DNA from: a virus
IMG/VR virus record: IMGVR_UViG_3300020442_001798
Coordinates: 1-58,084 of that record
DNA: 58,084 nt
Direction: 5' to 3' (one strand)
Part shown: positions 1 through 58,084 of the stretch, in pieces
Layout: each line of letters begins with the position of its first letter
Position numbering within the stretch: position 1 is the first letter of the stretch
Translations under genes and position numbers: made by a program
The notes under the pieces: generated by a model
What the model was told of the DNA's origin: nothing
What the model saw: only the letters and a program-made list of their open reading frames with translations
Databases searched by the model: none

Positions 1-33
1 CCAACACCGCCAGAGTGAGTTTGATGTTTTTTA

Positions 34-42
34 TGCTACAAT
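34..42 (+). promoter_or_regulatory. Extended -10 promoter of the lysis genes
   Basis: TGCTACAAT is a TGn-extended -10 box. Transcription would begin about 6-8 nt later, near 49-51, giving a leader of about 18 nt that just contains the GGAGGA ribosome site at 57-62. No convincing -35 hexamer is visible. Confidence 0.5.
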
Positions 43-68
43 TGTAGTGAATGTTTAGGAGGAATAAA

Positions 69-1046
69 ATGAATAGACCTTATACCGGATATGACAAGAC
101 CGCTTCTGGTAAGCGTCCGGGTTTTGAAAAACTTATTGATCTTTTGGAAGACCATTTTGGTCTTTGGAACAATGGTACTTATGCTGTGAGAAAGAAGCGT
201 GGGAAGTCAAGCTTCTCGGTTCATGCCACTGGTAGGGCAGGAGATTTGTCTTGGAGATCTGCACCTTATCGTGGGTCAGGTAATTATCAAGATGCCGTTC
301 GTATGATGGATTTTTTGGTGGACAATGCAGATGTTCTTGAGATTGAAGCTGTGTTTGATTATTATCCAAAGCCTTATGGTCGTGGATGGAAATGTGATCG
401 TAACGCTTGGAATAACTACTCTAGGAAAGCATTCAGCGGTGTTCCCGGGGGAGATTGGGTTCATGTGGAGATCTCAAATAAATATGCGGATGACCCAGCT
501 TATTATGAGCGTGTAATCGGTGATCTTCTAGGTCAGGGAGTGGCTTCTGTTAAGCCTGCTGCTAAAACTCAGACTCCTCCTTCTGGGAAGACTCCTTGGT
601 TGCAAATTGGTTCTAAAGGTGATGCTGTTAAAGAAGTTCAGGAAATTGTGGGTGCAAAACCTGATGGAGATTTTGGTCCTAAAACTGAAGAGGCTGTTAA
701 AGCGTGGCAGGCAGACCATGATCTTCATGTTGATGGTATTTGGGGTCCGGGTTCGGACAAGCACGCTAGGCGTTGTGACTGCGAAGCAGACACTCCATCA
801 CCAACCCCTCAGACGGCTCCAGAAGCCCCTCAGACATCTTCTATGAGGTATCCCGGCCCTCCAATGATTAAAGTGGGTTCTAACGAGACTGAGGCTGTGA
901 AAGCTATTCAGGCTAAGGTTGGAGCAAAGGTCGATGGTCAGTATGGACCTCAGACTCGCCAGCTTGTTCGCAACTGGCAGGCTCAGAACAGCTCTCGTCC
1001 TGACGGTATTGTTGGTCCTGCTACTTGGAGAAGAATGTTTGGATGA
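69..1046 (+). CDS. Endolysin: M15-type peptidase with two peptidoglycan-binding domains
   Basis: This is probably the phage endolysin, cutting the peptide part of host peptidoglycan at the end of infection. An ATG exists at 51, but GGAGGA (57-62) lies inside that extension and is well spaced for the ATG at 69, so 69 is chosen (325 aa). Residues 50-59 fit SxHxxGxAxD, the zinc-binding motif of M15/VanY peptidases (Ser50, His52, Asp59). His132-x-Glu134 supplies the remaining ligand and the catalytic acid. Two C-terminal repeats (about 175-235 and 262-323) match the PG_binding_1 pattern, with DGxFGPxTxxAVxxWQ-like cores and DGxxGP ends. No signal peptide is present, so export would depend on a holin. 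The stop codon overlaps the next start (ATGA), and that gene encodes a holin-like protein, supporting a lysis cassette. The exact bond cut (D-Ala-D-Ala or L-Ala-D-Glu) cannot be told. Confidence 0.85.
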   Translation: MNRPYTGYDKTASGKRPGFEKLIDLLEDHFGLWNNGTYAVRKKRGKSSFSVHATGRAGDLSWRSAPYRGSGNYQDAVRMMDFLVDNADVLEIEAVFDYYPKPYGRGWKCDRNAWNNYSRKAFSGVPGGDWVHVEISNKYADDPAYYERVIGDLLGQGVASVKPAAKTQTPPSGKTPWLQIGSKGDAVKEVQEIVGAKPDGDFGPKTEEAVKAWQADHDLHVDGIWGPGSDKHARRCDCEADTPSPTPQTAPEAPQTSSMRYPGPPMIKVGSNETEAVKAIQAKVGAKVDGQYGPQTRQLVRNWQAQNSSRPDGIVGPATWRRMFG

Positions 1047-1267
1047 AAGATAAAATTATGTATATCCTTTCGGTGGGTGTTATTGCATGTATCCTCACTG
1101 CTATTGTCGGGGATTATGTGGTTGCGTCTTTTGAGACATTTGAAACAGGTGAGGCGGTCAACGTATCGTCTGATGTCATGACACTTGTTCAGACCGCTCT
1201 TGGTGGTGTTATTGGTATCATTGGTGGATACTTTGGTGCTAAAGGCTCAAACAAGAGTGACGACTGA
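1043..1267 (+). CDS. Holin-like small membrane protein
   Basis: This 74-residue protein has two hydrophobic segments (about residues 5-27 and 45-66), separated by a short acidic stretch and followed by a charged tail (KGSNKSDD). That layout is usual for class II holins, which make membrane holes that release the endolysin. The ATG at 1043 overlaps the endolysin stop, so translation is probably coupled. Position next to the endolysin is the main support. Proteins at 3892, 20237 and 22854 are also small and membrane-bound, so which one is the functional holin or antiholin is uncertain. Confidence 0.65.
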   Translation: MKDKIMYILSVGVIACILTAIVGDYVVASFETFETGEAVNVSSDVMTLVQTALGGVIGIIGGYFGAKGSNKSDD

Positions 1268-1527
1268 TGAAGGTATGGATTGATCAAGACTTATGCACAG
1301 GTGACGGCTTGTGTGCTGAAATTTGCCCTGATGTATTTGCTATGCATGATGATGGCTTAGCTTATGTGAAAGAACCTTCTTGGCCGAATCTCTTTGGGAG
1401 CGACGGCAAGGGGGACGGCCCTGCATTGCAGATGCATCAGACTGCTGAATTTGGGGAGAATCTTTTGGATTCGGTTATTGAGGCAGCAGAAGACTGCCCC
1501 GGAGAATGTATCTTTATTGAACCTTAG
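1267..1527 (+). CDS. Ferredoxin, single-cluster actinobacterial type
   Basis: This 86-residue protein is a small iron-sulfur electron carrier. Cluster residues visible are Cys10, Asp13, Cys16 and Cys20-Pro, with Cys77-Pro and Cys81 near the C-terminus. The C-x2-D-x2-C-x3-CP pattern matches ferredoxins in which Asp replaces the second Cys, as in Pyrococcus furiosus ferredoxin, so a [4Fe-4S] cluster with an Asp ligand or a [3Fe-4S] cluster is expected. An insertion of about 25 residues between the two halves and the ECPGECIFIE-like end resemble host actinobacterial ferredoxins, as recalled rather than searched. The start overlaps the holin stop (TGATG), placing it in the lysis operon. It is probably a host-derived auxiliary gene. 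Its partner (a cytochrome P450, a reductase or a host enzyme) is unknown. Confidence 0.85.
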   Translation: MKVWIDQDLCTGDGLCAEICPDVFAMHDDGLAYVKEPSWPNLFGSDGKGDGPALQMHQTAEFGENLLDSVIEAAEDCPGECIFIEP

Positions 1528-1559
1528 TAGGGCAAAAACTAAAATTTAAAAATAAAACG

Positions 1560-1584
1560 CTAGATGGTAATCTAGATATATAAT
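1560..1584 (+). promoter_or_regulatory. Inverted repeat and AT-rich box before the secreted protein gene
   Basis: CTAGAT (1560-1565) and ATCTAG (1570-1575) form a perfect 6-bp inverted repeat with a 4-nt spacer. TATATAAT follows at 1577-1584 and runs into the start codon at 1583. No ribosome site precedes the ATG. It may be an operator and promoter for a leaderless message, but the -10 position is ambiguous. Confidence 0.3.
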
Positions 1585-3895
1585 GTCATGGTTTAGACCA
1601 TCTAGAACACGTTTTTTACCTGCGGCTGCTGTAGTTGCCCTCGCTATGTTCTCTTTGTTTCCGAGCGTAGCGAGGGCTTCTGCTTACACTGTGACTGAAG
1701 AGTCTGACTGGTACTTTGAGGTTGAGTCGGACGACACAAATGTTGTCATCTATGGCAACTCAAACAGTTCTTGTAACCAGTTGGCATCTGACCCTTTCTT
1801 GTGGCTGTACGACTTGTCGGGCACGGTACTCGCATCAAATGATGACGGTAACCACAATAATGAAACACAGTGCGTTTCATCAAAGATTGACACAACCCTA
1901 GACGCTGGTGTTTATCGCATTCACGCTGGGTATTGTTGTTCGCAAAGAGGGAACGGCTATGATGGTGGCGAATACGAACTCGTTACCGATCTGACGCTTG
2001 CCACCGACTTCAGCACTTACAACGGGGTGAGATTTTCTTATACTCCTGCATACATTGAGCAAACAATTGACGTTTCTTCGTATGCGGGAGAAATTGATTC
2101 AATTGTTGTCACCCCTCTTGTTAAGCGTTTCTACGATGTTAACGATTACGTGGCGACGCAGTATGCCGCTTACGACTCAGCAGGTAACTTGCTGCAAGGC
2201 AATCTGACAGCATCAGCACCTACTTCTTGGGTTGAAGTTGGGTCTAGTTGGTTTCAAGCCTCAGTGTCATCTAGTGTTCAAGATTCAACAAGTTGGGACA
2301 GTGTAAAAATTCGTATCTGGGCTAAAGACGGTGAAAGTTGGGGCGGCAACTATGGCACTGAAATAAAAGAAGTTTCATTCAAGGCGAAACTAGACGGTTC
2401 TGCGGAGTGGACTGATTTAACAAGCCTGCTTGCTAATCCATACTTTAACTCTATTAATAGTAATTCTCCACCAAGCGGCTGGTCTTCCAATGCTTCTTGG
2501 GATACATGTCAAGGTTTAACTTCTTCAACTTTGTGTGGCTTTGTAGTCAATAATTGGACATGGGCAACTCCTGCCACAACTACGACAACCACTACAACAT
2601 CTACCACAACAACTACCACCACAGTCCCTCAGACGATTGGTCCTCCAATGAACTTGACTGGGCAGGTTACAGAGAATGGTGTATTTCTTGATTGGGATGC
2701 TCCCAATACCGGCAATGTTGATCCAGAAAGATATGCAATATCTTTTCGAATACCACCGGGCGCAGGGTGGGGAGTTGCTACAGGAAATGTTGGTGATGAA
2801 AACGCTTTAAATACTGAATACACGCTTCCTTTTAGTATTTTTGAGAACACAGGTGGTCTAGGAGAGTCTTATGTGTTCGACATTCGTGCAGATAATGATA
2901 CACTAGGTGTATATTCTGGGTGGTCTTCACAGGTCACCCTTTTGGTACAGGAGGTAACACCATCAACAACATCCACAACTACTACGACAACTACGGTTCC
3001 CCCAACTACAACCACTTCCACGACAACCACCACATCAACCACAACAACGACAACCACAACAACGACAAGTACGACAACAACCACCACGGTTCCCCCAACA
3101 ACTACAACAAGTACGACAACCACAGTTCCACCAACAACCACAACAACTTCTACGACTTCAACTATCCCGCCGACTACAAGTACGACAACTACGACTACAA
3201 CAACAATTCCACCTACTACAACGTCCACCACTTCCCCTCCAACTACAACTACCACTACATCGTTGCCACCAACAACAACGTCAACGTCTACAACCACAAC
3301 GACTGTCCAGCCTGCCACAACGACGACGATTCCGACAACTACAACAACCACCGCTCCTTTGACGCTCGCAGAAGAAAGAGCTGAGGAAACTAAGATTGAG
3401 TTTGAAGAGTTAGGTATTGATACTGAAGGCGTTGATTTGCTTGAGGTTGATCAGGCTGAGATTAAAATTGTTGAAGAATTGGATCAGTTGGACGAGGAGT
3501 TAGCCGAAGACTTTTTGGATGTTGTTGACGGTGATGTGACAGTTGAAGAAGTCTCGGTTTTGATTGAAGACGATAATTTTGATGAGATTTCTGATGATGC
3601 GAAGGTTATTCTTGCGGCTGCTTTGACTGAGGCTGATGATGAAGTTAAAGATGAGTTTGAGGAATCTGTAAACATCTTTGAAGATGAGAGTTTTAATGAT
3701 TATGTCGCTAAAGATTCGAATATTACGACTGAAGAGCGACGTACTGTTGTAGCAGCCACTGCTGCTGTTGCAGCGACTGCTGGCGCTGCTGCTGGCCCTT
3801 CTGCTGGTCCTAAGCCTTCTGGAGGCGGTGGAGGCGGTGGAGGTGGCTCTGATGGCCCACGCAAGCGTGGAGGCTCATCAAGGAGGTCTAGATGA
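1583..3895 (+). CDS. Secreted Thr-rich multidomain surface protein
   Basis: The 770-residue product starts with a Sec-type signal peptide (positive N-terminus, hydrophobic residues about 12-27, ARASA cleavage region near 30-34). Residues about 35-135 look like a beta-sandwich similar to pre-peptidase C-terminal domains, with Cys pairs. About 135-330 is a second beta-rich region. About 350-450 resembles a fibronectin type III domain. Long Thr runs broken by VPP/IPP follow (about 460-590), then an acidic helical segment (about 595-710), an Ala-rich stretch, nine glycines and a basic RSRRSR-like end. Such Thr-Pro linkers are typical of extracellular actinobacterial proteins. No enzyme motif is seen. 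It could be an exported adhesin, a cell-wall protein that changes the infected cell, or a virion surface protein that lost its normal context. No Shine-Dalgarno site precedes the start. Confidence 0.6.
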   Translation: MSWFRPSRTRFLPAAAVVALAMFSLFPSVARASAYTVTEESDWYFEVESDDTNVVIYGNSNSSCNQLASDPFLWLYDLSGTVLASNDDGNHNNETQCVSSKIDTTLDAGVYRIHAGYCCSQRGNGYDGGEYELVTDLTLATDFSTYNGVRFSYTPAYIEQTIDVSSYAGEIDSIVVTPLVKRFYDVNDYVATQYAAYDSAGNLLQGNLTASAPTSWVEVGSSWFQASVSSSVQDSTSWDSVKIRIWAKDGESWGGNYGTEIKEVSFKAKLDGSAEWTDLTSLLANPYFNSINSNSPPSGWSSNASWDTCQGLTSSTLCGFVVNNWTWATPATTTTTTTTSTTTTTTTVPQTIGPPMNLTGQVTENGVFLDWDAPNTGNVDPERYAISFRIPPGAGWGVATGNVGDENALNTEYTLPFSIFENTGGLGESYVFDIRADNDTLGVYSGWSSQVTLLVQEVTPSTTSTTTTTTTVPPTTTTSTTTTTSTTTTTTTTTTSTTTTTTVPPTTTTSTTTTVPPTTTTTSTTSTIPPTTSTTTTTTTTIPPTTTSTTSPPTTTTTTSLPPTTTSTSTTTTTVQPATTTTIPTTTTTTAPLTLAEERAEETKIEFEELGIDTEGVDLLEVDQAEIKIVEELDQLDEELAEDFLDVVDGDVTVEEVSVLIEDDNFDEISDDAKVILAAALTEADDEVKDEFEESVNIFEDESFNDYVAKDSNITTEERRTVVAATAAVAATAGAAAGPSAGPKPSGGGGGGGGGSDGPRKRGGSSRRSR
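2576..3357 (+). repeat. Low-complexity ACA/ACC/ACT tracts encoding poly-Thr
   Basis: Two degenerate Thr-codon tracts lie at about 2576-2625 and 2957-3357, the second interrupted by VPP, IPP and LPP codons every 8-15 residues. The strand is nearly free of G here. Codon choice among ACA, ACC, ACT and ACG is mixed, so the repeat is kept at protein level rather than by DNA slippage alone. Confidence 0.85.
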
Positions 3896-4077
3896 TTAAA
3901 AAGATTTTGAAAAGAGTGCTAAAGGAAAGTTATTCCTTAGCTTGGACTCTTGCTGGTACTGGCTTAGTTTTAATTACTTTGTCGGGTCAGACTAGAGATT
4001 GGGGCATATGGATAAGCCTTTCCGCTCTCACAGTACACTTGCTTGCTATTATCTTTATATCAGAAGACGAATTGTAA
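3892..4077 (+). CDS. Small membrane protein with two transmembrane segments
   Basis: The 61-residue protein has a basic N-terminus (MIKKILKRVLK) and two hydrophobic segments at about 17-31 and 39-57, ending in acidic EDEL. Its ATG overlaps the stop of the secreted protein gene (ATGA), so the two are translationally coupled and may act together. The size would fit an antiholin or an anchoring partner, but no family is recognised. Confidence 0.55.
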   Translation: MIKKILKRVLKESYSLAWTLAGTGLVLITLSGQTRDWGIWISLSALTVHLLAIIFISEDEL

Positions 4078-4103
4078 GCATATCCTTCTAAGCATTTATT
4101 AGG

Positions 4104-4109
4104 TATAAT
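4104..4109 (+). promoter_or_regulatory. Consensus TATAAT -10 box for the Cys-rich peptide
   Basis: GGTATAATGG contains a perfect TATAAT that ends 6 nt before the ATG at 4116, so transcription would start at or next to the start codon. No Shine-Dalgarno site or clear -35 box is seen, as expected for a leaderless promoter. Confidence 0.6.
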
Positions 4110-4115
4110 GGTATC

Positions 4116-4193
4116 ATGAGAAATAAGTATTGTGAATGCGGTTGTGAATGTGAAGAGGGTTGCGGATGCGGCTGTGATTCATGTAACTGCTGA
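4116..4193 (+). CDS. Cys-rich 25-residue peptide, metallothionein-like
   Basis: This open frame encodes 25 residues, nine of them Cys, at positions 6, 8, 10, 12, 16, 18, 20, 23 and 25. The C-x-C spacing recurs throughout and the gaps hold Glu, Gly, Asp and Asn. Such C-x-C arrays bind thiophilic metals in metallothioneins; here the function is inferred from composition only. It has its own consensus TATAAT 6 nt upstream and would be read from a leaderless message. The head-tail connector gene follows 12 nt later, so the promoter may serve that operon too. It could instead be a non-translated leader, but a chance run of nine Cys codons is unlikely. Confidence 0.6.
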   Translation: MRNKYCECGCECEEGCGCGCDSCNC

Positions 4194-4205
4194 ATGGAGA
4201 TTTAA

Positions 4206-5129
4206 ATGGATGACGTAAAAATTGATACATCAAAAACTCTTACTCTGACTCTTCCGAGTGACGCTGACTCTAATAATGTTACGGTTGTGTTAACACATGA
4301 GTTTGGTGATGTAGTGCAGGCATCTACTGCCGCAACAAGATCGTCTGAAGGGGTGTATACAATAACTTACGGCCAGCAGGATTCGGGCATTTATGTTTTA
4401 AATTCTGCTGGAAAGTACAGGGCTGATTTCACTTATTCGATTAGTAGCACTGAGTATACTCAGTCTCAATATATTAATGTGTACACACCATATATTACTT
4501 GGGCAGAGTTTTTGACAAACCATAGCGATTTGAGCGGGTATGCTTCTCAGTTTGATCATTTTGAGAAGAGAGCAAGGAATATTATTGACACTCACTGTGG
4601 GCAGTCTTTTGAATATTACCCAAATAAAAGTTTGACTTTAGATGGAGGCAATCATAAAAATTTGCATTTGCCTATTCCGATTGCAACTTTAAGAAAAGTT
4701 ACATTTAATGCGGGCGATTCCGATGCAGAGGTTATTCACGACTACGCAGATTCAAGTCTTTTAAATATTGAAAAAGTCAGGCAATCGTTTAATTTTGAAT
4801 CTTCTTTTTATTTAAGATTTAAAGCTAATATTGTACAAACAAATACATCTAGAATTCTAGGTAAGACTTTTAAGCAACATTCTGATTACAAGGTTGAAGG
4901 GGACTTTGGTTGGAGATATGTTCCCATGAATATTAAGCAGGCTGCCGATTTGATTATTGCAGACTTAATGAATGATGATTCTGAGTACCGTCGTCATGGT
5001 ATTACAAGTGTAGATATGGATACTATTAGCTTTAGTATGAAGGGTTCTTTCTATGAAAGCACTGGAAATATTGAAGCAGATGTCCTCCTTACAGACTACA
5101 CCTTGTTTGTTATGGATTATATTACCTGA
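4206..5129 (+). CDS. Head-tail connector (adaptor) with N-terminal Ig-like domain
   Basis: The 307-residue protein has a beta-rich N-terminal region (about 1-95) followed by an alpha-helical part. The sequence around 105-160 (a helix ending in ARNIIDTHCGQSF, then LTLDGG and LPIPIATLRKVTF) is typical of gp6/gp15-type adaptors that sit between the portal and the tail. It has a GGAG ribosome site at 4195-4198. It begins the connector-tail order adaptor, stopper, neck, terminator, tube. The Ig-like N-terminal addition is not part of the basic adaptor and may be exposed on the virion. Confidence 0.65.
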   Translation: MDDVKIDTSKTLTLTLPSDADSNNVTVVLTHEFGDVVQASTAATRSSEGVYTITYGQQDSGIYVLNSAGKYRADFTYSISSTEYTQSQYINVYTPYITWAEFLTNHSDLSGYASQFDHFEKRARNIIDTHCGQSFEYYPNKSLTLDGGNHKNLHLPIPIATLRKVTFNAGDSDAEVIHDYADSSLLNIEKVRQSFNFESSFYLRFKANIVQTNTSRILGKTFKQHSDYKVEGDFGWRYVPMNIKQAADLIIADLMNDDSEYRRHGITSVDMDTISFSMKGSFYESTGNIEADVLLTDYTLFVMDYIT

Positions 5130-5509
5130 TGTCGTATAGAACTTTTTTAAGATACTATCATAAAGTTGATGTGTACAGTAGAACCACTACTGTGAATTCT
5201 GCTGGACAAAAGACTGCTTCTTTTGCTGTGACAAAGGCGGATACTCCGTGCGTTTTCCAGACGATTAGCAGCGAAAGGCGTGTGGCTCCTTATGTTGACA
5301 ATGTTGATGAGTTTCAGCTAATAGTGCCACATTCATATGCTTCTTATTTTACGTATGCTGGTCGTGTGCAAAATATTGTTGACAGATATGAAAATGTTAT
5401 TGAAGCTGGGCCTTTTGAAATTGTTCAAATAGAGAAAAAGACTGGATTTAATGGGAAAGTTAGTCATATTATTGTAACAATTAGACTGATCGTGGAGCTA
5501 GCATCATGA
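5129..5509 (+). CDS. Head-tail stopper-like protein
   Basis: At 126 residues and mostly beta-strand, with an N-terminal YYHKVDVYSRT-like strand and an inner GPFEIVQIE-like strand, it fits the size and position of head-closure stopper proteins (SPP1 gp16/lambda FII type). The start overlaps the previous stop (TGATG). The assignment depends strongly on gene order. Confidence 0.55.
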   Translation: MSYRTFLRYYHKVDVYSRTTTVNSAGQKTASFAVTKADTPCVFQTISSERRVAPYVDNVDEFQLIVPHSYASYFTYAGRVQNIVDRYENVIEAGPFEIVQIEKKTGFNGKVSHIIVTIRLIVELAS

Positions 5510-6042
5510 TGCAGGTTCGTATCAATCCGACTTCGATTGAAACAATGAGATTCCTACAAAATAATATTGATCAATTTCCTAACAGGGTTCAGGCAGCTAA
5601 AGGTAAAGCTGTTGTTTCGGCAAAGTTGAAGATTGAACAATATATGAAGTCTCAGTATGGAAAAGTTGGTAATGCGATGGTTGTTGAAGAAAAAGTTGGT
5701 CCAAAAACAGTAACTGTTAACATCCGTCCAAAGCGGGCAGGCCGTCCAAACAGTAGAACTGGATATTCTGCTGCTTGGGGTGCAAACGTTAAGTTTTATG
5801 GAAGAAGGAGTTTTAGTTCGTCAGGAAGTGTTCAAATTTATAAATTAAGAAAAGGCAGCACTCCCCCTTATCCGCCATACATAAGAAGCTTTAGAGTCAA
5901 GGCTACACCAAAAGATATGTCTTTTAGATCAAATATTAGGCGTGAATCTCGTCGCATTTTGGAGAGAGAAATGATGAAATCTTTACGCTCTTATGGATTT
6001 GGTGCAAGAGGCGGCGCGCCGAGAGGTATGGCAGACATTTAA
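5506..6042 (+). CDS. Neck or tail-completion protein (HK97 gp10-like)
   Basis: A basic 178-residue protein with a helical start (about 10-55) and many Arg/Lys residues throughout, in the third position of the connector block, where HK97 gp10-type tail-completion proteins are found. ATGATG at 5506-5511 leaves the first codon ambiguous by one position; it overlaps the previous stop. Confidence 0.5.
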   Translation: MMQVRINPTSIETMRFLQNNIDQFPNRVQAAKGKAVVSAKLKIEQYMKSQYGKVGNAMVVEEKVGPKTVTVNIRPKRAGRPNSRTGYSAAWGANVKFYGRRSFSSSGSVQIYKLRKGSTPPYPPYIRSFRVKATPKDMSFRSNIRRESRRILEREMMKSLRSYGFGARGGAPRGMADI

Positions 6043-6051
6043 GGAGATATT

Positions 6052-6477
6052 ATGACTATTTCTACACTAGCAGTTTACGATATAAATTCTTTCTTGGCAG
6101 CAGATTCTAGTTTACAAACTATTGCTGGTAAGACAATGAACTTTTATCCAATAGTTGGGTATGGTGAGGATACGCCTCCATTTGTTGTTTATTATGTAAA
6201 CCCTGCGGTGCCCTCACTAGAATCGCATTGGAATAGGTATGACAATATTATATATAGCATTTATGATTCTGATATTGATCGACTATTAAAAATTACCGAA
6301 CGATTCATTTACCTTCTGGGTCGGGCAGATACGGTTTCAGAGTCAGGTGGTGTTACTGGAACTGATACTAGAATTTTTTCTTCTTTCTTAACAGATTCTT
6401 CCTTAGAAGAGGCTATTGAGAAAGACGGTTGGTTTAAGATGGATTTGTCATTCACTGTCTACTATGTAGCTTCTTAA
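6052..6477 (+). CDS. Tail terminator protein
   Basis: The 141-residue alpha/beta protein begins with a helix (LAVYDINSFLAADSSLQTI), continues with PFVVYYVNP-like and IIYSIYDSD-like strands, then a helix LLKITERFIYLL and a final FTVYYV strand. This pattern and size fit tail terminators (lambda gpU type) that cap the tail tube. The ribosome site AAGGAGA is strong. It precedes the major tail protein as expected. Confidence 0.6.
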   Translation: MTISTLAVYDINSFLAADSSLQTIAGKTMNFYPIVGYGEDTPPFVVYYVNPAVPSLESHWNRYDNIIYSIYDSDIDRLLKITERFIYLLGRADTVSESGGVTGTDTRIFSSFLTDSSLEEAIEKDGWFKMDLSFTVYYVAS

Positions 6478-6479
6478 TG

Positions 6480-6488
6480 TGGTATTAT
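6480..6488 (+). promoter_or_regulatory. Extended -10 box before the gene at 6497
   Basis: TGGTATTAT is a TGn-extended -10 element ending 8 nt before the ATG at 6497, which has no Shine-Dalgarno site. The transcript would be leaderless or nearly so and would also carry the major tail protein gene. Confidence 0.5.
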
Positions 6489-6496
6489 AAAAAGAT

Positions 6497-6694
6497 ATGA
6501 AGTATACTACTATTACATACGTAGGAAGGTCTGGTGGAGGATTCTTTGCTAGAGTCGGGAAAACGGTTTACGAGTTTGAATGGCAAAAGGGTGTTGGAAT
6601 CGGCAATAGGGCCGATGAAATCAGACCAGAGCACGTAAAAAAAATCGCTAAATGGCGTGATAAAAAGGGCAAAAGAATTTTTGTTCTTGAATAG
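6497..6694 (+). CDS. Small basic beta-rich protein of unknown function
   Basis: The 65-residue product has a pattern of short strands (TTITYVGRSGGGFFARVG, then TVYEFEWQKG) and a basic C-terminal half. It lies between tail terminator and major tail protein. No family is recognised. The start is set by the upstream -10 box and lack of a ribosome site. Confidence 0.55.
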   Translation: MKYTTITYVGRSGGGFFARVGKTVYEFEWQKGVGIGNRADEIRPEHVKKIAKWRDKKGKRIFVLE

Positions 6695-6705
6695 GAGGAT
6701 TAAAA

Positions 6706-7299
6706 ATGCCAGGTTCAGGCTCAGTAACTACCGCAAACATTGTTGTGGGTGAGGCAGAAGTCAAGGTCGGCGCATCGAACACTTCGATGACTAACTCGGA
6801 TTTCGATAGCCTCTCATCAGTCGGTGCTACTCAGGAAGGTGTTGAAATTTCTTGGGAGCCAGACATGGTTGACATTGAAGTTGACCAATATGGAGATGCC
6901 GCTAAGGTTATCCAGTCAAAAGTAAAGGTTATGCTTAAGACGACGCTCGCAGAGGCTACTCTTAACAACCTCGCAATCGCTTGGTCATACGATCAAGATG
7001 ATGACGGTGCCGATGTTCTTGTGAACAACGATGGTTCCAATACAAAGACGTTTATGTTTGGTGTTCAGAACGTTTACCCATACGAGAAGGCTGTCCAGAT
7101 CGTCGGTAACGCTCCGGGTTCAAATGCTGCAAGCACTCGTACCCGTAAGTTCAACACTAAGCGTGCAATTTCGTTTGAATCATCAAGCATTTCGATGAAG
7201 CGTGCAGAGGCAACAACCTTTGCTGTTTCATTCCGAATCCTGCCAGTCTCAGCTGATACCAGCTACGAGTATGGCAAGATTATCGACGCTACTGCTTGA
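6706..7299 (+). CDS. Major tail (tube) protein
   Basis: The 197-residue protein sits at the canonical place before the tail chaperones and tape measure. It polymerises into the tail tube. The sequence is rich in Ser, Thr, Ala and Val, with a GVEISWEPD-like and a VDQYGDAA-like stretch of the kind seen in phage tube proteins. It has a strong GGAGGA ribosome site at 6694-6699. Codons end in C more often than in flanking genes (AAC, ATC, GAC, TTC), consistent with very high expression. Confidence 0.8.
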   Translation: MPGSGSVTTANIVVGEAEVKVGASNTSMTNSDFDSLSSVGATQEGVEISWEPDMVDIEVDQYGDAAKVIQSKVKVMLKTTLAEATLNNLAIAWSYDQDDDGADVLVNNDGSNTKTFMFGVQNVYPYEKAVQIVGNAPGSNAASTRTRKFNTKRAISFESSSISMKRAEATTFAVSFRILPVSADTSYEYGKIIDATA

Positions 7300-7322
7300 T
7301 AAAAACTTACATATAGTTCACT

Positions 7323-7366
7323 GGGAAACCCTTGGATATGGTATAATTCATATCCGAGGGTTTTCC
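7323..7366 (+). promoter_or_regulatory. 18-bp hairpin with TATAAT in its loop
   Basis: GGGAAACCCTTGGATATG (7323-7340) pairs along its full length with 7349-7366; as RNA there are 16 Watson-Crick and two G-U pairs. The 8-nt loop, GTATAATT, contains a perfect TATAAT (7342-7347), preceded by TGG, making an extended -10 box. It lies between the tube protein and the chaperones. As RNA from upstream it could act as a terminator-like or processing structure (no U-tract follows). As DNA it could start transcription near 7354 into the chaperone and tape measure genes. Confidence 0.7.
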
Positions 7367-7393
7367 TCGTATATATGACTTTTAAGGAGAGAA

Positions 7394-7696
7394 ATGGCAC
7401 AAAATAAAGATTTGCACGAAGGCGTGGAGATTGTGTTCGCAGACGGAAACAAGAGAGTTATTAAGCCTCTCACTATTAGACAGCTTAGGAAGTTTATGAA
7501 AGTTGCAAACGAACTTAAGACTGATGATGAGGCCATGACTGATGCAGACATTGACCGTATGGTTGAAGCCGCAAGCATTGCTCTTGCTAAGGTAGACCCA
7601 GATCTTGCAGGTGACCCTGAGGGCTTGGAAGACATTCTTGACCTACGTTGTTTTGGTGAGCTGATGTCTGCTGCTATGGGTGCTGACCCAAACTAA
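7394..7696 (+). CDS. Tail assembly chaperone, short form (G-like)
   Basis: The 100-residue acidic, helical protein corresponds to the unshifted form of the tail chaperone pair that holds the tape measure during tail assembly. The strong AAGGAGA site at 7384-7390 sets the start. Its last codons carry the frameshift heptamer. The TIRQLRKFMKVANEL-like helix is typical of this family. Confidence 0.75.
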   Translation: MAQNKDLHEGVEIVFADGNKRVIKPLTIRQLRKFMKVANELKTDDEAMTDADIDRMVEAASIALAKVDPDLAGDPEGLEDILDLRCFGELMSAAMGADPN

Positions 7697-8022
7697 TTGA
7701 GGGGGAAGAATCTGACGGTGACCCCCTACTTTGGGAGGAAATGCCTCTTCTAAAATATGAGTCAGAACTCCTAGTCAAATGTGGGGCTTGGAAAAGCATT
7801 TATGACTTAGAAGAATCACTAACGCTCCATGAGATGTTTACCTTGTATCGTGCTGCAACGAATGATTTTAACATGAATGTTAAAGCTCTTGCAGCAACTC
7901 AGGGCGCAGATGTTGATTGGGAAGAGGATTGGTATGATCCTGAGCCACCTAAGCCACCAGAAGTGCTTGAAGGTGGCGATCTGCGCTTTATGCCCATCGG
8001 TTTGGGCTATGAAGGTGACTAA
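7394..8022 (+). CDS. Tail assembly chaperone, -1 frameshift product (GT-like)
   Basis: Ribosomes slipping back one base at CCCAAAC (7687-7693) would leave the G frame before its TAA and continue in the frame ending at 8022, adding about 109 residues. That frame is open from 7687 on and passes the ATG at 7741, so the downstream part is best seen as the T domain, not a separate gene. Coordinates are join(7394-7693, 7693-8022). The arrangement follows the conserved G/GT frameshift of siphovirus tail genes and lies immediately before the tape measure. Confidence 0.8.
7687..7726 (+). promoter_or_regulatory. Programmed -1 ribosomal frameshift signal
   Basis: The heptamer C-CCA-AAC at 7687-7693 fits X-XXY-YYZ in the frame of the upstream gene (GAC CCA AAC TAA). 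A 7-nt spacer (7694-7700) separates it from GGGGG (7701-7705), which can pair with CCCCC (7722-7726). Heptamer, spacer and stem are all of the type needed for -1 shifting. Confidence 0.8.
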
Positions 8023-8040
8023 TTGTTGCTTTATTGTAAC

Positions 8041-8054
8041 GATAATGGGATAAT
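8041..8054 (+). promoter_or_regulatory. Possible promoter before the tape measure gene
   Basis: Two GATAAT boxes lie at 8041-8046 and 8049-8054, and TTGCTT (8026-8031) sits 17 nt before the second. The ATG at 8069 lacks a clear ribosome site. It could be a promoter like others in this genome, but the boxes are less exact. Confidence 0.35.
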
Positions 8055-8068
8055 TACTATGGTGAACT

Positions 8069-11000
8069 ATGGCTTCTAATGATATTGATATCAGGGTATT
8101 AGTAAGCGGCGAAGATCAGTTAAAAAACTTATCTGCATCGCTGCGAAATCTTACTGTATCACTTAACGATGGGGTTAAGTCTACAGCGAATTTTGATGCT
8201 AGACAGCGTGCCCTTAATCAAGCATTAGGCAATACTGGTCGTGGTTTAAATCAACATGCTAAGTCTGCAAAGCAGGCTATGTCGAACCAGCGTGTTCTGG
8301 GTGACGAATTAAGAAGAACTCAAAGAGATCTTAGGAGTTTACAAAATCTTGCTAATAAGGGCTTTAATATTAAAGGTCTTAATCAGACAATTGCTGGCCT
8401 CCAGCAAGTAAATAAACAAATGCGTGGCATTAAAGCTCGCACTTTTGTTAGCGACATGAGGGGCATTGGTCTTGAGATGCGTCGTGTTGGTAAAGACCTC
8501 CAGTTTGTTGGTCGAAGCCTGATTATTGGTCTGACTGCTCCGCTATTAATGTTTTCTAGAAGAGCTGTTGACGCTTTTAAGACTATTGAGAAAGAACAGA
8601 TTCGATTAGCTAAGATTACTGACTTGAATATTGATACGAATGAGCAACACGCTAACACGTTTGATCGTTTGACAAATTCTATAAAAGAAACCAGTCAGGA
8701 GTTAGGTATTCAACAAAGTTTGCTGACTGGTGTGACTGCCGATTTTGCTCAGCTTGGTATTGATGTTCAAAAAGCTGGTGAAGTTTTGACGGGTCTCACA
8801 GAGTTAAGTGGCCAGTTAACAATTCTTGGTGATATGGATGTTAGTGAAGCTAAAGAGCTTGTTCAGACTGTGTTCCTTGGTACACAGAGGGCACTTGAGA
8901 CTTCTGGCAGGCTTATTGGTCCGGGCGAAGAGTTTGCTAATGTAGCAGAAAGGCAAGTGTTTGCTCTGAAGAGTGTTCGTGGCCAAATGTTTCTTTTCAA
9001 CGCAATTGAAAATACAACCGCCCTTTCTTTGCGAGATCTGGCAACAGCAATGCCTGAGGCTGGTGCGGCTGCAAGATTTATGGGTCTCAACTTTACTGAG
9101 ACAGCAGCTTTGCTTGCTCCTATGAAGGCTGCTGGTTTTGATGTAAGCGAATCTGCTAATGGTTTAAAAATCTCTTTGCAGAGAATGGTTGCTCCTACTA
9201 TTAAAGCTGAAAAAGCAATGGCTGCTTTGAAACAAGAGTTTAATGATCCTGCTCTGTCTGAAGCTTTTGATGATATTGGTGGTACAGGTATTAAGTCGAT
9301 TCAGGGTCTTGTTGATGTTACTGCAAGGTTGAAAGAAGAAGGGGCTGAGGCTGTTAATACGTTCTACAAAGAATTATTCCAAGGCCGTCAGGGTCCGAGA
9401 ATGGCTACCGCCGCGATGGACATGGTTGCTTTCCAAGATGAGTTGCGTAGAACTGGTACTGCGGCTAATGATTTTAATAAAGCCATTCAGGATGCTATGG
9501 ATGGTGCCCAGATTCCTGATCTTCCTGCTATTGACACAATTGAAGGGATTTCTACTGTAGCTAGAATTGCCGCAAGTAAAGCTGGCGAAGAAATTGATTC
9601 TTTGGGTAGAGCTGTTACTCAAACAGATATTGATACAGCGAAGATGGTCAGAAGAGAAATTATTGACAAAATGGAAGAGGGACTTCTGGATGTAGAGGAA
9701 ATAGGTAGTGAGTCCGGTAAGGCATTGATGATTAACTTCCTTGGTGCAGCTAATGCTCAGGCTATTGCCACTAAAGAGCTTGATGTTGCTTTAGCTTCAA
9801 CTAGTGCATCTATTGATAGAATGAAGGTTGCTTTTACAAACTTTGCGGCTGCTGCTGTAGAGCAGTTTGCTCCTTTTATTGAAGATCTATCTGTTTTTGT
9901 TCAAGATCTTGTTCGTAAATTTGAAGCTCTTTCACCACAAACAAAGAAGATTATGGCGTTCGCAGCTGCATCGGCTGCGGCTCTTGGTCCTCTTGTTTTT
10001 GTTCTAGGCCAGATGAAACTTGCTGCTGGTGTTGCTGTTGAGTCTATTTTTAGGTTTGTTCCGGGCCTTAAAACTTTAAGCATAGAGTCTGTTGCTACAA
10101 ACACTGGTCTGCGTAGAATGAATACCGCTCTAACTATGCAGGGTAATACTATTGTTAACACAAACGGTAGATTTAAGACATTTATTGCAACTCTTGCTGG
10201 TGGATCTGGACCTATTGGAAAGATAGCCGACAAGTTCGGTGTAATGACTGGCATTCTGTCTAAGACTGAAACAATTGGTAGTGATGTCGCTACAGCTATG
10301 ACACAGATGTCAAGTAACGCAACAAAAGCTGCTGCTGGTCTAGGAGCTGTTAGCGATGAAATGATGGCAGATGCTGGTGTTGTAATGAGAGGCAATTCTT
10401 TTGCTGATGCCACGACAGGTAAGTTTATAAGTCACGATGAGGTTAGAAATCGTGGTATCCCATTAGCTAAAGATTTTGATCCCACGCCAGATCCTAAGCG
10501 TCGTATGGCTAAAGTTTTTGACCCTTTGAAGACAGGTGCTCAGAAGGCCGCTATTGCTGTTACGGCTCCGTTTAGGGCGATGCGTACCCAGTTTGCTTTG
10601 ACAAGGGCTGCTGGTGGTGGTTTCTTTAAGTCGATGTCTGCTGGTGCTTTTGGTTTTTCTAAGTCTTTGTTGCATGTCACCAAGGTGATGAAGCTTTTAA
10701 AGATTGCTTTAGTGAGCACTGGTATTGGTGCAATACTTATAGGTATTGGTGCTCTGATTGCTGTAGTTGTTAAGAACTTTGATAAAATTAAGGACGCTGC
10801 TGGCAATGCAATGGGTAAGCTTAGTTCTGCTTTTGAAGCTGTTAAGCGAGCAGTTATGGCAATTATTCGTCCATTTGTTGATCTTATTGCTTCTCTTGCT
10901 GGTGCGGGTGAGTCTGTCGGCGGTGTTGATGCATTGGGTAGTGCTTTTGAGTCAGTTGCTGGATTCATAGAGAAAGCGGCTCTTAAGGTTGAAGAGTTTG

Positions 11001-13462
11001 TGGTTAATTATGTTCAGCCACTTTTGTATCATGCTATGAGTATTATTGGTGGTGTTATTAAGGCTGTGGGTGGAGTTTTCAAAGCCGTAGTTCAGTTAAT
11101 TGATGTGTTTAGGGGTGGCGGTACAAGTATTGGTGATGTTCTCAATACTTTGTTGGGTGCGATTAAGGCTTTGGCTAAGGGTTTGCTTCGTCCGTTTGCT
11201 GGTCCACTGATTAGTCTTGTAAACATGTTTGGTGTGGTTGCTGAAAATATTATCAATGCCTTTATATACGCTTTTGAGGGTATAACTAGAGGTGTTCTTT
11301 TTGTTGCGAGATTGTTCCCGATGGCTATTGGTGCTGGTATTAGAATTGCTGGTGGCGTGGTCGCAGATTTTGTTTCTGCGTTTGCGGCAGGAATTGATTT
11401 AATTGGTAAAGGGCTAGGTTTCATATCTGGCGGTCTAATTGGTGGTGAGAGTGGTCTAAAGGGTGTCGCTGAAAGTATCAGGGGTGCTGCTAATAATTTG
11501 GGTAACAGTATTTCAAGTTCAATGGATGGCTTGGATGCTAGTGTTGCTGATTTCTTCTCTAATATGAGATCAGGTGTGAGTGATTTCACTAATGGTGCTG
11601 CTGATAGCTTTGCTGAGTTGATAAACAGTCTTGTTGATGATAACGACATCAAAGGTGCTGGCGATGATCTTATGGATGGTCTTGGTGAGTCTGTTGAAGA
11701 TAATGTCGATGAGGTTGTTGATCCTCTTGTTGATACTTTTGGTGATGGTGGCGGTGCTGCTGGGGATGCTTTTGCTAAGAAGTTTGCTGAAGCATTGAAG
11801 GGTATACAACAGAAATTTGTTGATCTTGTTGGTGATTTCTTCTCTGATGAGATTAGTAATGTTGTTGATGGTCTGACTGATGCTCTTGAGGATCAGCGTG
11901 ATGCTGCTCTGGCCGTGTTTGATGATCAAATTGATGTTATCGACAAACTGGAGAAAGCTGAAATCTCTCTTACTAAGCAGAGAGAATTTGAAGCGAACAA
12001 GCGCAAGTTGCTGGATGAGCGCGAGTTGAATCGTCAGAATTTTGTTCGTAATCGTGCGCTGGCTATTTATGAGGGTCGTGTTGATGATGCTCGTATGTTG
12101 GATCGTGAAGAGCAGAAGAGCAAGATGGATTCTGCTTCACAGATTTCTGATTTGGAGCAGAAGCGTAATGAGGATCTTCGTAAAGAGAATCTTGATTTCT
12201 TGAAGGATTCTATTAAGGATGCTAAGAAAGAGGCGGATAAGTTCTTTAAGGAGCAGATTGCTGCGTTTAAGGAGGCTTCGAAGGATATTACGAAGTTTGC
12301 TCCTCAGACGATTGAGGATTATGAACAGCAGTTGACTGATCTGACGGATCTTGCTACTCAGTTCAGCGACGATAATGCTGTTGAGTTTGCTAAGACGTTT
12401 GATGAGATGCGAACGAAGATTAATACAGATATGCCAAACAAGGTTGTTGGTGTATTTGGTACTAATCTTGATACTTTGATTACCACTGCTAAAGACAAGT
12501 ACGGTTTGGATACTGTTGATAAGGGTATTGTTGGTGCGACTGTGAGCCTTTTGACTCAGATGGGTGATGCGTTTAGTCCAACTGGTGAGTATGCTAGTTC
12601 AATTAATACTAATTGGAGCAGTATTGTTGATGCTATTGAGGCTGAGATAACTGATACTGGTGCTGATGGTATTGCTGCTGCTATTGAAGATAAAGGTCCA
12701 CAAGCTGTGCTTGAAGAGGCAATTAAGAATGCAGAAGAAACTATTCTTAATGAGTGGAGGGGTACTGTTGGTCATATTATTTCTGAGGTTGATGATCTTG
12801 CTGGTTTGATGGACCCGATGATTGAGAATGTTCTTGAGGCTCAGATGGCTTTTGAGGCTTTGGAGGAGGCGGCTAATGCTGCTGCTAATGCCACATCTGG
12901 TATCGGAGATGGTAACTTTAAAGTTCAGCCTTTAATTAATGATTACGCTGCTGCTGATATGAATATTGTTGTTAATGCTAGCCTTGCTGAAATTGTTTCT
13001 GACAAAGCAATGATTCCTAAGACGCTTCCTCCGGGTGCAATGTTTTATCGGAATGGCGGCATAGTTCCTTCGTTTGCTAATGGTGGCAGGGTGCCTTCGT
13101 TTGCTCCGGGTGGGTATATGACTCCGGGCTTTGCTTCAACGCCTATCCCCGCAGTGCTTCATGGTGGCGAATTTGTTCTTAACAGGCAGGCTGTGCAAAA
13201 CATTGGTATGACTGCCTCAATGCTTACTTCTTTGAATAAGGCAAGGTTTAGAAGTCCGGGTGGTATGGGTGCTGGCTATTCTTCAGGTGTAGTAAACAAC
13301 ACTACGAGTACGACAAATATTTATGTTGAGAACTTTATTGGTGAAGATGAGTGGTTTAATAGCATGGTGCAGCAGTATGATATGAAAGTTAGACCTATGA
13401 AAGACAAGCAGTACAATATGGAGAATAGGTTCTATACCACTTACAAGGGTGCTAGTTACTGA
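8069..13462 (+). CDS. Tape measure protein
   Basis: At 1,797 residues this is the largest protein in the window. It sets tail length and moves with DNA into the cell. Residues about 30-140 are predicted coiled coil. About 170-480 resembles the TP901-type tape measure core, with AMPEAGAAARFMGLNFTE-like segments. A strongly hydrophobic stretch at about 873-903 and further ones between about 970 and 1150 would cross the host membrane during injection. Long charged helices occupy about 1240-1420. The C-terminus carries PSFANGG and VLHGGEFVLN-like motifs common in tape measure ends. Tail length of roughly 0.15 nm per residue would suggest a tail near 270 nm. The stretch 11,900-12,400 uses mostly G- or T-ending codons. 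Confidence 0.95.
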   Translation: MASNDIDIRVLVSGEDQLKNLSASLRNLTVSLNDGVKSTANFDARQRALNQALGNTGRGLNQHAKSAKQAMSNQRVLGDELRRTQRDLRSLQNLANKGFNIKGLNQTIAGLQQVNKQMRGIKARTFVSDMRGIGLEMRRVGKDLQFVGRSLIIGLTAPLLMFSRRAVDAFKTIEKEQIRLAKITDLNIDTNEQHANTFDRLTNSIKETSQELGIQQSLLTGVTADFAQLGIDVQKAGEVLTGLTELSGQLTILGDMDVSEAKELVQTVFLGTQRALETSGRLIGPGEEFANVAERQVFALKSVRGQMFLFNAIENTTALSLRDLATAMPEAGAAARFMGLNFTETAALLAPMKAAGFDVSESANGLKISLQRMVAPTIKAEKAMAALKQEFNDPALSEAFDDIGGTGIKSIQGLVDVTARLKEEGAEAVNTFYKELFQGRQGPRMATAAMDMVAFQDELRRTGTAANDFNKAIQDAMDGAQIPDLPAIDTIEGISTVARIAASKAGEEIDSLGRAVTQTDIDTAKMVRREIIDKMEEGLLDVEEIGSESGKALMINFLGAANAQAIATKELDVALASTSASIDRMKVAFTNFAAAAVEQFAPFIEDLSVFVQDLVRKFEALSPQTKKIMAFAAASAAALGPLVFVLGQMKLAAGVAVESIFRFVPGLKTLSIESVATNTGLRRMNTALTMQGNTIVNTNGRFKTFIATLAGGSGPIGKIADKFGVMTGILSKTETIGSDVATAMTQMSSNATKAAAGLGAVSDEMMADAGVVMRGNSFADATTGKFISHDEVRNRGIPLAKDFDPTPDPKRRMAKVFDPLKTGAQKAAIAVTAPFRAMRTQFALTRAAGGGFFKSMSAGAFGFSKSLLHVTKVMKLLKIALVSTGIGAILIGIGALIAVVVKNFDKIKDAAGNAMGKLSSAFEAVKRAVMAIIRPFVDLIASLAGAGESVGGVDALGSAFESVAGFIEKAALKVEEFVVNYVQPLLYHAMSIIGGVIKAVGGVFKAVVQLIDVFRGGGTSIGDVLNTLLGAIKALAKGLLRPFAGPLISLVNMFGVVAENIINAFIYAFEGITRGVLFVARLFPMAIGAGIRIAGGVVADFVSAFAAGIDLIGKGLGFISGGLIGGESGLKGVAESIRGAANNLGNSISSSMDGLDASVADFFSNMRSGVSDFTNGAADSFAELINSLVDDNDIKGAGDDLMDGLGESVEDNVDEVVDPLVDTFGDGGGAAGDAFAKKFAEALKGIQQKFVDLVGDFFSDEISNVVDGLTDALEDQRDAALAVFDDQIDVIDKLEKAEISLTKQREFEANKRKLLDERELNRQNFVRNRALAIYEGRVDDARMLDREEQKSKMDSASQISDLEQKRNEDLRKENLDFLKDSIKDAKKEADKFFKEQIAAFKEASKDITKFAPQTIEDYEQQLTDLTDLATQFSDDNAVEFAKTFDEMRTKINTDMPNKVVGVFGTNLDTLITTAKDKYGLDTVDKGIVGATVSLLTQMGDAFSPTGEYASSINTNWSSIVDAIEAEITDTGADGIAAAIEDKGPQAVLEEAIKNAEETILNEWRGTVGHIISEVDDLAGLMDPMIENVLEAQMAFEALEEAANAAANATSGIGDGNFKVQPLINDYAAADMNIVVNASLAEIVSDKAMIPKTLPPGAMFYRNGGIVPSFANGGRVPSFAPGGYMTPGFASTPIPAVLHGGEFVLNRQAVQNIGMTASMLTSLNKARFRSPGGMGAGYSSGVVNNTTSTTNIYVENFIGEDEWFNSMVQQYDMKVRPMKDKQYNMENRFYTTYKGASY

Positions 13463-13464
13463 TT

Positions 13465-13884
13465 ATGGCGGTGATTAGTAATCAGCAGACTGATCTTGTT
13501 AAGTATTTGTCTTTAAATGGGAGCGAGCTGACAGTTGGGGCGGCTCAGCATTCTAGTTCAGAGCAGTTAAATATTTCTGATGTTGAAACGGCTGGCGGTA
13601 GAATTAAAAGGTATCACAAAAAGAATAAAAGATCTTTGAGTGTTTCTTATGATTATATCCCTTCAAATTCAGATAAGACTGTTGATGGTCGTAAAGGGCG
13701 GGATTTTATTTATAATCTTGCGACTACTGCTCCTCAGGTGACAATTGCTTACAAAGATGAACCAACGGGGGCATCTGTTTCATACACTGGTTTTATTGAT
13801 AGTTATTCAGAGAGTATAATTAGAAGAGATCCTGTAGGCCAGTGCGTCTATTATCAGGTTAATTTTGAACTTGTGGAGGCATAA
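13465..13884 (+). CDS. Distal tail protein, short paralogue
   Basis: The 139-residue protein lies immediately after the tape measure, where distal tail proteins occur. Its C-terminal 95 residues align by eye with the end of the next gene product: a KRSLSVSYDYIP/RKTFSINWTMLP strand pair, DKTVD..KGRD/DQTVD..FGRD, and YSESIIRRD/YSENLIRRD. It probably forms part of the tail tip hub. Confidence 0.6.
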   Translation: MAVISNQQTDLVKYLSLNGSELTVGAAQHSSSEQLNISDVETAGGRIKRYHKKNKRSLSVSYDYIPSNSDKTVDGRKGRDFIYNLATTAPQVTIAYKDEPTGASVSYTGFIDSYSESIIRRDPVGQCVYYQVNFELVEA

Positions 13885-14885
13885 TGGCTAGTTGGAGTGG
13901 TTCAACATATTCTTTTACTCAGTCTCTTAGTGCGGTAGATTTTTATGGTACTGGGGAAGTCGAAGGGATTTCTGCTTCTCTTAGTGGTTCAGTCACACTT
14001 TCTGTCTCTGTTACAAAAACCACTTCTGGGTCTGCAAATTTAAGCGGGGATGTCCCAACCACTTCGGTTGCTACTAGGATTCAACCGGCTAGCGCATCTT
14101 TGGATGGCAGCGTTAGTCTTACTGCAATAGGTGGCAGATTAGCAACCATATCGGTGTCTTTTTCACCATCGGTTTCTTTAACTTCTTCTACGATTAAGGA
14201 AGCTTTTGCCGCTTCCGCTTTGTCTTCCGATGTAAATCTTACTGCTACATCTTTGAAAGAAACTTTTGCTGATTCTGCAACGTCAGGCAGTCTAAACCTT
14301 TCTGTGACTGCTTTAGAAATTCTATTTGCTACTGCTGATCTTACTGGCACATTGGTGAGTGTTGTCGTTGGTAGAGAAATTCTTTTCACAGGCTCTTCCA
14401 TAGAAATAACTTCTAATGTTATTCTTCCGGGCACTACAAAATTTGGTCCTAATGTTGTTGAAGATGTTGAAACAATTAGGACTTTGATAGCGATTGATGG
14501 CAAACCTTTGAGTGAGCACAATCGTAATTTTGATTCAAACATTATTCAGTCATTTGTTGAAAATAGAAACTGGGCATCTACTAGGAGTAGGTATTACAAA
14601 GCATCTAGTGGTCGAAAAACTTTTTCTATTAACTGGACTATGTTGCCTAGTTTGAGAGATCAGACTGTTGATAAGCGATTTGGTCGGGATAAAGTGCATG
14701 AGATTGCTACAGATCCTGAAGTGCACACTTTGAAACTTCTTGATTTCGATAGCGACGGAACTACTCCTTACACAGAAACAGAGTATAATGTATTGGTGAA
14801 ATCTTACAGCGAAAATTTGATTCGTAGAGATATCGGTAATGATATGTATTTGTGGGATTGTTCTATTGAATTGGAGGAAGTCTAA
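13884..14885 (+). CDS. Distal tail protein with N-terminal beta repeats
   Basis: The last 110 of 333 residues are paralogous to the previous protein. The N-terminal two thirds consist of about seven degenerate repeats of roughly 25-28 residues, with cores such as SASLDGSVSLTA, SDVNLTATSLKETFADS and GSLNLSVTALEILFA. These suggest a beta-structured extension, possibly exposed at the tail tip. The start codon overlaps the previous stop (TAATG). The repeat part may contribute to receptor binding, but that is inference. Confidence 0.6.
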   Translation: MASWSGSTYSFTQSLSAVDFYGTGEVEGISASLSGSVTLSVSVTKTTSGSANLSGDVPTTSVATRIQPASASLDGSVSLTAIGGRLATISVSFSPSVSLTSSTIKEAFAASALSSDVNLTATSLKETFADSATSGSLNLSVTALEILFATADLTGTLVSVVVGREILFTGSSIEITSNVILPGTTKFGPNVVEDVETIRTLIAIDGKPLSEHNRNFDSNIIQSFVENRNWASTRSRYYKASSGRKTFSINWTMLPSLRDQTVDKRFGRDKVHEIATDPEVHTLKLLDFDSDGTTPYTETEYNVLVKSYSENLIRRDIGNDMYLWDCSIELEEV

Positions 14886-17800
14886 ATGATTACCTCTGAC
14901 ATTTATGGTAATACTCTCACTAACACTTTTGATTCCAAGATCATTTCTGCTTCACAGAGACTTAAGCCCAAGGTTATCGCTGACTGGCTGACTAGCAAGA
15001 ACTGCACAACGCTGTCTATTTCAGTCGATGCTAATAATCAGCATAGTTCAAACTCTCAGGGTGATTTGGGGTATTTCTTTGCTCCTGAGCAGGCTATGAA
15101 TGGCTATGAGAGGCAGTCGTTTACTTGGGCTGTTGCAGACGCTAAAGATGTGGATGGAAACACGATTAAGGCTGATGGGACTTGGCACGCTATGCCCGCA
15201 GACCTTAGTGATGATTATGAGTTTGGTTGGTGGTCTGGTTCTGTTTCCACAAACACTGTTGAGTCAACTTATGGTGGCTACGAATTTACTAACAATCCAA
15301 CAGCAATCTTTACTTTTGATGATAGAAAGTGCAATATTGTCAGAGTAACGACTTCAGAATATTACGGTCAAGTTCACACTTATAGACTAACTGTTCGGAG
15401 TTCTGATTCAGGTGTTCCTAATCCTTTGCATACTGAGGTGATCACTATTCCTAGCGGTTCATATTATTTTGATCATTACCTGCCTTCTTCTTTGGGGCAT
15501 TCTACAATTGATACCGTTGAGGTGGAAATTATCTCCACTAGAAATCCATTGGATTATGGAAGAGTTCAGGAAGTTAATCCTATTTATCAGACAGATATTA
15601 GTGATGATGTAATTAGTTTGACTATGGATAATACTAGAGATTTGCACGTTACTGAGTTGCCGATTGCTGGTTCTGGTTCGGGATCTGTTGCTTTGAGTTT
15701 AGATAATACTGGCAAGGATTACAGCATCTTCAGCAGTTCTTCAGCTTATGGCCCCTACATGAAGAAAAATGTGAAGATTCAATCTTCTATTGGGTGGCAA
15801 ACTCAAAAGTATGACTCTCTTTTTGTAGAAAAAGAGTTGCGTGCGGGTATCAACGCTAGTGCAACAACTGTAACTCTTAATAACACGGACGATCTTCCAG
15901 ATGGGGGTTCCGGTGATGAATATGTGATGATTATTGATCCTGACAACTACACAAGAGAGTACGTGCTTGTTTCTGCAAAGACCGACACTTACACGCTTTC
16001 TATTTCTCAGCGAGGTTTTAATAATTCAATTGCACGTAGCCACGCTACTGGCACAAAGGTAGTTTTTGAAACCTATGAATATCCTGCCTACACGCCGACT
16101 TACATAAATGACTGGCAGGCTCAAAGTGATGCTATGACTTCTGGTGGTTCAAGTTCTGATTGGTCAAGATTTGCTTCCGAAAAGATTATTACTAATGGTT
16201 TCTTCTTAGAAAAAGCAACTGTTGCTGATGCTGTAAAGAATTTGCTTATGAGAGCTAACTATCCTCAGGCAGATTATTTGTCTTTGAATACTTTTGACAG
16301 ATCTGCTTTGGCTAAGGGTGCTATTTTGCACATGAATTTTTCTGAGCGTGCAATTGATAGGAGTGGTACAGAGATCCCTGTTTCAAATGGTTTGAGGGCA
16401 AGATTCTTCGCCATGCCTAACGGTCGCTTTAATAAAGTTAAAGATATTATTGCTGACGCTTTGGATAAGGAATTGTCTCAACTTGAAAAGGCTTTAGGTA
16501 GCAAAGCTTTTACTGTTGCGGACTTCACTGTAAATACGGTTGATATTAATGACAATAGTTCTTATGCATTAGATTTGATTGATTTCACATTTACCGATGC
16601 TGCCGGTGAAACAGTAGAGGATTATTACAATATGGTCTTTGATGGCTACTATATTGCACCAGACTCTGGTGATCAGGTTCTTGCTATTAACATTGCTCAT
16701 GGTGGTGTTCGTTTGTATTTAGAAGACACTTTGATCTTGGATAGTTATCGTGTCCATTCTGTCGGTCCGGGTGTTTATGAAGAGATTGAATCTGAAACTG
16801 TGAATTTGGTTGCGGGTAAGCCTTACAAAATTCGTATTGAGTCCTTCTATTCTGCTCCAACAAATGCATCTGATCAGTTTAGTATTTACTTACAGTATGC
16901 CGTAGGGAGCGATCCTCTTGCTATCGTACCTATTGAAAATGTTTACACTATGACTGCTATTGACCGTATTGGTTCTGTTGACGCTCCTTATACTGCTGGT
17001 TCGACTGATAGAAATAAAGTTAGAAATAATGGTGTGTATATTGGTGACATTTCTGTCGGTAAAGATGGCGGTCTTGTTTCTGACACTGAAAACTATTCTG
17101 TTCATTTTACTTCCACAGATTACATGCGTCTGCCTTATGATTTGTCTTGGGATTTAAATAACTCAAGTAGTGAAAATTATACTGGTGAGTGGTCAATCGA
17201 ATTGTACATCAAGCCGACGACAAGCGGGTTCGGGGGAGATTACGCTTACATTAGCAGTTTCGATGGCGCTTCTCCGACAGGTGGGTTTGAATTCTATGCG
17301 GACTCAAGTGAGCACGGATTTAAGATTGAAACATCATCAGGTATTGAATCAACTTCAGTCTCTGGCACGTTGAGCACTTCTGCTTGGTCACATATAATTG
17401 TCACTTATGACGGTACAGATATTAAGTACTATTTAAATGGTGATTTACAAGACACTTTGACTGTTGTCGGAACTATTTCGTCTTGGAACAATCTTGATAT
17501 TGGTTTCGGTGGTAGAAATGCTTACTATCTTATAGGCACAGGCGAAGTGGCACCCACAAGTCTTAAAGATTTTTACTTGGATCAATTCCTAATTTACAGC
17601 AAGGCTTTGTCTGCGGCACAGATTTCTGATCGGTACACAGAGGCGGTTATGCAACCTTTAACGGTTTACCCGTTCTTGTACGGCAATGAGGCTTCGGCTA
17701 AAGATATTATTGAAGAAATCACTTTAGCAGATTTAGGTCGTTTTTATATTGATGAGATCGGCAAAGCTCATTATGAACATTTTTATGCTTTCTTTGAGCC

Positions 17801-18779
17801 GAGCATTGATCGTCATGCTAACACTCAAGTAAGCATTAATGATGATACAAATATTATTTCTGCTGCTTACAATGTTCAGTTGCAAGCGAACAAGGTAGTT
17901 GTAAAGATCGCAGGCTTGTCATCTAATCTTGTAGGAGTTCAGCCTTTGTGGAGAGCAGATAACCCTACAACTTTAGCGGTTGTAAATTTAGAGTCTGCAA
18001 TTACAGATTCTGCTACATCTATGACTGTATCTAGCACAGAAGATCCACCTTTTGATAAGGTTGGTTATCTTGCTATTGATGACGAGATTATAAAGTATTC
18101 TTCAAAGTCTGAGAATGCGTTCAGCGGTCTAGAAAGGGGTGTCTTAGGAACAACGGCGGCTTCTCACACTCAAGACTCTGCGGTTAGAGAAGTGCGATAC
18201 TGGGATCTTAAGTATGACAAAGCTCCTGCTTACGATGTCAGAGATCCATTTATCACTGGTATTAGGTTTGAAGAACCTGATGAAATTGATGTTCTTGTTT
18301 GGAATGCAGAAAATTACGGTGCTGAACTAGCGATTTCTGCTAATGCAACTGTTGATAAGGGAACATTTGTTTTTGCTGAAGGAACCGATCCTCTGACAGA
18401 AAAAGTTGCGTTTACTGCTGTGTCTGGTACTCCTGTGTTGTTGACTGAGCAAAGTTCTCAGATTAAAGAACAGAGTGCGGACTTGAGTGAAAATATTCGT
18501 CTGTATGGAATTAAGGAGGTTGTGATTGAAAATACCTTTATTACTGACTTTGATCACGGACAAAAGATTGCTGATTTTATTATCTCTAAGATGAGTACGC
18601 CTGTTCCAATTATTAATGTGAATACTCTTTTAACACCAAAAGCAGTTGTCGGTGATCGTGTCAGGATTACAGAGCTTGATGCTTTTGATATAATTAATGG
18701 TGACTATTGGATTGTTTCTAAGAATGTTTCTTATGGCGATTCTCCTAGTCAAACATTGATGTTGAGGAAGGTAGTGTAA
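14886..18779 (+). CDS. Large minor tail protein with PA14-like and LamG domains
   Basis: The 1,297-residue protein probably forms the tail-tip hub and receptor-binding base. Residues about 580-680 resemble a PA14 fold (GYYIAPDSGDQ, then RLYLEDTLILDSY), a carbohydrate-binding domain. Residues about 738-922 match a concanavalin-like LamG domain (WSIELYIKP, WSHIIVTYDGT, KYYLNG, LDQFLIYSKALSAAQI). An intervening segment at about 305-395 and another at about 1025-1090 share a pattern (ATTVTLNNTDDLPDG.. GDEYVMIID and ATSMTVSSTEDPPFDKVGYLAIDDE) found in phage tail proteins. The C-terminal 90 residues resemble hub domains. The two sugar-binding folds suggest a host polysaccharide receptor. Confidence 0.75.
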   Translation: MITSDIYGNTLTNTFDSKIISASQRLKPKVIADWLTSKNCTTLSISVDANNQHSSNSQGDLGYFFAPEQAMNGYERQSFTWAVADAKDVDGNTIKADGTWHAMPADLSDDYEFGWWSGSVSTNTVESTYGGYEFTNNPTAIFTFDDRKCNIVRVTTSEYYGQVHTYRLTVRSSDSGVPNPLHTEVITIPSGSYYFDHYLPSSLGHSTIDTVEVEIISTRNPLDYGRVQEVNPIYQTDISDDVISLTMDNTRDLHVTELPIAGSGSGSVALSLDNTGKDYSIFSSSSAYGPYMKKNVKIQSSIGWQTQKYDSLFVEKELRAGINASATTVTLNNTDDLPDGGSGDEYVMIIDPDNYTREYVLVSAKTDTYTLSISQRGFNNSIARSHATGTKVVFETYEYPAYTPTYINDWQAQSDAMTSGGSSSDWSRFASEKIITNGFFLEKATVADAVKNLLMRANYPQADYLSLNTFDRSALAKGAILHMNFSERAIDRSGTEIPVSNGLRARFFAMPNGRFNKVKDIIADALDKELSQLEKALGSKAFTVADFTVNTVDINDNSSYALDLIDFTFTDAAGETVEDYYNMVFDGYYIAPDSGDQVLAINIAHGGVRLYLEDTLILDSYRVHSVGPGVYEEIESETVNLVAGKPYKIRIESFYSAPTNASDQFSIYLQYAVGSDPLAIVPIENVYTMTAIDRIGSVDAPYTAGSTDRNKVRNNGVYIGDISVGKDGGLVSDTENYSVHFTSTDYMRLPYDLSWDLNNSSSENYTGEWSIELYIKPTTSGFGGDYAYISSFDGASPTGGFEFYADSSEHGFKIETSSGIESTSVSGTLSTSAWSHIIVTYDGTDIKYYLNGDLQDTLTVVGTISSWNNLDIGFGGRNAYYLIGTGEVAPTSLKDFYLDQFLIYSKALSAAQISDRYTEAVMQPLTVYPFLYGNEASAKDIIEEITLADLGRFYIDEIGKAHYEHFYAFFEPSIDRHANTQVSINDDTNIISAAYNVQLQANKVVVKIAGLSSNLVGVQPLWRADNPTTLAVVNLESAITDSATSMTVSSTEDPPFDKVGYLAIDDEIIKYSSKSENAFSGLERGVLGTTAASHTQDSAVREVRYWDLKYDKAPAYDVRDPFITGIRFEEPDEIDVLVWNAENYGAELAISANATVDKGTFVFAEGTDPLTEKVAFTAVSGTPVLLTEQSSQIKEQSADLSENIRLYGIKEVVIENTFITDFDHGQKIADFIISKMSTPVPIINVNTLLTPKAVVGDRVRITELDAFDIINGDYWIVSKNVSYGDSPSQTLMLRKVV

Positions 18780-20200
18780 TGCCAAGATACAGGCCGGGTG
18801 CGAGCAGACGGACGGTTTCTTCTAGGTCTGGTGCTATCTCTGAGAATGCTGTTGTTTATTCATCGTCAGGTGGTCACAATCATGACGGTGCTAATTCTAG
18901 TTTGATTGATGTCAACAAATATAGTTTGTGGGATTTTACATTAAATACCATCTACAGTACAAACGATAGAACTTCTAAACAAAACTCTCATATTGAGCAG
19001 TTTAGAAATTATGTAAAGAATATCATTATTAATGATGCTTTTGGGGCTGCTGGTGTCACTTTGGGTGATAATGTTATTAATGCTAACAATATTGTTGCTG
19101 GTTCTATTAGCACTGATCTTTTGAGAACTGATGCTATTAAGTCAACCAACTATAGTTACACAAGTGGTAATTTTAGTACGGCTGGAACATTTTTAAACTT
19201 ATCTGACGGATCAATAATTTCTAAAGAGTTTTTTATTGATTCAAGCGGTAACGCTGGTTTTGCTGGTGCGATTAGTGGCGGTACTATTGATATTGGTGGC
19301 ATAGACTCGTCGTCTTTTCATGTCAATAGTGCTGGCGATATGTGGTTGGGTAGTCCTGTGTATAGTGGTGCGCCTTTTAGGGTCTCTAGAGATGGGGATA
19401 TTGTTGCATCAAGCGCAACTATTACCGGAACTATTAATGCTGATGCTGGTTATCTTGGTAGTAGTACATCGGGTTTTGATATTTCATCAAATTCTATTAC
19501 TTCTCAAGATTTTGTTGCAGGTGGTGAAAATAGCGGTCGTGGTAAGTTAAATCTTTATTCATATGGTGATATTGTTATTGACTCTTCTCCCAATAGCGGG
19601 CCTCATTCTGGTCAGACATATAAAACATCTATTGTTGGTGAGTATCTTTATATAGAAAAAACAAGTTCTGGTGATAAGCCTAAAATTTTAATAGGCAACA
19701 CCACTGGTAATACGGATGATGCCGCAGTTGTTATTTACAAGAACGGTTCCACTAAAGCTTCAATGGCTATGAGTAGTAGTGCTGGAAATGTTCTTTTGTA
19801 CGATTCAGCAGGAACTTTAATGATTAACTTAGTTGGTTCAACTGGAGTTCTGGCTGGTAGAACATTTCAAGCTTATAACTCATCTGGTAGCATGACTGCT
19901 GAGCTAAAGGGTAGTGATGGTAGTATACGGGCAGGAAACATTAATGGTGGATATAACAATACTAACACAAATTCTATTGGTCAGGTTACGATTAGTCACG
20001 GCTTAAATGCAGAGCCTGATTTTGTTGTAGTGACTCCCGCCCAGCACTCAAGTAGCACGCCTGACTGGAACGTGCAGTATGTGGTTACATCTAAAAACTC
20101 TTCAACCTTTACAGTGACGCTCTATGAAGGCTTGAATGATACCGTCGCCAGTGACACTCAGGCGTGCTACTGGTTTGCTGGATTCTCTGTTCATACTTAA
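18779..20200 (+). CDS. Tail fibre-like minor tail protein
   Basis: The 473-residue protein begins with a basic leader and a GGHNHDGANSS motif, a His-Asp-Gly motif common near the start of actinophage tail proteins. The middle is made of repeated short Gly/Ser/Ile strands (about 95-270) of the sort that form trimeric beta-helical fibres. The C-terminal 90 residues form a compact beta domain ending in a QACYWFAGFSVHT strand. The ATG overlaps the previous stop (TAATG). It is probably the last structural part of the tail tip. Confidence 0.65.
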   Translation: MPRYRPGASRRTVSSRSGAISENAVVYSSSGGHNHDGANSSLIDVNKYSLWDFTLNTIYSTNDRTSKQNSHIEQFRNYVKNIIINDAFGAAGVTLGDNVINANNIVAGSISTDLLRTDAIKSTNYSYTSGNFSTAGTFLNLSDGSIISKEFFIDSSGNAGFAGAISGGTIDIGGIDSSSFHVNSAGDMWLGSPVYSGAPFRVSRDGDIVASSATITGTINADAGYLGSSTSGFDISSNSITSQDFVAGGENSGRGKLNLYSYGDIVIDSSPNSGPHSGQTYKTSIVGEYLYIEKTSSGDKPKILIGNTTGNTDDAAVVIYKNGSTKASMAMSSSAGNVLLYDSAGTLMINLVGSTGVLAGRTFQAYNSSGSMTAELKGSDGSIRAGNINGGYNNTNTNSIGQVTISHGLNAEPDFVVVTPAQHSSSTPDWNVQYVVTSKNSSTFTVTLYEGLNDTVASDTQACYWFAGFSVHT

Positions 20201-20224
20201 TATTCTAAATAAACTTTTATCATA

Positions 20225-20230
20225 TAAAAT
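20225..20230 (+). promoter_or_regulatory. TAAAAT -10 box, leaderless start at 20237
   Basis: TAAAAT ends 6 nt before the ATG at 20237, with no ribosome site between. Spacing is the same as at 4116 and 23112. Confidence 0.45.
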
Positions 20231-20236
20231 AGTTAT

Positions 20237-20482
20237 ATGAAAAAGTTTAAGTCAATTATTACTCGTATAATTGCTGTTTTTGCTGCGTCTGCTTTGAGTG
20301 TTATTGGTGCTGGCGCTATTGCTGGCATTGAGTTGTGGAAGGCGGCTTTAATGGCCGGTATCGGTGGTATGGCTACGGTGGTTGAGGCGCTGGCTAGAGC
20401 CTACATGGATGACGGTGTTTTAGATGAAGATGAGATAAATGCTGCTTTTCATAAGGTTGATAAAAAAGCGGCTTCTGAATAG
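20237..20482 (+). CDS. Holin-like membrane protein
   Basis: The 81-residue protein has a basic start (MKKFKSIITR), a hydrophobic Ala/Gly/Ile-rich region (about 11-55, enough for two membrane spans) and a charged, helical C-terminus (DDGVLDEDEINAAFHKVDKK). The layout fits a holin, but no lysin is adjacent; the endolysin lies at 69-1046. It may alternatively be a tail-associated membrane protein. Confidence 0.5.
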   Translation: MKKFKSIITRIIAVFAASALSVIGAGAIAGIELWKAALMAGIGGMATVVEALARAYMDDGVLDEDEINAAFHKVDKKAASE

Positions 20483-20489
20483 TTCCTAG

Positions 20490-20497
20490 TGTATAAT
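20490..20497 (+). promoter_or_regulatory. TATAAT promoter before the gene at 20508
   Basis: TGTATAAT with a perfect TATAAT at 20492-20497 lies 10 nt before the ATG at 20508, which has no Shine-Dalgarno site. Confidence 0.5.
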
Positions 20498-20507
20498 AGT
20501 AGATAGT

Positions 20508-21182
20508 ATGGCTTACGAAAACTATAAGTTTATTTCTTGGGCAAGCGGCACACCTATTACTGGTACTCGTCTGGCTCAGATGTCCACAAATATTGAGCAA
20601 GTTAAACTTGCTACTGATGACCGCCCACAGGGTATTATTAAATACACTAAGGCTAGTTCACCTATCACATACGGTACTAGCGACAGTACAAGTGTTACAA
20701 GGAACACGCTTGCTAGTTTAAGGGATGACACCCCTAGCGGGTCTGATAATCGTCTTAGCGCTGATGCTAATAGATATGTTCGATTGATCTTGGACTTTCC
20801 TGGTATAAAAATTGCTAGCAGGGGTGCAGAAGATACGAAGTATGAGTTGTTGATTTATTATGGTTTGGATACTGATCCTTCACCAACATTAGTTTCAAAA
20901 CATTATTTGAATCCTCACATTTATGCTTTTTACGATGTTAGCTCTGATGCTTCGACTACAACTGTAAGTGTAAGAAGTAGTGGTAATGATGTTTACTTTG
21001 GTGCTGGCATGTATTCTATTGTGCTAGACACAAGTTCTTCTGGTTGGACTAATAGAAGCTATTTCTGTGCTGTTCAGAGAACTGCTAATAGCAATATGAC
21101 CAACGTTCCCGATTATACAGTGATGGCTTCGTCTACATCTCCTGTGGAGTTCTATGCTGAAGACATTGGAGGGACTTCTTAA
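20508..21182 (+). CDS. Minor tail or virion-associated protein, unknown type
   Basis: The 224-residue protein starts with MAYENYKFISWASGTPIT..RLAQMSTNIEQV, a pattern seen at the start of other actinophage tail-region proteins. The rest is beta-rich with a jelly-roll-like alternation of strands. It has its own promoter. No Cys-based motif or enzyme signature is seen. A fibre-tip or decoration role is inferred from position. Confidence 0.5.
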   Translation: MAYENYKFISWASGTPITGTRLAQMSTNIEQVKLATDDRPQGIIKYTKASSPITYGTSDSTSVTRNTLASLRDDTPSGSDNRLSADANRYVRLILDFPGIKIASRGAEDTKYELLIYYGLDTDPSPTLVSKHYLNPHIYAFYDVSSDASTTTVSVRSSGNDVYFGAGMYSIVLDTSSSGWTNRSYFCAVQRTANSNMTNVPDYTVMASSTSPVEFYAEDIGGTS

Positions 21183-21184
21183 CA

Positions 21185-21607
21185 GTGAGTCTCGCTTCTC
21201 AGCGTAATGACATTGAGTGGAAAGCCGGTCATTTATCTGGAAGTGACAGCCCTAGCTTTCAAGGCGGCAAGTATATTGATGATAAAGGTTATGTTAAAGT
21301 TTTAAGACCTGAGCATCCTAAAAATATTCGTGGCTACATCTATGAGCATAGGGCTGTGATGGAAGAGTATTTAGGCCGGATGCTCCAGCCTTGGGAAACT
21401 ATTCATCACATTAACGAGATAAAGGTTGATAATCGGGTTGAAAATCTATTTCTTTGCACTGTTCCAGAACATAGCGCTATTCATCGTGAAGGTAAGCGTC
21501 CCAATGAGGCTCACAGAGCAAAGATGCGCGAGGTGGCTAGGGAGCATAAGCCTCACTTAAAGAAAAGAAATAGGACTTTGAGAGCACCGAGAGAAAAATT
21601 TTCCTAA
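21185..21607 (+). CDS. HNH endonuclease, probably homing type
   Basis: Residues about 56-92 form an HNH fold: EHR at the first strand, HHINEIKVDNRVENL for the central His-His-Asn core, and EHSAIHR at the end. The 140-residue size and basic C-terminal tail match free-standing phage homing nucleases. It starts with GTG 2 nt after the previous stop and has no good ribosome site. It lies between tail and replication modules, a common insertion place. A role in packaging is less likely because the terminase is at 39.6 kb. Confidence 0.8.
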   Translation: MSLASQRNDIEWKAGHLSGSDSPSFQGGKYIDDKGYVKVLRPEHPKNIRGYIYEHRAVMEEYLGRMLQPWETIHHINEIKVDNRVENLFLCTVPEHSAIHREGKRPNEAHRAKMREVAREHKPHLKKRNRTLRAPREKFS

Positions 21608-21639
21608 AGACACATTTGCTTCAGATTTCTGCTACCATT

Positions 21640-21667
21640 TGTATACTGTCTTGTAGACCTTAGGAGT
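21640..21667 (+). promoter_or_regulatory. TATACT promoter and ribosome site
   Basis: TATACT (21642-21647) is a good -10 box after a 34-nt gap following the HNH gene. TTAGGAG (21660-21666) then precedes the ATG at 21672, so unlike other promoters here this one gives a short 5' leader with a ribosome site. Confidence 0.45.
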
Positions 21668-21671
21668 TTTA

Positions 21672-22841
21672 ATGAAATCATGTGAAGCGAAGGGGTGTAA
21701 CATTGAGTTTACGCCTAACTCGTCTAACCAGAAATATGCACATTCTACTTGTCGCAAAACTTTAGATAGTCTTGGGATTTGTAGATATCGTAAAGAGAAT
21801 GGATTGGTAGATATGCCTGTAGATATTACATCTGGCGACTCGTTTGATTCTGATGCAGAATTGCGTGTTGCCTATTCTAAATTGCAGAAAGAGTACGATA
21901 AAGTCAAGAACAAGAAAGATGATCTTGTTGATGCTGTGTATCGTGCTACTTTGGAACTTGACACAACCGTTAAGGCACCAAAAGTAAAAGCTCCTCCTAA
22001 GGATAAGCGTAAGGGTAAGACGGAAGAGGTTGCGGTTGCTGTTATCGCTGACTGGCAGCTTGCTAAGGTTACACCTGATTACAACTCTGAGGTTTGCGAA
22101 CAACGTATTGAGCAGTATGCTCAAAAGATTATTGACCTTACAGAGATTCAGCGTGCGGATCATCCTGTTAAGAAGCTGCATGTGTGGGCTTTGGGAGATA
22201 TTGTTGAAGGAGAACTTATCTTCCCCGGTCAATCATTCTTAATTGATGGTGGCTTGTATCGTCAGGTCACTGTTGATGGGCCTAGAATTATTAAGAACTT
22301 CTTAACTAAGATGCTTGAGAACTTTGATGAAGTTCATTTTACTGGTGTTATTGGCAATCATGGCTCTATTGGTGGTAGGGCTAGGCGAGATCACGATCCA
22401 GAGACGAATGCTGACAGAATGCTGTATCGTGTAGTACAATGGATGTTTGAGAAGGAAAAACGTATTACTTTTGATATACCAGATGGTAGGGGCGAAAAGC
22501 ACTGGTTTGCTGTCCCTGAAATCGGTAATTACAAAAGTTTGCTTTGTCACGGTGATCAATTCAATGGTTTATCTTCATTCTATTCGTTCCAAAAAAAGGT
22601 GTATGGATGGAAAGTTGGTGCTCTCGGGGAAGACTTTGATGATGTCTACATTGGTCACTGGCACACTCCAACTAAGATGACGTTTAATACTATTCAGGTT
22701 AGAGTGTCGGGCAGTCCTGAATCTACAAACACTTATGCTATGGAGAGCCTTGCTGCTATTGGAAGACCTTCACAGCCCTTGATGTTTGTTCACCCTGATA
22801 AGGGTATAGTCACAGCAGAATATAACTGCTGGCTTGACTAA
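21672..22841 (+). CDS. Calcineurin-like metallophosphoesterase with N-terminal Cys finger
   Basis: The 389-residue enzyme shows the motif series of metallophosphoesterases: D-x-Q at about 126-128 (ADWQLA), GDIVEGE at about 175, GNHGS at about 227, HGDQF at about 292 and GHWHTP at about 328. These bind two metals and cleave phosphodiesters or phosphomonoesters. The first 30 residues contain CEAKGC and a later HSTC, probably a small zinc finger. A Lys-rich linker joins the parts (about 95-120). A DNA-repair nuclease role like SbcD or Mre11 is possible but the capping region is unfamiliar. Confidence 0.85.
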   Translation: MKSCEAKGCNIEFTPNSSNQKYAHSTCRKTLDSLGICRYRKENGLVDMPVDITSGDSFDSDAELRVAYSKLQKEYDKVKNKKDDLVDAVYRATLELDTTVKAPKVKAPPKDKRKGKTEEVAVAVIADWQLAKVTPDYNSEVCEQRIEQYAQKIIDLTEIQRADHPVKKLHVWALGDIVEGELIFPGQSFLIDGGLYRQVTVDGPRIIKNFLTKMLENFDEVHFTGVIGNHGSIGGRARRDHDPETNADRMLYRVVQWMFEKEKRITFDIPDGRGEKHWFAVPEIGNYKSLLCHGDQFNGLSSFYSFQKKVYGWKVGALGEDFDDVYIGHWHTPTKMTFNTIQVRVSGSPESTNTYAMESLAAIGRPSQPLMFVHPDKGIVTAEYNCWLD

Positions 22842-22853
22842 GGAGGAAAATAA

Positions 22854-23051
22854 ATGATTAAATTGTCAGAGGCAAATAAGAAAATGATTGCTTCATATGG
22901 CCGTAGCGTTATCGGTGCAGCACTTGCAACGTATACTGCTACAAGTGACTGGAAGATGGCTCTCAACTCGCTTTGGGCTGCTTTGATTCCTGTCGCAATG
23001 CGATTCTTGAACCCGGGCGACAACGCCTTCGGTAAGAACGCCGGTGCCTGA
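22854..23051 (+). CDS. Small membrane-associated protein
   Basis: The 65-residue protein has a moderately hydrophobic stretch at about 16-50 (VIGAALATYTATSDW, then LNSLWAALIPVAMRFL) and a polar, Gly-rich end. A very strong AAGGAGGA site precedes it. The sequence resembles small phage proteins labelled holin, but it is far from the endolysin. Confidence 0.45.
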   Translation: MIKLSEANKKMIASYGRSVIGAALATYTATSDWKMALNSLWAALIPVAMRFLNPGDNAFGKNAGA

Positions 23052-23096
23052 TTTAATTAAAAATTGATGTACCTAGCCCCTCTGCTCTGAACTGCG

Positions 23097-23105
23097 TGGT
23101 AAAAT
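23097..23105 (+). promoter_or_regulatory. Extended -10 box, leaderless start at 23112
   Basis: TGGTAAAAT fits a TGn-extended -10 element and ends 6 nt before the ATG at 23112. No ribosome site is present. It would start the transcript for the regulator and replication genes. Confidence 0.5.
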
Positions 23106-23111
23106 ATTCAT

Positions 23112-23315
23112 ATGGATATTAAAACAAACATTCCACTTAAATGCACTCGTTGCGGAGGGGCTAAGTATATTGATGAGCCTTATCCGATTTTCGACACTTG
23201 GTATGTGGATGTTGTTTGTATTGCTTGCGGTCACGCAAAAGATATTCCTGTGTCGGAGCTAAGGGAACTAATTTCTAAACTTGAGTCTGCAATGAGGAAG
23301 AAAATTGATAAGTGA
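23112..23315 (+). CDS. Zinc-ribbon protein
   Basis: The 67-residue protein has C-x2-C at 13-16 and a second C-x2-C at about 37-40, forming a zinc ribbon, then a charged C-terminal helix. It is probably a small nucleic-acid or protein-binding factor. It opens the operon leading to replication genes. Confidence 0.6.
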   Translation: MDIKTNIPLKCTRCGGAKYIDEPYPIFDTWYVDVVCIACGHAKDIPVSELRELISKLESAMRKKIDK

Positions 23316-23769
23316 TAAGGTAATTACTAATAAAATTTACATGTACGCTGGCTCTTTACACAAAGTAAAACGAGTTCAAAAGAAAAATGGTAAAGTTGTG
23401 TTGAGCAGTATGAAAGATTCTTCTGAAGTTGTTGTGCCGCTGGCTGGCTCTGATTTATTGCTTTCTAGAGTTTATACTATTGGTGAAGTGGCAAAAATTG
23501 TTGAGCGTAGACCTGATACAATTAGGAAGTACGAAAGGTCGGGTCTTATCCCAAAACCAGTCGCTGTCGGTGAAGAGTACCCATCGTATAAGAACTGGCG
23601 ATTCTACTCCCATCCAGATGTCTATGAGATTGTCGATTTTTTTTCAAATAGAACCCCCGGTCGCCCCGTAAAAAGAGTAGAGTCTATCGAATCCGTTGAT
23701 AATCGGATTCAAAATCTAAACCAAAAAGTAAAAATGACAGCAAGGAGCATACAAAATGCAAGAATCTAA
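23305..23769 (+). CDS. MerR-like helix-turn-helix protein
   Basis: Residues about 57-112 follow the MerR DNA-binding pattern: YTIGEVAKIVERRPDTIRKYERSG (helix-turn-helix), a wing, and WRFYSHPDVYEIVDFF. An N-terminal region of about 50 residues resembles a small beta-barrel. It probably binds DNA as regulator or excisionase-like factor. The TTG at 23305 has GAGGAAG upstream; an ATG at 23341 is the alternative. It overlaps the previous gene by 11 bases. Confidence 0.65.
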   Translation: MISDKVITNKIYMYAGSLHKVKRVQKKNGKVVLSSMKDSSEVVVPLAGSDLLLSRVYTIGEVAKIVERRPDTIRKYERSGLIPKPVAVGEEYPSYKNWRFYSHPDVYEIVDFFSNRTPGRPVKRVESIESVDNRIQNLNQKVKMTARSIQNARI

Positions 23770-23959
23770 TGTTGAAATCTGGGCATCGCTTGGAATTACT
23801 AAAAACCTTGGAAATTATGAATCACTTCGTCTAGATGCTGGTGCTAGAGTTAAGGCATCATCTGAAGATGACGAACAGGCTTGGGCTGATCTGTGGAAAG
23901 CAGTTGACGAACAGATTGAGGCTAAGCTTCGGGAGCTAGATAGCGAGAATGAAAAGTGA
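23756..23959 (+). CDS. Acidic small protein of unknown function
   Basis: 67 residues, helical, rich in Glu and Ala, with an EDDEQAWADLWKAVDEQIEAKL-like amphipathic stretch. It overlaps both neighbours by about 11-14 bases, so it belongs to the same coupled operon. AAGGAG upstream at 23741-23746 supports the start. Confidence 0.6.
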   Translation: MQESNVEIWASLGITKNLGNYESLRLDAGARVKASSEDDEQAWADLWKAVDEQIEAKLRELDSENEK

Positions 23960-24245
23960 TTGGAGAGACTATGCAGTCTGTTCACAAGACAAATCTCCAC
24001 ATAAGTGGTTGTCGTCAAATATTGACGAGATAAACTACGCTAAAGATGGGTGTAGAAGGTGTACTGTTCGTAAAGAGTGCTTGTATTCCGCAATTTATGA
24101 GAGAGAAGCATTTGTGGGTGTTAACGCAGGCTATTCCGAAATAGAGTACATGATTAGAACATGGGAGCCAGTAGAGGAAGACGATGAAACTAACTGGAGA
24201 AAATCTGATAGACTTATTCAAGTCCTATTCAGAGAAATCATCTAA
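23949..24245 (+). CDS. WhiB-like iron-sulfur regulator (divergent)
   Basis: Cys11 and the CRRCTVRKEC cluster (about 35-44) give the C...C-x2-C-x5-C pattern of WhiB-like proteins, which hold a [4Fe-4S] cluster and act with the sigma factor. The usual G-V-W-G-G turn is replaced by VGVNAGYSE, so it is divergent. WhiB proteins are confined to actinobacteria and their phages, which fixes the host group. It overlaps its neighbours, including a long overlap with the next gene (24184-24245). Confidence 0.75.
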   Translation: MKSDWRDYAVCSQDKSPHKWLSSNIDEINYAKDGCRRCTVRKECLYSAIYEREAFVGVNAGYSEIEYMIRTWEPVEEDDETNWRKSDRLIQVLFREII

Positions 24246-24489
24246 ATTATTTATTCCAGATTCCCCTCGGCAGGATCAGGTAGCTGATAGTCTTGCTAAG
24301 CATTATGACGGGGAACTCTTACAGAAGGCGGTGAAGTGGTATATTGACAACAGGCCGGGGCCATTCCTTGTATTTGAATTCGCAGTGGAGTCAAGGGATA
24401 TGGTTGAGAAGGTCAAGTATGAAAACGAGGCTAAGTCTCGCTTTCAAGACATTGTAGCCGAAACTCGTAAGAGAATGGAAAACTCTTGA
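24184..24489 (+). CDS. Protein next to the helicase, possible loader
   Basis: The 101-residue helical protein begins 62 bases inside the WhiB gene in another frame, has GAGGAAG before its ATG, and ends on the DnaB-like helicase start (TTGA overlap). A RPGPFLVFEFAVESRDMVEKVKYENEA segment and size are like helicase-loading or primosomal accessory proteins, but the call is from position only. Confidence 0.5.
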   Translation: MKLTGENLIDLFKSYSEKSSKLFIPDSPRQDQVADSLAKHYDGELLQKAVKWYIDNRPGPFLVFEFAVESRDMVEKVKYENEAKSRFQDIVAETRKRMENS

Positions 24490-25706
24490 ATTACGAAATT
24501 AAATTACTTAATTCGATTATTGAATCTAATGATTATGTAGAAGCAGTCAATAGTGGTGTTGAGAATGTCTTTATTGAATATAGAGATGTTTGGAACTTTC
24601 TTGTATCGCACTACGATGATCACAGCAAAGTGCCGTCGAAAGACACAGTAAAGTCTCACTTTTCAGACTTTGAATTTTTTAACACACCTGAACCTCTTGC
24701 TTACTATGTAGATGAAGCTAAGAGGGAGTCTCTTGCTTTTCAGACAAGGCAGATTGTTGCTAAGGCTCACTCTTTGATTGGTGACGTTGGACCAAAAGAT
24801 GCGTTATCGTATCTTATGGAACAAACCAGTAAGCTTTACAAATACTCTAGTTCACTCAAAGACACTGACCTTGTATCTGAATGGCGTGACAGATATGATG
24901 ATCTTAAAGAGAGGTCAGAAAACCCTGATAAACATACTGTTGGTATTCCTAGCGGTATTGATGTCATTGATAAGACGTTTGGTGGCTGGCAGGCTGGCGA
25001 CTTTGTTGTATTACTGGGCTGGACTGGTGTTGGTAAGTCATTTATTGCACGTTTGTTTGCGGCTAATGCGTGGCGTGCTGGTTATCGACCAATGATTATT
25101 TCTCTTGAGATGAATAAGAAGCAAGAGGGTCAAAGATTAGATACATTGCTTAACAATGGCGAGGGGCATTTTACTAACACTGATTTAATTAAAGCAAATC
25201 CTGCTATTGTTGACGGTTATGAATCTTGGGCTGAGTCCACCTTTGAGGGTAAGCAACCAATTTATTTGATTACTTCAGAAGGCTTGGAGACTGCCGACCA
25301 AAACATGGTTCAGGCTAAGATTGATCAGTATCAGCCCGACATGGTTATTCTTGACTATCATGGTTTGTTTGATGATGCCACTGGTGCTAAGAATGAGACC
25401 GAGAAGGCTAAGAATCTATCGAAGGCTTTCAAAAGAATTGCTGTTAAGAACAATGTGCCTATTATTGACGTAGCAGCAGTGACTATGGCGGAAGGTCATG
25501 GGGATAGGCCACCTGAGCTTGAAGAAGTTGCTTGGTCAAAACAGTTGGCATATGATGCTGACTTGGTTCTTGCTATTCACCGTGAGTTTAACTCTGATCT
25601 TTTCCAAGTGGTGTCTAGGAAGGTGCGCAGAGCGACACACTTTGGGTTCTATTTAAGGTGGGATTTAGAAACAGGAAAGTGGGCAGAAGAGTGGGACGTA
25701 GGGTGA
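24486..25706 (+). CDS. DnaB-like replicative helicase
   Basis: The 406-residue protein has an N-terminal helical domain (about 1-130) and a RecA-like motor. The Walker A loop GWTGVGKS is at about 178-185, the Walker B strand MVILDYHG at about 285-292, and a KQLAYDADLVLAIHRE segment matches the DnaB H4 region. It unwinds DNA at the phage fork. It starts with TTG, overlapping the preceding stop. It is followed by primase, ssDNA-binding protein and polymerase, a full phage replisome. Confidence 0.85.
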   Translation: MNYEIKLLNSIIESNDYVEAVNSGVENVFIEYRDVWNFLVSHYDDHSKVPSKDTVKSHFSDFEFFNTPEPLAYYVDEAKRESLAFQTRQIVAKAHSLIGDVGPKDALSYLMEQTSKLYKYSSSLKDTDLVSEWRDRYDDLKERSENPDKHTVGIPSGIDVIDKTFGGWQAGDFVVLLGWTGVGKSFIARLFAANAWRAGYRPMIISLEMNKKQEGQRLDTLLNNGEGHFTNTDLIKANPAIVDGYESWAESTFEGKQPIYLITSEGLETADQNMVQAKIDQYQPDMVILDYHGLFDDATGAKNETEKAKNLSKAFKRIAVKNNVPIIDVAAVTMAEGHGDRPPELEEVAWSKQLAYDADLVLAIHREFNSDLFQVVSRKVRRATHFGFYLRWDLETGKWAEEWDVG

Positions 25707-25891
25707 CGACTGAAAAAATCTTTCACACATTGAAAGGGACGGCTGTTGATATTGAAACAGTTATTAGATTGCGTTCATGGATGGAAGATGAAGTCAGAAA
25801 GACACAAGGTAAGTTTAAATTTACTTCGTTAATTACTGATTACGACAAAGAGACAGAGACATTTGAATTCAAGCTTCATTTCCACAGGTAA
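25703..25891 (+). CDS. Small protein between helicase and primase
   Basis: Start GTG overlaps the helicase stop (GTGA). The 62 residues form a helix followed by beta strands (FKFTSLITDYDKETETFEFKLHFHR). No family is recognised. Longer readings from upstream are shadows inside the helicase. Confidence 0.55.
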   Translation: MTTEKIFHTLKGTAVDIETVIRLRSWMEDEVRKTQGKFKFTSLITDYDKETETFEFKLHFHR

Positions 25892-26789
25892 TATTCAAAA
25901 AGCAGTTATGGATCTGCTTGATGGTCAAGGCGTAGAGGTTCATACTCAGTCAGGCACTGAGGTTGCGATCTATTGCCCATTTCATGACAACACTCACAGT
26001 CCTGCGTGTTATATAAACACAAAGACAGGATTGTGGCAGTGTTTTAATCCTTCATGTGGCAAGAAGGGCAACTTTAGACAGTTGTATAAACACATGACTG
26101 GTAAAACATACGGTCGTGAATGGATGCTTGACCCTGTTAATCTGCAACGTGAACTTGATCTTGCTCTAGTTATCAAAGATGGTACTGAAGAGTTATCGAC
26201 TGATACAATTGAAGTTGACTACGACAGTGATGAGGTGAATAACTTACAGACTTTAGTGGATAGGGGGTATGATCTAGATATACTTGAATATTTTGAAATA
26301 GGTTATTCAAGGGTTAAGGATCGTGTTGTTATTCCTGTTCGTGACCCACAATACAAGATTGTTGGTTTAATTGGTCGTGCTGTGCATGACTGGCAAGAAC
26401 CACGATATCTGTATAATAAAGGTTTTAAGCGGGCAGATGTTTTATTTAACATCCAAAATGCTAAACAGTATGATAGTGTTATCATCTGTGAAGGTAGCTT
26501 GGATGCTATTAAAGTTGCTCAGGCTGGCTTCAAGAATGTTGTGGCTACGCTTGGTGCAAAGATATCTCCAAATCAGGTCAAGATGATTAAAAGATATTTT
26601 GACAGTATCGCTGTCTTTTCTGACAGAGACGACGCTGGTGCGGAGATGAGGCGTGCTATAATTGATGAGTGTCGTGGCAAAGAGATTTACACCGTTGAGA
26701 TTCCAGACGGTCTAAAAGATCCCGGCGACATGACAGACATACAAATCAAGCAAGCCATAACAAGCAAGCAAATTAATATAGGAGATTAA
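25863..26789 (+). CDS. DnaG-like primase
   Basis: The 308-residue protein has a CHC2-type zinc ribbon (about 37-65, C-x2-H ... C-x4-C) for template recognition and a Toprim catalytic core (about 200-285) with CEGSLDA and FSDRDDAG motifs that bind metal. It lacks the C-terminal helicase-interaction domain of bacterial DnaG. The start is uncertain: TTG at 25863 gives the full zinc-domain leader, ATG at 25908 would start 15 residues later. It overlaps the preceding gene by 29 bases. Confidence 0.85.
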   Translation: MNSSFISTGNIQKAVMDLLDGQGVEVHTQSGTEVAIYCPFHDNTHSPACYINTKTGLWQCFNPSCGKKGNFRQLYKHMTGKTYGREWMLDPVNLQRELDLALVIKDGTEELSTDTIEVDYDSDEVNNLQTLVDRGYDLDILEYFEIGYSRVKDRVVIPVRDPQYKIVGLIGRAVHDWQEPRYLYNKGFKRADVLFNIQNAKQYDSVIICEGSLDAIKVAQAGFKNVVATLGAKISPNQVKMIKRYFDSIAVFSDRDDAGAEMRRAIIDECRGKEIYTVEIPDGLKDPGDMTDIQIKQAITSKQINIGD

Positions 26790-26793
26790 ACAC

Positions 26794-27438
26794 ATGTCAT
26801 TTACAAGCATTAAAACACTTAAGGATATTGAAAACAGTATTCCTCAAAAATCTGGCGGCTCAGGTGGGGGTAAAAAGTACTTCAACCTACAGTCGGGCGA
26901 TACATATAAGATTCGCTTTCGTCAGGAGCTAACTGAGGATTCAAAGAATTACGAAGAAGAAGTTGGTACGGGAATTATTGTTCCTGTTGTAACTTCACCA
27001 ATTAACTGGAAGTGGCGTTGCGCTTCGACTGCTTCAATGGCGGAGCATGGCTACCGCTGTTGGGCTACTGAGCAGATCGCTCAGGATGGTCGCTGGAAGC
27101 CCAAGCCTCACCTGTTGATTAACATTGCGGTTGAAATTGATGGTGCATGGGAACCTCGCATCCTTGATACCACTTTCAACCAGCGTCACATTGGTATGAT
27201 GCTCATGGAGTACGCTAAGGAGTTTGGTTCGATTATGGATCAGACATTTAAGTACAGCCGTACAGGTTCAGGTGCTCAAGACACTAATTACAGTCTGATT
27301 CCTCTTGGTCCTAGCGAGGCTGATGAGTCTATTGCTGGACTTACTATGCACCAGTTGGACAATGTTTATATGGTGTTGGGATACGATAAGCAGAAAATGT
27401 TCCTCACTACTGGCGAACTAAACAGCGACGGTTGGTGA
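26794..27438 (+). CDS. Single-stranded DNA-binding protein
   Basis: The 214-residue protein shows a beta-barrel pattern (YFNLQSGDTYKIRFRQEL, VPVVTSPINWKWRC) with Cys/His residues, and phage ssDNA-binding type organisation. It lies between primase and polymerase. It has a GGAGA site and many C-ending codons, in keeping with high expression. Its sequence does not match bacterial SSB; the family name is inferred from context and fold impression. Confidence 0.6.
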   Translation: MSFTSIKTLKDIENSIPQKSGGSGGGKKYFNLQSGDTYKIRFRQELTEDSKNYEEEVGTGIIVPVVTSPINWKWRCASTASMAEHGYRCWATEQIAQDGRWKPKPHLLINIAVEIDGAWEPRILDTTFNQRHIGMMLMEYAKEFGSIMDQTFKYSRTGSGAQDTNYSLIPLGPSEADESIAGLTMHQLDNVYMVLGYDKQKMFLTTGELNSDGW

Positions 27439-27464
27439 TTTCGACGGTGCGATTGTTGGGCTTT

Positions 27465-27486
27465 GTGGGGGGAGCAATCCCCCCAC
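27465..27486 (+). terminator. GC-rich hairpin after the ssDNA-binding protein gene
   Basis: GTGGGGGG (27465-27472) and CCCCCCAC (27479-27486) form a perfect 8-bp stem with a 6-nt AGCAAT loop. No U-tract follows, so it may be an mRNA 3'-end stabiliser, a pause site or a weak terminator. It separates the strongly expressed upstream gene from the nucleotidase gene. Confidence 0.5.
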
Positions 27487-27507
27487 GCCTAACGGAAAGG
27501 TTGTCTT

Positions 27508-28035
27508 GTGGGTAAGACCATTTGTTTGGATCTTGATGGGGTCGTTGCAGACCTTGTTGGCTCGATCAATAAAGAACTAGATGTTCGTGGCATGTCGGAT
27601 TTTGATTATGCTGATTGGGTTATTTCTCCGTATGAGGATGATTTGACTCGGGAGATTTTTGGTTCTCGGGTGTTTTGGAGGAATTTGAAGCCGTTTGTTG
27701 ATTCGTGGTATGCGGTTAATGATTGGTGGGGTTCTGGTCATGATGTGTTTTTTGTGACTGCTCGGTATTCTGATGCGGCTATTCGTTGGGCTAGGCCGTG
27801 GTTGGATATGTGGGGTTTTCAGTATTCTGATTTGTTTTTTGCTGAGATGGGCGATAAGTCTGAGATGGTGAAGAGGTTGGGTGCTGATGTGATGGTTGAG
27901 GATAATCCTTATGAGGTTGTTGCGTTGCGTGATGCTGGGATTGATGCGTTGTTGATGCGTGCTTGGTATAATTCGGAGTTTTGGGAGGATTTGCCTTGTG
28001 TTGGTTCTTTGTTGGAGGTGGTTGTTGATGCGTGA
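27508..28035 (+). CDS. HAD-family 5'(3')-deoxyribonucleotidase-like enzyme
   Basis: The 175-residue protein has motif I DLDGVVAD (about 7-14), motif II VTARY (about 86-90) and a late GADVMVEDNPYE (motif IV), the order seen in HAD nucleotidases. It probably dephosphorylates nucleotides in phage pool control. The GTG start has GGAAAGG before it. From about 27,600 almost every third codon base is G or T. Confidence 0.8.
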   Translation: MGKTICLDLDGVVADLVGSINKELDVRGMSDFDYADWVISPYEDDLTREIFGSRVFWRNLKPFVDSWYAVNDWWGSGHDVFFVTARYSDAAIRWARPWLDMWGFQYSDLFFAEMGDKSEMVKRLGADVMVEDNPYEVVALRDAGIDALLMRAWYNSEFWEDLPCVGSLLEVVVDA

Positions 28036-28141
28036 TTTTGGTACTGTTGCGGTTGGTTTGTGGGCTAGCTATTGTGTGTTTGTTTTTGATTGGAGGCTGG
28101 GTGTTGCTTGGTCTGCTGTTGCGTTGTTGTCTGTGAATTGA
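28028..28141 (+). CDS. Single-span membrane micropeptide
   Basis: The ATG overlaps the nucleotidase end by 8 bases. The 37-residue product (MRDFGTVAVGLWASYCVFVF start) has two short hydrophobic stretches divided by DWR. Many actinophages carry such small membrane proteins in replication operons. Function is unknown. Confidence 0.5.
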   Translation: MRDFGTVAVGLWASYCVFVFDWRLGVAWSAVALLSVN

Positions 28142-28147
28142 GGTTTT

Positions 28148-29077
28148 GTGTCTGATTTTGATGTGTTGTTTTCGGATTTGTTTTTGTCTGAAGATGATGT
28201 GTATGGGTTGTCTGTTGTTGAGCGTGAGCGTCGTGTTGATGATTTGATTGTGCAGGCGTTTGATATTTATGATTATGCTGTTCGTGAGTATGTGACGGAT
28301 CGTAATCGTTCGCTGAAGTCTACTGCTGTGTTGTTTTCTGGTGGTAATGATTCGACGTTTTTGTTGCACTTGTTTAGGGACGCTGCTGATGTTGCTGTTC
28401 ATATTGATACAACTATTGGTATTAGGGAGACTCGCCAATTTGTGGATGAGACTTGTGCGTTGTTTGGTGTTCCTTTGATGGTTGAGTCTGCGCCTGTGCC
28501 TTATCGTGATTTGGTTGTTGAGTTGGGTTTTCCGGGGCCTTCGTTGCATTATATTATGTATCAGAGGTTGAAGGAGCGTGCTGTTGATGCTGTGCGTAGG
28601 AAGTTGTTGGAATTTCCTCGTCGTGAGTTGGTTGTGTTTTTGTCTGGTAGGCGTAGAACGGAGTCTCATCGTCGTGCGTCTGTTCCGTATTTGAGTCGTG
28701 ATGGTGCTCAGGTGTGGTGTTCGCCTGTTGCTAATTGGACTAAGCCTGATATTGCGACGTATAAAGCTAGGTTTGATGATTTTCCTGTGAATCCTGTTTC
28801 TGAGTTGATTCATATGAGTGGTGAGTGTTTGTGTGGGGCGTTTGCTTCGAAGGGTGAGTTTGAGCAGTTGAAATTTTTCTTCCCTGAGATGGCTGAATTG
28901 ATTCATCAGTTGGAGCATGAGGTCGCTAAGAATGATAAGATTCCTGATTATCAGAAGCAGTGGGGGTGGGGTAGTTATGCTCAGAATCATCATCGTGCCC
29001 GTGCTAAGAATAGTCAAGATGTAAAAGTTGGTCCGTTGTGTTCGGATTGTGAGTTTAGGTTGGGTGACCATGACTGA
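28148..29077 (+). CDS. PP-loop (PAPS reductase-like) enzyme
   Basis: The 309-residue protein carries the pyrophosphate loop SGGNDST at about 63-69, placing it in the adenine-nucleotide alpha-hydrolase family that includes PAPS reductase, DndC and QueC. A Cys pair (GECLCGAF, about 225-232) and a later C-x2-C (PLCSDC) suggest metal or cluster binding. DndC-like DNA sulfur modification, tRNA thiolation and sulfate reduction are all possible; no partner Dnd genes are seen. GTG start. Third codon positions are nearly all G or T. Confidence 0.7.
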   Translation: MSDFDVLFSDLFLSEDDVYGLSVVERERRVDDLIVQAFDIYDYAVREYVTDRNRSLKSTAVLFSGGNDSTFLLHLFRDAADVAVHIDTTIGIRETRQFVDETCALFGVPLMVESAPVPYRDLVVELGFPGPSLHYIMYQRLKERAVDAVRRKLLEFPRRELVVFLSGRRRTESHRRASVPYLSRDGAQVWCSPVANWTKPDIATYKARFDDFPVNPVSELIHMSGECLCGAFASKGEFEQLKFFFPEMAELIHQLEHEVAKNDKIPDYQKQWGWGSYAQNHHRARAKNSQDVKVGPLCSDCEFRLGDHD

Positions 29078-32000
29078 TTTTGTTCATTTGCATTGCCATA
29101 GCGAGTATTCGTTGTTGGATGGTATGTCTACTCCGCAGGATATTGCCAACATTGCTTCGTCTAATGGTCAGTTTGCGGCGGCTATTACGGATCATGGCAC
29201 TATGGGTGGTGTGTTGAAGTTTCAGGATGCGTGCGATAAAGCCAATGTGCGTCCTTTGTTTGGTATTGAGGCATATTTTGTGCCGTCTATTGAAACGGAT
29301 TCTGATTCGAAGCATGAGCGTTATCATCTTATTTTGTTAGCTAAGAATAATGCTGGTTTGCAGAAGTTGTTTGAGGCTAATCGTGTGGGATGGAAAGATA
29401 ATTTTTATTACAAGCCTCGTATGGATTTTGAGTTGTTGGAAGATCTTGTTGATGATGATGTGATTGCTTTGTCTGGCTGTATGGGTGGTGCAATTTCTAA
29501 GGCTATTGAGCGTGATGATCATGCTGAGGCTGAGCGTTTGTCTGAGCGGTTTATCAAGATTTTTGGTGACGATTTTTATTATGAGGTTCAGGCTTGGAAT
29601 CCTCAGTCGTTGAATGATAGTTTGATTGATTTAGCTTCGTCGTTTAATAAGAAGGTTGTTGCTACTGCTGATTGTCATTTTCCTTCGGCTCATGATGCTC
29701 ATGATGAAGAGGTTCTTCTTATGGTGTCGCAGTATCCGTCGTTGAATGCTGGTCAGGTTCGTCATGCTAAGGAGAATCTTGCTGGTGGGGGTAATGTTAC
29801 TGACAAGATGAATCGGATGTATCCTGATCGTTTTTTGCGGTTTGATGAGATTAATCCTTATGTTGCGCCTGCTGATGAGGTGTTGTCGTGGTTTGCTGAG
29901 AAGGGTTATGATGAGCCTTCGTATCTTGAGAATACGATTGAGGTTGCTGAGAAGTGTTCTGCTCGTATTGAGAAGCGTAAGAACTTGTTGCCTAAATATA
30001 TGAAGGCTTTGGATTCAGATGATTATTTGCGTGAGTTGTGTTTGACGGCGTTGTCGGATAAGTCGATTGATACTGATGAGTATCGCAGTCGTCTTGATGA
30101 CGAACTTGCTGTTATCTCTAAGCTTGGTTTTTCAGATTATTTTTTGATGACTTGGGATTTGGTTAAGTGGTGTGACCGCAATGATGTTGGTCGTGGGACT
30201 GGTCGTGGTTCTGTGGGTGGGTCGTTGATTGCGTATTTGCTTGATATTTCAAAGGTTGACCCTATTCAGTATGGGTTGCTGTTTGCTCGTTTCTTGAATC
30301 CTGATCGTAATGATTATCCTGATATTGATTTGGACTTTGAGGACAAGAAGCGTGAAGAAGTGAAGCAGTACCTTGCTGACCGTTGGGGTGCGGAGAATGT
30401 TGCTGCTATTGCTACTTATGGTGTGTTCAAGCCTAAGTCTGTAATTAAAGATGTTGCCCGTGTGTTTCAGGTTCCTTTTGATGAGACCAACAGTGTGACT
30501 CCGTTTTTTGAGACGTTAGACGAGTTGCAGTCTACAGATAAGGGTAAGACATTTATTAAGAAGTATCCTGATGTGTTGCCTATTGCTCAAAAGCTTGAGG
30601 GCAGGATTCGTAATACTGGTATCCATGCGGCTGGTATGGTTGTTTCTTCAGTCCCATTGACCGATATTTGCCCCGTAGAGACTCGTAAAGGCACTTCTGG
30701 CGATGGCAGGGCTGCTGTCACTTCTTTTGACATGGAGGACGCTGAGGCGGTTGGTTTGATCAAGGTTGATATTCTTGGTTTGAAAACTGTTTCGGTTATT
30801 AAGGATTGTATTGCTAAGGTTAAGGAGTTGCATGGCGTTGATGTGACGGAGCAGTCTTTGAGTTTGGATGATCCTGCTGTTTTCCAGAACTTTAATGATG
30901 GTAATACGGTCGGTGTGTTTCAGGCTGATGCGGCGGCTTATCGTAATTTGATTGATCGTATGGGTATTGATGATTTTAATGATCTTGTTGTGTCGAACGC
31001 TTTGGTTCGTCCGGGTGCGTTGTTGTCTCAGGGGCAGACCTATATTGATTGTAAGAAGGGTGAGGCTTCTGCTAAGTATCCTCATGAGATTGTTAAGCCT
31101 ATTTTGGAAGAGACATATGGTACTGTTATCTTTCAGGAGCAGTTGATGCAGATGGCTGTGTTGCTTGCTGGTTTCACTTGGTCTGAGGCTGACAAGCTTC
31201 GTAAGATTATTGGTAAGAAGCGTGATGCGGCTGGGTTTGATGAGTACAGGGAAAAGTTTTGTAGTAACGAGTATTTGACTCGTAAGCAGTCTGAAAAGAT
31301 TTGGGCTGACTTTGAACTTGCGGCTTTGTATATGTTTAACAAGTCGCACGCTGTTGCATATTCGATGTTGTCGTACCAGACTATGTGGTTAAAGATTAAT
31401 TACCCTAAAGAGTTTGTGTGGTCGATGCTGTACAATGAATCAGAGAAGGGTAAGATTACCGCTTATCTGATGGAGGCTACTCGTCTGGGTATTAAGATTC
31501 TTGCTCCTGATGTAAATACGTCAGATGAGTATTTTACTATTGACTCTGAGGGTATTCGTTTTGGTTTGAGGAATGTTGCTGGCTGTGGTAATAGTGCGAT
31601 TGATGAGATTACTAAGCATCGTCCTTACAATTCGTATGACGAGTTTATGAACAAGTGTTCTAAGCGCCATGTGAAGGCTCCGCTTAGGGAGAGTTTGGAG
31701 AAGGTTGGTGCATTCGTTTCTTTAGGTCACAATTCTGGGTATGATCATGAGCGTTACTACCTTCCGATTTTAGGTTTTGCGGCTGGTCTTGCTGATAGCG
31801 ATAACGAGATGGACGAGCTTGTGGAACCCATTGAGGGCTTCCATGAAATCTACTCAGAGTTGCGGATGATTAAGGGTGTGGTTCGCTCTACGAAGAAAAC
31901 ACCGAAGTATCTCCGTGTTGAAATTGAGGATCAAACGTCGTCTGTCAGCGTATTCTGTGATCGTAATGCTGAGATTGCTAATCGTGACTTTATGTACTTT

Positions 32001-32447
32001 TTGATTGGTGACCGAACATTGCACATGTTTTGTGATGCTTACGAGTACGCTGGCACTGATCTGTATGACTTAACTAATATTAGGAAGCAGGGGATGGGTC
32101 ACGAATATAATTGGTTGTATGAAACTGGTTTGGGTGATTCTTCTGATGAGCGTAGTTTACTTTATATTTTTAGTACGAGAACTTTTGTCACTGGCAAGGG
32201 TAAAGACATGTGTAATTTTTACGCTTGGGATGGTAAGAAGATTATCAAAGTTGTTGTGTTTCCATTTCTGTATGGCAAGATGCGACATTTGTTAGGCAAG
32301 TCTGGCTGGCACGCTGCTAAGCTTAAAGATGTTAAGGACTTAGAGGTTGCGGCTCGTCTTGACTCTTTTACTCTTGATAACGAAAACTCGTTGATAACAG
32401 TTGAAAATTATATTCAAAGAAAAAATTTAGTTAAGCAGGAGGGGTAA
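29070..32447 (+). CDS. dnaE: DNA polymerase III alpha subunit (DnaE-like)
   Basis: The 1,125-residue polymerase opens with a PHP domain (FVHLHCHSEYSLLDG, about 4-18). The polymerase core has GRGSVGGS (about 377-384) and PDIDLDFED (about 416-424), the latter containing catalytic Asp residues. Helix-hairpin-helix and OB-fold regions follow (OB near 930-970). It extends the phage DNA chain and would pair with the helicase and primase above. The ATG at 29070 overlaps the previous stop; upstream in-frame starts (GTG at 29064) are less likely. Codon wobble is keto-rich in the first third, easing towards the end. Confidence 0.95.
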   Translation: MTDFVHLHCHSEYSLLDGMSTPQDIANIASSNGQFAAAITDHGTMGGVLKFQDACDKANVRPLFGIEAYFVPSIETDSDSKHERYHLILLAKNNAGLQKLFEANRVGWKDNFYYKPRMDFELLEDLVDDDVIALSGCMGGAISKAIERDDHAEAERLSERFIKIFGDDFYYEVQAWNPQSLNDSLIDLASSFNKKVVATADCHFPSAHDAHDEEVLLMVSQYPSLNAGQVRHAKENLAGGGNVTDKMNRMYPDRFLRFDEINPYVAPADEVLSWFAEKGYDEPSYLENTIEVAEKCSARIEKRKNLLPKYMKALDSDDYLRELCLTALSDKSIDTDEYRSRLDDELAVISKLGFSDYFLMTWDLVKWCDRNDVGRGTGRGSVGGSLIAYLLDISKVDPIQYGLLFARFLNPDRNDYPDIDLDFEDKKREEVKQYLADRWGAENVAAIATYGVFKPKSVIKDVARVFQVPFDETNSVTPFFETLDELQSTDKGKTFIKKYPDVLPIAQKLEGRIRNTGIHAAGMVVSSVPLTDICPVETRKGTSGDGRAAVTSFDMEDAEAVGLIKVDILGLKTVSVIKDCIAKVKELHGVDVTEQSLSLDDPAVFQNFNDGNTVGVFQADAAAYRNLIDRMGIDDFNDLVVSNALVRPGALLSQGQTYIDCKKGEASAKYPHEIVKPILEETYGTVIFQEQLMQMAVLLAGFTWSEADKLRKIIGKKRDAAGFDEYREKFCSNEYLTRKQSEKIWADFELAALYMFNKSHAVAYSMLSYQTMWLKINYPKEFVWSMLYNESEKGKITAYLMEATRLGIKILAPDVNTSDEYFTIDSEGIRFGLRNVAGCGNSAIDEITKHRPYNSYDEFMNKCSKRHVKAPLRESLEKVGAFVSLGHNSGYDHERYYLPILGFAAGLADSDNEMDELVEPIEGFHEIYSELRMIKGVVRSTKKTPKYLRVEIEDQTSSVSVFCDRNAEIANRDFMYFLIGDRTLHMFCDAYEYAGTDLYDLTNIRKQGMGHEYNWLYETGLGDSSDERSLLYIFSTRTFVTGKGKDMCNFYAWDGKKIIKVVVFPFLYGKMRHLLGKSGWHAAKLKDVKDLEVAARLDSFTLDNENSLITVENYIQRKNLVKQEG

Positions 32448-32451
32448 TGAT

Positions 32452-33153
32452 ATGTATTTTACTATCAAGAATGAATATGGGGTAATAAGTTACTTTAATA
32501 ATGATGAGGAGATGTTGAAACAACGTGATGAAAATTTGTTCTTTGAGCAACATTATGTTCTTTCTTATCTTAAAGAATACATTACGGAGTCAAAAATAAT
32601 TCTTGATATTGGTGCACATTGTGGATCTCACACTATTTTGTATAAGAGAATAAATCCTAAATCTCAGATTTATTCTTTTGAACCTCAAAGGCAAATCTAT
32701 AATCTTCTTGTAAAAAATATTCAAGATAATGCTCTAGATGAAGTTTATGTTTATAACAATGCTGTTGGAGATTATACCGGCAAGGTTGAGATGAACAACT
32801 ACTCAACAGATGGTGCGAACTCTATGAAGCAGCTTGCCTATGGTGGTGAGCAGTTATTTAATCTTGGTGGCGTGCAAATCGGTTCCGGTGGAGAAAGCGT
32901 TCAGATGGTAAAGATTGATGAGTTGAAAATGCCATGCTGTGATTTTATAAAAATTGATGTTGAAGGATACGAACCTCATGTTATTGAAGGTGCTAAACTT
33001 ACGATACAGAGATGTAGACCAGTGATTTCTTATGAGGTGAATCATAAAAATTCTGATCGTGCAACTCGCACAGCGACAGAGTTGCTGGAGTCATATAACT
33101 ATACATGCAGAAATGTGTGGTCAGAAAACTGGATTGCTACACCAAATTTTTAA
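32452..33153 (+). CDS. FkbM-family methyltransferase
   Basis: The 233-residue enzyme has the SAM-binding loop ILDIGAHCGSHT (about 50-61) and motifs SFEPQRQIYNLL and FIKIDVEGYEPHVIEGA (about 165-181) of FkbM O-methyltransferases. These usually methylate sugars. Its base composition is more A-rich than its keto-rich neighbours, which suggests a late insertion between polymerase and recombinase. It may work with the glycosyltransferases at 37.9 and 42.1 kb on virion or cell-surface glycans. GGAGGGG provides the ribosome site. Confidence 0.85.
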   Translation: MYFTIKNEYGVISYFNNDEEMLKQRDENLFFEQHYVLSYLKEYITESKIILDIGAHCGSHTILYKRINPKSQIYSFEPQRQIYNLLVKNIQDNALDEVYVYNNAVGDYTGKVEMNNYSTDGANSMKQLAYGGEQLFNLGGVQIGSGGESVQMVKIDELKMPCCDFIKIDVEGYEPHVIEGAKLTIQRCRPVISYEVNHKNSDRATRTATELLESYNYTCRNVWSENWIATPNF

Positions 33154-33162
33154 GGAGAATAC

Positions 33163-34080
33163 ATGTTATTTATTGATAAAAGAAAAGGGGATACCGTCCC
33201 CACTCACGATATTATTCCAACACCAAGTATCGGTCTGAATAGAGCACTTGGTGGTGGTTTGTACACTGGTGCTACCCACTTGTTCTGGGGTACTCCTTCG
33301 GTTGGTAAGACAACGATGTGTTTCCGTATTCTTGCTGAAGCGCAAAAGATGGGTTATAGGCCGATCATTGTTGACTCTGAGTATTCGTACTCAGAAGAGT
33401 ATGCGGCAAAGTGCGGCATTGATGTTGATGATGTTGTTCTTATCCAGTCTACTGTTGTTGAAGATATTCTTAGGCACCTGATTGGGTATCTGAATCACCC
33501 TGATGAGAAACACATCTTCTTGTTCGACAGTTTGTCTAACATCGTTAAGGAGGAGTTTTACGACAAGCCTGACGGTGGCAAGGCAATGGGTTTGCAGGCT
33601 CGTTCGCAAGGCTACTTCTTGCAGAAACTTGTTAACCATTTGCATAAGGAGCGCAACATCATGCTGTTTGTTGCACACCAGACAGTTGATCTTAGTGGGA
33701 TGTATGCTGTGATGAAGGCAAAGATGGGTAATACGGTGCATCACAACATGCACAATATTATTAAGCTGTTCTTGTCAATGTCCCAGAAAGAGATGGAGCG
33801 TGAAGATCGCACCAACAAGATTATGAGTCAGCGTGCAACATGGACTATTGAGAAGACGAAGCAGTTGCCTACGATTGGTACGCAGGGCTACTACTATGTT
33901 CTCCCTCAAGAAGGGCGTATTGATGTTGATCGTGAATTGATTGAGATGGCTGTTGAAAATGACATTATCCAGCGTCGTGGTGCTTGGTACTCATATGGTG
34001 AACAGAAGTGGAATGGCACAAGTAATATTGAGTTGACTAATGAGCAGGTTGAGGAAATTTACAAGGAGTTGGTTAGTTGA
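33163..34080 (+). CDS. RecA-like recombinase
   Basis: The 305-residue protein has a Walker A loop GTPSVGKTT (about 43-51), an acidic VDSEYS segment after it, and a Walker B strand IFLFDSLSNI (about 119-128). Its overall order fits RecA/UvsX phage recombinases, which pair homologous strands for repair and recombination-dependent replication. It lacks the long C-terminal domain of bacterial RecA. Next in line are a Cas4-like nuclease and a RuvC-like resolvase. Confidence 0.8.
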   Translation: MLFIDKRKGDTVPTHDIIPTPSIGLNRALGGGLYTGATHLFWGTPSVGKTTMCFRILAEAQKMGYRPIIVDSEYSYSEEYAAKCGIDVDDVVLIQSTVVEDILRHLIGYLNHPDEKHIFLFDSLSNIVKEEFYDKPDGGKAMGLQARSQGYFLQKLVNHLHKERNIMLFVAHQTVDLSGMYAVMKAKMGNTVHHNMHNIIKLFLSMSQKEMEREDRTNKIMSQRATWTIEKTKQLPTIGTQGYYYVLPQEGRIDVDRELIEMAVENDIIQRRGAWYSYGEQKWNGTSNIELTNEQVEEIYKELVS

Positions 34081-34376
34081 AAAGGGATGAGGGACAGGAG
34101 GCGAAGCGTGACAAAGCGAGGCCGGTTAAAAACTCTGGCAGAGGTTTTAGAAAGGGAGATGCTACTTTTCATCGTTTCCTTCTTGACTATAAGCACAATG
34201 GCAGTTCTTTCACTCTTAGTCGTTCTGCGTGGATAAAGCATCGCAAAGATGCTTGGAGAGAGCAATATAGATATCCTTGTATTTCTGTTGTATTGGGCGA
34301 AGATTCTGACACAAAAGTTGCTATAATTGACTGGGAAGTGTTTAAGGAGCTAATACGTGACTCAGATTACGAATGA
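34077..34376 (+). CDS. Conserved-looking basic protein after the recombinase
   Basis: The TTG start overlaps the recombinase stop (TTGA). The 99 residues begin with a Lys/Arg-rich leader, followed by a folded part (FHRFLLDYKHNGSSFTLS, then a CISVVLGEDSDTKVAIIDW strand pair). It resembles small actinophage proteins found beside recombinases, but no catalytic motif is certain. A nuclease accessory role is possible. Confidence 0.5.
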   Translation: MKRDEGQEAKRDKARPVKNSGRGFRKGDATFHRFLLDYKHNGSSFTLSRSAWIKHRKDAWREQYRYPCISVVLGEDSDTKVAIIDWEVFKELIRDSDYE

Positions 34377-34530
34377 GGAATTATATTCAACTGCATTCCA
34401 TTATGTAGTCGGAGTTCTTAGCGGTATGGAATATTATGAAGATATTCCAGTAGAAGAGCTTATCTTTGGTTTCCTACAAAGGGCAGAAGATATCCTCACA
34501 GAGCATCGTAATGATTATGAGGAAGATTGA
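34357..34530 (+). CDS. Small acidic protein, unknown function
   Basis: GTG at 34357 has AAGGAG at 34344-34349. The 57-residue helical, acidic product (start VTQITNEELYSTAFHYVVGV, end HRNDYEED) overlaps its upstream neighbour by 20 bases and its downstream neighbour as well. It was identified from its start signal and open frame. Confidence 0.5.
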   Translation: MTQITNEELYSTAFHYVVGVLSGMEYYEDIPVEELIFGFLQRAEDILTEHRNDYEED

Positions 34531-34771
34531 GAAGCACGGGATATTAGGTTGGGTTATGACTGCTTTGGTGGTTGTCGCCTATGATTATTGGGCTTTATCA
34601 AGTAAACATCAAACAATGTCAAAGGCGTTTAAGAATGGCTTGTTCAGGAAAAGCACATCTTTGCCGACATTCTTTGGGTGGGCTGTGCTAACATGGCATT
34701 TATTCCATCCACCGTCGTTAAGGAAAACAGATTTGTTTTCCATAATCCTAGACAGGAAAGTAATTGAGTAA
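34517..34771 (+). CDS. Small membrane protein
   Basis: Starting at ATG 34517 (34511 is equally possible), about 84 residues with one clear hydrophobic segment (GWVMTALVVVAYDYWAL) and a second weaker one (FFGWAVLTWHLF). It resembles actinophage membrane proteins with a similar KAF..L..P..R..FFGW layout, as recalled. Role unknown. Confidence 0.5.
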   Translation: MRKIEKHGILGWVMTALVVVAYDYWALSSKHQTMSKAFKNGLFRKSTSLPTFFGWAVLTWHLFHPPSLRKTDLFSIILDRKVIE

Positions 34772-35084
34772 TTTTTATATCGATATAGACACCATCAAAG
34801 ATATGATGGGTGACCATGCTGACGAATTTATTGAGTGCATGAAAATTGTACAGGATATTATTCAGCGCCCTGACCATTATGTTGGTGGCCAAGCGATTAG
34901 ATATGCTAATCAACTCGCTAGTTACCGAACTATGATGATTGTAAAATCTCAGATGTTCAAACGCAAGTCGCAGTTGATGGACAATGAAGATAAGTTTGTT
35001 AATGATATATGGAAGACAATGTATGAGGCTCTTGGTGAAAACATCAATGTCCTTAAACTCTCAGCACGGAATGGATCACAATGA
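34764..35084 (+). CDS. Unknown protein upstream of the Cas4-like nuclease
   Basis: 106 residues, helical, with a PDHYVGGQAIRYANQLASYRTMM motif-like segment. It starts with TTG after AGGAAAG and overlaps the next gene start (ATGA). Its fixed place beside the nuclease suggests a helper role in recombination, which is inference. Confidence 0.55.
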   Translation: MSNFYIDIDTIKDMMGDHADEFIECMKIVQDIIQRPDHYVGGQAIRYANQLASYRTMMIVKSQMFKRKSQLMDNEDKFVNDIWKTMYEALGENINVLKLSARNGSQ

Positions 35085-35848
35085 AGTCATTAAAAGCCCT
35101 TAAGTCGGAGCCGCAAGAAAAGAAGGCGGTTGTTGAGAGTGAGCCGATGAGCGGTTCGCAGTTGGAAGGTATGCTGTGTGAAGCAGTAGACATACATATT
35201 GGTAAGCGGAATGAGCCTATTCACAAGAAGGTTGATTACTTTAGACCTAGTTCTACCAATCAGTGCGCTAGGTATTGGTATTATATGTTTGAAGGTGTTA
35301 CATATACACCCACTTTCTCGGCTCAGACTTATCGAATCTTTGATAATGGTCATGCTGTTCATGATCGTTTGTACTCTTACTTTAGAGAAATGGGGATTCT
35401 TGTTGAAGAAGAGTTGCCTGTCAGCAATGATGATCCACCAATTCAGGGGACTGCTGATGGTATAATTGATTTAGATGGGCATAAGCTTATTGAGTTAAAG
35501 TCAATCTCCACTGAAGGTTTCCAGTATAGGCAGCTTTCACACAAGCCTTCTGACGATCATGTCAGGCAGGCTAATCTATATATGCATTGTTTGGGTTTAG
35601 ATAGCGGTTTTGTTATTTATGAGAATAAAAATAATCAGCAAATTTTACCTATTTATATAGAGCGAGACGACGTTTTTCTTGATAAACTATTTAAGAAGTA
35701 TCGTAAGATATATAAGGCTGTTGAGGACAAGCAGAAACCTAAACGACCCTATAAAAGTACTTCAAAGCACTGTGCTAGATGTGACTTAGCACCAATGTGC
35801 TGGGCGGAGAATGATGTTGACGATGAACAGGAATACGAGCCATTTTGA
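35081..35848 (+). CDS. Cas4/RecB-like PD-(D/E)XK nuclease with Cys cluster
   Basis: The 255-residue enzyme has GTADGIID (about 125-132) and LIELKS (about 138-143), the acidic and E-x-K parts of the PD-(D/E)XK core, then QANLYMH (motif QxxxY). One Cys at about 64 (QCARYWYYM) and three near the end (HCARCDLAPMC) would hold a [4Fe-4S] cluster as in Cas4 and AddB. It probably resects DNA ends for the RecA-like protein. It is not a CRISPR component: no array or Cas1/Cas2 is present. Confidence 0.8.
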   Translation: MKSLKALKSEPQEKKAVVESEPMSGSQLEGMLCEAVDIHIGKRNEPIHKKVDYFRPSSTNQCARYWYYMFEGVTYTPTFSAQTYRIFDNGHAVHDRLYSYFREMGILVEEELPVSNDDPPIQGTADGIIDLDGHKLIELKSISTEGFQYRQLSHKPSDDHVRQANLYMHCLGLDSGFVIYENKNNQQILPIYIERDDVFLDKLFKKYRKIYKAVEDKQKPKRPYKSTSKHCARCDLAPMCWAENDVDDEQEYEPF

Positions 35849-36146
35849 CCCTATTCCGTGCAAAAATAAAGCGTGTAAGAAAATCTTTGTACCGAAAACG
35901 TATAATGCGATCTTTTGTTCCGCAGATTGCCGACGAATTGTTACTAACAAAAAACTCCTTGATAATTACTACAAAAAGAAAGAAAAGAAAAACACAAAGC
36001 GTGTTTGCGAAACTAAAAAATGCACAACGGTTCTTTCTAGGTACAACAAAGAAGATATTTGTGAAAGATGTAAACGAGAAAGGTACATAAAAAGATTAGC
36101 CAGTTGGGGCTGGGACGAGGAAAAGTTAAGGGATGAATTTAGCTAA
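35814..36146 (+). CDS. Double zinc-finger protein
   Basis: About 110 residues with two Cys4 groups: CKNKAC...FCSADC and CETKKC...CERC, joined by a Lys-rich linker. The GGAGA at 35806-35810 favours ATG 35814, though 35811 and 35823 are in frame. It overlaps the nuclease and resolvase genes and may bind DNA in recombination. Confidence 0.6.
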   Translation: MLTMNRNTSHFDPIPCKNKACKKIFVPKTYNAIFCSADCRRIVTNKKLLDNYYKKKEKKNTKRVCETKKCTTVLSRYNKEDICERCKRERYIKRLASWGWDEEKLRDEFS

Positions 36147-36720
36147 CATCGTCAGTTCCATAAAGTCTACTAGATTACTAGCAATAGATCCTTCTTCACA
36201 CTCTCTGGCTTGGTGTGTTATTGACTTAGACACTAATTCTTTTCAGGTAGTTGCTACTGGCAAAATTGACTTTAAAGAAAGTAAAGAGATTTACAATAAG
36301 TTTCGTGTAATTAGAAAAGGGATTAAGGATATTTGGGAGAAGTACCAGTTCCAAGATGGCACAATTGAACAGTCTGTTTATATTCAGAACTTTCAGTCTA
36401 GTCGCATAATCTCTTATATTATTGGTTATTCTTGGGGTGTGTTGGATGAGTATTGTTATACTGTGTGTGATATCAATCCTCTTATCTGGAAGAATCGGAT
36501 TGGATACAAAAATGTATCGAAGGATGATAAGAAGGCTATTGAGGCTGAGTTCGGGTCGAAAGGTATTCAGAAGAGACTGACTCAGGAGCGCAAGGATCGT
36601 GTAAAGCGTATTGTTGAAAAACATATCGAGTTCAGCACCGAAGACGAGGATATAAACGACGCACTCGGTATTGCGTTATGGTATTATATTGAACATGGCT
36701 ATGGAACCTTACAAGGATAA
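36133..36720 (+). CDS. RuvC-like Holliday junction resolvase
   Basis: The 195-residue protein shows the RNase H-like order of RuvC: LLAIDPSSHSLAWCVID (Asp19), DGTIEQSVY (Glu79) and an acidic C-terminal helix with EDEDINDALGIALWY. These residues bind the metal ions that cut branched DNA. It follows the recombinase and nuclease genes and probably trims recombination or replication intermediates before packaging. AAGG lies before the ATG; it overlaps the previous gene by 14 bases. Confidence 0.75.
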   Translation: MNLANIVSSIKSTRLLAIDPSSHSLAWCVIDLDTNSFQVVATGKIDFKESKEIYNKFRVIRKGIKDIWEKYQFQDGTIEQSVYIQNFQSSRIISYIIGYSWGVLDEYCYTVCDINPLIWKNRIGYKNVSKDDKKAIEAEFGSKGIQKRLTQERKDRVKRIVEKHIEFSTEDEDINDALGIALWYYIEHGYGTLQG

Positions 36721-36991
36721 GCAGTGGTTGTACGACATGTATGTAAAGCGTCGTATGAATCTGACTGATATCTGCCAAAAATTGAAAGATTCGTATAATA
36801 TTGAGGTCACTCCTCAGGCTGTTTACAACTGGGTTTCTAAGTACGATCTTTTAAAGTATCGGGGCAAAGGTCGGTCGTTGGCTAATACAAGTATGCGTCG
36901 TCCTAAGTCTCCTATGCAGGAGCAGGTTGAGCGCAAGCGTCGTGAAATGAGAAAGATGAATCAGATGAAGAAGAAAGGTCGAGGTCGGTGA
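36695..36991 (+). CDS. Helix-turn-helix DNA-binding protein
   Basis: About 98 residues: WLYDMYVKRRMNLTDICQKL and VTPQAVYNWVSKYDLL form a homeodomain-like helix-turn-helix of the kind used by transposases and small terminases, and the C-terminus is very basic. ATG 36695 or 36701 are the probable starts; both lie inside the resolvase gene. A regulator or packaging recognition role is possible. Confidence 0.6.
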   Translation: MAMEPYKDKQWLYDMYVKRRMNLTDICQKLKDSYNIEVTPQAVYNWVSKYDLLKYRGKGRSLANTSMRRPKSPMQEQVERKRREMRKMNQMKKKGRGR

Positions 36992-37746
36992 GAAGATCTG
37001 TAACTGGTAAGGATATTACAACTTTTGCAAAGTTGGATATGATCTATAATCAGGTGCGTATGCTTGAGGCTCAGCAGAATGAGACGGAGTATAAGTGTCT
37101 TGGTTCAGGCAAGTGCTGTAGTATTGGGTTGACTATTCACATGGGTGAGTGTGCAAGTATTGCGTTTCATCTCCGCCAGCAATATTATCTTTACTTAGAA
37201 GATAAAGGTCGTGAGTTTGCTGATGAGTGGATGGATGATGTCGTTAAGTCTCTTAAGGAAGCAATGTTTGATGAGACTTGGCAGATTGGTGGTGAGACTG
37301 AAAAGAAGTGTGCTTTTTGGAAGGGCGGTTGTACCATCTATGGCTATAGACCGATGATTTGTCGAACATTTGGGACTATTACGACAGTCGATGATTATTG
37401 TCCTAGAATCAGGAATGCTAATGGTAGTATTGACTACTACACTGGTCCAGCTGTTAAGAAGATTGTTCAGTCTTTTCAGGATCTTCTGAAGGAATATGCA
37501 GTTGGTAAAGATGAGGGGTATGACATGGTTGTGTATATGCCTCTCGGTGTTCTTTCTTTTCTTTTGGCTGATGACGAATTGAAAGAACTGGAGCGGGTGA
37601 CGGATAAGAAGTTCTGGTCGGCTGTTGACGGCTGGGTGAACTACAGAGTTCAATATACGAGAGAGCATGGGTATGGTTACGACGAACTCAATACTCAGGC
37701 TGTTTCGATTGGTAAAAAGTTAGTATTTGACAGGGAAATAATTTAG
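36988..37746 (+). CDS. YkgJ-like Cys-cluster protein
   Basis: The 252-residue protein has GSGKCC (about 38-43) and then CAFWKGGCTIYGYRPMICRTFG (Cys at about 108, 114, 123), the hallmark of the YkgJ/UPF0153 family, which binds zinc or an iron-sulfur cluster. The function of the family is not firmly known. The GTG start overlaps the previous stop (GTGA). The second half is helical without clear motifs. Confidence 0.75.
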   Translation: MRRSVTGKDITTFAKLDMIYNQVRMLEAQQNETEYKCLGSGKCCSIGLTIHMGECASIAFHLRQQYYLYLEDKGREFADEWMDDVVKSLKEAMFDETWQIGGETEKKCAFWKGGCTIYGYRPMICRTFGTITTVDDYCPRIRNANGSIDYYTGPAVKKIVQSFQDLLKEYAVGKDEGYDMVVYMPLGVLSFLLADDELKELERVTDKKFWSAVDGWVNYRVQYTREHGYGYDELNTQAVSIGKKLVFDREII

Positions 37747-37837
37747 AGAAAAACAACCAAACTCCTGAAAACGCAGAAAATATCAAGTAATATATTTTTT
37801 GCTGAATATTACACCTTCAACCACGAAGGGAGGGGGG

Positions 37838-37963
37838 ATGGAAATAAAGCGCGTTGAGGAGTCTCTGGAAAAGATTTCTGAACTCGGTAAATACACTTTA
37901 TATAAAGTAAGTGATGATGATGAACCAACTGTTTTGGAGAGCACTGTCGAAGAGCAAGGCTGA
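37838..37963 (+). CDS. Acidic small protein before the glycosyltransferase
   Basis: ATG 37838 follows an unusually long purine ribosome site (AAGGGAGGGGGG at 37826-37837). The 41-residue product (MEIKRVEESLEKISELGKYT start) is acidic and overlaps the glycosyltransferase start by about 50 bases in another frame. The strong site suggests it is translated; its role may be coupling. Confidence 0.5.
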   Translation: MEIKRVEESLEKISELGKYTLYKVSDDDEPTVLESTVEEQG

Positions 37964-38984
37964 CGGTTACGGTTACGCATCATACAGGATTTCCTCTGGT
38001 CTCAGACATGCCGGTCTATCTGTGTCTGAGCCAGAGGATTTTCTTGTTCATGGCAAGACTCAAGAAGTTGATGTTTTGATTTCTATGCAAGATGGTTTGA
38101 TGCTAGAACCAATACCTCCTGTTCAGCGTGGAGATGTTTTAGTTAACAACTGTTTACCAGTTGACTACAAACTTGGTGATTGTTATAACATTGGTTTTTC
38201 TTATTGGGAAACTACAAAGATGCCTAGCTCTTGGATTCCCAAGTTGAATGAGTGTGATGAAGTTTGGACTACTTCAAAGTGGGCTGGCGAGGTGTTCAAG
38301 GAGAACACTGGTCACGATAATGTTCACGCTTTTAAGTTGGGCGTAGAGTCTGATTTGTTTTGGCATTCGGATAGCGTGCCCGATGGCATGTTTACGTTTT
38401 TGCATGTGGGTAGCCCATCCACTCGTAAAAACACCCAGATGGCCGTAGACGCTTTTATAAAGGCATATGGTCATAGAGACGGTTTTCAGTTGATTGTGAA
38501 GTCTATCGGCCCTCCTGATGCTCGTATACGGGATGGCAACATGATTCTCGGTGGCGTTGGGATGCATGATCGAATTCATGTTATTGACTATGAGATGTCT
38601 GAGTCAGATCTTGCAGACTTGTACAGGTCTGCTCATTGCCTTTTGTATCCAACTATGGGAGAGGGGTGGGGCATGATTCCTTTTAATGCTATTGCTTGTG
38701 GCACTCCTACTATTTGCACTAACGCTACTGCCTGTACAGAATATGCGGAGTTATCTGTACCATTAGATTTTGAATGGTCTACAGAAGGTATTGCTGGCAT
38801 TTATGACTGTGGTGGCAAATGGGCTAAACCCAGCATGAATGATCTTATTGATAAAATGCATTATGTTGTTGATAATTATGAAGATATTAAGCGGCATACT
38901 TTAGAAAGTGCTATAATTATTCATAAGGTATATTCTTGGGATAAAGTTGTTCAAGAATACAAGGAGCGCTTGTGTCAGATATAG
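37911..38984 (+). CDS. GT-B (GT4-like) glycosyltransferase
   Basis: The 357-residue enzyme has the GT4 pattern: LHVGSPSTRKN (about 162-172) for the nucleotide-sugar site, and GEGWGMIPFNAIACGTPTI (about 250-268) with the E-x7-E-type region altered to G-W-G...A-x-G-T-P. It transfers a sugar, probably to virion proteins or surface glycans. The start is within a GTGATGATGATG run (37911-37922), so it may lie up to three codons later. Confidence 0.8.
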   Translation: MMMMNQLFWRALSKSKADGYGYASYRISSGLRHAGLSVSEPEDFLVHGKTQEVDVLISMQDGLMLEPIPPVQRGDVLVNNCLPVDYKLGDCYNIGFSYWETTKMPSSWIPKLNECDEVWTTSKWAGEVFKENTGHDNVHAFKLGVESDLFWHSDSVPDGMFTFLHVGSPSTRKNTQMAVDAFIKAYGHRDGFQLIVKSIGPPDARIRDGNMILGGVGMHDRIHVIDYEMSESDLADLYRSAHCLLYPTMGEGWGMIPFNAIACGTPTICTNATACTEYAELSVPLDFEWSTEGIAGIYDCGGKWAKPSMNDLIDKMHYVVDNYEDIKRHTLESAIIIHKVYSWDKVVQEYKERLCQI

Positions 38985-39562
38985 AAACTTCTCGCCCTAG
39001 AACTATTATAGATCAGGTTAGAGATATACAAGAAGCCGGTATTCTTCATGTCAAGGGTTATAGTAATCATGAAATTGCATCTCTTCTTTCTATTAATATT
39101 AATGAAGCAAAGAATTACGTCGGTCAGTATAAAATACTGTTAGAGCAGCAAGCAGATAACGATCCATACTTTTTAGAAAAACTTCAGTTTAACACCCTTA
39201 AAGCGTTAGACGAATTTGATCAGATAAGCAAGGAAGCTTGGGAGACAGTTTCGATTGCAACTGATCACGGTATGGTTGCTCAAAGAATTCAGGCTTTAAA
39301 GCTAGCTGGAGATATTGCAACCAAGAAGGCTCAACTTCATAAACTCATGAATGGTGGTGGAGGAGCTGACGCAGAGTATATTCAGAGAATGCAAAAAGCT
39401 GAGAATGTAAATCAAATCCTGTCCAGAATCTTAAGGGATGTTATTTCTAAACATCCAGACATTGCAGAAGAAGTTCGTAAAGAATTGTCTCTTGCGTTTG
39501 AAATAATGAACGAACCAGATCAGTTTCCGGATAGGGATATTATTGAAGGAGATGTGCTCTAA
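38972..39562 (+). CDS. Probable small terminase subunit
   Basis: The 196-residue protein has an N-terminal helix-turn-helix (HVKGYSNHEIASLLSININEAKNYVGQY, about 26-53), a long helical middle and an acidic C-terminus. This three-part form and position right before the large terminase fit small terminases that recognise the packaging site. GTG start with AAGGAG. Confidence 0.65.
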   Translation: MSDIETSRPRTIIDQVRDIQEAGILHVKGYSNHEIASLLSININEAKNYVGQYKILLEQQADNDPYFLEKLQFNTLKALDEFDQISKEAWETVSIATDHGMVAQRIQALKLAGDIATKKAQLHKLMNGGGGADAEYIQRMQKAENVNQILSRILRDVISKHPDIAEEVRKELSLAFEIMNEPDQFPDRDIIEGDVL

Positions 39563-39611
39563 AACCCAAAAATTGGGCGGATGAAAGAGCGCAAATAAAG
39601 GTTTTAATTCT

Positions 39612-41342
39612 ATGTCAGACTATATGGGGATCAATCTAGAATTTAAAGATTTTGATAGATTGTTAAAACAAGAGGAACTGGAAGAAGAACCAGTTTCTAT
39701 TCAGACTTTTGTTCAAGATAAGAAATACCTCGGACTTCCACCATTATCGCAGATTCAGTTGGAGATTGTGCGCCATTCTACACAAATCTTTAAAGAATCT
39801 ACTTTACAAAAGTTGATGGGTAAAGAAGAAGGTTCTGCTTATTATAACAAGTATACAGACAATGAGGTAATTTGTATGCTTGGTAAAGGAAGTGGTAAAG
39901 ACCACTGTGCAAGGATATCAATTGCTTACACTGCATACTTGATGCATTGCTTAAGAGATCCGCTTAACTATTATGGAAAAGCAACTGGTGTGTATATCGA
40001 CTTGCTCAACCTTGCTGTTAACGCACAGCAAGCGCAACGAGTTTTTTTTGAACCTTTGAAGAACCTTTTGCTATCGTCACCGTTTTTTAATGAAGTTGGG
40101 TTTGAGCCTAGGGTTTCTGAAATCTTTTTCTTCTCCAGACCTGTTAGATGTTTTTCTGGTCACTCTGAAAGTGAAGGCTGGGAAGGCTATGAAGTAATGA
40201 CTGTTATTCTTGACGAGATTGCTGCTTTCAAAACAGATGCAGAATTAAAAGGTGAAACACGTTCAAAAGGTTCTGCTTCTGCTATTTACAATATGAGTAA
40301 GCTTTCTGTTATGTCTCGCTTTCCTGAAGTGGGTAAAGTTATTCTTTTGTCATTTCCTCGTTATAAAGGTGATTTTATTGAAACAAGATTTACTGATGCT
40401 AATGAAAAAAACGAGCCTAAAACTTGGACTATAAAAGCTGCAACGTGGGAAGTAAATCCTACGATTGAGCGTCATCAATTGGAGTCCGAATATATTAGAA
40501 ATCCGATTGAGGCTAAAATGCGTTTTGAGTGTGAGCCGCCTAATATGGTTGACGCATATTTTCGTGACCCTGATCTTGTAAGAAAAGCTTTTCATTATTC
40601 TGACGATCCTGTGAATGAAGAAGATGGAACATTTAAGAAGTGGTTTAATAATAAAGACGGTAAAACTAGGTTTATTCATGTTGACCTTGCATTGAAAAGA
40701 GATAGGGCTGCTCTTTGCATGGTCTCTAGTGGTGGATTTAAAGAAATTCAAACCTCTATGGGTGTTGAGAATTTGCCTGTAGTTAGTATGGATTTAATTT
40801 ATTCTTGGGAGGCGACTGTTGGTAGTGAAATTAACTTTGCCGCAGTTCGTCAGATGATTGTCGATTTATGTAGGAAGTTTCAAGTGGGATTAGTTACGTT
40901 TGACCGATGGCAGTCCGTAGAAATGATTCAATCACTGAGAGCGCAAGGAATTAATGCAGACTTTCACAGCGTGAAGAAGTCTGATTATGATACATTATTA
41001 ACTGCTATATACGATACTAGAATTCGTGGATATTGGAACGAGCTTTTGGTTGAGGAAGAGTTGTTGAAATTGAAACTCTTCGGCAATAATAAGATTGACC
41101 ACCCTACTACGGGTTCGAAAGACTTGGCAGATGCGCTTGCTGGTGCGGTTGCTGGTTGTATAAAAAATATTGGGATGGATGAAGAAATTGACATAGAATT
41201 GATGTATCCTAAAGCAGACTTTGATATCGAAGATGAGGATATGCCTGACTTCGGTAAAACACAGGTTTTGTCTCGGGAAACGGGGCAATTTGAAAACATG
41301 AATAACAAGAAAGAGGAATCATTATGGCTAGAGAATCTGTAG
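39612..41342 (+). CDS. Large terminase subunit
   Basis: The 576-residue motor has a Walker A-like LGKGSGKDH loop (about 90-98), a Walker B strand TVILDEIAAF (about 197-206) and a C-terminal RNase H-like nuclease beginning at FIHVDLALKRD (about 354-364), with further acidic residues at LVTFDRWQS and HPTTGSKDLADALAGA. It packages DNA into the prohead. Unusually, neither portal nor capsid genes follow; instead come small genes and a glycosyltransferase. Confidence 0.9.
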   Translation: MSDYMGINLEFKDFDRLLKQEELEEEPVSIQTFVQDKKYLGLPPLSQIQLEIVRHSTQIFKESTLQKLMGKEEGSAYYNKYTDNEVICMLGKGSGKDHCARISIAYTAYLMHCLRDPLNYYGKATGVYIDLLNLAVNAQQAQRVFFEPLKNLLLSSPFFNEVGFEPRVSEIFFFSRPVRCFSGHSESEGWEGYEVMTVILDEIAAFKTDAELKGETRSKGSASAIYNMSKLSVMSRFPEVGKVILLSFPRYKGDFIETRFTDANEKNEPKTWTIKAATWEVNPTIERHQLESEYIRNPIEAKMRFECEPPNMVDAYFRDPDLVRKAFHYSDDPVNEEDGTFKKWFNNKDGKTRFIHVDLALKRDRAALCMVSSGGFKEIQTSMGVENLPVVSMDLIYSWEATVGSEINFAAVRQMIVDLCRKFQVGLVTFDRWQSVEMIQSLRAQGINADFHSVKKSDYDTLLTAIYDTRIRGYWNELLVEEELLKLKLFGNNKIDHPTTGSKDLADALAGAVAGCIKNIGMDEEIDIELMYPKADFDIEDEDMPDFGKTQVLSRETGQFENMNNKKEESLWLENL

Positions 41343-41497
41343 ATATTGAGGAATTGACTAAGGTTGATGCTAATCAATTAATTCAGGAATTGACTCAGGA
41401 AAACTCGCAGTTGCGGTTGGAAATGATGGCACAGAAAGGCGTTATTAATAAACTCATTGCTGCTCTTCAGGGGTCTGATGAAGATTTGGATGAGTGA
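41324..41497 (+). CDS. Coiled-coil small protein
   Basis: ATG 41324 lies within the terminase end (19-base overlap), with AGAGGAAT before it. The 57-residue product (MARESVDIEELTKVDANQLI start) is an uninterrupted heptad-like helix with an acidic end (GSDEDLDE). It may bind the terminase. Confidence 0.6.
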   Translation: MARESVDIEELTKVDANQLIQELTQENSQLRLEMMAQKGVINKLIAALQGSDEDLDE

Positions 41498-41641
41498 TTG
41501 AGCACATCCTTGTTTTGTTAATTAAAAAAATCTTTTGAAATCTTATTGCAGGTGCATTAACAGGGTGTGGTCGGCGTGTAGTGTTTAATTCGTGGACGGG
41601 AGAACCCGTTCGGTAACATAAACAAACATTAGGAGAACATA
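41498..41641 (+). promoter_or_regulatory. Long 5' leader with hairpin
   Basis: This 144-nt non-coding stretch leads into the gene at 41642. GGACGGG (41594-41600) pairs with CCCGTTC (41605-41611) across a 4-nt AGAA loop. TTGAAA at 41535-41540 could be a -35 box, but no good -10 box follows. AGGAG lies at 41631-41635. Confidence 0.4.
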
Positions 41642-41995
41642 ATGTTCAGCATTCAAAAGGTAGACCATTTCCCAGAAATTACTCGTCAGGGTAGAGTTTC
41701 TGAAGAACTTCAAGCAATCATTGTTGCATTGGAAGATTCAGCAAATAAGGGAGAGCGTTTCTGCATTGGTGGTATTGATTCAGGCAATGCTTACAATTCA
41801 ATGCAACAGCGAATTCGTGCGCAGGCTAAAAAGCTTGACCTTAAAGTAACTATTCGTTACGACAGAGATGAGTCAAATCTTTACTTCAAGGCTTCACACA
41901 ATGGTCTTGATTTGGTTGAGACTGAAGAGGTCGGAATGACTGCTTCTCAAGCAGGTGCAAAGACTTCATCAAAGCGAAGCGCAAAGACTTCCTGA
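41642..41995 (+). CDS. Single-gene unit, unknown 117-residue protein
   Basis: The protein is alpha/beta with a basic Ser/Lys/Thr-rich tail (SKRSAKTS end). Residues about 40-65 (FCIGGIDSGNAYNSMQQRIRAQ) resemble a dinucleotide-like turn but no family is certain. It stands alone between a structured leader and a strong terminator, so it is probably expressed separately and highly. It could be a virion or DNA-binding protein. Confidence 0.65.
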   Translation: MFSIQKVDHFPEITRQGRVSEELQAIIVALEDSANKGERFCIGGIDSGNAYNSMQQRIRAQAKKLDLKVTIRYDRDESNLYFKASHNGLDLVETEEVGMTASQAGAKTSSKRSAKTS

Positions 41996-42029
41996 ATTCG
42001 CTGCAAATAAAAACCCCATAAAGTTTTTC

Positions 42030-42060
42030 CCCCGACCTGCAAGGGTCGGGGTTTTTTTTT
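42030..42060 (+). terminator. Rho-independent terminator
   Basis: CCCCGACC (42030-42037) and GGTCGGGG (42044-42051) form a perfect 8-bp GC-rich stem with a 6-nt loop, followed by nine T. It ends transcription of the upstream unit. Confidence 0.9.
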
Positions 42061-42068
42061 GCTATAAT
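42060..42068 (+). promoter_or_regulatory. Extended -10 promoter before the glycosyltransferase
   Basis: TGCTATAAT contains a perfect TATAAT (42063-42068), ending 8 nt before the ATG at 42077. It overlaps the T-tract of the terminator. The start codon has no ribosome site. Confidence 0.6.
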
Positions 42069-42076
42069 TTAGGGTA

Positions 42077-42886
42077 ATGGAACGTACTGAGCAAAAAGTT
42101 GAAATCACGCATGAGCAAATTGCTAACTGGTATCCAATGATTGCGACACCATGTTATGACAAACAAGTTAGTGAGCCTTATTTTTCTTCCATGATTAAAC
42201 TTGTTAACGGGTTTAATATGTTGGATATGAATTTTGCGATTAGCACAATATCTGACTCCCTAGTTACTAGGGCAAGAGATAACCTTGTTGCAAAGTTTAT
42301 GGCTAATCCAGACTTTACACATATAATGTTCATTGATGCAGACATTGGTTTTGACTATGAAGATATTATCAGAATGCTATGGCATGATAAAGATATTATT
42401 ACTGGATCTTATCCGATTAAAAAAATTAATTGGAATAAGGTTGAGAGCATGGTGAAAGAGGGAACGCCTGTAGAAAAACTTATGACTAAAAGTTTGAGAT
42501 ACGTTGTTAATCCAATTCAAGGCACTAAGGGTGAAGTAGAAGTTGATAATGGTGCTTTAAAAATTCGTGACGCTGGTACTGGCTTTATGTTGATTAAGCG
42601 AGAGGTTATTGAAAAAATGATTGAGGCGTATCCGGAAATGAAATTTAAAGATGACACTGGTTCTTTGAACGAAGAAGAGAAGAAGTGGACTTATCATTTC
42701 TTCGCAGATTACATTGATGATGATGGCAGACTTTTATCTGAAGATTATGGTTTTTGTAGATACTGGCAAAAACTAGGCGGTGCTGTTTGGGTTGATGCTT
42801 CTGTTGATATGCTTCATTTAGGTAGAATGGAATTTGAAGGAAAGATGATTGACTTCTTAGAAACAATTGTTGTTTCTGAAAACTGA
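42077..42886 (+). CDS. GT-A glycosyltransferase-like protein
   Basis: The 269-residue protein has RARDNLVAKF, then HIMFIDADIGFD (about 91-101) with the D-x-D metal motif of GT-A enzymes, DIITGSYPIKK, and a DAGTGFMLIKREV segment. C-terminal SEDYGFCRYWQKLGG resembles the catalytic acid region. Phages often carry this kind to glycosylate capsid or tail proteins. It is the last gene before the long control region. Confidence 0.75.
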   Translation: MERTEQKVEITHEQIANWYPMIATPCYDKQVSEPYFSSMIKLVNGFNMLDMNFAISTISDSLVTRARDNLVAKFMANPDFTHIMFIDADIGFDYEDIIRMLWHDKDIITGSYPIKKINWNKVESMVKEGTPVEKLMTKSLRYVVNPIQGTKGEVEVDNGALKIRDAGTGFMLIKREVIEKMIEAYPEMKFKDDTGSLNEEEKKWTYHFFADYIDDDGRLLSEDYGFCRYWQKLGGAVWVDASVDMLHLGRMEFEGKMIDFLETIVVSEN

Positions 42887-42978
42887 TTGGGAAATCGGTT
42901 TTACCCGTAGAGCCTTTTAGGGTTCCGGAATATATATTAAATTTTGCAATAAATTGAGTAAAATTTACACGGGTGTTC

Positions 42979-43074
42979 TTAACATTAAAAAATTGCTGCG
43001 AGCCGGTAAGATTTTTAACGTTAAATAGGGTGGGTTTTTAACGTTAAAGACCCCAGCCTGCGCTTTAACGTTAA
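42979..43074. repeat. Four TTAACGTTAA-type palindromes
   Basis: TTAACATTAA at 42979-42988 and TTAACGTTAA at 43015-43024, 43038-43047 and 43065-43074. The second and third extend to the 12-bp palindrome TTTAACGTTAAA. Centre spacings are 36, 23 and 27 bases. Such arrays are typical binding sites for a dimeric regulator or initiator. Confidence 0.85.
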
Positions 43075-43227
43075 CAAGCTTTCGATTTTTTCACCTATTT
43101 CTTGAACTTTATGATTTCACCTCTAATCTTTATCCTTTCTATTGTGTACCCATTTTCCCGCTGATAGACTGACTTTATGTCAGTTTTCACCTTGCCTATT
43201 TGCAACTCATTTGTTGAGGTAATGTGT

Positions 43228-43256
43228 TTGACATTATGTAATGTTATTTATTTTAT
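43228..43256 (+). promoter_or_regulatory. Early-type promoter with consensus -35
   Basis: TTGACA (43228-43233) is a perfect -35 box; 17 bases later TTTTAT (43251-43256) matches four of six -10 positions. Transcription would start near 43263 and cover the small genes. It is the only clear two-box promoter seen. Confidence 0.6.
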
Positions 43257-43275
43257 CAGGGAAGGGTAACGGATA

Positions 43276-43620
43276 ATGGATAGGCTAAAAGTTCAGGCAG
43301 ACAATATGGTGGGCGAACACATTATTGTTCGTGGTAAGGATTACGGTCATGTAGTATCTTATGATACTATTTCTGACGGTTATGACTCACGTTACATATT
43401 GTGTACAGATTTAGGTAAGCGTGTAGAGTTGACATCTCTTTTGCGTTACCTCAACAAAGTGATTAGTGTTGCTGTTCGACCTGACGGTTCAGATTATGCT
43501 AACCGTATGGCTCAGCCTAAGAAGTTGTATCGTGCTAATGCAATGTGTGCCGCTAACATTGACACTAATGCTCATATTGGCAATGAGATTGTCAATATTG
43601 CTAACCGACCGACTGACTGA
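43276..43620 (+). CDS. First small gene after the control region
   Basis: The 114-residue protein has a beta-rich N-terminal half (MVGEHIIVRGKDYGHVVSYD, SRYILCTDLG) that looks like an SH3-type barrel, then a helical end. AGGGAAGGG lies upstream. Being first behind the promoter, it may be an early takeover protein; no family is recognised. Confidence 0.6.
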   Translation: MDRLKVQADNMVGEHIIVRGKDYGHVVSYDTISDGYDSRYILCTDLGKRVELTSLLRYLNKVISVAVRPDGSDYANRMAQPKKLYRANAMCAANIDTNAHIGNEIVNIANRPTD

Positions 43621-43632
43621 TTGGATAAGACA

Positions 43633-43941
43633 ATGAGTGATTTTGATTTTGAGATTATTGACGAGTGTGATGTTATTGTTTCTCGTCGTGCAAGTGGTAA
43701 GCAAAAGTTGCCGAAATGGGAACCTATTCTTAGTTGGAATAGACCTGCTTTACCAGATAGTTATTGGTTGTGGAATGGCTATCGGTTGACTGAGCGTGAT
43801 TACAAAATTATGGCAGAGACTAAGCGTGAGTCCTTGCGTAAGCAAAACGAAGAAGTTGATGAGCAAATTAAATTGTTGGGCATTCGTTCTAGGAATGTGA
43901 TAGCAGTTCGTAATCAGAAAGAAGTGAGGATTAAGCTATGA
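43633..43941 (+). CDS. Small protein, unknown function
   Basis: About 102 residues from ATG 43633 (a TTG at 43621 is the alternative start). It has a central aromatic segment (WEPILSWNRPALPDSYWLWNGY) and a basic C-terminal helix. Ends overlapping the next start (ATGA). Confidence 0.55.
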   Translation: MSDFDFEIIDECDVIVSRRASGKQKLPKWEPILSWNRPALPDSYWLWNGYRLTERDYKIMAETKRESLRKQNEEVDEQIKLLGIRSRNVIAVRNQKEVRIKL

Positions 43942-44117
43942 TGAGTAATGCTGAAATTATTAGTTTGCAGAGAAAGCATCCAAATTTGCAAAAGCATTTG
44001 CTAAGGGAAGCAATTTGGTCGCTGAGAAACAATGAAGTAGCAATTGGTACAATAATTGTCTTATTAGAAGACGTTATTGCTGGCATTGAGGAGATGCAAA
44101 ATGAACAAAATTCATAG
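43938..44117 (+). CDS. Small helical protein
   Basis: 59 residues starting ATGATG at 43938, which overlaps the previous stop, and ending inside the next gene. Two helices (LLREAIWSLRNN and IIVLLEDVIAGIEEMQ) are predicted. No function is recognised. Confidence 0.5.
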   Translation: MMSNAEIISLQRKHPNLQKHLLREAIWSLRNNEVAIGTIIVLLEDVIAGIEEMQNEQNS

Positions 44118-44298
44118 ACAGAAATACATTGAGACTTTGACTAAGCAATTTGGTTGGACTAACCGTTTTGCTAGTGAGTTTCTTGTAGAGTATCGCACTT
44201 GTAGAAACTTTTACAATGCTTATGAACAGACTATGCAGTCTGTTTATGTTGATTCAAATCAGAAGCCGAATGTAAATCCTTTTAGAAAAGGGTCATGA
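44101..44298 (+). CDS. Small basic protein
   Basis: 65 residues from ATG 44101, well placed after GAGGAG (44089-44094). It starts with MNKIHRQKYIETLTKQFGWT and is helical. Unknown function. Confidence 0.55.
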   Translation: MNKIHRQKYIETLTKQFGWTNRFASEFLVEYRTCRNFYNAYEQTMQSVYVDSNQKPNVNPFRKGS

Positions 44299-44299
44299 A

Positions 44300-44410
44300 A
44301 TGGATATCATGAATGACATTGTGTTTATCAAGCTATGTGTTATTGTTCTTTTTGGTTTGATTACATTTGTTTTCTTTGCTTTAGATGAAGATGATGAGGA
44401 TTGGTTGTAA
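44300..44410 (+). CDS. Single-span membrane micropeptide with acidic tail
   Basis: The 36-residue product has one clear hydrophobic segment (VFIKLCVIVLFGLITFVFFA) and a DEDDEDWL tail. It starts 1 nt after the previous stop and its TAA overlaps the next ATG (TAATG), so it fits the coupled operon. Confidence 0.55.
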   Translation: MDIMNDIVFIKLCVIVLFGLITFVFFALDEDDEDWL

Positions 44411-44628
44411 TGGCAATATGTGTTTATTGTGAACAAACATATTCTGATGAACGTGCAGAAGCGGGTTATGATTACTGTATGTCAGAGGAATGTCAAATCA
44501 AAGGTTTAGATAAGTCGGAGCGTGAATTCAGAAAAGAATACACTCCGGCTTTGTTGCATAAGTGCAACTATTTCTGGATTAAGAAAACCGAATTGAAGTC
44601 ACTAAATGTGAGGAGTGATTTATTGTGA
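44410..44628 (+). CDS. Zinc-finger protein
   Basis: The 72-residue protein has CVYC near its start and C-x4-C at about 25-30 (YCMSEEC), a Cys4 zinc-binding set, followed by a charged helix. The start overlaps the previous stop and the stop overlaps the next GTG. Confidence 0.6.
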   Translation: MAICVYCEQTYSDERAEAGYDYCMSEECQIKGLDKSEREFRKEYTPALLHKCNYFWIKKTELKSLNVRSDLL

Positions 44629-44954
44629 CTGAGTACAAAGCAAATTGTTTTATTTGCAATCGTGAAATTGAATTAGCTTGGGGTTGGGGTGCGCCTGCGG
44701 AAACTCAATCTGAAAACCAAAAGGTTGCTGAAGATAATCCACTTGATGCTTTGTCAGTAACTATTGCTGCTGGTTATGGTTCTTGTCATGATGGTCTTTA
44801 TGGAAAGATGTGGATTTGTGACCCTTGTTTTGGTGACCGTACTGATCGACTAATGCATGTTGGTAATTATTTCGACCACTATGAGGCAATTGCTACTGCT
44901 GAAGAAATTCTTGAAGATGCTTATGAAAGGATTCGTAATGAGAATTTGGGTTGA
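44625..44954 (+). CDS. Zinc-binding small protein
   Basis: 109 residues with CFIC (about 8-11) and CDPC (about 65-68), consistent with a zinc-binding fold. A helix-rich C-terminal end follows. GTGA overlap with the previous gene. No family is recognised. Confidence 0.55.
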   Translation: MTEYKANCFICNREIELAWGWGAPAETQSENQKVAEDNPLDALSVTIAAGYGSCHDGLYGKMWICDPCFGDRTDRLMHVGNYFDHYEAIATAEEILEDAYERIRNENLG

Positions 44955-45141
44955 TGTTTCTACTGGAACATATGGTTCTGAAGATGATTTAGTCTTTGTT
45001 GATGTTTCAGACTGGACAAATGAAGAGTTCGTAGCGTTTGATAATCAAACGGATAATGATCGCTCTTGGTATGCATATGAGATTGCTCTTATGAATGACT
45101 TGAGTAATAGCCATGTAGAAGAAATTTACAAAGGAGAATGA
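44938..45141 (+). CDS. Small acidic protein
   Basis: 67 residues from ATG 44938, inside the previous gene end. Pattern MRIWVDVSTGTYGSEDDLVFVDVSDW suggests a beta hairpin, then helices. It may be related in role to the acidic proteins around it, but nothing specific is seen. Confidence 0.55.
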   Translation: MRIWVDVSTGTYGSEDDLVFVDVSDWTNEEFVAFDNQTDNDRSWYAYEIALMNDLSNSHVEEIYKGE

Positions 45142-45143
45142 CA

Positions 45144-45395
45144 ATGGCAATTGAACAACATGATGGTGGCACTATGATTACTGGTGAAGATGATATCCAG
45201 TCTTATCGTATGCTTACGCAAATCAAAGCATTGGAGCTTGAGATTCGTACTGGTTTGCGTATGAGTAATCGTTTCAATCTTCTCAAGGGTTTGAAAGAAG
45301 AGTATGGTTTGAAATCAAGAACCAAGAAGGATGCTCTTATTGAAATGCAAAAAGTTTTTAATCAAAGATTTGAGCAAAAGTTTTTTGATGTCTGA
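45144..45395 (+). CDS. Small helical protein
   Basis: 83 residues. GGAG at 45133-45136 is 7 nt from ATG 45144, whereas the ATG at 45138 is too close, so 45144 is chosen. The C-terminal part (YGLKSRTKKDALIEMQKVFNQ) is basic and helical. Confidence 0.55.
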   Translation: MAIEQHDGGTMITGEDDIQSYRMLTQIKALELEIRTGLRMSNRFNLLKGLKEEYGLKSRTKKDALIEMQKVFNQRFEQKFFDV

Positions 45396-45916
45396 TGGAT
45401 AACATTTTTTGCAACTATTGCAACCAAGAAAAGCCTTCTTCTGAATTCAACAAGTTGCCTAAGAACAAATGCAAATCTTGCATTAAGGAATACATGCAAG
45501 CAAGACAGCAGCGTTTGAATAAAAAGAACGGTGTGTTTTATCTTGACTGTATTGGTTGCGGCATTAGTATGCGTAATCCTCCTTCAAAGATTTGCCACAA
45601 GTGTTCTCGTAATCATGAGAAGTTTGATATCAAAACTGCTGCTGATTTTCATTTGCCTAGAGGTGATGTTCGTGCATGTCAGTTAGCTTTCCTAATTGCT
45701 TGTGGTGTTGATTATCAGAAGTTCGTAGATGATTGTTTTACTGCTGAAGATGCTTTTAATGAAGAGATTCAGCGTGAACCTAGGGTTCATGTAAATGATG
45801 TTGATCCTTTTGTTATTGAAATGTATGAAGAACGTGAAGCAATGTATTTTGATAGTCGTGTTCTGAAAGAACCTGCAACAAAGTATAGTACAAAGAAATA
45901 CGGAGAGATTTTGTAA
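45395..45916 (+). CDS. Double zinc-ribbon protein, endonuclease VII-like N-terminus
   Basis: 173 residues. The first 30 residues (CNYCNQEKPSSEFNKLP, CKSC) match the Cys4 ribbon found at the start of some phage HNH/endonuclease VII proteins. A second C-x2-C pair set (CIGC...CHKC) follows at about 53-72. The catalytic HNH part is not seen, so it is probably a nucleic-acid binding protein. TGATG overlap at the start. Confidence 0.6.
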   Translation: MDNIFCNYCNQEKPSSEFNKLPKNKCKSCIKEYMQARQQRLNKKNGVFYLDCIGCGISMRNPPSKICHKCSRNHEKFDIKTAADFHLPRGDVRACQLAFLIACGVDYQKFVDDCFTAEDAFNEEIQREPRVHVNDVDPFVIEMYEEREAMYFDSRVLKEPATKYSTKKYGEIL

Positions 45917-46236
45917 TGATTGAATATTTAGAAATTGGTCCAGTTCCTGCTGGTGAAGATTGTGCTCAAGTTGGTAGTATTGATTTTAGAAATCAATCTA
46001 AAAGGGAAATGAGAGCATATATTAATCAGTTGAAGCGTGAGTTTCCGGCTTATGATGAGCATAACGTTCGGTTTGTTGCAAAGTATTTCCCTCACGATTT
46101 TGGTAGTTATGGTGAAGTTTGTGTCGAATATGATACAGATGATGAACTTGCTACTACTTTTGCTTTTAAAGTAGATAACTTTATACCTATGCAATGGGAT
46201 GAAGAAGCGCTTGAAGAGTTAGATGATTCTTTCTAA
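45916..46236 (+). CDS. Unknown small protein
   Basis: 106 acidic residues, alpha/beta, with a RAYINQLKREFPAYDEHNVRF helix-turn and a beta segment FGSYGEVCVEYD. Starts on the previous stop (TAATG). No family is recognised. Confidence 0.55.
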   Translation: MIEYLEIGPVPAGEDCAQVGSIDFRNQSKREMRAYINQLKREFPAYDEHNVRFVAKYFPHDFGSYGEVCVEYDTDDELATTFAFKVDNFIPMQWDEEALEELDDSF

Positions 46237-46245
46237 GGAGAAGAT

Positions 46246-46788
46246 ATGAACGTTGATAGATTACCTTACAATTTAAAAACTGATCGGGATGTGTTTAATC
46301 ATGTCCGTGATCATTTGCTTGAACAAAATCAACAATCCATGTATCAAAGTGGTGGTTGTGTTTATCGTGGAAGAAATGGTTTGTCTTGTGCTATTGGTTG
46401 TCTTATTGCTGATGAGCATTATGATGAAGATAGTATGGAAGAACAACCTGTTACAGTACATGATGTTATGCTTGGTATTGATCTTAGTAATCCTGAATGG
46501 AATACTCCTTCACGGAGAAGGGCTAGAGCAATGCTTTTGTTTCTGCAAAAAGCTCATGATTACTTAACCCCTTACACTTGGGAAAGTGATTTGAATTATC
46601 TTGAAAGTATTCTTTTTGAACCCGGTTCTGATTCTCTAAGAGAAGAAGGTGTCTATTACGATAGATTGGATTTTAAGTACGGAAGAATTATTGATAGAGA
46701 GAACAAAAGTGATGAAATTCATTTCTTCACTCCAAGTGAGTTTATAGAGCATACTAAAAAGAAAGAGGTGCAACAAAATGGGTCTTGA
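46246..46788 (+). CDS. Unknown protein with CAIGCLIADE motif
   Basis: 180 residues with GLSCAIGCLIADEHYD (about 46-61), which resembles the ACIAGWAV segment of the paralogous pair at 57.2-58.1 kb. AAGGAGA precedes the ATG. Otherwise helical and acidic. Function unknown. Confidence 0.6.
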   Translation: MNVDRLPYNLKTDRDVFNHVRDHLLEQNQQSMYQSGGCVYRGRNGLSCAIGCLIADEHYDEDSMEEQPVTVHDVMLGIDLSNPEWNTPSRRRARAMLLFLQKAHDYLTPYTWESDLNYLESILFEPGSDSLREEGVYYDRLDFKYGRIIDRENKSDEIHFFTPSEFIEHTKKKEVQQNGS

Positions 46789-47293
46789 TTGTATTCCAGA
46801 AACATATGCTTGTGAAGCAGAAGGTACACAAGTAAAAGATGAGGATGGTGAATTTAGTTGTCGATTGACTATTGAATCCGGTATGTGTCCTTGGAAAAGA
46901 GAAGTTAGTAAAACTGATTTTGCTAATGGCGCTGTTAGTGGTATGTTTGGTACTCCTTGTTGGTATCGTGGTAAGCATGGTCAATGGATGATTGATTTAC
47001 TTACAAGTAGTGATCATGAAATTACAAATCCTTTCCCTGATTTTTATGGTGGTCATGAAATTCCTGAATGGGCTGAAGATGGTCAATACGAGCAGGGTTT
47101 TGCTTTTCCTAGTGATTGTGTAAGTCTTGCTGAATGGTTTGATAAGCATACTGATGATTATGTTAAAGCAGTAAGAGTAAATGCTCCGCAATATTATAAT
47201 TCTGATGATGAAGCTGTTACTGATTGGAAATATGCTTCTTGGTGGCTGAAGTTTTGCGCTGAGTATACAGATGGTTTTGCACCTTGGTTTTAG
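46778..47293 (+). CDS. Unknown Cys- and Trp-rich protein
   Basis: 171 residues with Cys at MGLDCIPETYAC, MCPW and GTPCWYRGKHG segments, similar to proteins in other actinophage small-gene regions as recalled. It overlaps the previous gene by 11 bases after AAAGAGG. No activity can be assigned. Confidence 0.55.
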   Translation: MGLDCIPETYACEAEGTQVKDEDGEFSCRLTIESGMCPWKREVSKTDFANGAVSGMFGTPCWYRGKHGQWMIDLLTSSDHEITNPFPDFYGGHEIPEWAEDGQYEQGFAFPSDCVSLAEWFDKHTDDYVKAVRVNAPQYYNSDDEAVTDWKYASWWLKFCAEYTDGFAPWF

Positions 47294-47303
47294 AAAGGGA
47301 ATG

Positions 47304-47471
47304 ATGAAAATGCAATGCCCAGAATGTCAATCTATTGAGATATACATGGAAGATGAATACTACGACAGAAAAGTGCACATTTTAACAATGAAATGTCACG
47401 ACTGTTGTGCTCTGTTTGAAGAACACTATGTGTTTGAGCAGACTGTTGTCTTGACGAAAGGAAACAAATGA
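47304..47471 (+). CDS. Zinc-ribbon protein
   Basis: About 55 residues with CPEC and CHDC pairs, a classic small zinc ribbon resembling the C-terminal domain of TFIIS-like or transposase ribbons. Start candidates are ATG 47301, 47304 and 47310; AAAGGGA at 47294-47300 favours 47304. Confidence 0.55.
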   Translation: MKMQCPECQSIEIYMEDEYYDRKVHILTMKCHDCCALFEEHYVFEQTVVLTKGNK

Positions 47472-48178
47472 GTGAAGAGCGTTTAGTTAAAGATGCAATT
47501 AATTGTTTGAAACGACCTGAAGATTTTGGTTGGTTTGGTGATGACGATATGTTTGTCACTTGGAGTTTTGCTGGTATTAACAAAACAATTAACCATGATG
47601 ATCCTTTGGAAGAATCAAACTTTGAGGTAATTAGCAAAGATTTGATGGAACGTTTTCCTGACGATTTTGATATTGTTGGTGTTAAGCATTGGGCTGTTGG
47701 TTCTATGGATCAATTGCGTGTTCGTGTTTTGAAGAATGAAGGTAAGGTTGAATATGATAATTTGACTGAGGCTTTTCATGCTTTGATGGAATGGCATGAT
47801 ACTCTCCATGATTATCCTGTTGCTGATGAAAATGATTACTATGAGCGTGAGTATGGTTATGAAGTAAAAGATGTTGCTTGGAGATTGGAACATGATGAGT
47901 CTTTGAAGTATGTTATTCATCTTGCTGGCGATTATGAAGAACTTGCTAATGATTTAATCTTTGAGGTTAATCAGAGTCATTATACTTCTTATCATGAACC
48001 TGCTTCTGACGAAGAATTGTTAGAGGCTGCTTTTGAACTTGACCTTTGTAAATTCGATGAGGCTGAGTTTTGGAATGAGTGGGCTGAAAACAATAAGAAA
48101 CAGATTATTTGGAATCATTACACAAATCTTGGTGGTTCTCGTAAAGAAGTGCCGGGGCAAATTGAATTGGAGATTTGA
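47468..48178 (+). CDS. Unknown acidic 236-residue protein
   Basis: The start overlaps the previous stop (ATGA). The product is very acidic with many Trp, Tyr and Asp residues. A helical segment KVEYDNLTEAFHALMEWHDTL is in the middle. No known domain seen. Confidence 0.55.
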   Translation: MSEERLVKDAINCLKRPEDFGWFGDDDMFVTWSFAGINKTINHDDPLEESNFEVISKDLMERFPDDFDIVGVKHWAVGSMDQLRVRVLKNEGKVEYDNLTEAFHALMEWHDTLHDYPVADENDYYEREYGYEVKDVAWRLEHDESLKYVIHLAGDYEELANDLIFEVNQSHYTSYHEPASDEELLEAAFELDLCKFDEAEFWNEWAENNKKQIIWNHYTNLGGSRKEVPGQIELEI

Positions 48179-48432
48179 TGTCTGTTAGTGTTGAGAAAAG
48201 AATTGAGTATCTTCATAGTACTTTGCGTAAAATGAATTATGAAGGTGACCTTGATGATGTTCGTGAAGTGAAGCGATTTATATTTATGAATCGTGATCAT
48301 CCTTTGTATGAGAAAGCTATCTTGCATTGGAATGAAATTATCAATGGTCGTTATATTTATAAGGAAAAGCCTGAAGATAGACTGCGTTCTTCTTCTGCTT
48401 TGTATGTCAGTGTCCATGAAGGGAAAAGGTGA
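48178..48432 (+). CDS. Small basic protein
   Basis: 84 residues, helical with Arg/Lys clusters. ATG at 48178 overlaps the previous TGA (TGATG). No family is recognised. Confidence 0.55.
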   Translation: MSVSVEKRIEYLHSTLRKMNYEGDLDDVREVKRFIFMNRDHPLYEKAILHWNEIINGRYIYKEKPEDRLRSSSALYVSVHEGKR

Positions 48433-48437
48433 TAGAA

Positions 48438-48596
48438 ATGAATTACTGGCCTGAAAGGTTAGTTGAAGACGATTACGAAGAAGGTGATCGTTGGGATTGG
48501 GATAGGAATGATAAATCCCAGTATTGTAAGCATGGGAGATTTATTGGCTCTTGGTGGGGTCCTGATATTTCTTGTTTTGATTGTGAAATGGAGTAG
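48438..48596 (+). CDS. Trp-rich zinc-finger micropeptide
   Basis: 52 residues (MNYWPERLVEDDYEEGDRW start) with CKHG and CFDC pairs that could bind one zinc ion. Seven of 52 residues are Trp. The start lies 5 nt after the previous stop. Confidence 0.5.
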   Translation: MNYWPERLVEDDYEEGDRWDWDRNDKSQYCKHGRFIGSWWGPDISCFDCEME

Positions 48597-48598
48597 AA

Positions 48599-48835
48599 AT
48601 GAACAAGTTTATATTAACTAATAGAGAGGTAACTGCTCTCTACAATAATTTAGATAGGTTATTTGGTGCGTATAGTCGTGGCAAATATCCTTTTAATGAG
48701 TTGACTGAATCTGAAATACCAGTTGTTCATCAAGAGATGCACATACTGTTTCAGGTTCGTGATGATATTGAGTTGTATTTTGATGCTTTGGAAGCAGAAG
48801 CGCAAATGAAAATGATGGAGGAAGAAAATGCCTAA
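48599..48835 (+). CDS. Small helical protein
   Basis: 78 residues. MNKFILTNREVTALYNNLDRLFG start; helical throughout with an acidic end. It follows the preceding stop by two bases and overlaps the next ATG. Confidence 0.55.
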   Translation: MNKFILTNREVTALYNNLDRLFGAYSRGKYPFNELTESEIPVVHQEMHILFQVRDDIELYFDALEAEAQMKMMEEENA

Positions 48836-49487
48836 CTGGTGCGAAAACCAAACATATGCCTATGGCAAAATTGAGAATATCAAAACGTTTATTGATCCGA
48901 TTAATGAAGGATTGGAGGCTGGTGATTATCAAGGCTTTTTGAATCACTATTATCCTTGTCCTCAGGAATTGAAAGACACTAATGCTGGTTTTGTAAATCC
49001 TGAAAATCCTGTTCCAGAGAATTGGATTAATTTTGTTACTGATGGTACTTGGACACAAGAAGAATATGATAAGCGTGCTGCTGAATCAATTGCTAAAGCT
49101 AAAGAACAGCAAAGCAATATTGAGAAGTATGGTTATGCTGATTGGTATCATTGGTGCATTGACAATTGGGGTAGCAAATGGGGTGATTGCGATTTAGTTG
49201 TTGAGGATATTCAGCCTTATGGTGAAGATGGATATGGCTTTGTGCAATTGCGTTATGATTCTGCTTGGGGACCAAATAACGAAGGCATAACAGAAATATC
49301 AAAGCTTTTCCCTAAACTTATCTTTGATTCTTTTTATAGAGAAGGTGGTATGGGTTTCATGGGTCATTTCCAAGTTATTAACGGTGAAGTGTTGAATGAT
49401 GAAAGTGGTGAAATAATTCCTACTGCATATGACTATGAATATATAATTGAATTTGCAGACGACAAAGCATTGGAGCAAGTGAAATAA
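48828..49487 (+). CDS. YubB/Api92-like ferredoxin-fold protein
   Basis: The 219-residue protein starts with MPNWCENQTYAYG, the signature of the YubB ferredoxin-like fold family found on plasmids and phages. It also has the typical later W-G-x-K-W-G-D segment (GSKWGDCD) and the SAWGPNNEG turn. The name refers to fold, not to an iron-sulfur cluster. Function of the family is unknown. GAGGAAG precedes the start. Confidence 0.75.
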   Translation: MPNWCENQTYAYGKIENIKTFIDPINEGLEAGDYQGFLNHYYPCPQELKDTNAGFVNPENPVPENWINFVTDGTWTQEEYDKRAAESIAKAKEQQSNIEKYGYADWYHWCIDNWGSKWGDCDLVVEDIQPYGEDGYGFVQLRYDSAWGPNNEGITEISKLFPKLIFDSFYREGGMGFMGHFQVINGEVLNDESGEIIPTAYDYEYIIEFADDKALEQVK

Positions 49488-49490
49488 TTT

Positions 49491-49874
49491 ATGTCGTTCT
49501 TTTCTGATGATGATATTGAACAGGCCATTAAGAATATGGGTGAAGTCCCAGATGGTTTGATTGATAATACTAATTATGTAGATTTATTTGCTGCCCATGT
49601 GGAATGTATAGATTCTCTTGATATTAATGATGAAGAGTCTAGATTGACATACATGATGAGAATTGTGAATATGGTTGGCGACCCTTCTGATGAAGATTTT
49701 GAAGTTAGAACGGTTGAGAATGCTACATGCATGACGTTTCATATTATTAATCTTCTTCAAATTGGTTCAATGATGAAAGATGATTTTGTAGAAATGTATG
49801 TTGATAGTTTGAGGAATGAGGTTTTACCTCAACTTAACCAAGATAAGGGAGCGATGCCGTATTGGAACAATTAG
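49491..49874 (+). CDS. Unknown acidic helical protein
   Basis: 127 residues, all-helical by pattern, strongly acidic. It starts 3 nt after the previous stop and overlaps the WhiB gene. No family is recognised. Confidence 0.55.
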   Translation: MSFFSDDDIEQAIKNMGEVPDGLIDNTNYVDLFAAHVECIDSLDINDEESRLTYMMRIVNMVGDPSDEDFEVRTVENATCMTFHIINLLQIGSMMKDDFVEMYVDSLRNEVLPQLNQDKGAMPYWNN

Positions 49875-50149
49875 ATGAATCATGGATGAAAGATGCTTTA
49901 TGCAAAGACCATGATACAGGATTGTTTTATCCAGATACTGGTGAAACTAATCAAGCAAGACAGGCAATAATGATATGTAAACGTTGTCCTGTTCGTGCTG
50001 AGTGTTTGTATTCAGCATTGTCTAGCCCAGAAACTTTTGGTGTATGGGGTGGGTATAGTTATCGTGGTAGGAGAAAATTGGTAAAAACTTTACAAGGTCC
50101 AATAACAATGGAGTTGATTAAGAAAGTTGTAAATGATGGTGTATACTAA
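49862..50149 (+). CDS. WhiB-like transcription regulator
   Basis: The 95-residue protein matches the WhiB family fully: Cys14, then CKRCPVRAEC (about 39-48) giving C-x2-C-x5-C, and the FGVWGGYSYRGRRK turn and basic tail. The [4Fe-4S] protein binds the host sigma factor and changes promoter choice; a mycobacteriophage WhiB is known to interfere with host WhiB2. TTG 49862 is likely with GGGAG 10 nt upstream. It may drive the early-to-late switch. Confidence 0.9.
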   Translation: MEQLDESWMKDALCKDHDTGLFYPDTGETNQARQAIMICKRCPVRAECLYSALSSPETFGVWGGYSYRGRRKLVKTLQGPITMELIKKVVNDGVY

Positions 50150-50309
50150 TCAATACAAAATTAAGGTTGTAAAAGAAACAGTTGTTGATTTGAAATCTGA
50201 TATTGAAGCAGAACAAGTTGCTGAAATGTTAGCTTGCAGGGAGGATAATACTCCAGCATTTGGGTATATGACTCTTGTGTATTCAGATTACGAAAAGATT
50301 CCTGTATGA
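50136..50309 (+). CDS. Small protein after WhiB
   Basis: 57 residues from ATG 50136, overlapping the WhiB end by 14 bases. Alternating beta strands and one helix (SDIEAEQVAEMLA). Unknown function. Confidence 0.5.
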   Translation: MVYTNQYKIKVVKETVVDLKSDIEAEQVAEMLACREDNTPAFGYMTLVYSDYEKIPV

Positions 50310-50446
50310 CTAAAGAATGGTCAGAAGAAGGTTTGAATTTTGATGCTGTTGTTCCCATAAAGTGTATAGGAAATTATGGAATACAAAAGGTTATCAAAAA
50401 TCCTCAGACATTGACTGATGAAGAAGATGAGGCTGAAGATGAGTAA
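50306..50446 (+). CDS. Acidic micropeptide
   Basis: 46 residues, starting on the previous stop (ATGA) and ending with a run of Asp/Glu (TDEEDEAEDE). Unknown function; DNA-mimic or coupling roles are possible but unproven. Confidence 0.5.
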   Translation: MTKEWSEEGLNFDAVVPIKCIGNYGIQKVIKNPQTLTDEEDEAEDE

Positions 50447-50636
50447 ATCTGCATCGCATATGCAGAAGTATTGGTTCGCCAGAGGCTTCTACGATAGGCT
50501 GACTTTTTCTGCAAAGGATGTGCCATCAATTGAGATGGTCGAATACGCAGAAGAAGTGACAGGAATTAACATCCTTAAAGAATACGAATTAGGTTATGAA
50601 CAAGCAGAGAAAGACAAGGTGAATAATGTCATCTGA
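50439..50636 (+). CDS. Small protein resembling ribosome modulation factors
   Basis: 65 residues from ATG 50439, overlapping the previous gene. MQKYWFARGFYDRLT..ELGYEQAEKD resembles the AxxxG..AxxxG pattern of RMF-like small proteins; the likeness is weak. Confidence 0.5.
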   Translation: MSKSASHMQKYWFARGFYDRLTFSAKDVPSIEMVEYAEEVTGINILKEYELGYEQAEKDKVNNVI

Positions 50637-50982
50637 ACAGTTATCATGTGCTCAGCGAATTGATGATCATTTGGCTGGGAGAGAAGAAGACTTTGACAAT
50701 ATCTTTGAAGCTATGGATAACGGTGAAGAATACGAAGGGCAAGATGCTTATGATGCATTGCATGAGTATGCTTTGGGTTATGAAAAGAAAGATATGTTGA
50801 AGATTGAACTATCAACTGGTGGACCAGGTGATTGGTTAGAATGTTATCTTTCTGATAACGAGTTGTACAGAGTTGAATATCATTTCAATGATTGGTTTGA
50901 CCATGCTCAAACTACGGTTGATGAAAACTCATCTTTGTTTAGATATGCAGAAACAGTTGTTGAAGGAATGTACTTTAGCTGA
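50626..50982 (+). CDS. Unknown acidic protein
   Basis: 118 residues with a central LSTGGPGDWLECYLS segment seen in other actinophage small proteins as I recall. It overlaps its upstream neighbour by 11 bases. Function unknown. Confidence 0.55.
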   Translation: MSSEQLSCAQRIDDHLAGREEDFDNIFEAMDNGEEYEGQDAYDALHEYALGYEKKDMLKIELSTGGPGDWLECYLSDNELYRVEYHFNDWFDHAQTTVDENSSLFRYAETVVEGMYFS

Positions 50983-50991
50983 AAGCAGGTA

Positions 50992-51867
50992 ATGAAAATG
51001 GAAGAAATGCAAACTACTGAACAATATGTTCAGGCAAATACAGAAATAACTATAACAGAAATTGACCCAAATACTGGAGACCCTATTATGACAGAAAAAC
51101 CAGAAGAAAAAGCATTTACCAAGTTTCTAAATGGCCTTAGCGATTTGCTTTTGGAGCATGACGATTTCAATTACAATATTGTTCGTTCTGCTGCTGAACT
51201 TGTCACTGATGATTTTGATATTGAAGATCATTTCGATATTGATGAAGTAAGAATCAAAGTCCAAGAGAATTTGGATATGTATGACCTAGCAAGTGATCTT
51301 GGAGATTATCTTGACTATGATGATATTGCTACCAAAGCAATCCGTGAAATGGATATGTCTGAAGTTGCAAGTGAGGTTAGAGATTACTTCTCCGTTGAGG
51401 AAGAGATTGACAGTTATGCAGACAAATTGCTAAACGACTACGATCCCACCAATGGTTGTGGTTTGGGTGCAGCATTCACTAATGCAGTCGCTAAGGCTGT
51501 ATCTCATATGTTTGAAAATTCAGAAGATGAAAACTTTGAGGTGATGCAGTTCTTGATGAATCGCAATGCTATCGTTATGGAACGAGTAGTTGATAGTGAC
51601 AGGAATGTTGTTGAAGAAAATATCATTGCGGCTGAAGGTCAGACTTTCCGTAACGATGACAATAATTTGACTAATCCTGAAACGTTTGTGCCTTCAGAAA
51701 TTCCTGCAACTAATGTTCAGGAACATGCTATTGAAGCGTTGAAGCGTGTTGTTCATGAAGTATTTGCTTCTTACATTCCTACTTATAATGATGATCCTTT
51801 TATGAAGGTTCGTTTGGAAGCAAAAGCGTTTGATACCTTTACCGATTACATGAATGGAAAGTGGTGA
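50992..51867 (+). CDS. Large acidic protein of unknown function
   Basis: The 291-residue protein is rich in Asp and Glu with many short helices (VASEVRDYFSVEEEIDSYADKL). ATGs at 50992 and 50998 are both possible. The sequence looks like a scaffold or DNA-mimic style protein but no domain is known. It is directly followed by the GHKL-like protein gene. Confidence 0.55.
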   Translation: MKMEEMQTTEQYVQANTEITITEIDPNTGDPIMTEKPEEKAFTKFLNGLSDLLLEHDDFNYNIVRSAAELVTDDFDIEDHFDIDEVRIKVQENLDMYDLASDLGDYLDYDDIATKAIREMDMSEVASEVRDYFSVEEEIDSYADKLLNDYDPTNGCGLGAAFTNAVAKAVSHMFENSEDENFEVMQFLMNRNAIVMERVVDSDRNVVEENIIAAEGQTFRNDDNNLTNPETFVPSEIPATNVQEHAIEALKRVVHEVFASYIPTYNDDPFMKVRLEAKAFDTFTDYMNGKW

Positions 51868-51868
51868 T

Positions 51869-53545
51869 ATGGCGAGAAAAAAGTATATTCGTATTCGCAA
51901 TGTGTCGGGACAAGATGAAATGCTTGTCCCACGCATTGCCTTAGAGAAGCTTGGTCTTTCTACTAAGCGTGAAGATATGGATACAATTGGTCGATTTGGT
52001 TCTGGTATCAAGTTTGCACCAATTGCTGCTTTGCGTAATGGTTGGGAGTGGGTCTTTGTTGGTCATGATAAGAATGGCCCTTATCAAATGAAATACATTG
52101 TTCAGGAAGAGGATGGTGTTGATTGTATTTGGTATGACTATGGAGATCAGAAAAAGCCTTCATCTTTTACTACTGGTGCTGGTGAACTTTCTTGGACAGA
52201 TGCATTTCAGATTATTCGTGAGCCTATTGCTAACGCTATGGATGGTGTTAGTCAGTTCGGTGGTGAGTGGTCTATTGATGTTGTAAATAAGATCGAAGAA
52301 GAAACCGATGAGCAAAATTTTGATGTTTACATTACTGCTTCGCCAGAGTTGATGGAGATTTTAGACAACATTGATCTGTATTTTTCTTACAATAGAAAGA
52401 AGGTTTTTGAGACTGGTTCTTTCAATGCTATTGGTTTGAAAAATGTGACAAATGATTTGCGAGTGTTTTCGCAAAACGTTTTGATCTTGCATAAGTCTGA
52501 TGAGCGTTCTCTATTTGACTATGAGTTCCCTGTTATTGATTTGAACGAAGAAAGAACTGTCAAATCTGAGTGGGATTTGGGTTGGAGAGTTAGCCACGTT
52601 ATGGCTAGGGTCAATGAGTTAGATGTCATTACCAAAGTGCTTAAAGAAGCAACTAGCATGTATGATAGTGATCCTTTTGAGTTTGGTCAAGGTTGCGCTT
52701 CTCACTATAAGAATATTGATTTTGATGATGCTTGGAAAGAAGCGTTTTGCAATATCTATGGTGAGAATGCTGTAATTTATCCTGTCAACAATGCGGCTAG
52801 TTCTATTGAAAGTTCATTGAGGTTGCGTGGTTCTAAAGCAATACCTATTTATTCTGATGGGGCTTACAAGTTCCTTGAGGGTGCTGGTATTGAGAACTAT
52901 ATGACAACTCTTGGTGAAGACTATCAGTATCAGATTCAAGATGATATTTCAAAGTATCCAGAGTTGATAGATGCTATTGGTTATGTAAAGAGAGCTATCC
53001 CTGATAGCACATCAGTTATTGATAATTGTGGAATTCTATTGGGTGAAGCAGCATCGCAATGCAAAGGTCTTGCTATTAATGTTGATGATCCTGCAAAGAC
53101 AAGAGTTCTTGTTTCGGTAGAGCATCTTGATAGCGGTTCTGTTTCAGATATTGTTGCTACTTTAGTTCATGAATATGATCATGTTCGTACTGGTATTGGT
53201 GATGGGTATTCTGAAGACGGTAGGCGTTTTCGTGACCTTGCAGATAAGCATATCGGCAGAATGATTGTAAAGAATTACAAGCCTAATCCGTTCTATCTTG
53301 AGAATGGCGTGGTATGCTTTAAGGCATCAGATATGACATCTGTTGGTGGTGAACTTCTTGCTAAGACTGAGTATGTAAATATGCTTAACTGTTCCATGAT
53401 GAAGATTGGTAACTTTGTGCTCAAGGTTTTCGGTAATATTAACAACGAATCTCTTTACAATGAGCATAAGCCAGAGTTTACTGATAACAGCACTGTTGTT
53501 TCTTATCCATCATTTTCAAACATTGAAAGGATTGAGGTTGTATAG
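51869..53545 (+). CDS. GHKL-like ATPase and HExxH zinc-peptidase-like protein
   Basis: The 558-residue protein joins two kinds of motif. Residues about 38-50 (IGRFGSGIKFAPI) resemble the GxFGxGxK lid motif of GHKL (Hsp90/histidine kinase-like) ATPases, and REPIANAMDG (about 117-126) resembles the N-box (E-x3-N-x2-D). Their order is reversed compared with ordinary GHKL proteins. Near the C-terminus HEYDH (about 433-437) matches the HExxH zinc-binding motif of metallopeptidases, within LVHEYDHVRTG. ATG 51869 is taken, as the ATG at 51854 lies in the previous gene and no ribosome site favours it. The role is unknown; host takeover or defence counter-action is conceivable. Confidence 0.6.
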   Translation: MARKKYIRIRNVSGQDEMLVPRIALEKLGLSTKREDMDTIGRFGSGIKFAPIAALRNGWEWVFVGHDKNGPYQMKYIVQEEDGVDCIWYDYGDQKKPSSFTTGAGELSWTDAFQIIREPIANAMDGVSQFGGEWSIDVVNKIEEETDEQNFDVYITASPELMEILDNIDLYFSYNRKKVFETGSFNAIGLKNVTNDLRVFSQNVLILHKSDERSLFDYEFPVIDLNEERTVKSEWDLGWRVSHVMARVNELDVITKVLKEATSMYDSDPFEFGQGCASHYKNIDFDDAWKEAFCNIYGENAVIYPVNNAASSIESSLRLRGSKAIPIYSDGAYKFLEGAGIENYMTTLGEDYQYQIQDDISKYPELIDAIGYVKRAIPDSTSVIDNCGILLGEAASQCKGLAINVDDPAKTRVLVSVEHLDSGSVSDIVATLVHEYDHVRTGIGDGYSEDGRRFRDLADKHIGRMIVKNYKPNPFYLENGVVCFKASDMTSVGGELLAKTEYVNMLNCSMMKIGNFVLKVFGNINNESLYNEHKPEFTDNSTVVSYPSFSNIERIEVV

Positions 53546-53663
53546 ACTAATATGGATTTATAGTTTTGTGATGCTATCTCTTTTAGCCATTGCACTTCTT
53601 CCAGTATTTCTGTTGCTACTGGCTTTCTATTCAGCCGGTATATTAGTTGCGGTGTTTACATAA
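53538..53663 (+). CDS. Membrane micropeptide
   Basis: TTG 53538 lies 7 nt after AAAGG and 8 bases before the previous stop ends. The 41 residues are almost wholly hydrophobic (FVMLSLLAIALLPVFLLLLA), i.e. one or two membrane spans. TAATG joins it to the next gene. Confidence 0.5.
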   Translation: MYRLIWIYSFVMLSLLAIALLPVFLLLLAFYSAGILVAVFT

Positions 53664-53974
53664 TGCCTAAGTTTAAAAAATATTATGTTGTTGAGTATAG
53701 GTTAGCAATTTCAATTGAAGAGGCTGATTCAGTTCAAAAAGCTGTATCTATGGCTAAAAGAATTTGTGAACGTCAGTACGGTTTTATCCCTGAAAATTGG
53801 AATGCTAGAATATTTGAGTATGGTTCTGGTGAGAATAAAGACGGATCTGTTTCTGAATATTTCTATAATCCAAACTCATCTAATTTTAGAGAGATAACTA
53901 AAAATATTGGTTATCACAAAGATCTAATAGAAAAAGGCATCGATCCAACTAAAGAGGTTGAAGATGAGAGTTGA
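53663..53974 (+). CDS. Unknown small protein
   Basis: 103 residues with beta-alpha-beta start (KYYVVEYRLAISIEEADSVQKAVSMAKRI). Starts on the previous stop. No family recognised. Confidence 0.55.
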   Translation: MPKFKKYYVVEYRLAISIEEADSVQKAVSMAKRICERQYGFIPENWNARIFEYGSGENKDGSVSEYFYNPNSSNFREITKNIGYHKDLIEKGIDPTKEVEDES

Positions 53975-54215
53975 ACTAAAAATACTGGACATTGATTCAT
54001 CACTTATTGATAGATTAGAGTTTTTGTGGGACAAGGATGAAAGTTGGGGCTTAACTAACACAGGGCATATTAGAGTTACATTTCAGAATGGTGCAAGATA
54101 TATTTATGAAAATGTGTCTTTTGCATTATTAATGGCTGTTGCATCTTCTGACTCTGTTGGTCAAGCTTTTAATGACTCTATTAAGAACGGTAAGTTTAAA
54201 TATTACAAGGATTAA
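53964..54215 (+). CDS. KTSC-domain protein
   Basis: 83 residues from ATG 53964. The C-terminal half, VTFQNGARYIYENVSFALL then SDSVGQAFNDSIKNGKF, matches the KTSC domain pattern (Y-x-Y-x-x-V, S-x-G-x-x-F-N). The domain is common in phages and often beside nucleic-acid enzymes; function unknown. Overlaps the previous gene by 11 bases. Confidence 0.7.
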   Translation: MRVELKILDIDSSLIDRLEFLWDKDESWGLTNTGHIRVTFQNGARYIYENVSFALLMAVASSDSVGQAFNDSIKNGKFKYYKD

Positions 54216-54216
54216 C

Positions 54217-54468
54217 ATGTCTAGAAGATTGAGAAGAATAAAAAATAAATGGGAGTCTGCTGACAGTGGTGACCAATACGATCTGAAAAAGATTACTGAT
54301 TGGGTTGATAGTTTAGAGAAAGAGCTAAAAAGAAGCAAAGGTGATACTCAGTTTATTATTGACTTGCTTGAAGCATCTCGTAAATATTTTATTAAAAACT
54401 TTACAGAAGAGGAGAAAGCAGACTGTTTTGTTTATCTGGTAGGTTTGTTCCATAGGAAAATTAATTAG
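54217..54468 (+). CDS. Small basic helical protein
   Basis: 83 residues from ATG 54217, one nt after the previous stop. N-terminus MSRRLRRIKNKWESADSG is basic; the rest is helical. No function recognised. Confidence 0.55.
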   Translation: MSRRLRRIKNKWESADSGDQYDLKKITDWVDSLEKELKRSKGDTQFIIDLLEASRKYFIKNFTEEEKADCFVYLVGLFHRKIN

Positions 54469-54469
54469 T

Positions 54470-54667
54470 ATGCGCATAAAGTACCCGCCCAGATGGGTTA
54501 AATTAGAAATGTTGGATTTAGAACATCAAGGAGTCAATCTTTATGACTGGGAATTAGTCAAAGAGTTTCTGGAAAGACAAAATCGTTTCACTATGCTAGA
54601 ATGGATGAAGGATAACAGGCAGTTATTTTATTACTCTGTTCTGTCCAATAATTACAAGGCTTTGTGA
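54470..54667 (+). CDS. Small protein, unknown function
   Basis: 65 residues, rich in aromatic and basic side chains. Starts one nt after the previous stop; its stop overlaps the next ATG (TGATG). Confidence 0.55.
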   Translation: MRIKYPPRWVKLEMLDLEHQGVNLYDWELVKEFLERQNRFTMLEWMKDNRQLFYYSVLSNNYKAL

Positions 54668-55023
54668 TGAACGAAGATGCGCAGAAAGAACTATACACAG
54701 ATGTTGTATTAGAGTTGCTTACTGCGTATCTTTTTTCTGGAGAAGAAGGCAACAAACAGCTTACTTTTGATCTTATGGAATCGGTAAGGAAAAACCCTGT
54801 CACTGCTGGCAAGGGTTTGATGGAGGGTTTGGTTTTTTCTTCTGTGATACATATGGCTTTGATGATATCTATATTGGGCATGGTAATAGACAAAAGCCGT
54901 GAAGAGGCTTTGCAATATTATGCTATGGCATATCAAATTACAAGAGACAATGTTGCTGAAATGCCACAAGTTCACCCTAACATTGTGAATGATCTTGTAG
55001 AAAAACTAGACGGTATTCTGTAG
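54667..55023 (+). CDS. Helical protein with hydrophobic middle
   Basis: 118 residues. A hydrophobic stretch (LVFSSVIHMALMISILGMVI, about 58-77) could span the membrane. Flanking helices are charged. Function unknown. Confidence 0.55.
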   Translation: MNEDAQKELYTDVVLELLTAYLFSGEEGNKQLTFDLMESVRKNPVTAGKGLMEGLVFSSVIHMALMISILGMVIDKSREEALQYYAMAYQITRDNVAEMPQVHPNIVNDLVEKLDGIL

Positions 55024-55075
55024 AATACAAAACTAAAGCCTGTTAATTATTATTCTCAAAAGGAGGTAACTTACT

Positions 55076-55651
55076 ATGAGAATTTTGATATTATGTTTTA
55101 TGGCGGTAGCGTCATTATCTTTTTCAATTGGAAAGGAAATAGGTGAATCAGAAAACAAAGAGCCGGAGATCGTTTTTCTCTCTAATCCTAATCTTCCTAA
55201 TTTGGATGTAATTGAAGAAGCGGTTGAGTTGCAAACTACTACAACAACTATTCTTGAGGTAGATGAAGATATACCTTTCCCTAAGCCAGAGTATCGTGAA
55301 AAAGTAATTGTAACGACTACTACTTTACCTGAAGGTACTTGTTCTGAATGGTATTCTGTTGCGGTTGAGGCTGGTTGGTCGGTTGATCAATTGCAAAAAC
55401 TTGGTAGAATTATTTGGAGAGAAAGCAATTGTCGTCATGATGTTGCCAACAAAACTTATTCTTATGGTCTGACTCAGATTGAATGGTCGGCTCACTATAA
55501 ATGGCTTGATTCTGAGTTTGGTATCACTGAAAGAGAGGCTTTGTATGACCCTTACACAAATTTGTTAGTCGCAAAATGGTTGTATGATTATGCAGAAGAA
55601 GCGTATGGTTGTGGATGGCAACCTTGGTATATGAGTGGAGATTGGTGTTAG
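55076..55651 (+). CDS. Secreted lytic transglycosylase-like protein
   Basis: The 191-residue protein has a signal peptide (about 1-18), a Thr-rich linker region with two TTTTT/TTTT runs (about 54-88) and a C-terminal lysozyme-like domain: IIWRESNC with the catalytic Glu at about 117, YSYGLTQIEW, and NLLVAKWLY. The fold would cut glycan strands of peptidoglycan. A very strong AAAGGAGGT site precedes it. Its place among early small genes, far from the endolysin, suggests wall remodelling from outside, such as superinfection exclusion, rather than lysis. Confidence 0.75.
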   Translation: MRILILCFMAVASLSFSIGKEIGESENKEPEIVFLSNPNLPNLDVIEEAVELQTTTTTILEVDEDIPFPKPEYREKVIVTTTTLPEGTCSEWYSVAVEAGWSVDQLQKLGRIIWRESNCRHDVANKTYSYGLTQIEWSAHYKWLDSEFGITEREALYDPYTNLLVAKWLYDYAEEAYGCGWQPWYMSGDWC

Positions 55652-55905
55652 TGGAAACTAAAGTTACTTTGTCAGATTACTACTTGAATGATGATTATCC
55701 TGGTGTTATCTTTGAATGCTTAGGTCATCCAATAGAAAGTACTATTGATCATTATGGCGATGTCATTAGAGAGGAAGAAAATGATTTACAAGTTGTTATC
55801 CGTATGGTTGGTGATGACGCTGAGCATGTATATTATATCGAAGATTTGGTTGAATATACTGGACATGTTTGCTCATGCGGTCAATTGGGATGTGGACATG
55901 GTTAG
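55651..55905 (+). CDS. Small protein with C-terminal Cys cluster
   Basis: 84 residues from GTG 55651 (overlaps the previous TAG). The final residues CSCGQLGCGHG hold three Cys and a His that could bind a metal. The rest is beta-rich and acidic. Unknown role. Confidence 0.55.
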   Translation: METKVTLSDYYLNDDYPGVIFECLGHPIESTIDHYGDVIREEENDLQVVIRMVGDDAEHVYYIEDLVEYTGHVCSCGQLGCGHG

Positions 55906-55981
55906 TGTGCTTATTCACTTAGGCATACTCGTTGTGGGATCTTTATTGATTGCTTATATTAGATATAGAAAGGTTAGTTAG
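55898..55981 (+). CDS. Membrane micropeptide
   Basis: 27 residues from ATG 55898 (MVSVLIHLGILVVGSLLIAY then RYRKVS), a single membrane span with a basic end. It overlaps both neighbours by 1-8 bases. Confidence 0.45.
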   Translation: MVSVLIHLGILVVGSLLIAYIRYRKVS

Positions 55982-56070
55982 TGAATTCACTAAAAATTAT
56001 AGGCGCAACTATACTTGTAGTTGTTGCACTAGTTTCGGCATATCAGATTGCGAAAGGCGATTGGGAATGA
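55981..56070 (+). CDS. Second membrane micropeptide
   Basis: 29 residues from GTG 55981 (MNSLKIIGATILVVVALVSA then YQIAKGDWE). Single span. The start overlaps the previous stop and the TGA overlaps the next ATG, so two membrane peptides are read in series. Confidence 0.5.
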   Translation: MNSLKIIGATILVVVALVSAYQIAKGDWE

Positions 56071-56273
56071 AATTACAAAATCATACGTGTCCTCGTTGTT
56101 TGGGTGGTATCCCAAATGATTTGCGAAGAGGTGAGTATATCGGTGCTATTAGTAGAACCGACAATAAAACAGAAATCTGTTCTGCTTGCGGAACATCTGA
56201 AGCATTAGAGGATTTTTCTGGTAATGGTTTGTCAGCACAAGCGAACTGGGCGGTGAATCAGCAATGGAAGTAA
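56067..56273 (+). CDS. Zinc-ribbon protein of a common actinophage type
   Basis: 68 residues with CPRCLGGIPND, GEYIGAISRTDN and ICSACGTSEALEDF. This series of motifs recurs in phage small proteins from actinobacteria, as recalled. The two C-x2-C pairs bind zinc. Function unknown. Confidence 0.7.
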   Translation: MKLQNHTCPRCLGGIPNDLRRGEYIGAISRTDNKTEICSACGTSEALEDFSGNGLSAQANWAVNQQWK

Positions 56274-56407
56274 ATTATGATGACCCAATGGATATTTTTG
56301 ATCCAAGGAATTTTTTAAGAAAATGTGTTGAGTGTGGCAGAATGTTTGACATGCTTGACCATGTTGATGCTGAGGAATGGAATTACGGACATGATTGTGA
56401 GAACTAA
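56264..56407 (+). CDS. Zinc-finger micropeptide
   Basis: 47 residues from ATG 56264, overlapping the previous gene by 10 bases. CVEC and a later H-x-x-H-D-C group (about 33-45) could form one zinc site. TAATG joins it to the next gene. Confidence 0.5.
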   Translation: MEVNYDDPMDIFDPRNFLRKCVECGRMFDMLDHVDAEEWNYGHDCEN

Positions 56408-56781
56408 TGACTACCAATAAATATCCTGTTTGGGCTGTTAAGCGCAAAGATGGTGAAATTAAACAGCCTGCGAATAATCATGGGCATCCGGGTTATGACT
56501 ACGCTATCTGGTATTGGTGGAAGATAAAATGCGGAATGAATGTGTATAACAATGAAACTTGGGATGCATGTATGTTCCTTCTTGAAAGACACAATCAAGA
56601 TGTCTATAACAGAAATCATTACAGTTATCATTCACCTACCAAAGTGGTGTGGGAGCGTCTTGATGAAAAGACATGGCGTGTGATTAAGTCTACTTATGGC
56701 AATCATATTGTTATGGCTACACTTACAAGACTTGATGAGATTGAAAACCCTGAATCAACTTATCGTTGGTATCGGGAATAA
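56407..56781 (+). CDS. Unknown aromatic-rich protein
   Basis: 124 residues with many Trp and Tyr residues (YDYAIWYWWKIKCGMNVY), a basic character, and a beta-rich end. Last gene before the RNA cluster. Confidence 0.55.
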   Translation: MTTNKYPVWAVKRKDGEIKQPANNHGHPGYDYAIWYWWKIKCGMNVYNNETWDACMFLLERHNQDVYNRNHYSYHSPTKVVWERLDEKTWRVIKSTYGNHIVMATLTRLDEIENPESTYRWYRE

Positions 56782-56785
56782 GATC

Positions 56786-56899
56786 GTCAATATCTAATAG
56801 CATGGTGTCTAAGGAGATCTTAGAACAGGGTTTTACGCTTAGTTTGGTGGTGCTTACTAAGTATGGGTAGCCTTTCATGAAACACTATTAGATATTGAC
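56786..56899 (+). ncRNA. Structured RNA element 1, closed by a 15-bp stem
   Basis: GTCAATATCTAATAG (56786-56800) pairs perfectly with 56885-56899. CATG (56801-56804) can pair with CATG (56876-56879), leaving an AAACA bulge. Inside lie two hairpins: TCTAAG/CTTAGA (56808-56813 with 56819-56824) and CTTAGT/ACTAAG (56838-56843 with 56856-56861, 12-nt loop). It ends 4 nt before the tRNA. No convincing open frame fills it. No known family is recognised. Confidence 0.7.
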
Positions 56900-56903
56900 A
56901 TTC

Positions 56904-56976
56904 ACCCTTATAGCTCAATGGATAGAGCAAATGACTTCTAATCATTAGGTTGCAGGTTCGAATCCTGCTAAGGGTG
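56904..56976 (+). tRNA. tRNA-Arg (anticodon TCT)
   Basis: Complete cloverleaf: acceptor ACCCTTA/TAAGGGT (7 bp), D stem GCTC/GAGC, anticodon stem AATGA/TCATT with loop CTTCTAA (anticodon TCT), T stem GCAGG/CCTGC with TTCGAAT loop, discriminator G at 56976. CCA is not encoded. It reads AGA and AGG, which the phage genes use often, and probably supplements a host tRNA pool poorer in this type. Confidence 0.95.
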
Positions 56977-56978
56977 CT

Positions 56979-57031
56979 AAGAAGCATTAAGCATTATCAT
57001 CGTGGTGGATGGGACACGCTTAATGCTTCTT
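56979..57031 (+). ncRNA. Structured RNA element 2, 14-bp hairpin
   Basis: AAGAAGCATTAAGC (56979-56992) pairs perfectly with 57018-57031. Inside, CGTG (57001-57004) can pair with CACG (57015-57018) as an alternative to the last base pair. It starts 2 nt after the tRNA and is followed by a few T, so it could be a terminator or a tRNA 3' trailer as well as a separate RNA. Confidence 0.6.
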
Positions 57032-57038
57032 TTCAGTT

Positions 57039-57165
57039 TAAGATAGGCTAAGCAATAACTCCTTTCTATATTGTTAAGGAAAACCTGTGCGGTGCTGTTT
57101 GGTTGGAGCAGTTCCGGCATTAAAGGCTTTTATCATATTGGGCTAAAGGTTTTCTGCCTATCTTA
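57039..57165 (+). ncRNA. Structured RNA element 3, nested stems
   Basis: TAAGATAGGC (57039-57048) pairs with GCCTATCTTA (57156-57165). Inside, GAAAACCT (57079-57086) pairs with AGGTTTTC (57147-57154), one base from the outer stem, and AGCAATA (57051-57057) pairs with 57069-57075 through one G-U pair. The central 60 nt can form a further bulged hairpin (TGC-GG-...-GCA). It ends 31 nt before the next gene. Leader or stand-alone RNA are both possible. Confidence 0.6.
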
Positions 57166-57196
57166 TTTCTATACACATACAAACATTGGAGAATAA

Positions 57197-57613
57197 ATGA
57201 ATACACAAAGAATGATGATGCTAGCAGATTTGCTTGACTCATTACCTGAAGAAAAATTTGACATTGCCTATTGGGTAAATGATAGAAAACAGGAGGAAGA
57301 TACTCCCGATTACGTTGATCTTTCAGTTTATGATTGCAATACGACTGCGTGTATTGCTGGTTGGGCTGTTGCTTTGAAGAATGATTTAGCTGTAGATGAA
57401 CTGTATTGTGGTGATGTAGAAAAAGAAGCTACTGACTATCTTGATTTGACTAGTCATGAAAGGCAACGTCTTTTTTATTATGGAGCTGAAGCTGTTTGGG
57501 GTCAATACTCTAATGAGTTAGGGTGTTCATATCCGTATGAGAATACGGTAACAAGTAAGATGGCGGCTACCGCTATTCGTAATATTGCACAAGGAAAGTG
57601 GGAATTGAAATGA
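57197..57613 (+). CDS. Unknown protein, first of a tandem pair
   Basis: 138 residues with QRMMMLADLLDSL at the start and CNTTACIAGWAVALKND in the middle. GGAG lies 6 nt before the ATG. It is paralogous to the next gene by the shared N-terminus, central motif and the later EYLDL-like helix. The two Cys residues of the central motif are conserved. Function unknown. Confidence 0.65.
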   Translation: MNTQRMMMLADLLDSLPEEKFDIAYWVNDRKQEEDTPDYVDLSVYDCNTTACIAGWAVALKNDLAVDELYCGDVEKEATDYLDLTSHERQRLFYYGAEAVWGQYSNELGCSYPYENTVTSKMAATAIRNIAQGKWELK

Positions 57614-58084
57614 ATAAGCAAAGAATGCTAATGCTGGCTGATGTTTTAGATAATGTCAAGCCACAACAATTTAATATGACAGACTGGTTATCTGAGTTTA
57701 ATAATGAGGACTATTGGGATGAAGAAGATCTTCATGGTTCTTGTGATGGTGCCGCTTGGTCAACGAAAAATGATATGGTCATGAATGGCTATGATTGTAA
57801 TGCTGCTGCTTGTATTGCAGGTTGGGCAGTTGTGTTGAAGAATGATTTTGCTCTGAATAATCCAAATCAACAAACTGTGCATCACGCTAGCAATAGTGAT
57901 AGTTGGGAAGAGCGTTTGACAAATGGTGATATGCCAGTTATGACAGAGGCTATGGAATATCTTGATCTAACTATTAATCAGGCAAGAACGCTATTTATCA
58001 ACGATGTTGCTGGTGGTGTTTGGGAACGTTATGAAGAAGAGTTTGATAACGCTGGGGATTATTATTACGGAGATATTTCTTTGA
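57610..58084 (+). CDS. Unknown protein, second of a tandem pair (cut by window end)
   Basis: ATG 57610 overlaps the previous stop (ATGA). The frame stays open to the last base, so the C-terminus is outside the window. The start NKQRMLMLADVLDNV, the motif CNAAACIAGWAVVLKND and the segment AMEYLDLTINQARTLF align with the previous protein, with extra residues inserted before the motif and after it. A tandem duplication is evident. Confidence 0.65.
   Translation, partial: MNKQRMLMLADVLDNVKPQQFNMTDWLSEFNNEDYWDEEDLHGSCDGAAWSTKNDMVMNGYDCNAAACIAGWAVVLKNDFALNNPNQQTVHHASNSDSWEERLTNGDMPVMTEAMEYLDLTINQARTLFINDVAGGVWERYEEEFDNAGDYYYGDISL

Follow-up and report, generated by a model that had tools for sequence, protein, structure and literature searches.

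Copper metallothioneins of the Neurospora crassa type in fungi are 25 residues long and contain seven Cys, and the beta domain of animal metallothioneins is a nine-Cys M3 domain. Bacterial metallothioneins are about 50 amino acids or longer and have His ligands, with SmtA adopting a zinc-finger-like fold. Cys codons are also concentrated in the polycysteine leaderless short ORFs of mycobacteria (Canestrari et al. 2020), in which, as described in PMC9031893, they are contiguous. No report of a phage metallothionein was found in the literature searched. Here we describe a Cys-rich micropeptide gene in a virus record of 58,084 bases (the window, meaning the whole stretch of DNA analyzed), which belongs to an apparently undescribed family.

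The Micropeptide Gene and Its Phage

A preliminary description of this DNA had reported a 25-residue ORF with nine Cys, and both the ORF and its Cys positions are confirmed (Table 1). The product, MRNKYCECGCECEEGCGCGCDSCNC, has Cys at residues 6, 8, 10, 12, 16, 18, 20, 23, and 25. This spacing is unique in the window, also when three mismatches are allowed, and turns up in none of 100 dinucleotide shuffles. Judged by the sequence comparisons given below, the ORF encodes a real, conserved peptide overlooked by standard gene finders.

Table 1. Positions of the micropeptide gene and of other features of the window
Feature	Position	Strand	Basis or remark
Endolysin, 331 aa, with SVHATGRAGD...WVHVE catalytic domain and peptidoglycan-binding domains	51–1046	+	PG_binding_1, E 4e-23; PHROG endolysins
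Single-cluster ferredoxin, in the cargo region between endolysin and connector	1267–1527		Fer4_15, E 2e-18
Secreted-looking protein, 770 aa	1583–3895		Long Thr-rich stretch
Membrane-like protein, 61 aa	3892–4077		Follows the 770-aa protein
Promoter element TAGGTATAAT, with -10 TATAAT at 4104–4109	4100–4109	+	Conserved in relatives
Cys-rich micropeptide gene, predicted leaderless start	4116–4193	+	ORF with ATG, 25 codons, TGA
GGAG Shine-Dalgarno site of the connector gene	4196–4199	+	Sequence; begins 3 nt past the micropeptide stop
Head-tail connector/adaptor gene, 307 aa, next in the operon	4206–5129	+	PHROG_442, E 2e-11
WhiB gene	23949–24245		Pfam Whib, E 1e-9
WhiB gene	49862–50149		Pfam Whib, E 2e-21

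The first 20 kb of the window match no phage record at the DNA level. The downstream gene, which had been called a head-tail connector, is supported as such by its match to the head-tail adaptors of PHROG_442 and by its distant relationship to the head-to-tail adaptors of Streptomyces phages (~25% identity) and Rhodococcus phages. The window also encodes two WhiB proteins of differing divergence, and WhiB genes mark actinobacterial phages (PMC6802176, PMC10202952). Based on the connector kinship and the two WhiB genes, the window phage is taken to infect an uncultured actinobacterium.

A Family of Conserved Phage Micropeptides

The suggestion that related phages might carry the same small frame with conserved Cys is borne out by a family in IMG/VR, comprising 66 further stretches recovered by pattern scans from which simple repeats were removed; a first, looser Cys scan had been swamped by poly-Cys simple repeats. 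There are 33 distinct micropeptides, window included, with lengths of 25–33 aa and the pattern RxKxCxCGC[ED]Cx[ED][HQ]CxCGC[ED]xCxC-stop, in which the Cys spacing is C-x-C-G-C-x-C-x3-C-x-C-G-C-x2-C-x-C. A search with the connector alone returned 80 relatives, eight of which (L009–L016) have a Cys-rich ORF immediately upstream of the connector with all nine Cys in register. The window peptide is among the more diverged copies (Tyr5, Gly15, and Gly17), and a natural relative of it, MRNKTCDCGCECVEHCDCGCEECDC, is carried by L222. In L015, a 533-aa protein encoded at about 1041–2642, upstream of capsid-region genes, has an internal CSCGCGGC stretch that recalls the micropeptide.

All nine Cys, Lys4, Gly9, and Gly19 are strictly conserved in the first 31 peptides aligned. 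With both Gly positions left free, the search gained just two more peptides, the divergent L154 and L260, in which Gly9 is replaced by Asp and Asn, respectively. The spacers are mostly acidic, with D or E at positions 11, 14, 17, and 21. In six sequences found via the connector alone, with the Cys pattern unused, the 12 invariant codons (one Lys, nine Cys, and two Gly) each vary and do so only synonymously, which indicates that selection acts on the peptide. Across all members, pN/pS is 0.21 for all codons, a value favored by the Cys search pattern, which biases any count on the whole set, and 0.48 without the Cys codons. The conserved spacing, both Gly, and the Lys show residues other than Cys to be under selection as well. 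A scan that left the last two Cys and the stop optional returned 61 members and two simple repeats; all 61 members have both Cys and the stop, and the length after the first Cys is constant. A chance ORF is rejected on the shuffles, the synonymous-only changes, and the retention of this C-terminal end.

For the 31 members queried, Pfam and NCBIfam gave no match above curated cut-offs, whether to Metallothio_Pro or to any other metallothionein family, a result to be read with the reservation that HMMER may cope poorly with short, low-complexity queries of this kind. No match was obtained in PHROGs (three members queried) or among PDB sequences. Across 84,980 species genomes of bacteria and archaea, the first family pattern had no matches and a looser one had three, all simple repeats, and a cellular origin was therefore rejected. 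A tblastn search of isolated phages with the micropeptide gave no match, which does not imply absence because the low-complexity filter probably masks the query. Two endolysin catalytic domains likewise had no match in isolated phages, and Streptomyces phage NootNoot has no micropeptide-like ORF near its adaptor.

Promoter, Leader, and Loss of the Gene

As previously noted, a TATAAT box ends 6 nt before the ATG (gap 4110–4115); transcription is predicted to start at about 4116, at or beside the A of the start codon. A good -35 element is lacking, and a sigma-70 scan of 3850–4300 does not list this box. The promoter element has been kept in all nine relatives aligned, four of which have no ORF, and TGCTGAATGGAG, the Shine-Dalgarno region of the connector, is common to the window, L002, L004, L006, L008, L009, L010, and L262. 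In most of the more distant relatives without an adjacent micropeptide (L017–L081), a TATAAT/TACAAT-like box is found 6–9 nt before the connector ATG, so that the connector, too, looks leaderless. Since relatives without the ORF keep the promoter, the comparison assigns it to the connector operon, with the micropeptide gene lying between promoter and connector. The preliminary description's "own consensus leaderless promoter" is accordingly right as to the TATAAT box and the leaderless ATG in the window and misleading as to "own"; a private micropeptide promoter is rejected.

The leaderless start is local to the window and L260/L262, which have lost the leader, so that the ATG lies where transcription is expected to begin. 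In L009, L010, and L013, a leader with a Shine-Dalgarno site lies between the promoter and the micropeptide start, and the other connector-adjacent members mostly have such a site. Two further TACAAT/TATAAT boxes are found in the window 8 nt before an ATG (37–51 and 42063–42077), upstream of the endolysin gene at 51 and of a 269-aa glycosyltransferase-like gene at 42077. The window phage thus seems to make regular use of leaderless promoters with a T run in front.

In L002, L004, L006, and L008, the promoter and the connector Shine-Dalgarno site are kept, but the body of the ORF is lost, and ATA occupies the position of the ATG. Frame-breaking changes in close relatives had been anticipated as evidence against the gene; they do occur, but the wider family is strongly conserved, and the losses point to a gene that is dispensable rather than unreal. 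Between the promoter and the connector Shine-Dalgarno site of L002, where the micropeptide is lost, there is a short inverted repeat, AGCATC-GTTT-GATGCT (5955–5995). In a connector tree, the window falls inside a clade with an adjacent micropeptide, and L002, L004, and L008 are near neighbors without one. Upstream sequence of at least 3 kb is available for 66 connector loci; a micropeptide gene is present at 27 of them, adjacent to the connector in 15; long contigs of 42–105 kb without the micropeptide have no copy even at three mismatches. On this distribution, the micropeptide is an accessory gene, patchily lost, and the window copy may have survived while others were lost repeatedly, or recombination may have brought it back.

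Gene Neighborhood

An endolysin gene lies directly upstream of the micropeptide in 29 of the 38 distinct versions (neighbor family F2), its stop often overlapping the micropeptide start (TGATG) or the micropeptide Shine-Dalgarno site. The downstream gene is the connector in 15 versions and another structural-region gene in 23; this second gene has ~110 codons and shows weak similarity of the LtfC-like and tail-fibre-assembly kinds. Between endolysin and micropeptide, the window has an 80-aa gene, the ferredoxin, the 770-aa Thr-rich protein, and the 61-aa gene. In most relatives, the last two are again found as a pair close to the endolysin, as a rule on its upstream side.

The motifs S-V-H-x-T-x2-A-x-D and W-x-H-x-E are invariant in eight aligned endolysins, a pattern resembling the zinc site of M15/VanY peptidases. 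The L016 endolysin matches the VanY Pfam (E 7e-16); a PDB profile search found nothing. Two pairings depart from this arrangement: the micropeptide accompanies a glycoside-hydrolase-like endolysin in L108 and a PG-binding protein with no evident catalytic domain in L252.

It had also been proposed that the peptide supplies or withholds metal for the ferredoxin and WhiB clusters, and neither partner is supported. Fer4_15 has no match in six of the seven relatives searched, among these six three micropeptide carriers, and in the seventh it has a match below cut-off with stop codons inside; a thermonuclease-like gene occupies a place similar to that of the window ferredoxin in L009 and L013. The micropeptide itself has no Fer4 Pfam match, and its spacing, based on C-x-C, does not follow the ferredoxin cluster motif C-x2-C-x2-C-x3-C. 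WhiB is present in 19 of 21 long contigs, with most long relatives carrying one to three genes, and it is distributed alike among phages without (8 of 9) and with (11 of 12) the micropeptide.

Proposed Function and Alternatives

The reading that we favor, with moderate confidence, is that the family represents a late-expressed, accessory, minimal single-domain metallothionein-like metal-thiolate peptide, for which zinc handling around the endolysin is one suggested use. The label follows from the nine Cys, the six C-x-C steps, the Gly and acidic spacers, and the single short domain, and the earlier likening to a minimal metallothionein is still the best functional guess. Metallothioneins have a high Cys share (~15–35%) and few or no aromatic residues; here 9 of 25 residues (36%) are Cys, in six C-x-C steps, across 33 distinct peptides, and most members have no aromatic residue in the core. 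There is one Tyr in the window and in L260, and one Tyr or Phe in a few others.

Translation, metal binding, and timing are what we infer from sequence. The nine Cys would enclose a small metal-thiolate cluster, for which the stoichiometry would be about three Zn(II), the number in M3Cys9 domains, or several Cu(I). The micropeptide would be made late in infection along with the lysis and head-tail genes, and in the dying host it may buffer zinc or copper as well as thiol stress from soft metals or oxidation. One use could be to hold or deliver zinc around the probably zinc-dependent endolysin, as suggested by the coupling of micropeptide and endolysin genes across the family. This link is the weakest step of the proposal, since the zinc dependence is read from motifs only, and the L108 and L252 pairings and the phages of the window group without a micropeptide keep it tentative. 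A private, translationally coupled zinc-handling micropeptide that serves a zinc-dependent endolysin and helps to time or power lysis is a doubtful extension of the proposal.

A peptide that binds no metal would act as a disulfide-forming thiol/redox buffer, or as a small endolysin or virion partner that folds by disulfides or binds a protein. The constant neighborhood of lysis and structural genes agrees with such a role, and a Cys content of 36% is compatible with redox buffering too. However, C-x-C pairs with fixed Gly and acidic spacers, all present in the micropeptide, typify metal-thiolate clusters and not disulfide folds; moreover, the number of Cys is odd and no signal peptide is evident, and we regard a metal-free peptide as unlikely. 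Much the least probable reading is a spurious ORF or passenger sequence with no product: although the ORF is very short and lost in the closest relatives, it has 66 further members of constant length after the first Cys, with a conserved stop and 12 codons that change only synonymously in the unbiased set.

Alternatively, the ORF could be a cysteine-responsive leaderless attenuator, in which a short, Cys-codon-rich frame ties translation of the connector to the supply of cysteine or Cys-tRNA. The apparently leaderless start in an actinobacterial phage and the nine Cys codons in 25 are as expected for this, and the micropeptide stop lies just before GGAG, so that a terminating ribosome would cover the Shine-Dalgarno site. 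There is also a precedent in the mycobacterial polycysteine leaderless short ORFs, as cited in PMC9031893 and PMC9094748, but its Cys codons are contiguous, whereas no two of the nine aligned Cys are adjacent here, and the conserved spacing, both Gly, and the Lys mean that non-Cys residues are also selected. Furthermore, most members are not leaderless and lie behind the endolysin, before one of two unrelated genes and at varying distances from it, and close relatives lose the ORF yet retain the promoter and the Shine-Dalgarno site. RNA folding is unremarkable (z -1.6) with no covarying pair, and a structured RNA at this locus was rejected on the same grounds. Attenuation is thus weaker than the metallothionein-like reading and quite improbable as the function of the family, although in the window and L262 it could still operate secondarily.

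Comparison with Known Metal-Binding Peptides

Proteins of this size escape annotation, and none of the family libraries searched contains this one despite its 66 further stretches. If it does bind metal, the micropeptide would be among the smallest metallothioneins known, and viral, and metal buffering in phage infection and lysis would become directly testable with a 25-residue synthetic peptide. Phages ~90% alike in connector protein, with and without the micropeptide and with the same promoter, provide a natural comparison.

By its anatomy the micropeptide is metallothionein-like, with a putative function, and it lies outside every described family against which it could be tested. Like the polycysteine short ORFs of mycobacteria, the window ORF is leaderless by its sequence, rich in Cys codons, placed before an operon, and set in an actinobacterial context; the mycobacterial ORFs, as described in PMC9031893, are regulatory, whereas the micropeptide family has a constrained sequence and consists mostly of genes that have a leader and follow an endolysin. 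BmtA/SmtA of cyanobacteria, PmtA of Pseudomonas, and mycobacterial MymT are likewise small, Cys-rich proteins, involved in zinc or copper storage, but they are longer and have His ligands, and the micropeptide has no Pfam or NCBIfam match. The closest resemblance in form is to the 25-residue fungal metallothioneins and the animal beta domain, which share with the micropeptide the size of a single domain, the series of C-x-C, small or polar spacers, and the expectation of no defined fold without metal. No sequence relation to either is detectable, and the number of Cys (seven in the fungal peptide) and their spacing differ; unlike both, the micropeptide has fixed C-G-C pairs and acidic spacers and is encoded by a phage.

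Follow-up and report, generated by a model that had tools for sequence, protein, structure and literature searches.

A tRNA-Arg gene near the end of a 58-kb virus record (IMGVR_UViG_3300020442_001798; all 58,084 nt were analysed and are called the window below) stands in a row of three strongly folded elements. The question is what these elements are, whether they form a unit with the tRNA, and what they might do. The record contains genes for a tape measure protein, a terminase, a DNA polymerase and WhiB, and judging by the WhiB gene it is probably from a phage of actinobacteria.

The row around the tRNA gene

The sequence-only reading of this region had placed RNA1, tRNA-Arg(TCT), RNA2 and RNA3, in that order, at 56786-57165. 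All of the coordinates were verified (Table 1), as were the gaps except the one between the tRNA and RNA2, which is 1 nt according to ARAGORN and not 2. The closing stems of RNA1 and RNA2 and the outer stem of RNA3 were recovered as the perfect inverted repeats of 15, 14 and 10 bp they had been taken for, while the inner stem of RNA3, given as 8 bp, is longer by one pair and includes a G-U. The claim of folding beyond chance was also borne out; a 390-nt stretch gave z = -6.35, with 0 of 100 shuffles as good, and each single element folds better than its shuffled versions. At this spacing, 25 inverted-repeat pairs were listed over the whole window; of those complementary along their full length, the arms of RNA1 and of RNA2 are the longest. 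The preceding gene has its stop codon 4 nt before RNA1.

Table 1. Positions of the RNA elements in the window and of diverged RNA1 look-alikes in two other loci
Feature	Position	Strand	Basis
RNA1, member of the three-way-junction class	56786..56899	+	15-bp closing stem; z -4.35; model R1 69.6 bits (window copy part of the model training set); 57-sequence covariation
RNA1 P1 5' arm, pairs with 56885-56899	56786..56800	+	perfect inverted repeat
RNA1 AUGGUG conserved strand	56802..56807	+	alignment
RNA1 P3 hairpin, 6-bp stem, GAGAU loop 56814-56818	56808..56824	+	stem 6 bp in 128/128 copies
RNA1 P4, variable third arm	56827..56875	+	base of P4 covaries; length differs among copies
RNA1 UGAAACA conserved strand, then P1 3' arm 56885-56899	56878..56884	+	alignment; retained in model-only copies
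tRNA-Arg (anticodon TCT)	56904..56977	+	ARAGORN; Rfam RF00005 76.6 bits
RNA2, hairpin with perfect 14-bp stem	56979..57031	+	inverted repeat; z -6.75
RNA3, branched element	57039..57165	+	z -3.10; compensatory changes in L002
RNA3 outer stem, 10 bp	57039-57048/57156-57165	+	
RNA3 hairpin, 7 bp	57051-57057/57069-57075	+	
RNA3 inner stem, 9 pairs including one G-U	57078-57086/57147-57155	+	
RNA1 look-alike	L154:3590-3676	-	diverged core
RNA1 look-alike	L214:5999-6050	+	diverged core

The window's downstream protein led to a relative, the 70-kb contig L002, where it is 76% identical at the protein level. The row in L002 reads gene, RNA1, an extra folded element, tRNA-Arg(TCT), RNA2, RNA3, gene. 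The RNA2 stem has another sequence here, yet 13 of 13 positions pair, one of them as U-G (the stem was compared by hand; the MAFFT alignment misplaces its 3' arm). In RNA3, eight pairs of the outer stem and the hairpin are changed on both sides and neither helix is broken. The elements had been proposed to be structured RNAs, and compensatory changes, found for RNA1 throughout its family and for RNA2 and RNA3 in L002, agree with this; it is their conservation with compensatory change in L002 that is decisive for their being real. The extra element, at about L002:5552-5690 (+) between RNA1 and the tRNA, has z = -2.36; it matches no Rfam family, and the window has no equivalent.

A tRNA amid three RNAs is not a general unit. 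RNA1 is independent and widespread, and a search for relatives of RNA2 and RNA3 found them in the window and L002 only. The arrangement is local, and RNA2 and RNA3, which both covary, are known in this phage lineage only. The tight packing of the elements against the tRNA is compatible with release by tRNA processing. Similarly short gaps are seen in L050, where RNA1 lies between tRNA-Arg and tRNA-Asn.

None of the three elements had been assigned to a known family, and no Rfam family matches RNA1, RNA2 or RNA3. At gathering scores the tRNA was the sole match to Rfam 15 (4227 families) in the whole window, and in evalue mode the window, L002 and eight small loci gave no match over RNA1. The same holds for 17 RNA1 loci, which yielded tRNA and one pistol ribozyme elsewhere in L065. 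A Y RNA-like match (YrlA, RF02553) was rejected; it scores 18 bits against a gathering score of 69, spans the tRNA and RNA2, and is driven by the tRNA. When 50,697 phage records were searched by blastn with RNA1 and with RNA2-RNA3 as queries, nothing matched.

Three further features of the window were noted. Three copies of TTTAACGTTAA lie within about 60 nt at 43014-43075 in a non-coding stretch, and these repeats are likely an operator or a replication-protein site. A GC-rich hairpin, CCCCGACC..GGTCGGGG, followed by nine T, is located after the terminase gene at 42003-42062 (+) and is a plausible intrinsic terminator. Finally, a 27-nt inverted repeat (85% complementary) at 20041-20181, at the end of a 473-aa ORF and beside the following gap, has no Rfam match.

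RNA1 as a family of structured RNAs

The RNA1 core can be written as P1-C-AUGGUG-(6-bp stem, GAGAN loop)-AC-(variable hairpin)-UCAUGAAACA-P1', and the median length is 77 nt. A pattern that fixed AUGGUG, GAGAT and UCAUGAAACA and left the stems free matched 73 stretches of viral contigs. Apart from a few chance matches, all have arms flanking GAGAT that pair into a hairpin, and a closing stem that varies. A looser pattern scan followed by model R1 gave at least 65 matches in added loci. RNA1 is found in more than 100 viral contigs, and at least 128 distinct copies have been collected. Since the collection scans required exact core strings, the class is surely wider than this.

The invariance of AUGGUG, GAGAT and UCAUGAAACA in the 57-member set is by construction, since the pattern fixed them, while the covarying stems were not imposed in this way. 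For the 57 aligned members, 81.8% of the paired cells can pair, compared to 56.4% when shuffled, and the covariation score is 0.629, compared to 0.185 when shuffled and 0.155-0.214 with slid partners. Both sides have changed in 24 of 30 pairs, and in P1 such changes are seen for 14 of the 14 modelled pairs. The P3 cells of the 128 copies comprise 730 Watson-Crick, 32 G-U and 2 A-C pairs, and the G-U to A-C ratio of 32:2 indicates that the folded molecule is the transcribed strand. The RNA1 family is almost certainly a new class of structured RNA, and very probably it acts as RNA on that strand. A description of the motif was not found in the open-access literature, and short-query blastn, which is insensitive for so short and variable an RNA, found no RNA1 member in INPHARED or PLSDB. 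The class is apparently without description so far, being outside both Rfam 15 and the open-access literature, and phages share an RNA device that seems to have had no name.

The single-stranded parts of the core are also conserved. AUGGUG, which the search pattern imposed in most members, is retained with small variants in copies found by the model only. These copies also keep UGAAACA, while the two bases preceding it vary; as this CAU side varies without compensation, the AUG/CAU pairing (P2) is not a proven helix. The P3 loop occurs as GAGAU, GAGAG, GAGAA and GAGAC and is GNRA-like, and the fixed length of the P3 stem is what would be expected if the loop docks on a fixed receptor. Two joint geometries dominate, with linkers 1/0 in 65 copies and 2/2 in 39. 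In a pseudoknot check, the core positions that were compared showed no covarying pairs beyond the known helices; the flanks and loops are too variable for such a comparison.

Some look-alikes are more diverged, with AUAGAG or CUAGAG replacing AUGGUG and UUGAACA replacing UGAAACA. They are found in L154 and L214 and also in Microcystis phage Mae-JY24, and may possibly represent a second subclass of RNA1; they hint that the class extends beyond the copies collected.

Carriers and genomic positions of RNA1

RNA1 occurs chiefly in tailed phages. Scanning 84,980 genomes brought up 16 stretches with the core, and the copy number is low in most genomes. In the Terriglobus family 11 of 150 genomes contain RNA1, and the neighbours in these Acidobacteria are, where they can be classified, mostly phage genes, e.g., prohead protease and phrog_1029. 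In three of the Acidobacteria genomes (L233, L235, and L237) RNA1 comes straight after the latter, a family with no assigned function. RNA1 is rare in two sampled phyla, with 1 of 247 and 2 of 195 genomes, each count including an already-known genome. Model searches of Thaumarchaeota, whose genomes are MAGs, found 17 copies in one, five in a second and four in a third, several of them just 3' of PQQ-dehydrogenase genes. One Thaumarchaeota MAG (L080:1-8000, +) has three tandem PQQ-dehydrogenase-like genes with RNA1 66-74 nt past each stop codon. In bacteria RNA1 looks like a phage trait, and in these archaea like a chromosomal one.

By the gene calls made for this work, which are approximate, the gene before RNA1 shares its strand at 49 of the 60 loci with a called neighbour. 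Genes on the opposite strand are commoner after RNA1 than before it. In 40 of 128 copies the start of P1 falls between -5 and +11 nt relative to the stop codon of an ORF of at least 75 codons; 6.7 would be expected for random positions, and the mirror control gave 12. A tRNA or tmRNA lies at most 350 nt away in 10 of the 128 copies (about 8%), and tandem or paired copies are seen in L033, L079, L084, L119, and L234. There is no conserved neighbour gene at RNA1 loci, nor does a recurring transposase or integrase adjoin them. A link to HNH endonucleases, hinted at by tallies of downstream PHROGs, was not upheld by Pfam scans of single proteins.

Some copies are located inside genes. RNA1 lies in frame within Mu-like portal genes (PF06074 in L019 and L066; L126 and L190 are similar), within the gene of a second protein (L009, L016, L027, L051, and L118), and within the genes of two further proteins without a family (L181 and L201). 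The translated copies share one frame, which encodes (N/D/H)G(A/V)(Q/P)G(D/E)...HET, and appear to be translated through. P3 of these copies still changes with compensation, e.g., between L019 and L066, and the conservation of RNA1 inside genes would seem to be driven by RNA structure and not by the peptide. A role in stop-codon readthrough or as a SECIS element was rejected; all three stop codons are used, and the frame is open through RNA1 in 23 of 61 cases and closed in the window.

Three loci deserve mention for what surrounds RNA1. A permuted tmRNA gene (L046:3293-3622, -) lies about 67 nt downstream of the RNA1 copy in a phage contig, and a 166-kb viral contig (L010:595-9365, -) has 41 predicted tRNA genes with RNA1 among them. 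In L234:1501-3081 two RNA1 copies in tandem come immediately after a prohead protease gene, and beyond them lies a GmrSD-like restriction gene on the opposite strand, which is possibly prophage defence cargo.

Possible functions and known systems

The reading favoured here, over a self-cleaving ribozyme, a trans-acting RNA or an antiterminator, is that RNA1 is a cis-acting module at 3' ends and between cistrons, and it is given a probability of roughly 35%. RNA1 would fold on its own, in cis, where phage transcripts have their 3' ends and junctions, and the tertiary-folded block would limit the passage of exonucleases so that an RNA end is set and protected. In the window, tRNA processing would leave a distinct folded RNA of about 114 nt at the end of the upstream mRNA, with RNA2 and RNA3 as lineage-specific structured neighbours in the same precursor. 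The covariation, the strand asymmetry, the fixed P3 and the lack of an Rfam match were counted in favour of such a module, and so were the same-strand upstream genes, the proximity to stop codons, the copies 3' of PQQ genes, the tandem copies and the missing U-tract. Against it are the copies in frame in portal genes and those between tRNAs, which are not at mRNA 3' ends, and the fact that a conserved pseudoknot of the exonuclease-resistance type was not seen among the core positions compared. Long perfect stems could give protection by themselves, so the conservation of the unpaired strands points to a more specific purpose. RNA1 is not itself an intrinsic terminator since it has no U-tract; the T fraction is 0.258 after P1 and 0.239 before it, and a run of five T occurs in 1 of 128 copies. 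No terminator-like site was seen on the + strand of the window region.

Alternatively, RNA1 could be a new self-cleaving ribozyme with the unpaired junction strands as its active site, cutting polycistronic and tRNA-array transcripts. Its compact junction, conserved unpaired core and hairpin of fixed length would suit this, as would the wide phylogenetic spread, including archaea, with no conserved neighbour gene; copies between tRNA genes and in tandem are also habits of small ribozymes. However, the portal-gene copies, in frame and translated through in one frame, would mean that essential mRNAs are cut. In addition, none of the Rfam ribozymes matches, and a search for circularly permuted RNA1 found none; what it turned up was a tandem pair (L033) and a single match due to chance. 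A ribozyme is rather unlikely.

It is likewise doubtful that RNA1 is a trans-acting phage RNA, a decoy or protein-binding RNA freed from any transcript by tRNA processing or mRNA decay. The independence of position, with copies after genes, between tRNAs and inside genes, agrees with this, discrete ends would be expected from P1 and tRNA processing, and the conserved core would suit a protein or ribosome target. The hosts are, however, too diverse for a host-specific target, the bias toward positions just after stop codons is strong, and up to 17 copies per archaeal genome, several of them at the 3' ends of PQQ genes, look cis-acting.

An RNA controlling antitermination or elongation by acting on its own RNA polymerase, like put, would work from intergenic and coding positions alike, and the pair in L234 between the prohead protease gene and the opposite gene is where late transcription might need help to get past. 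Such a role is quite unlikely, as copies of RNA1 also lie in archaeal 3' regions and where the 3' end of a gene meets a convergent gene, the host polymerases differ, and neither an antitermination protein nor a terminator is linked to it. Least probable is that the working form of RNA1 is DNA, single-stranded or cruciform (as a mobile palindrome or a recombination or packaging site), and that it is transcribed incidentally: the after-stop position, the presence within unrelated genes, the tandem and multiple copies and a structure more conserved than the sequence would agree, but the 32:2 ratio on the transcribed strand (which G-T pairs in single-stranded DNA could mimic in part), the low copy number in most genomes and the lack of a recurring transposase or integrase alongside make this very unlikely.

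A broader proposal is that RNA1 represents a new class of phage RNA, catalytic or nuclease-stopping, found after genes, between tRNAs and inside virion genes, being either a new self-cleaving ribozyme restrained by translating ribosomes or the first exonuclease-stopping module known from phages. This is put forward tentatively and is less probable than not. The novelty concerns the RNA1 class, whose function could prove to be ordinary. Still, this structured RNA has a firmly conserved core, is carried by well over 100 phage contigs, is repeated many times over in a few archaeal genomes and yet is absent from Rfam, which points to an RNA function kept across hosts, and one that phages tolerate even within portal genes.

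The flavivirus xrRNAs (PMC5760640; some details are given as general background) resemble RNA1 in being compact multi-helix junctions found soon after stop codons and in tandem. In RNA1 no pseudoknot was seen among the core positions compared and there is no Rfam match, and the host nucleases are different. The put RNA of phage HK022 is a cis-acting phage RNA that works from various transcript positions and is built of two hairpins, while RNA1 is a closed junction, and the likeness is by description only. Hammerhead and pistol ribozymes of phages are, like RNA1, compact RNAs built round a junction; they turn up at scattered places in phage genomes with no fixed neighbour, and L065 carries both RNA1 and a pistol ribozyme. 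RNA1, known from sequence alone, matches no Rfam ribozyme, and its in-frame gene copies speak against such an activity.

GOLLD and ROOL are associated with phage tRNAs. They form classes of structured RNA, from bacteria and phages, whose function is unknown (PMC12286853). Both are far larger, ornate and included in Rfam, while RNA1 is about 77 nt and has no Rfam model. The tRNA cluster of bacteriophage T4 contains stable non-tRNA RNAs of unknown function, species 1 and 2, interleaved with the tRNA genes. RNA1 shares with these that it is a non-tRNA RNA found amid phage tRNA genes, but it lies mostly outside tRNA clusters and the likeness is by description only. RNA1 makes the old question of non-tRNA RNAs in phage tRNA arrays testable, and it is small enough for direct assays of cleavage, stability, binding and structure.
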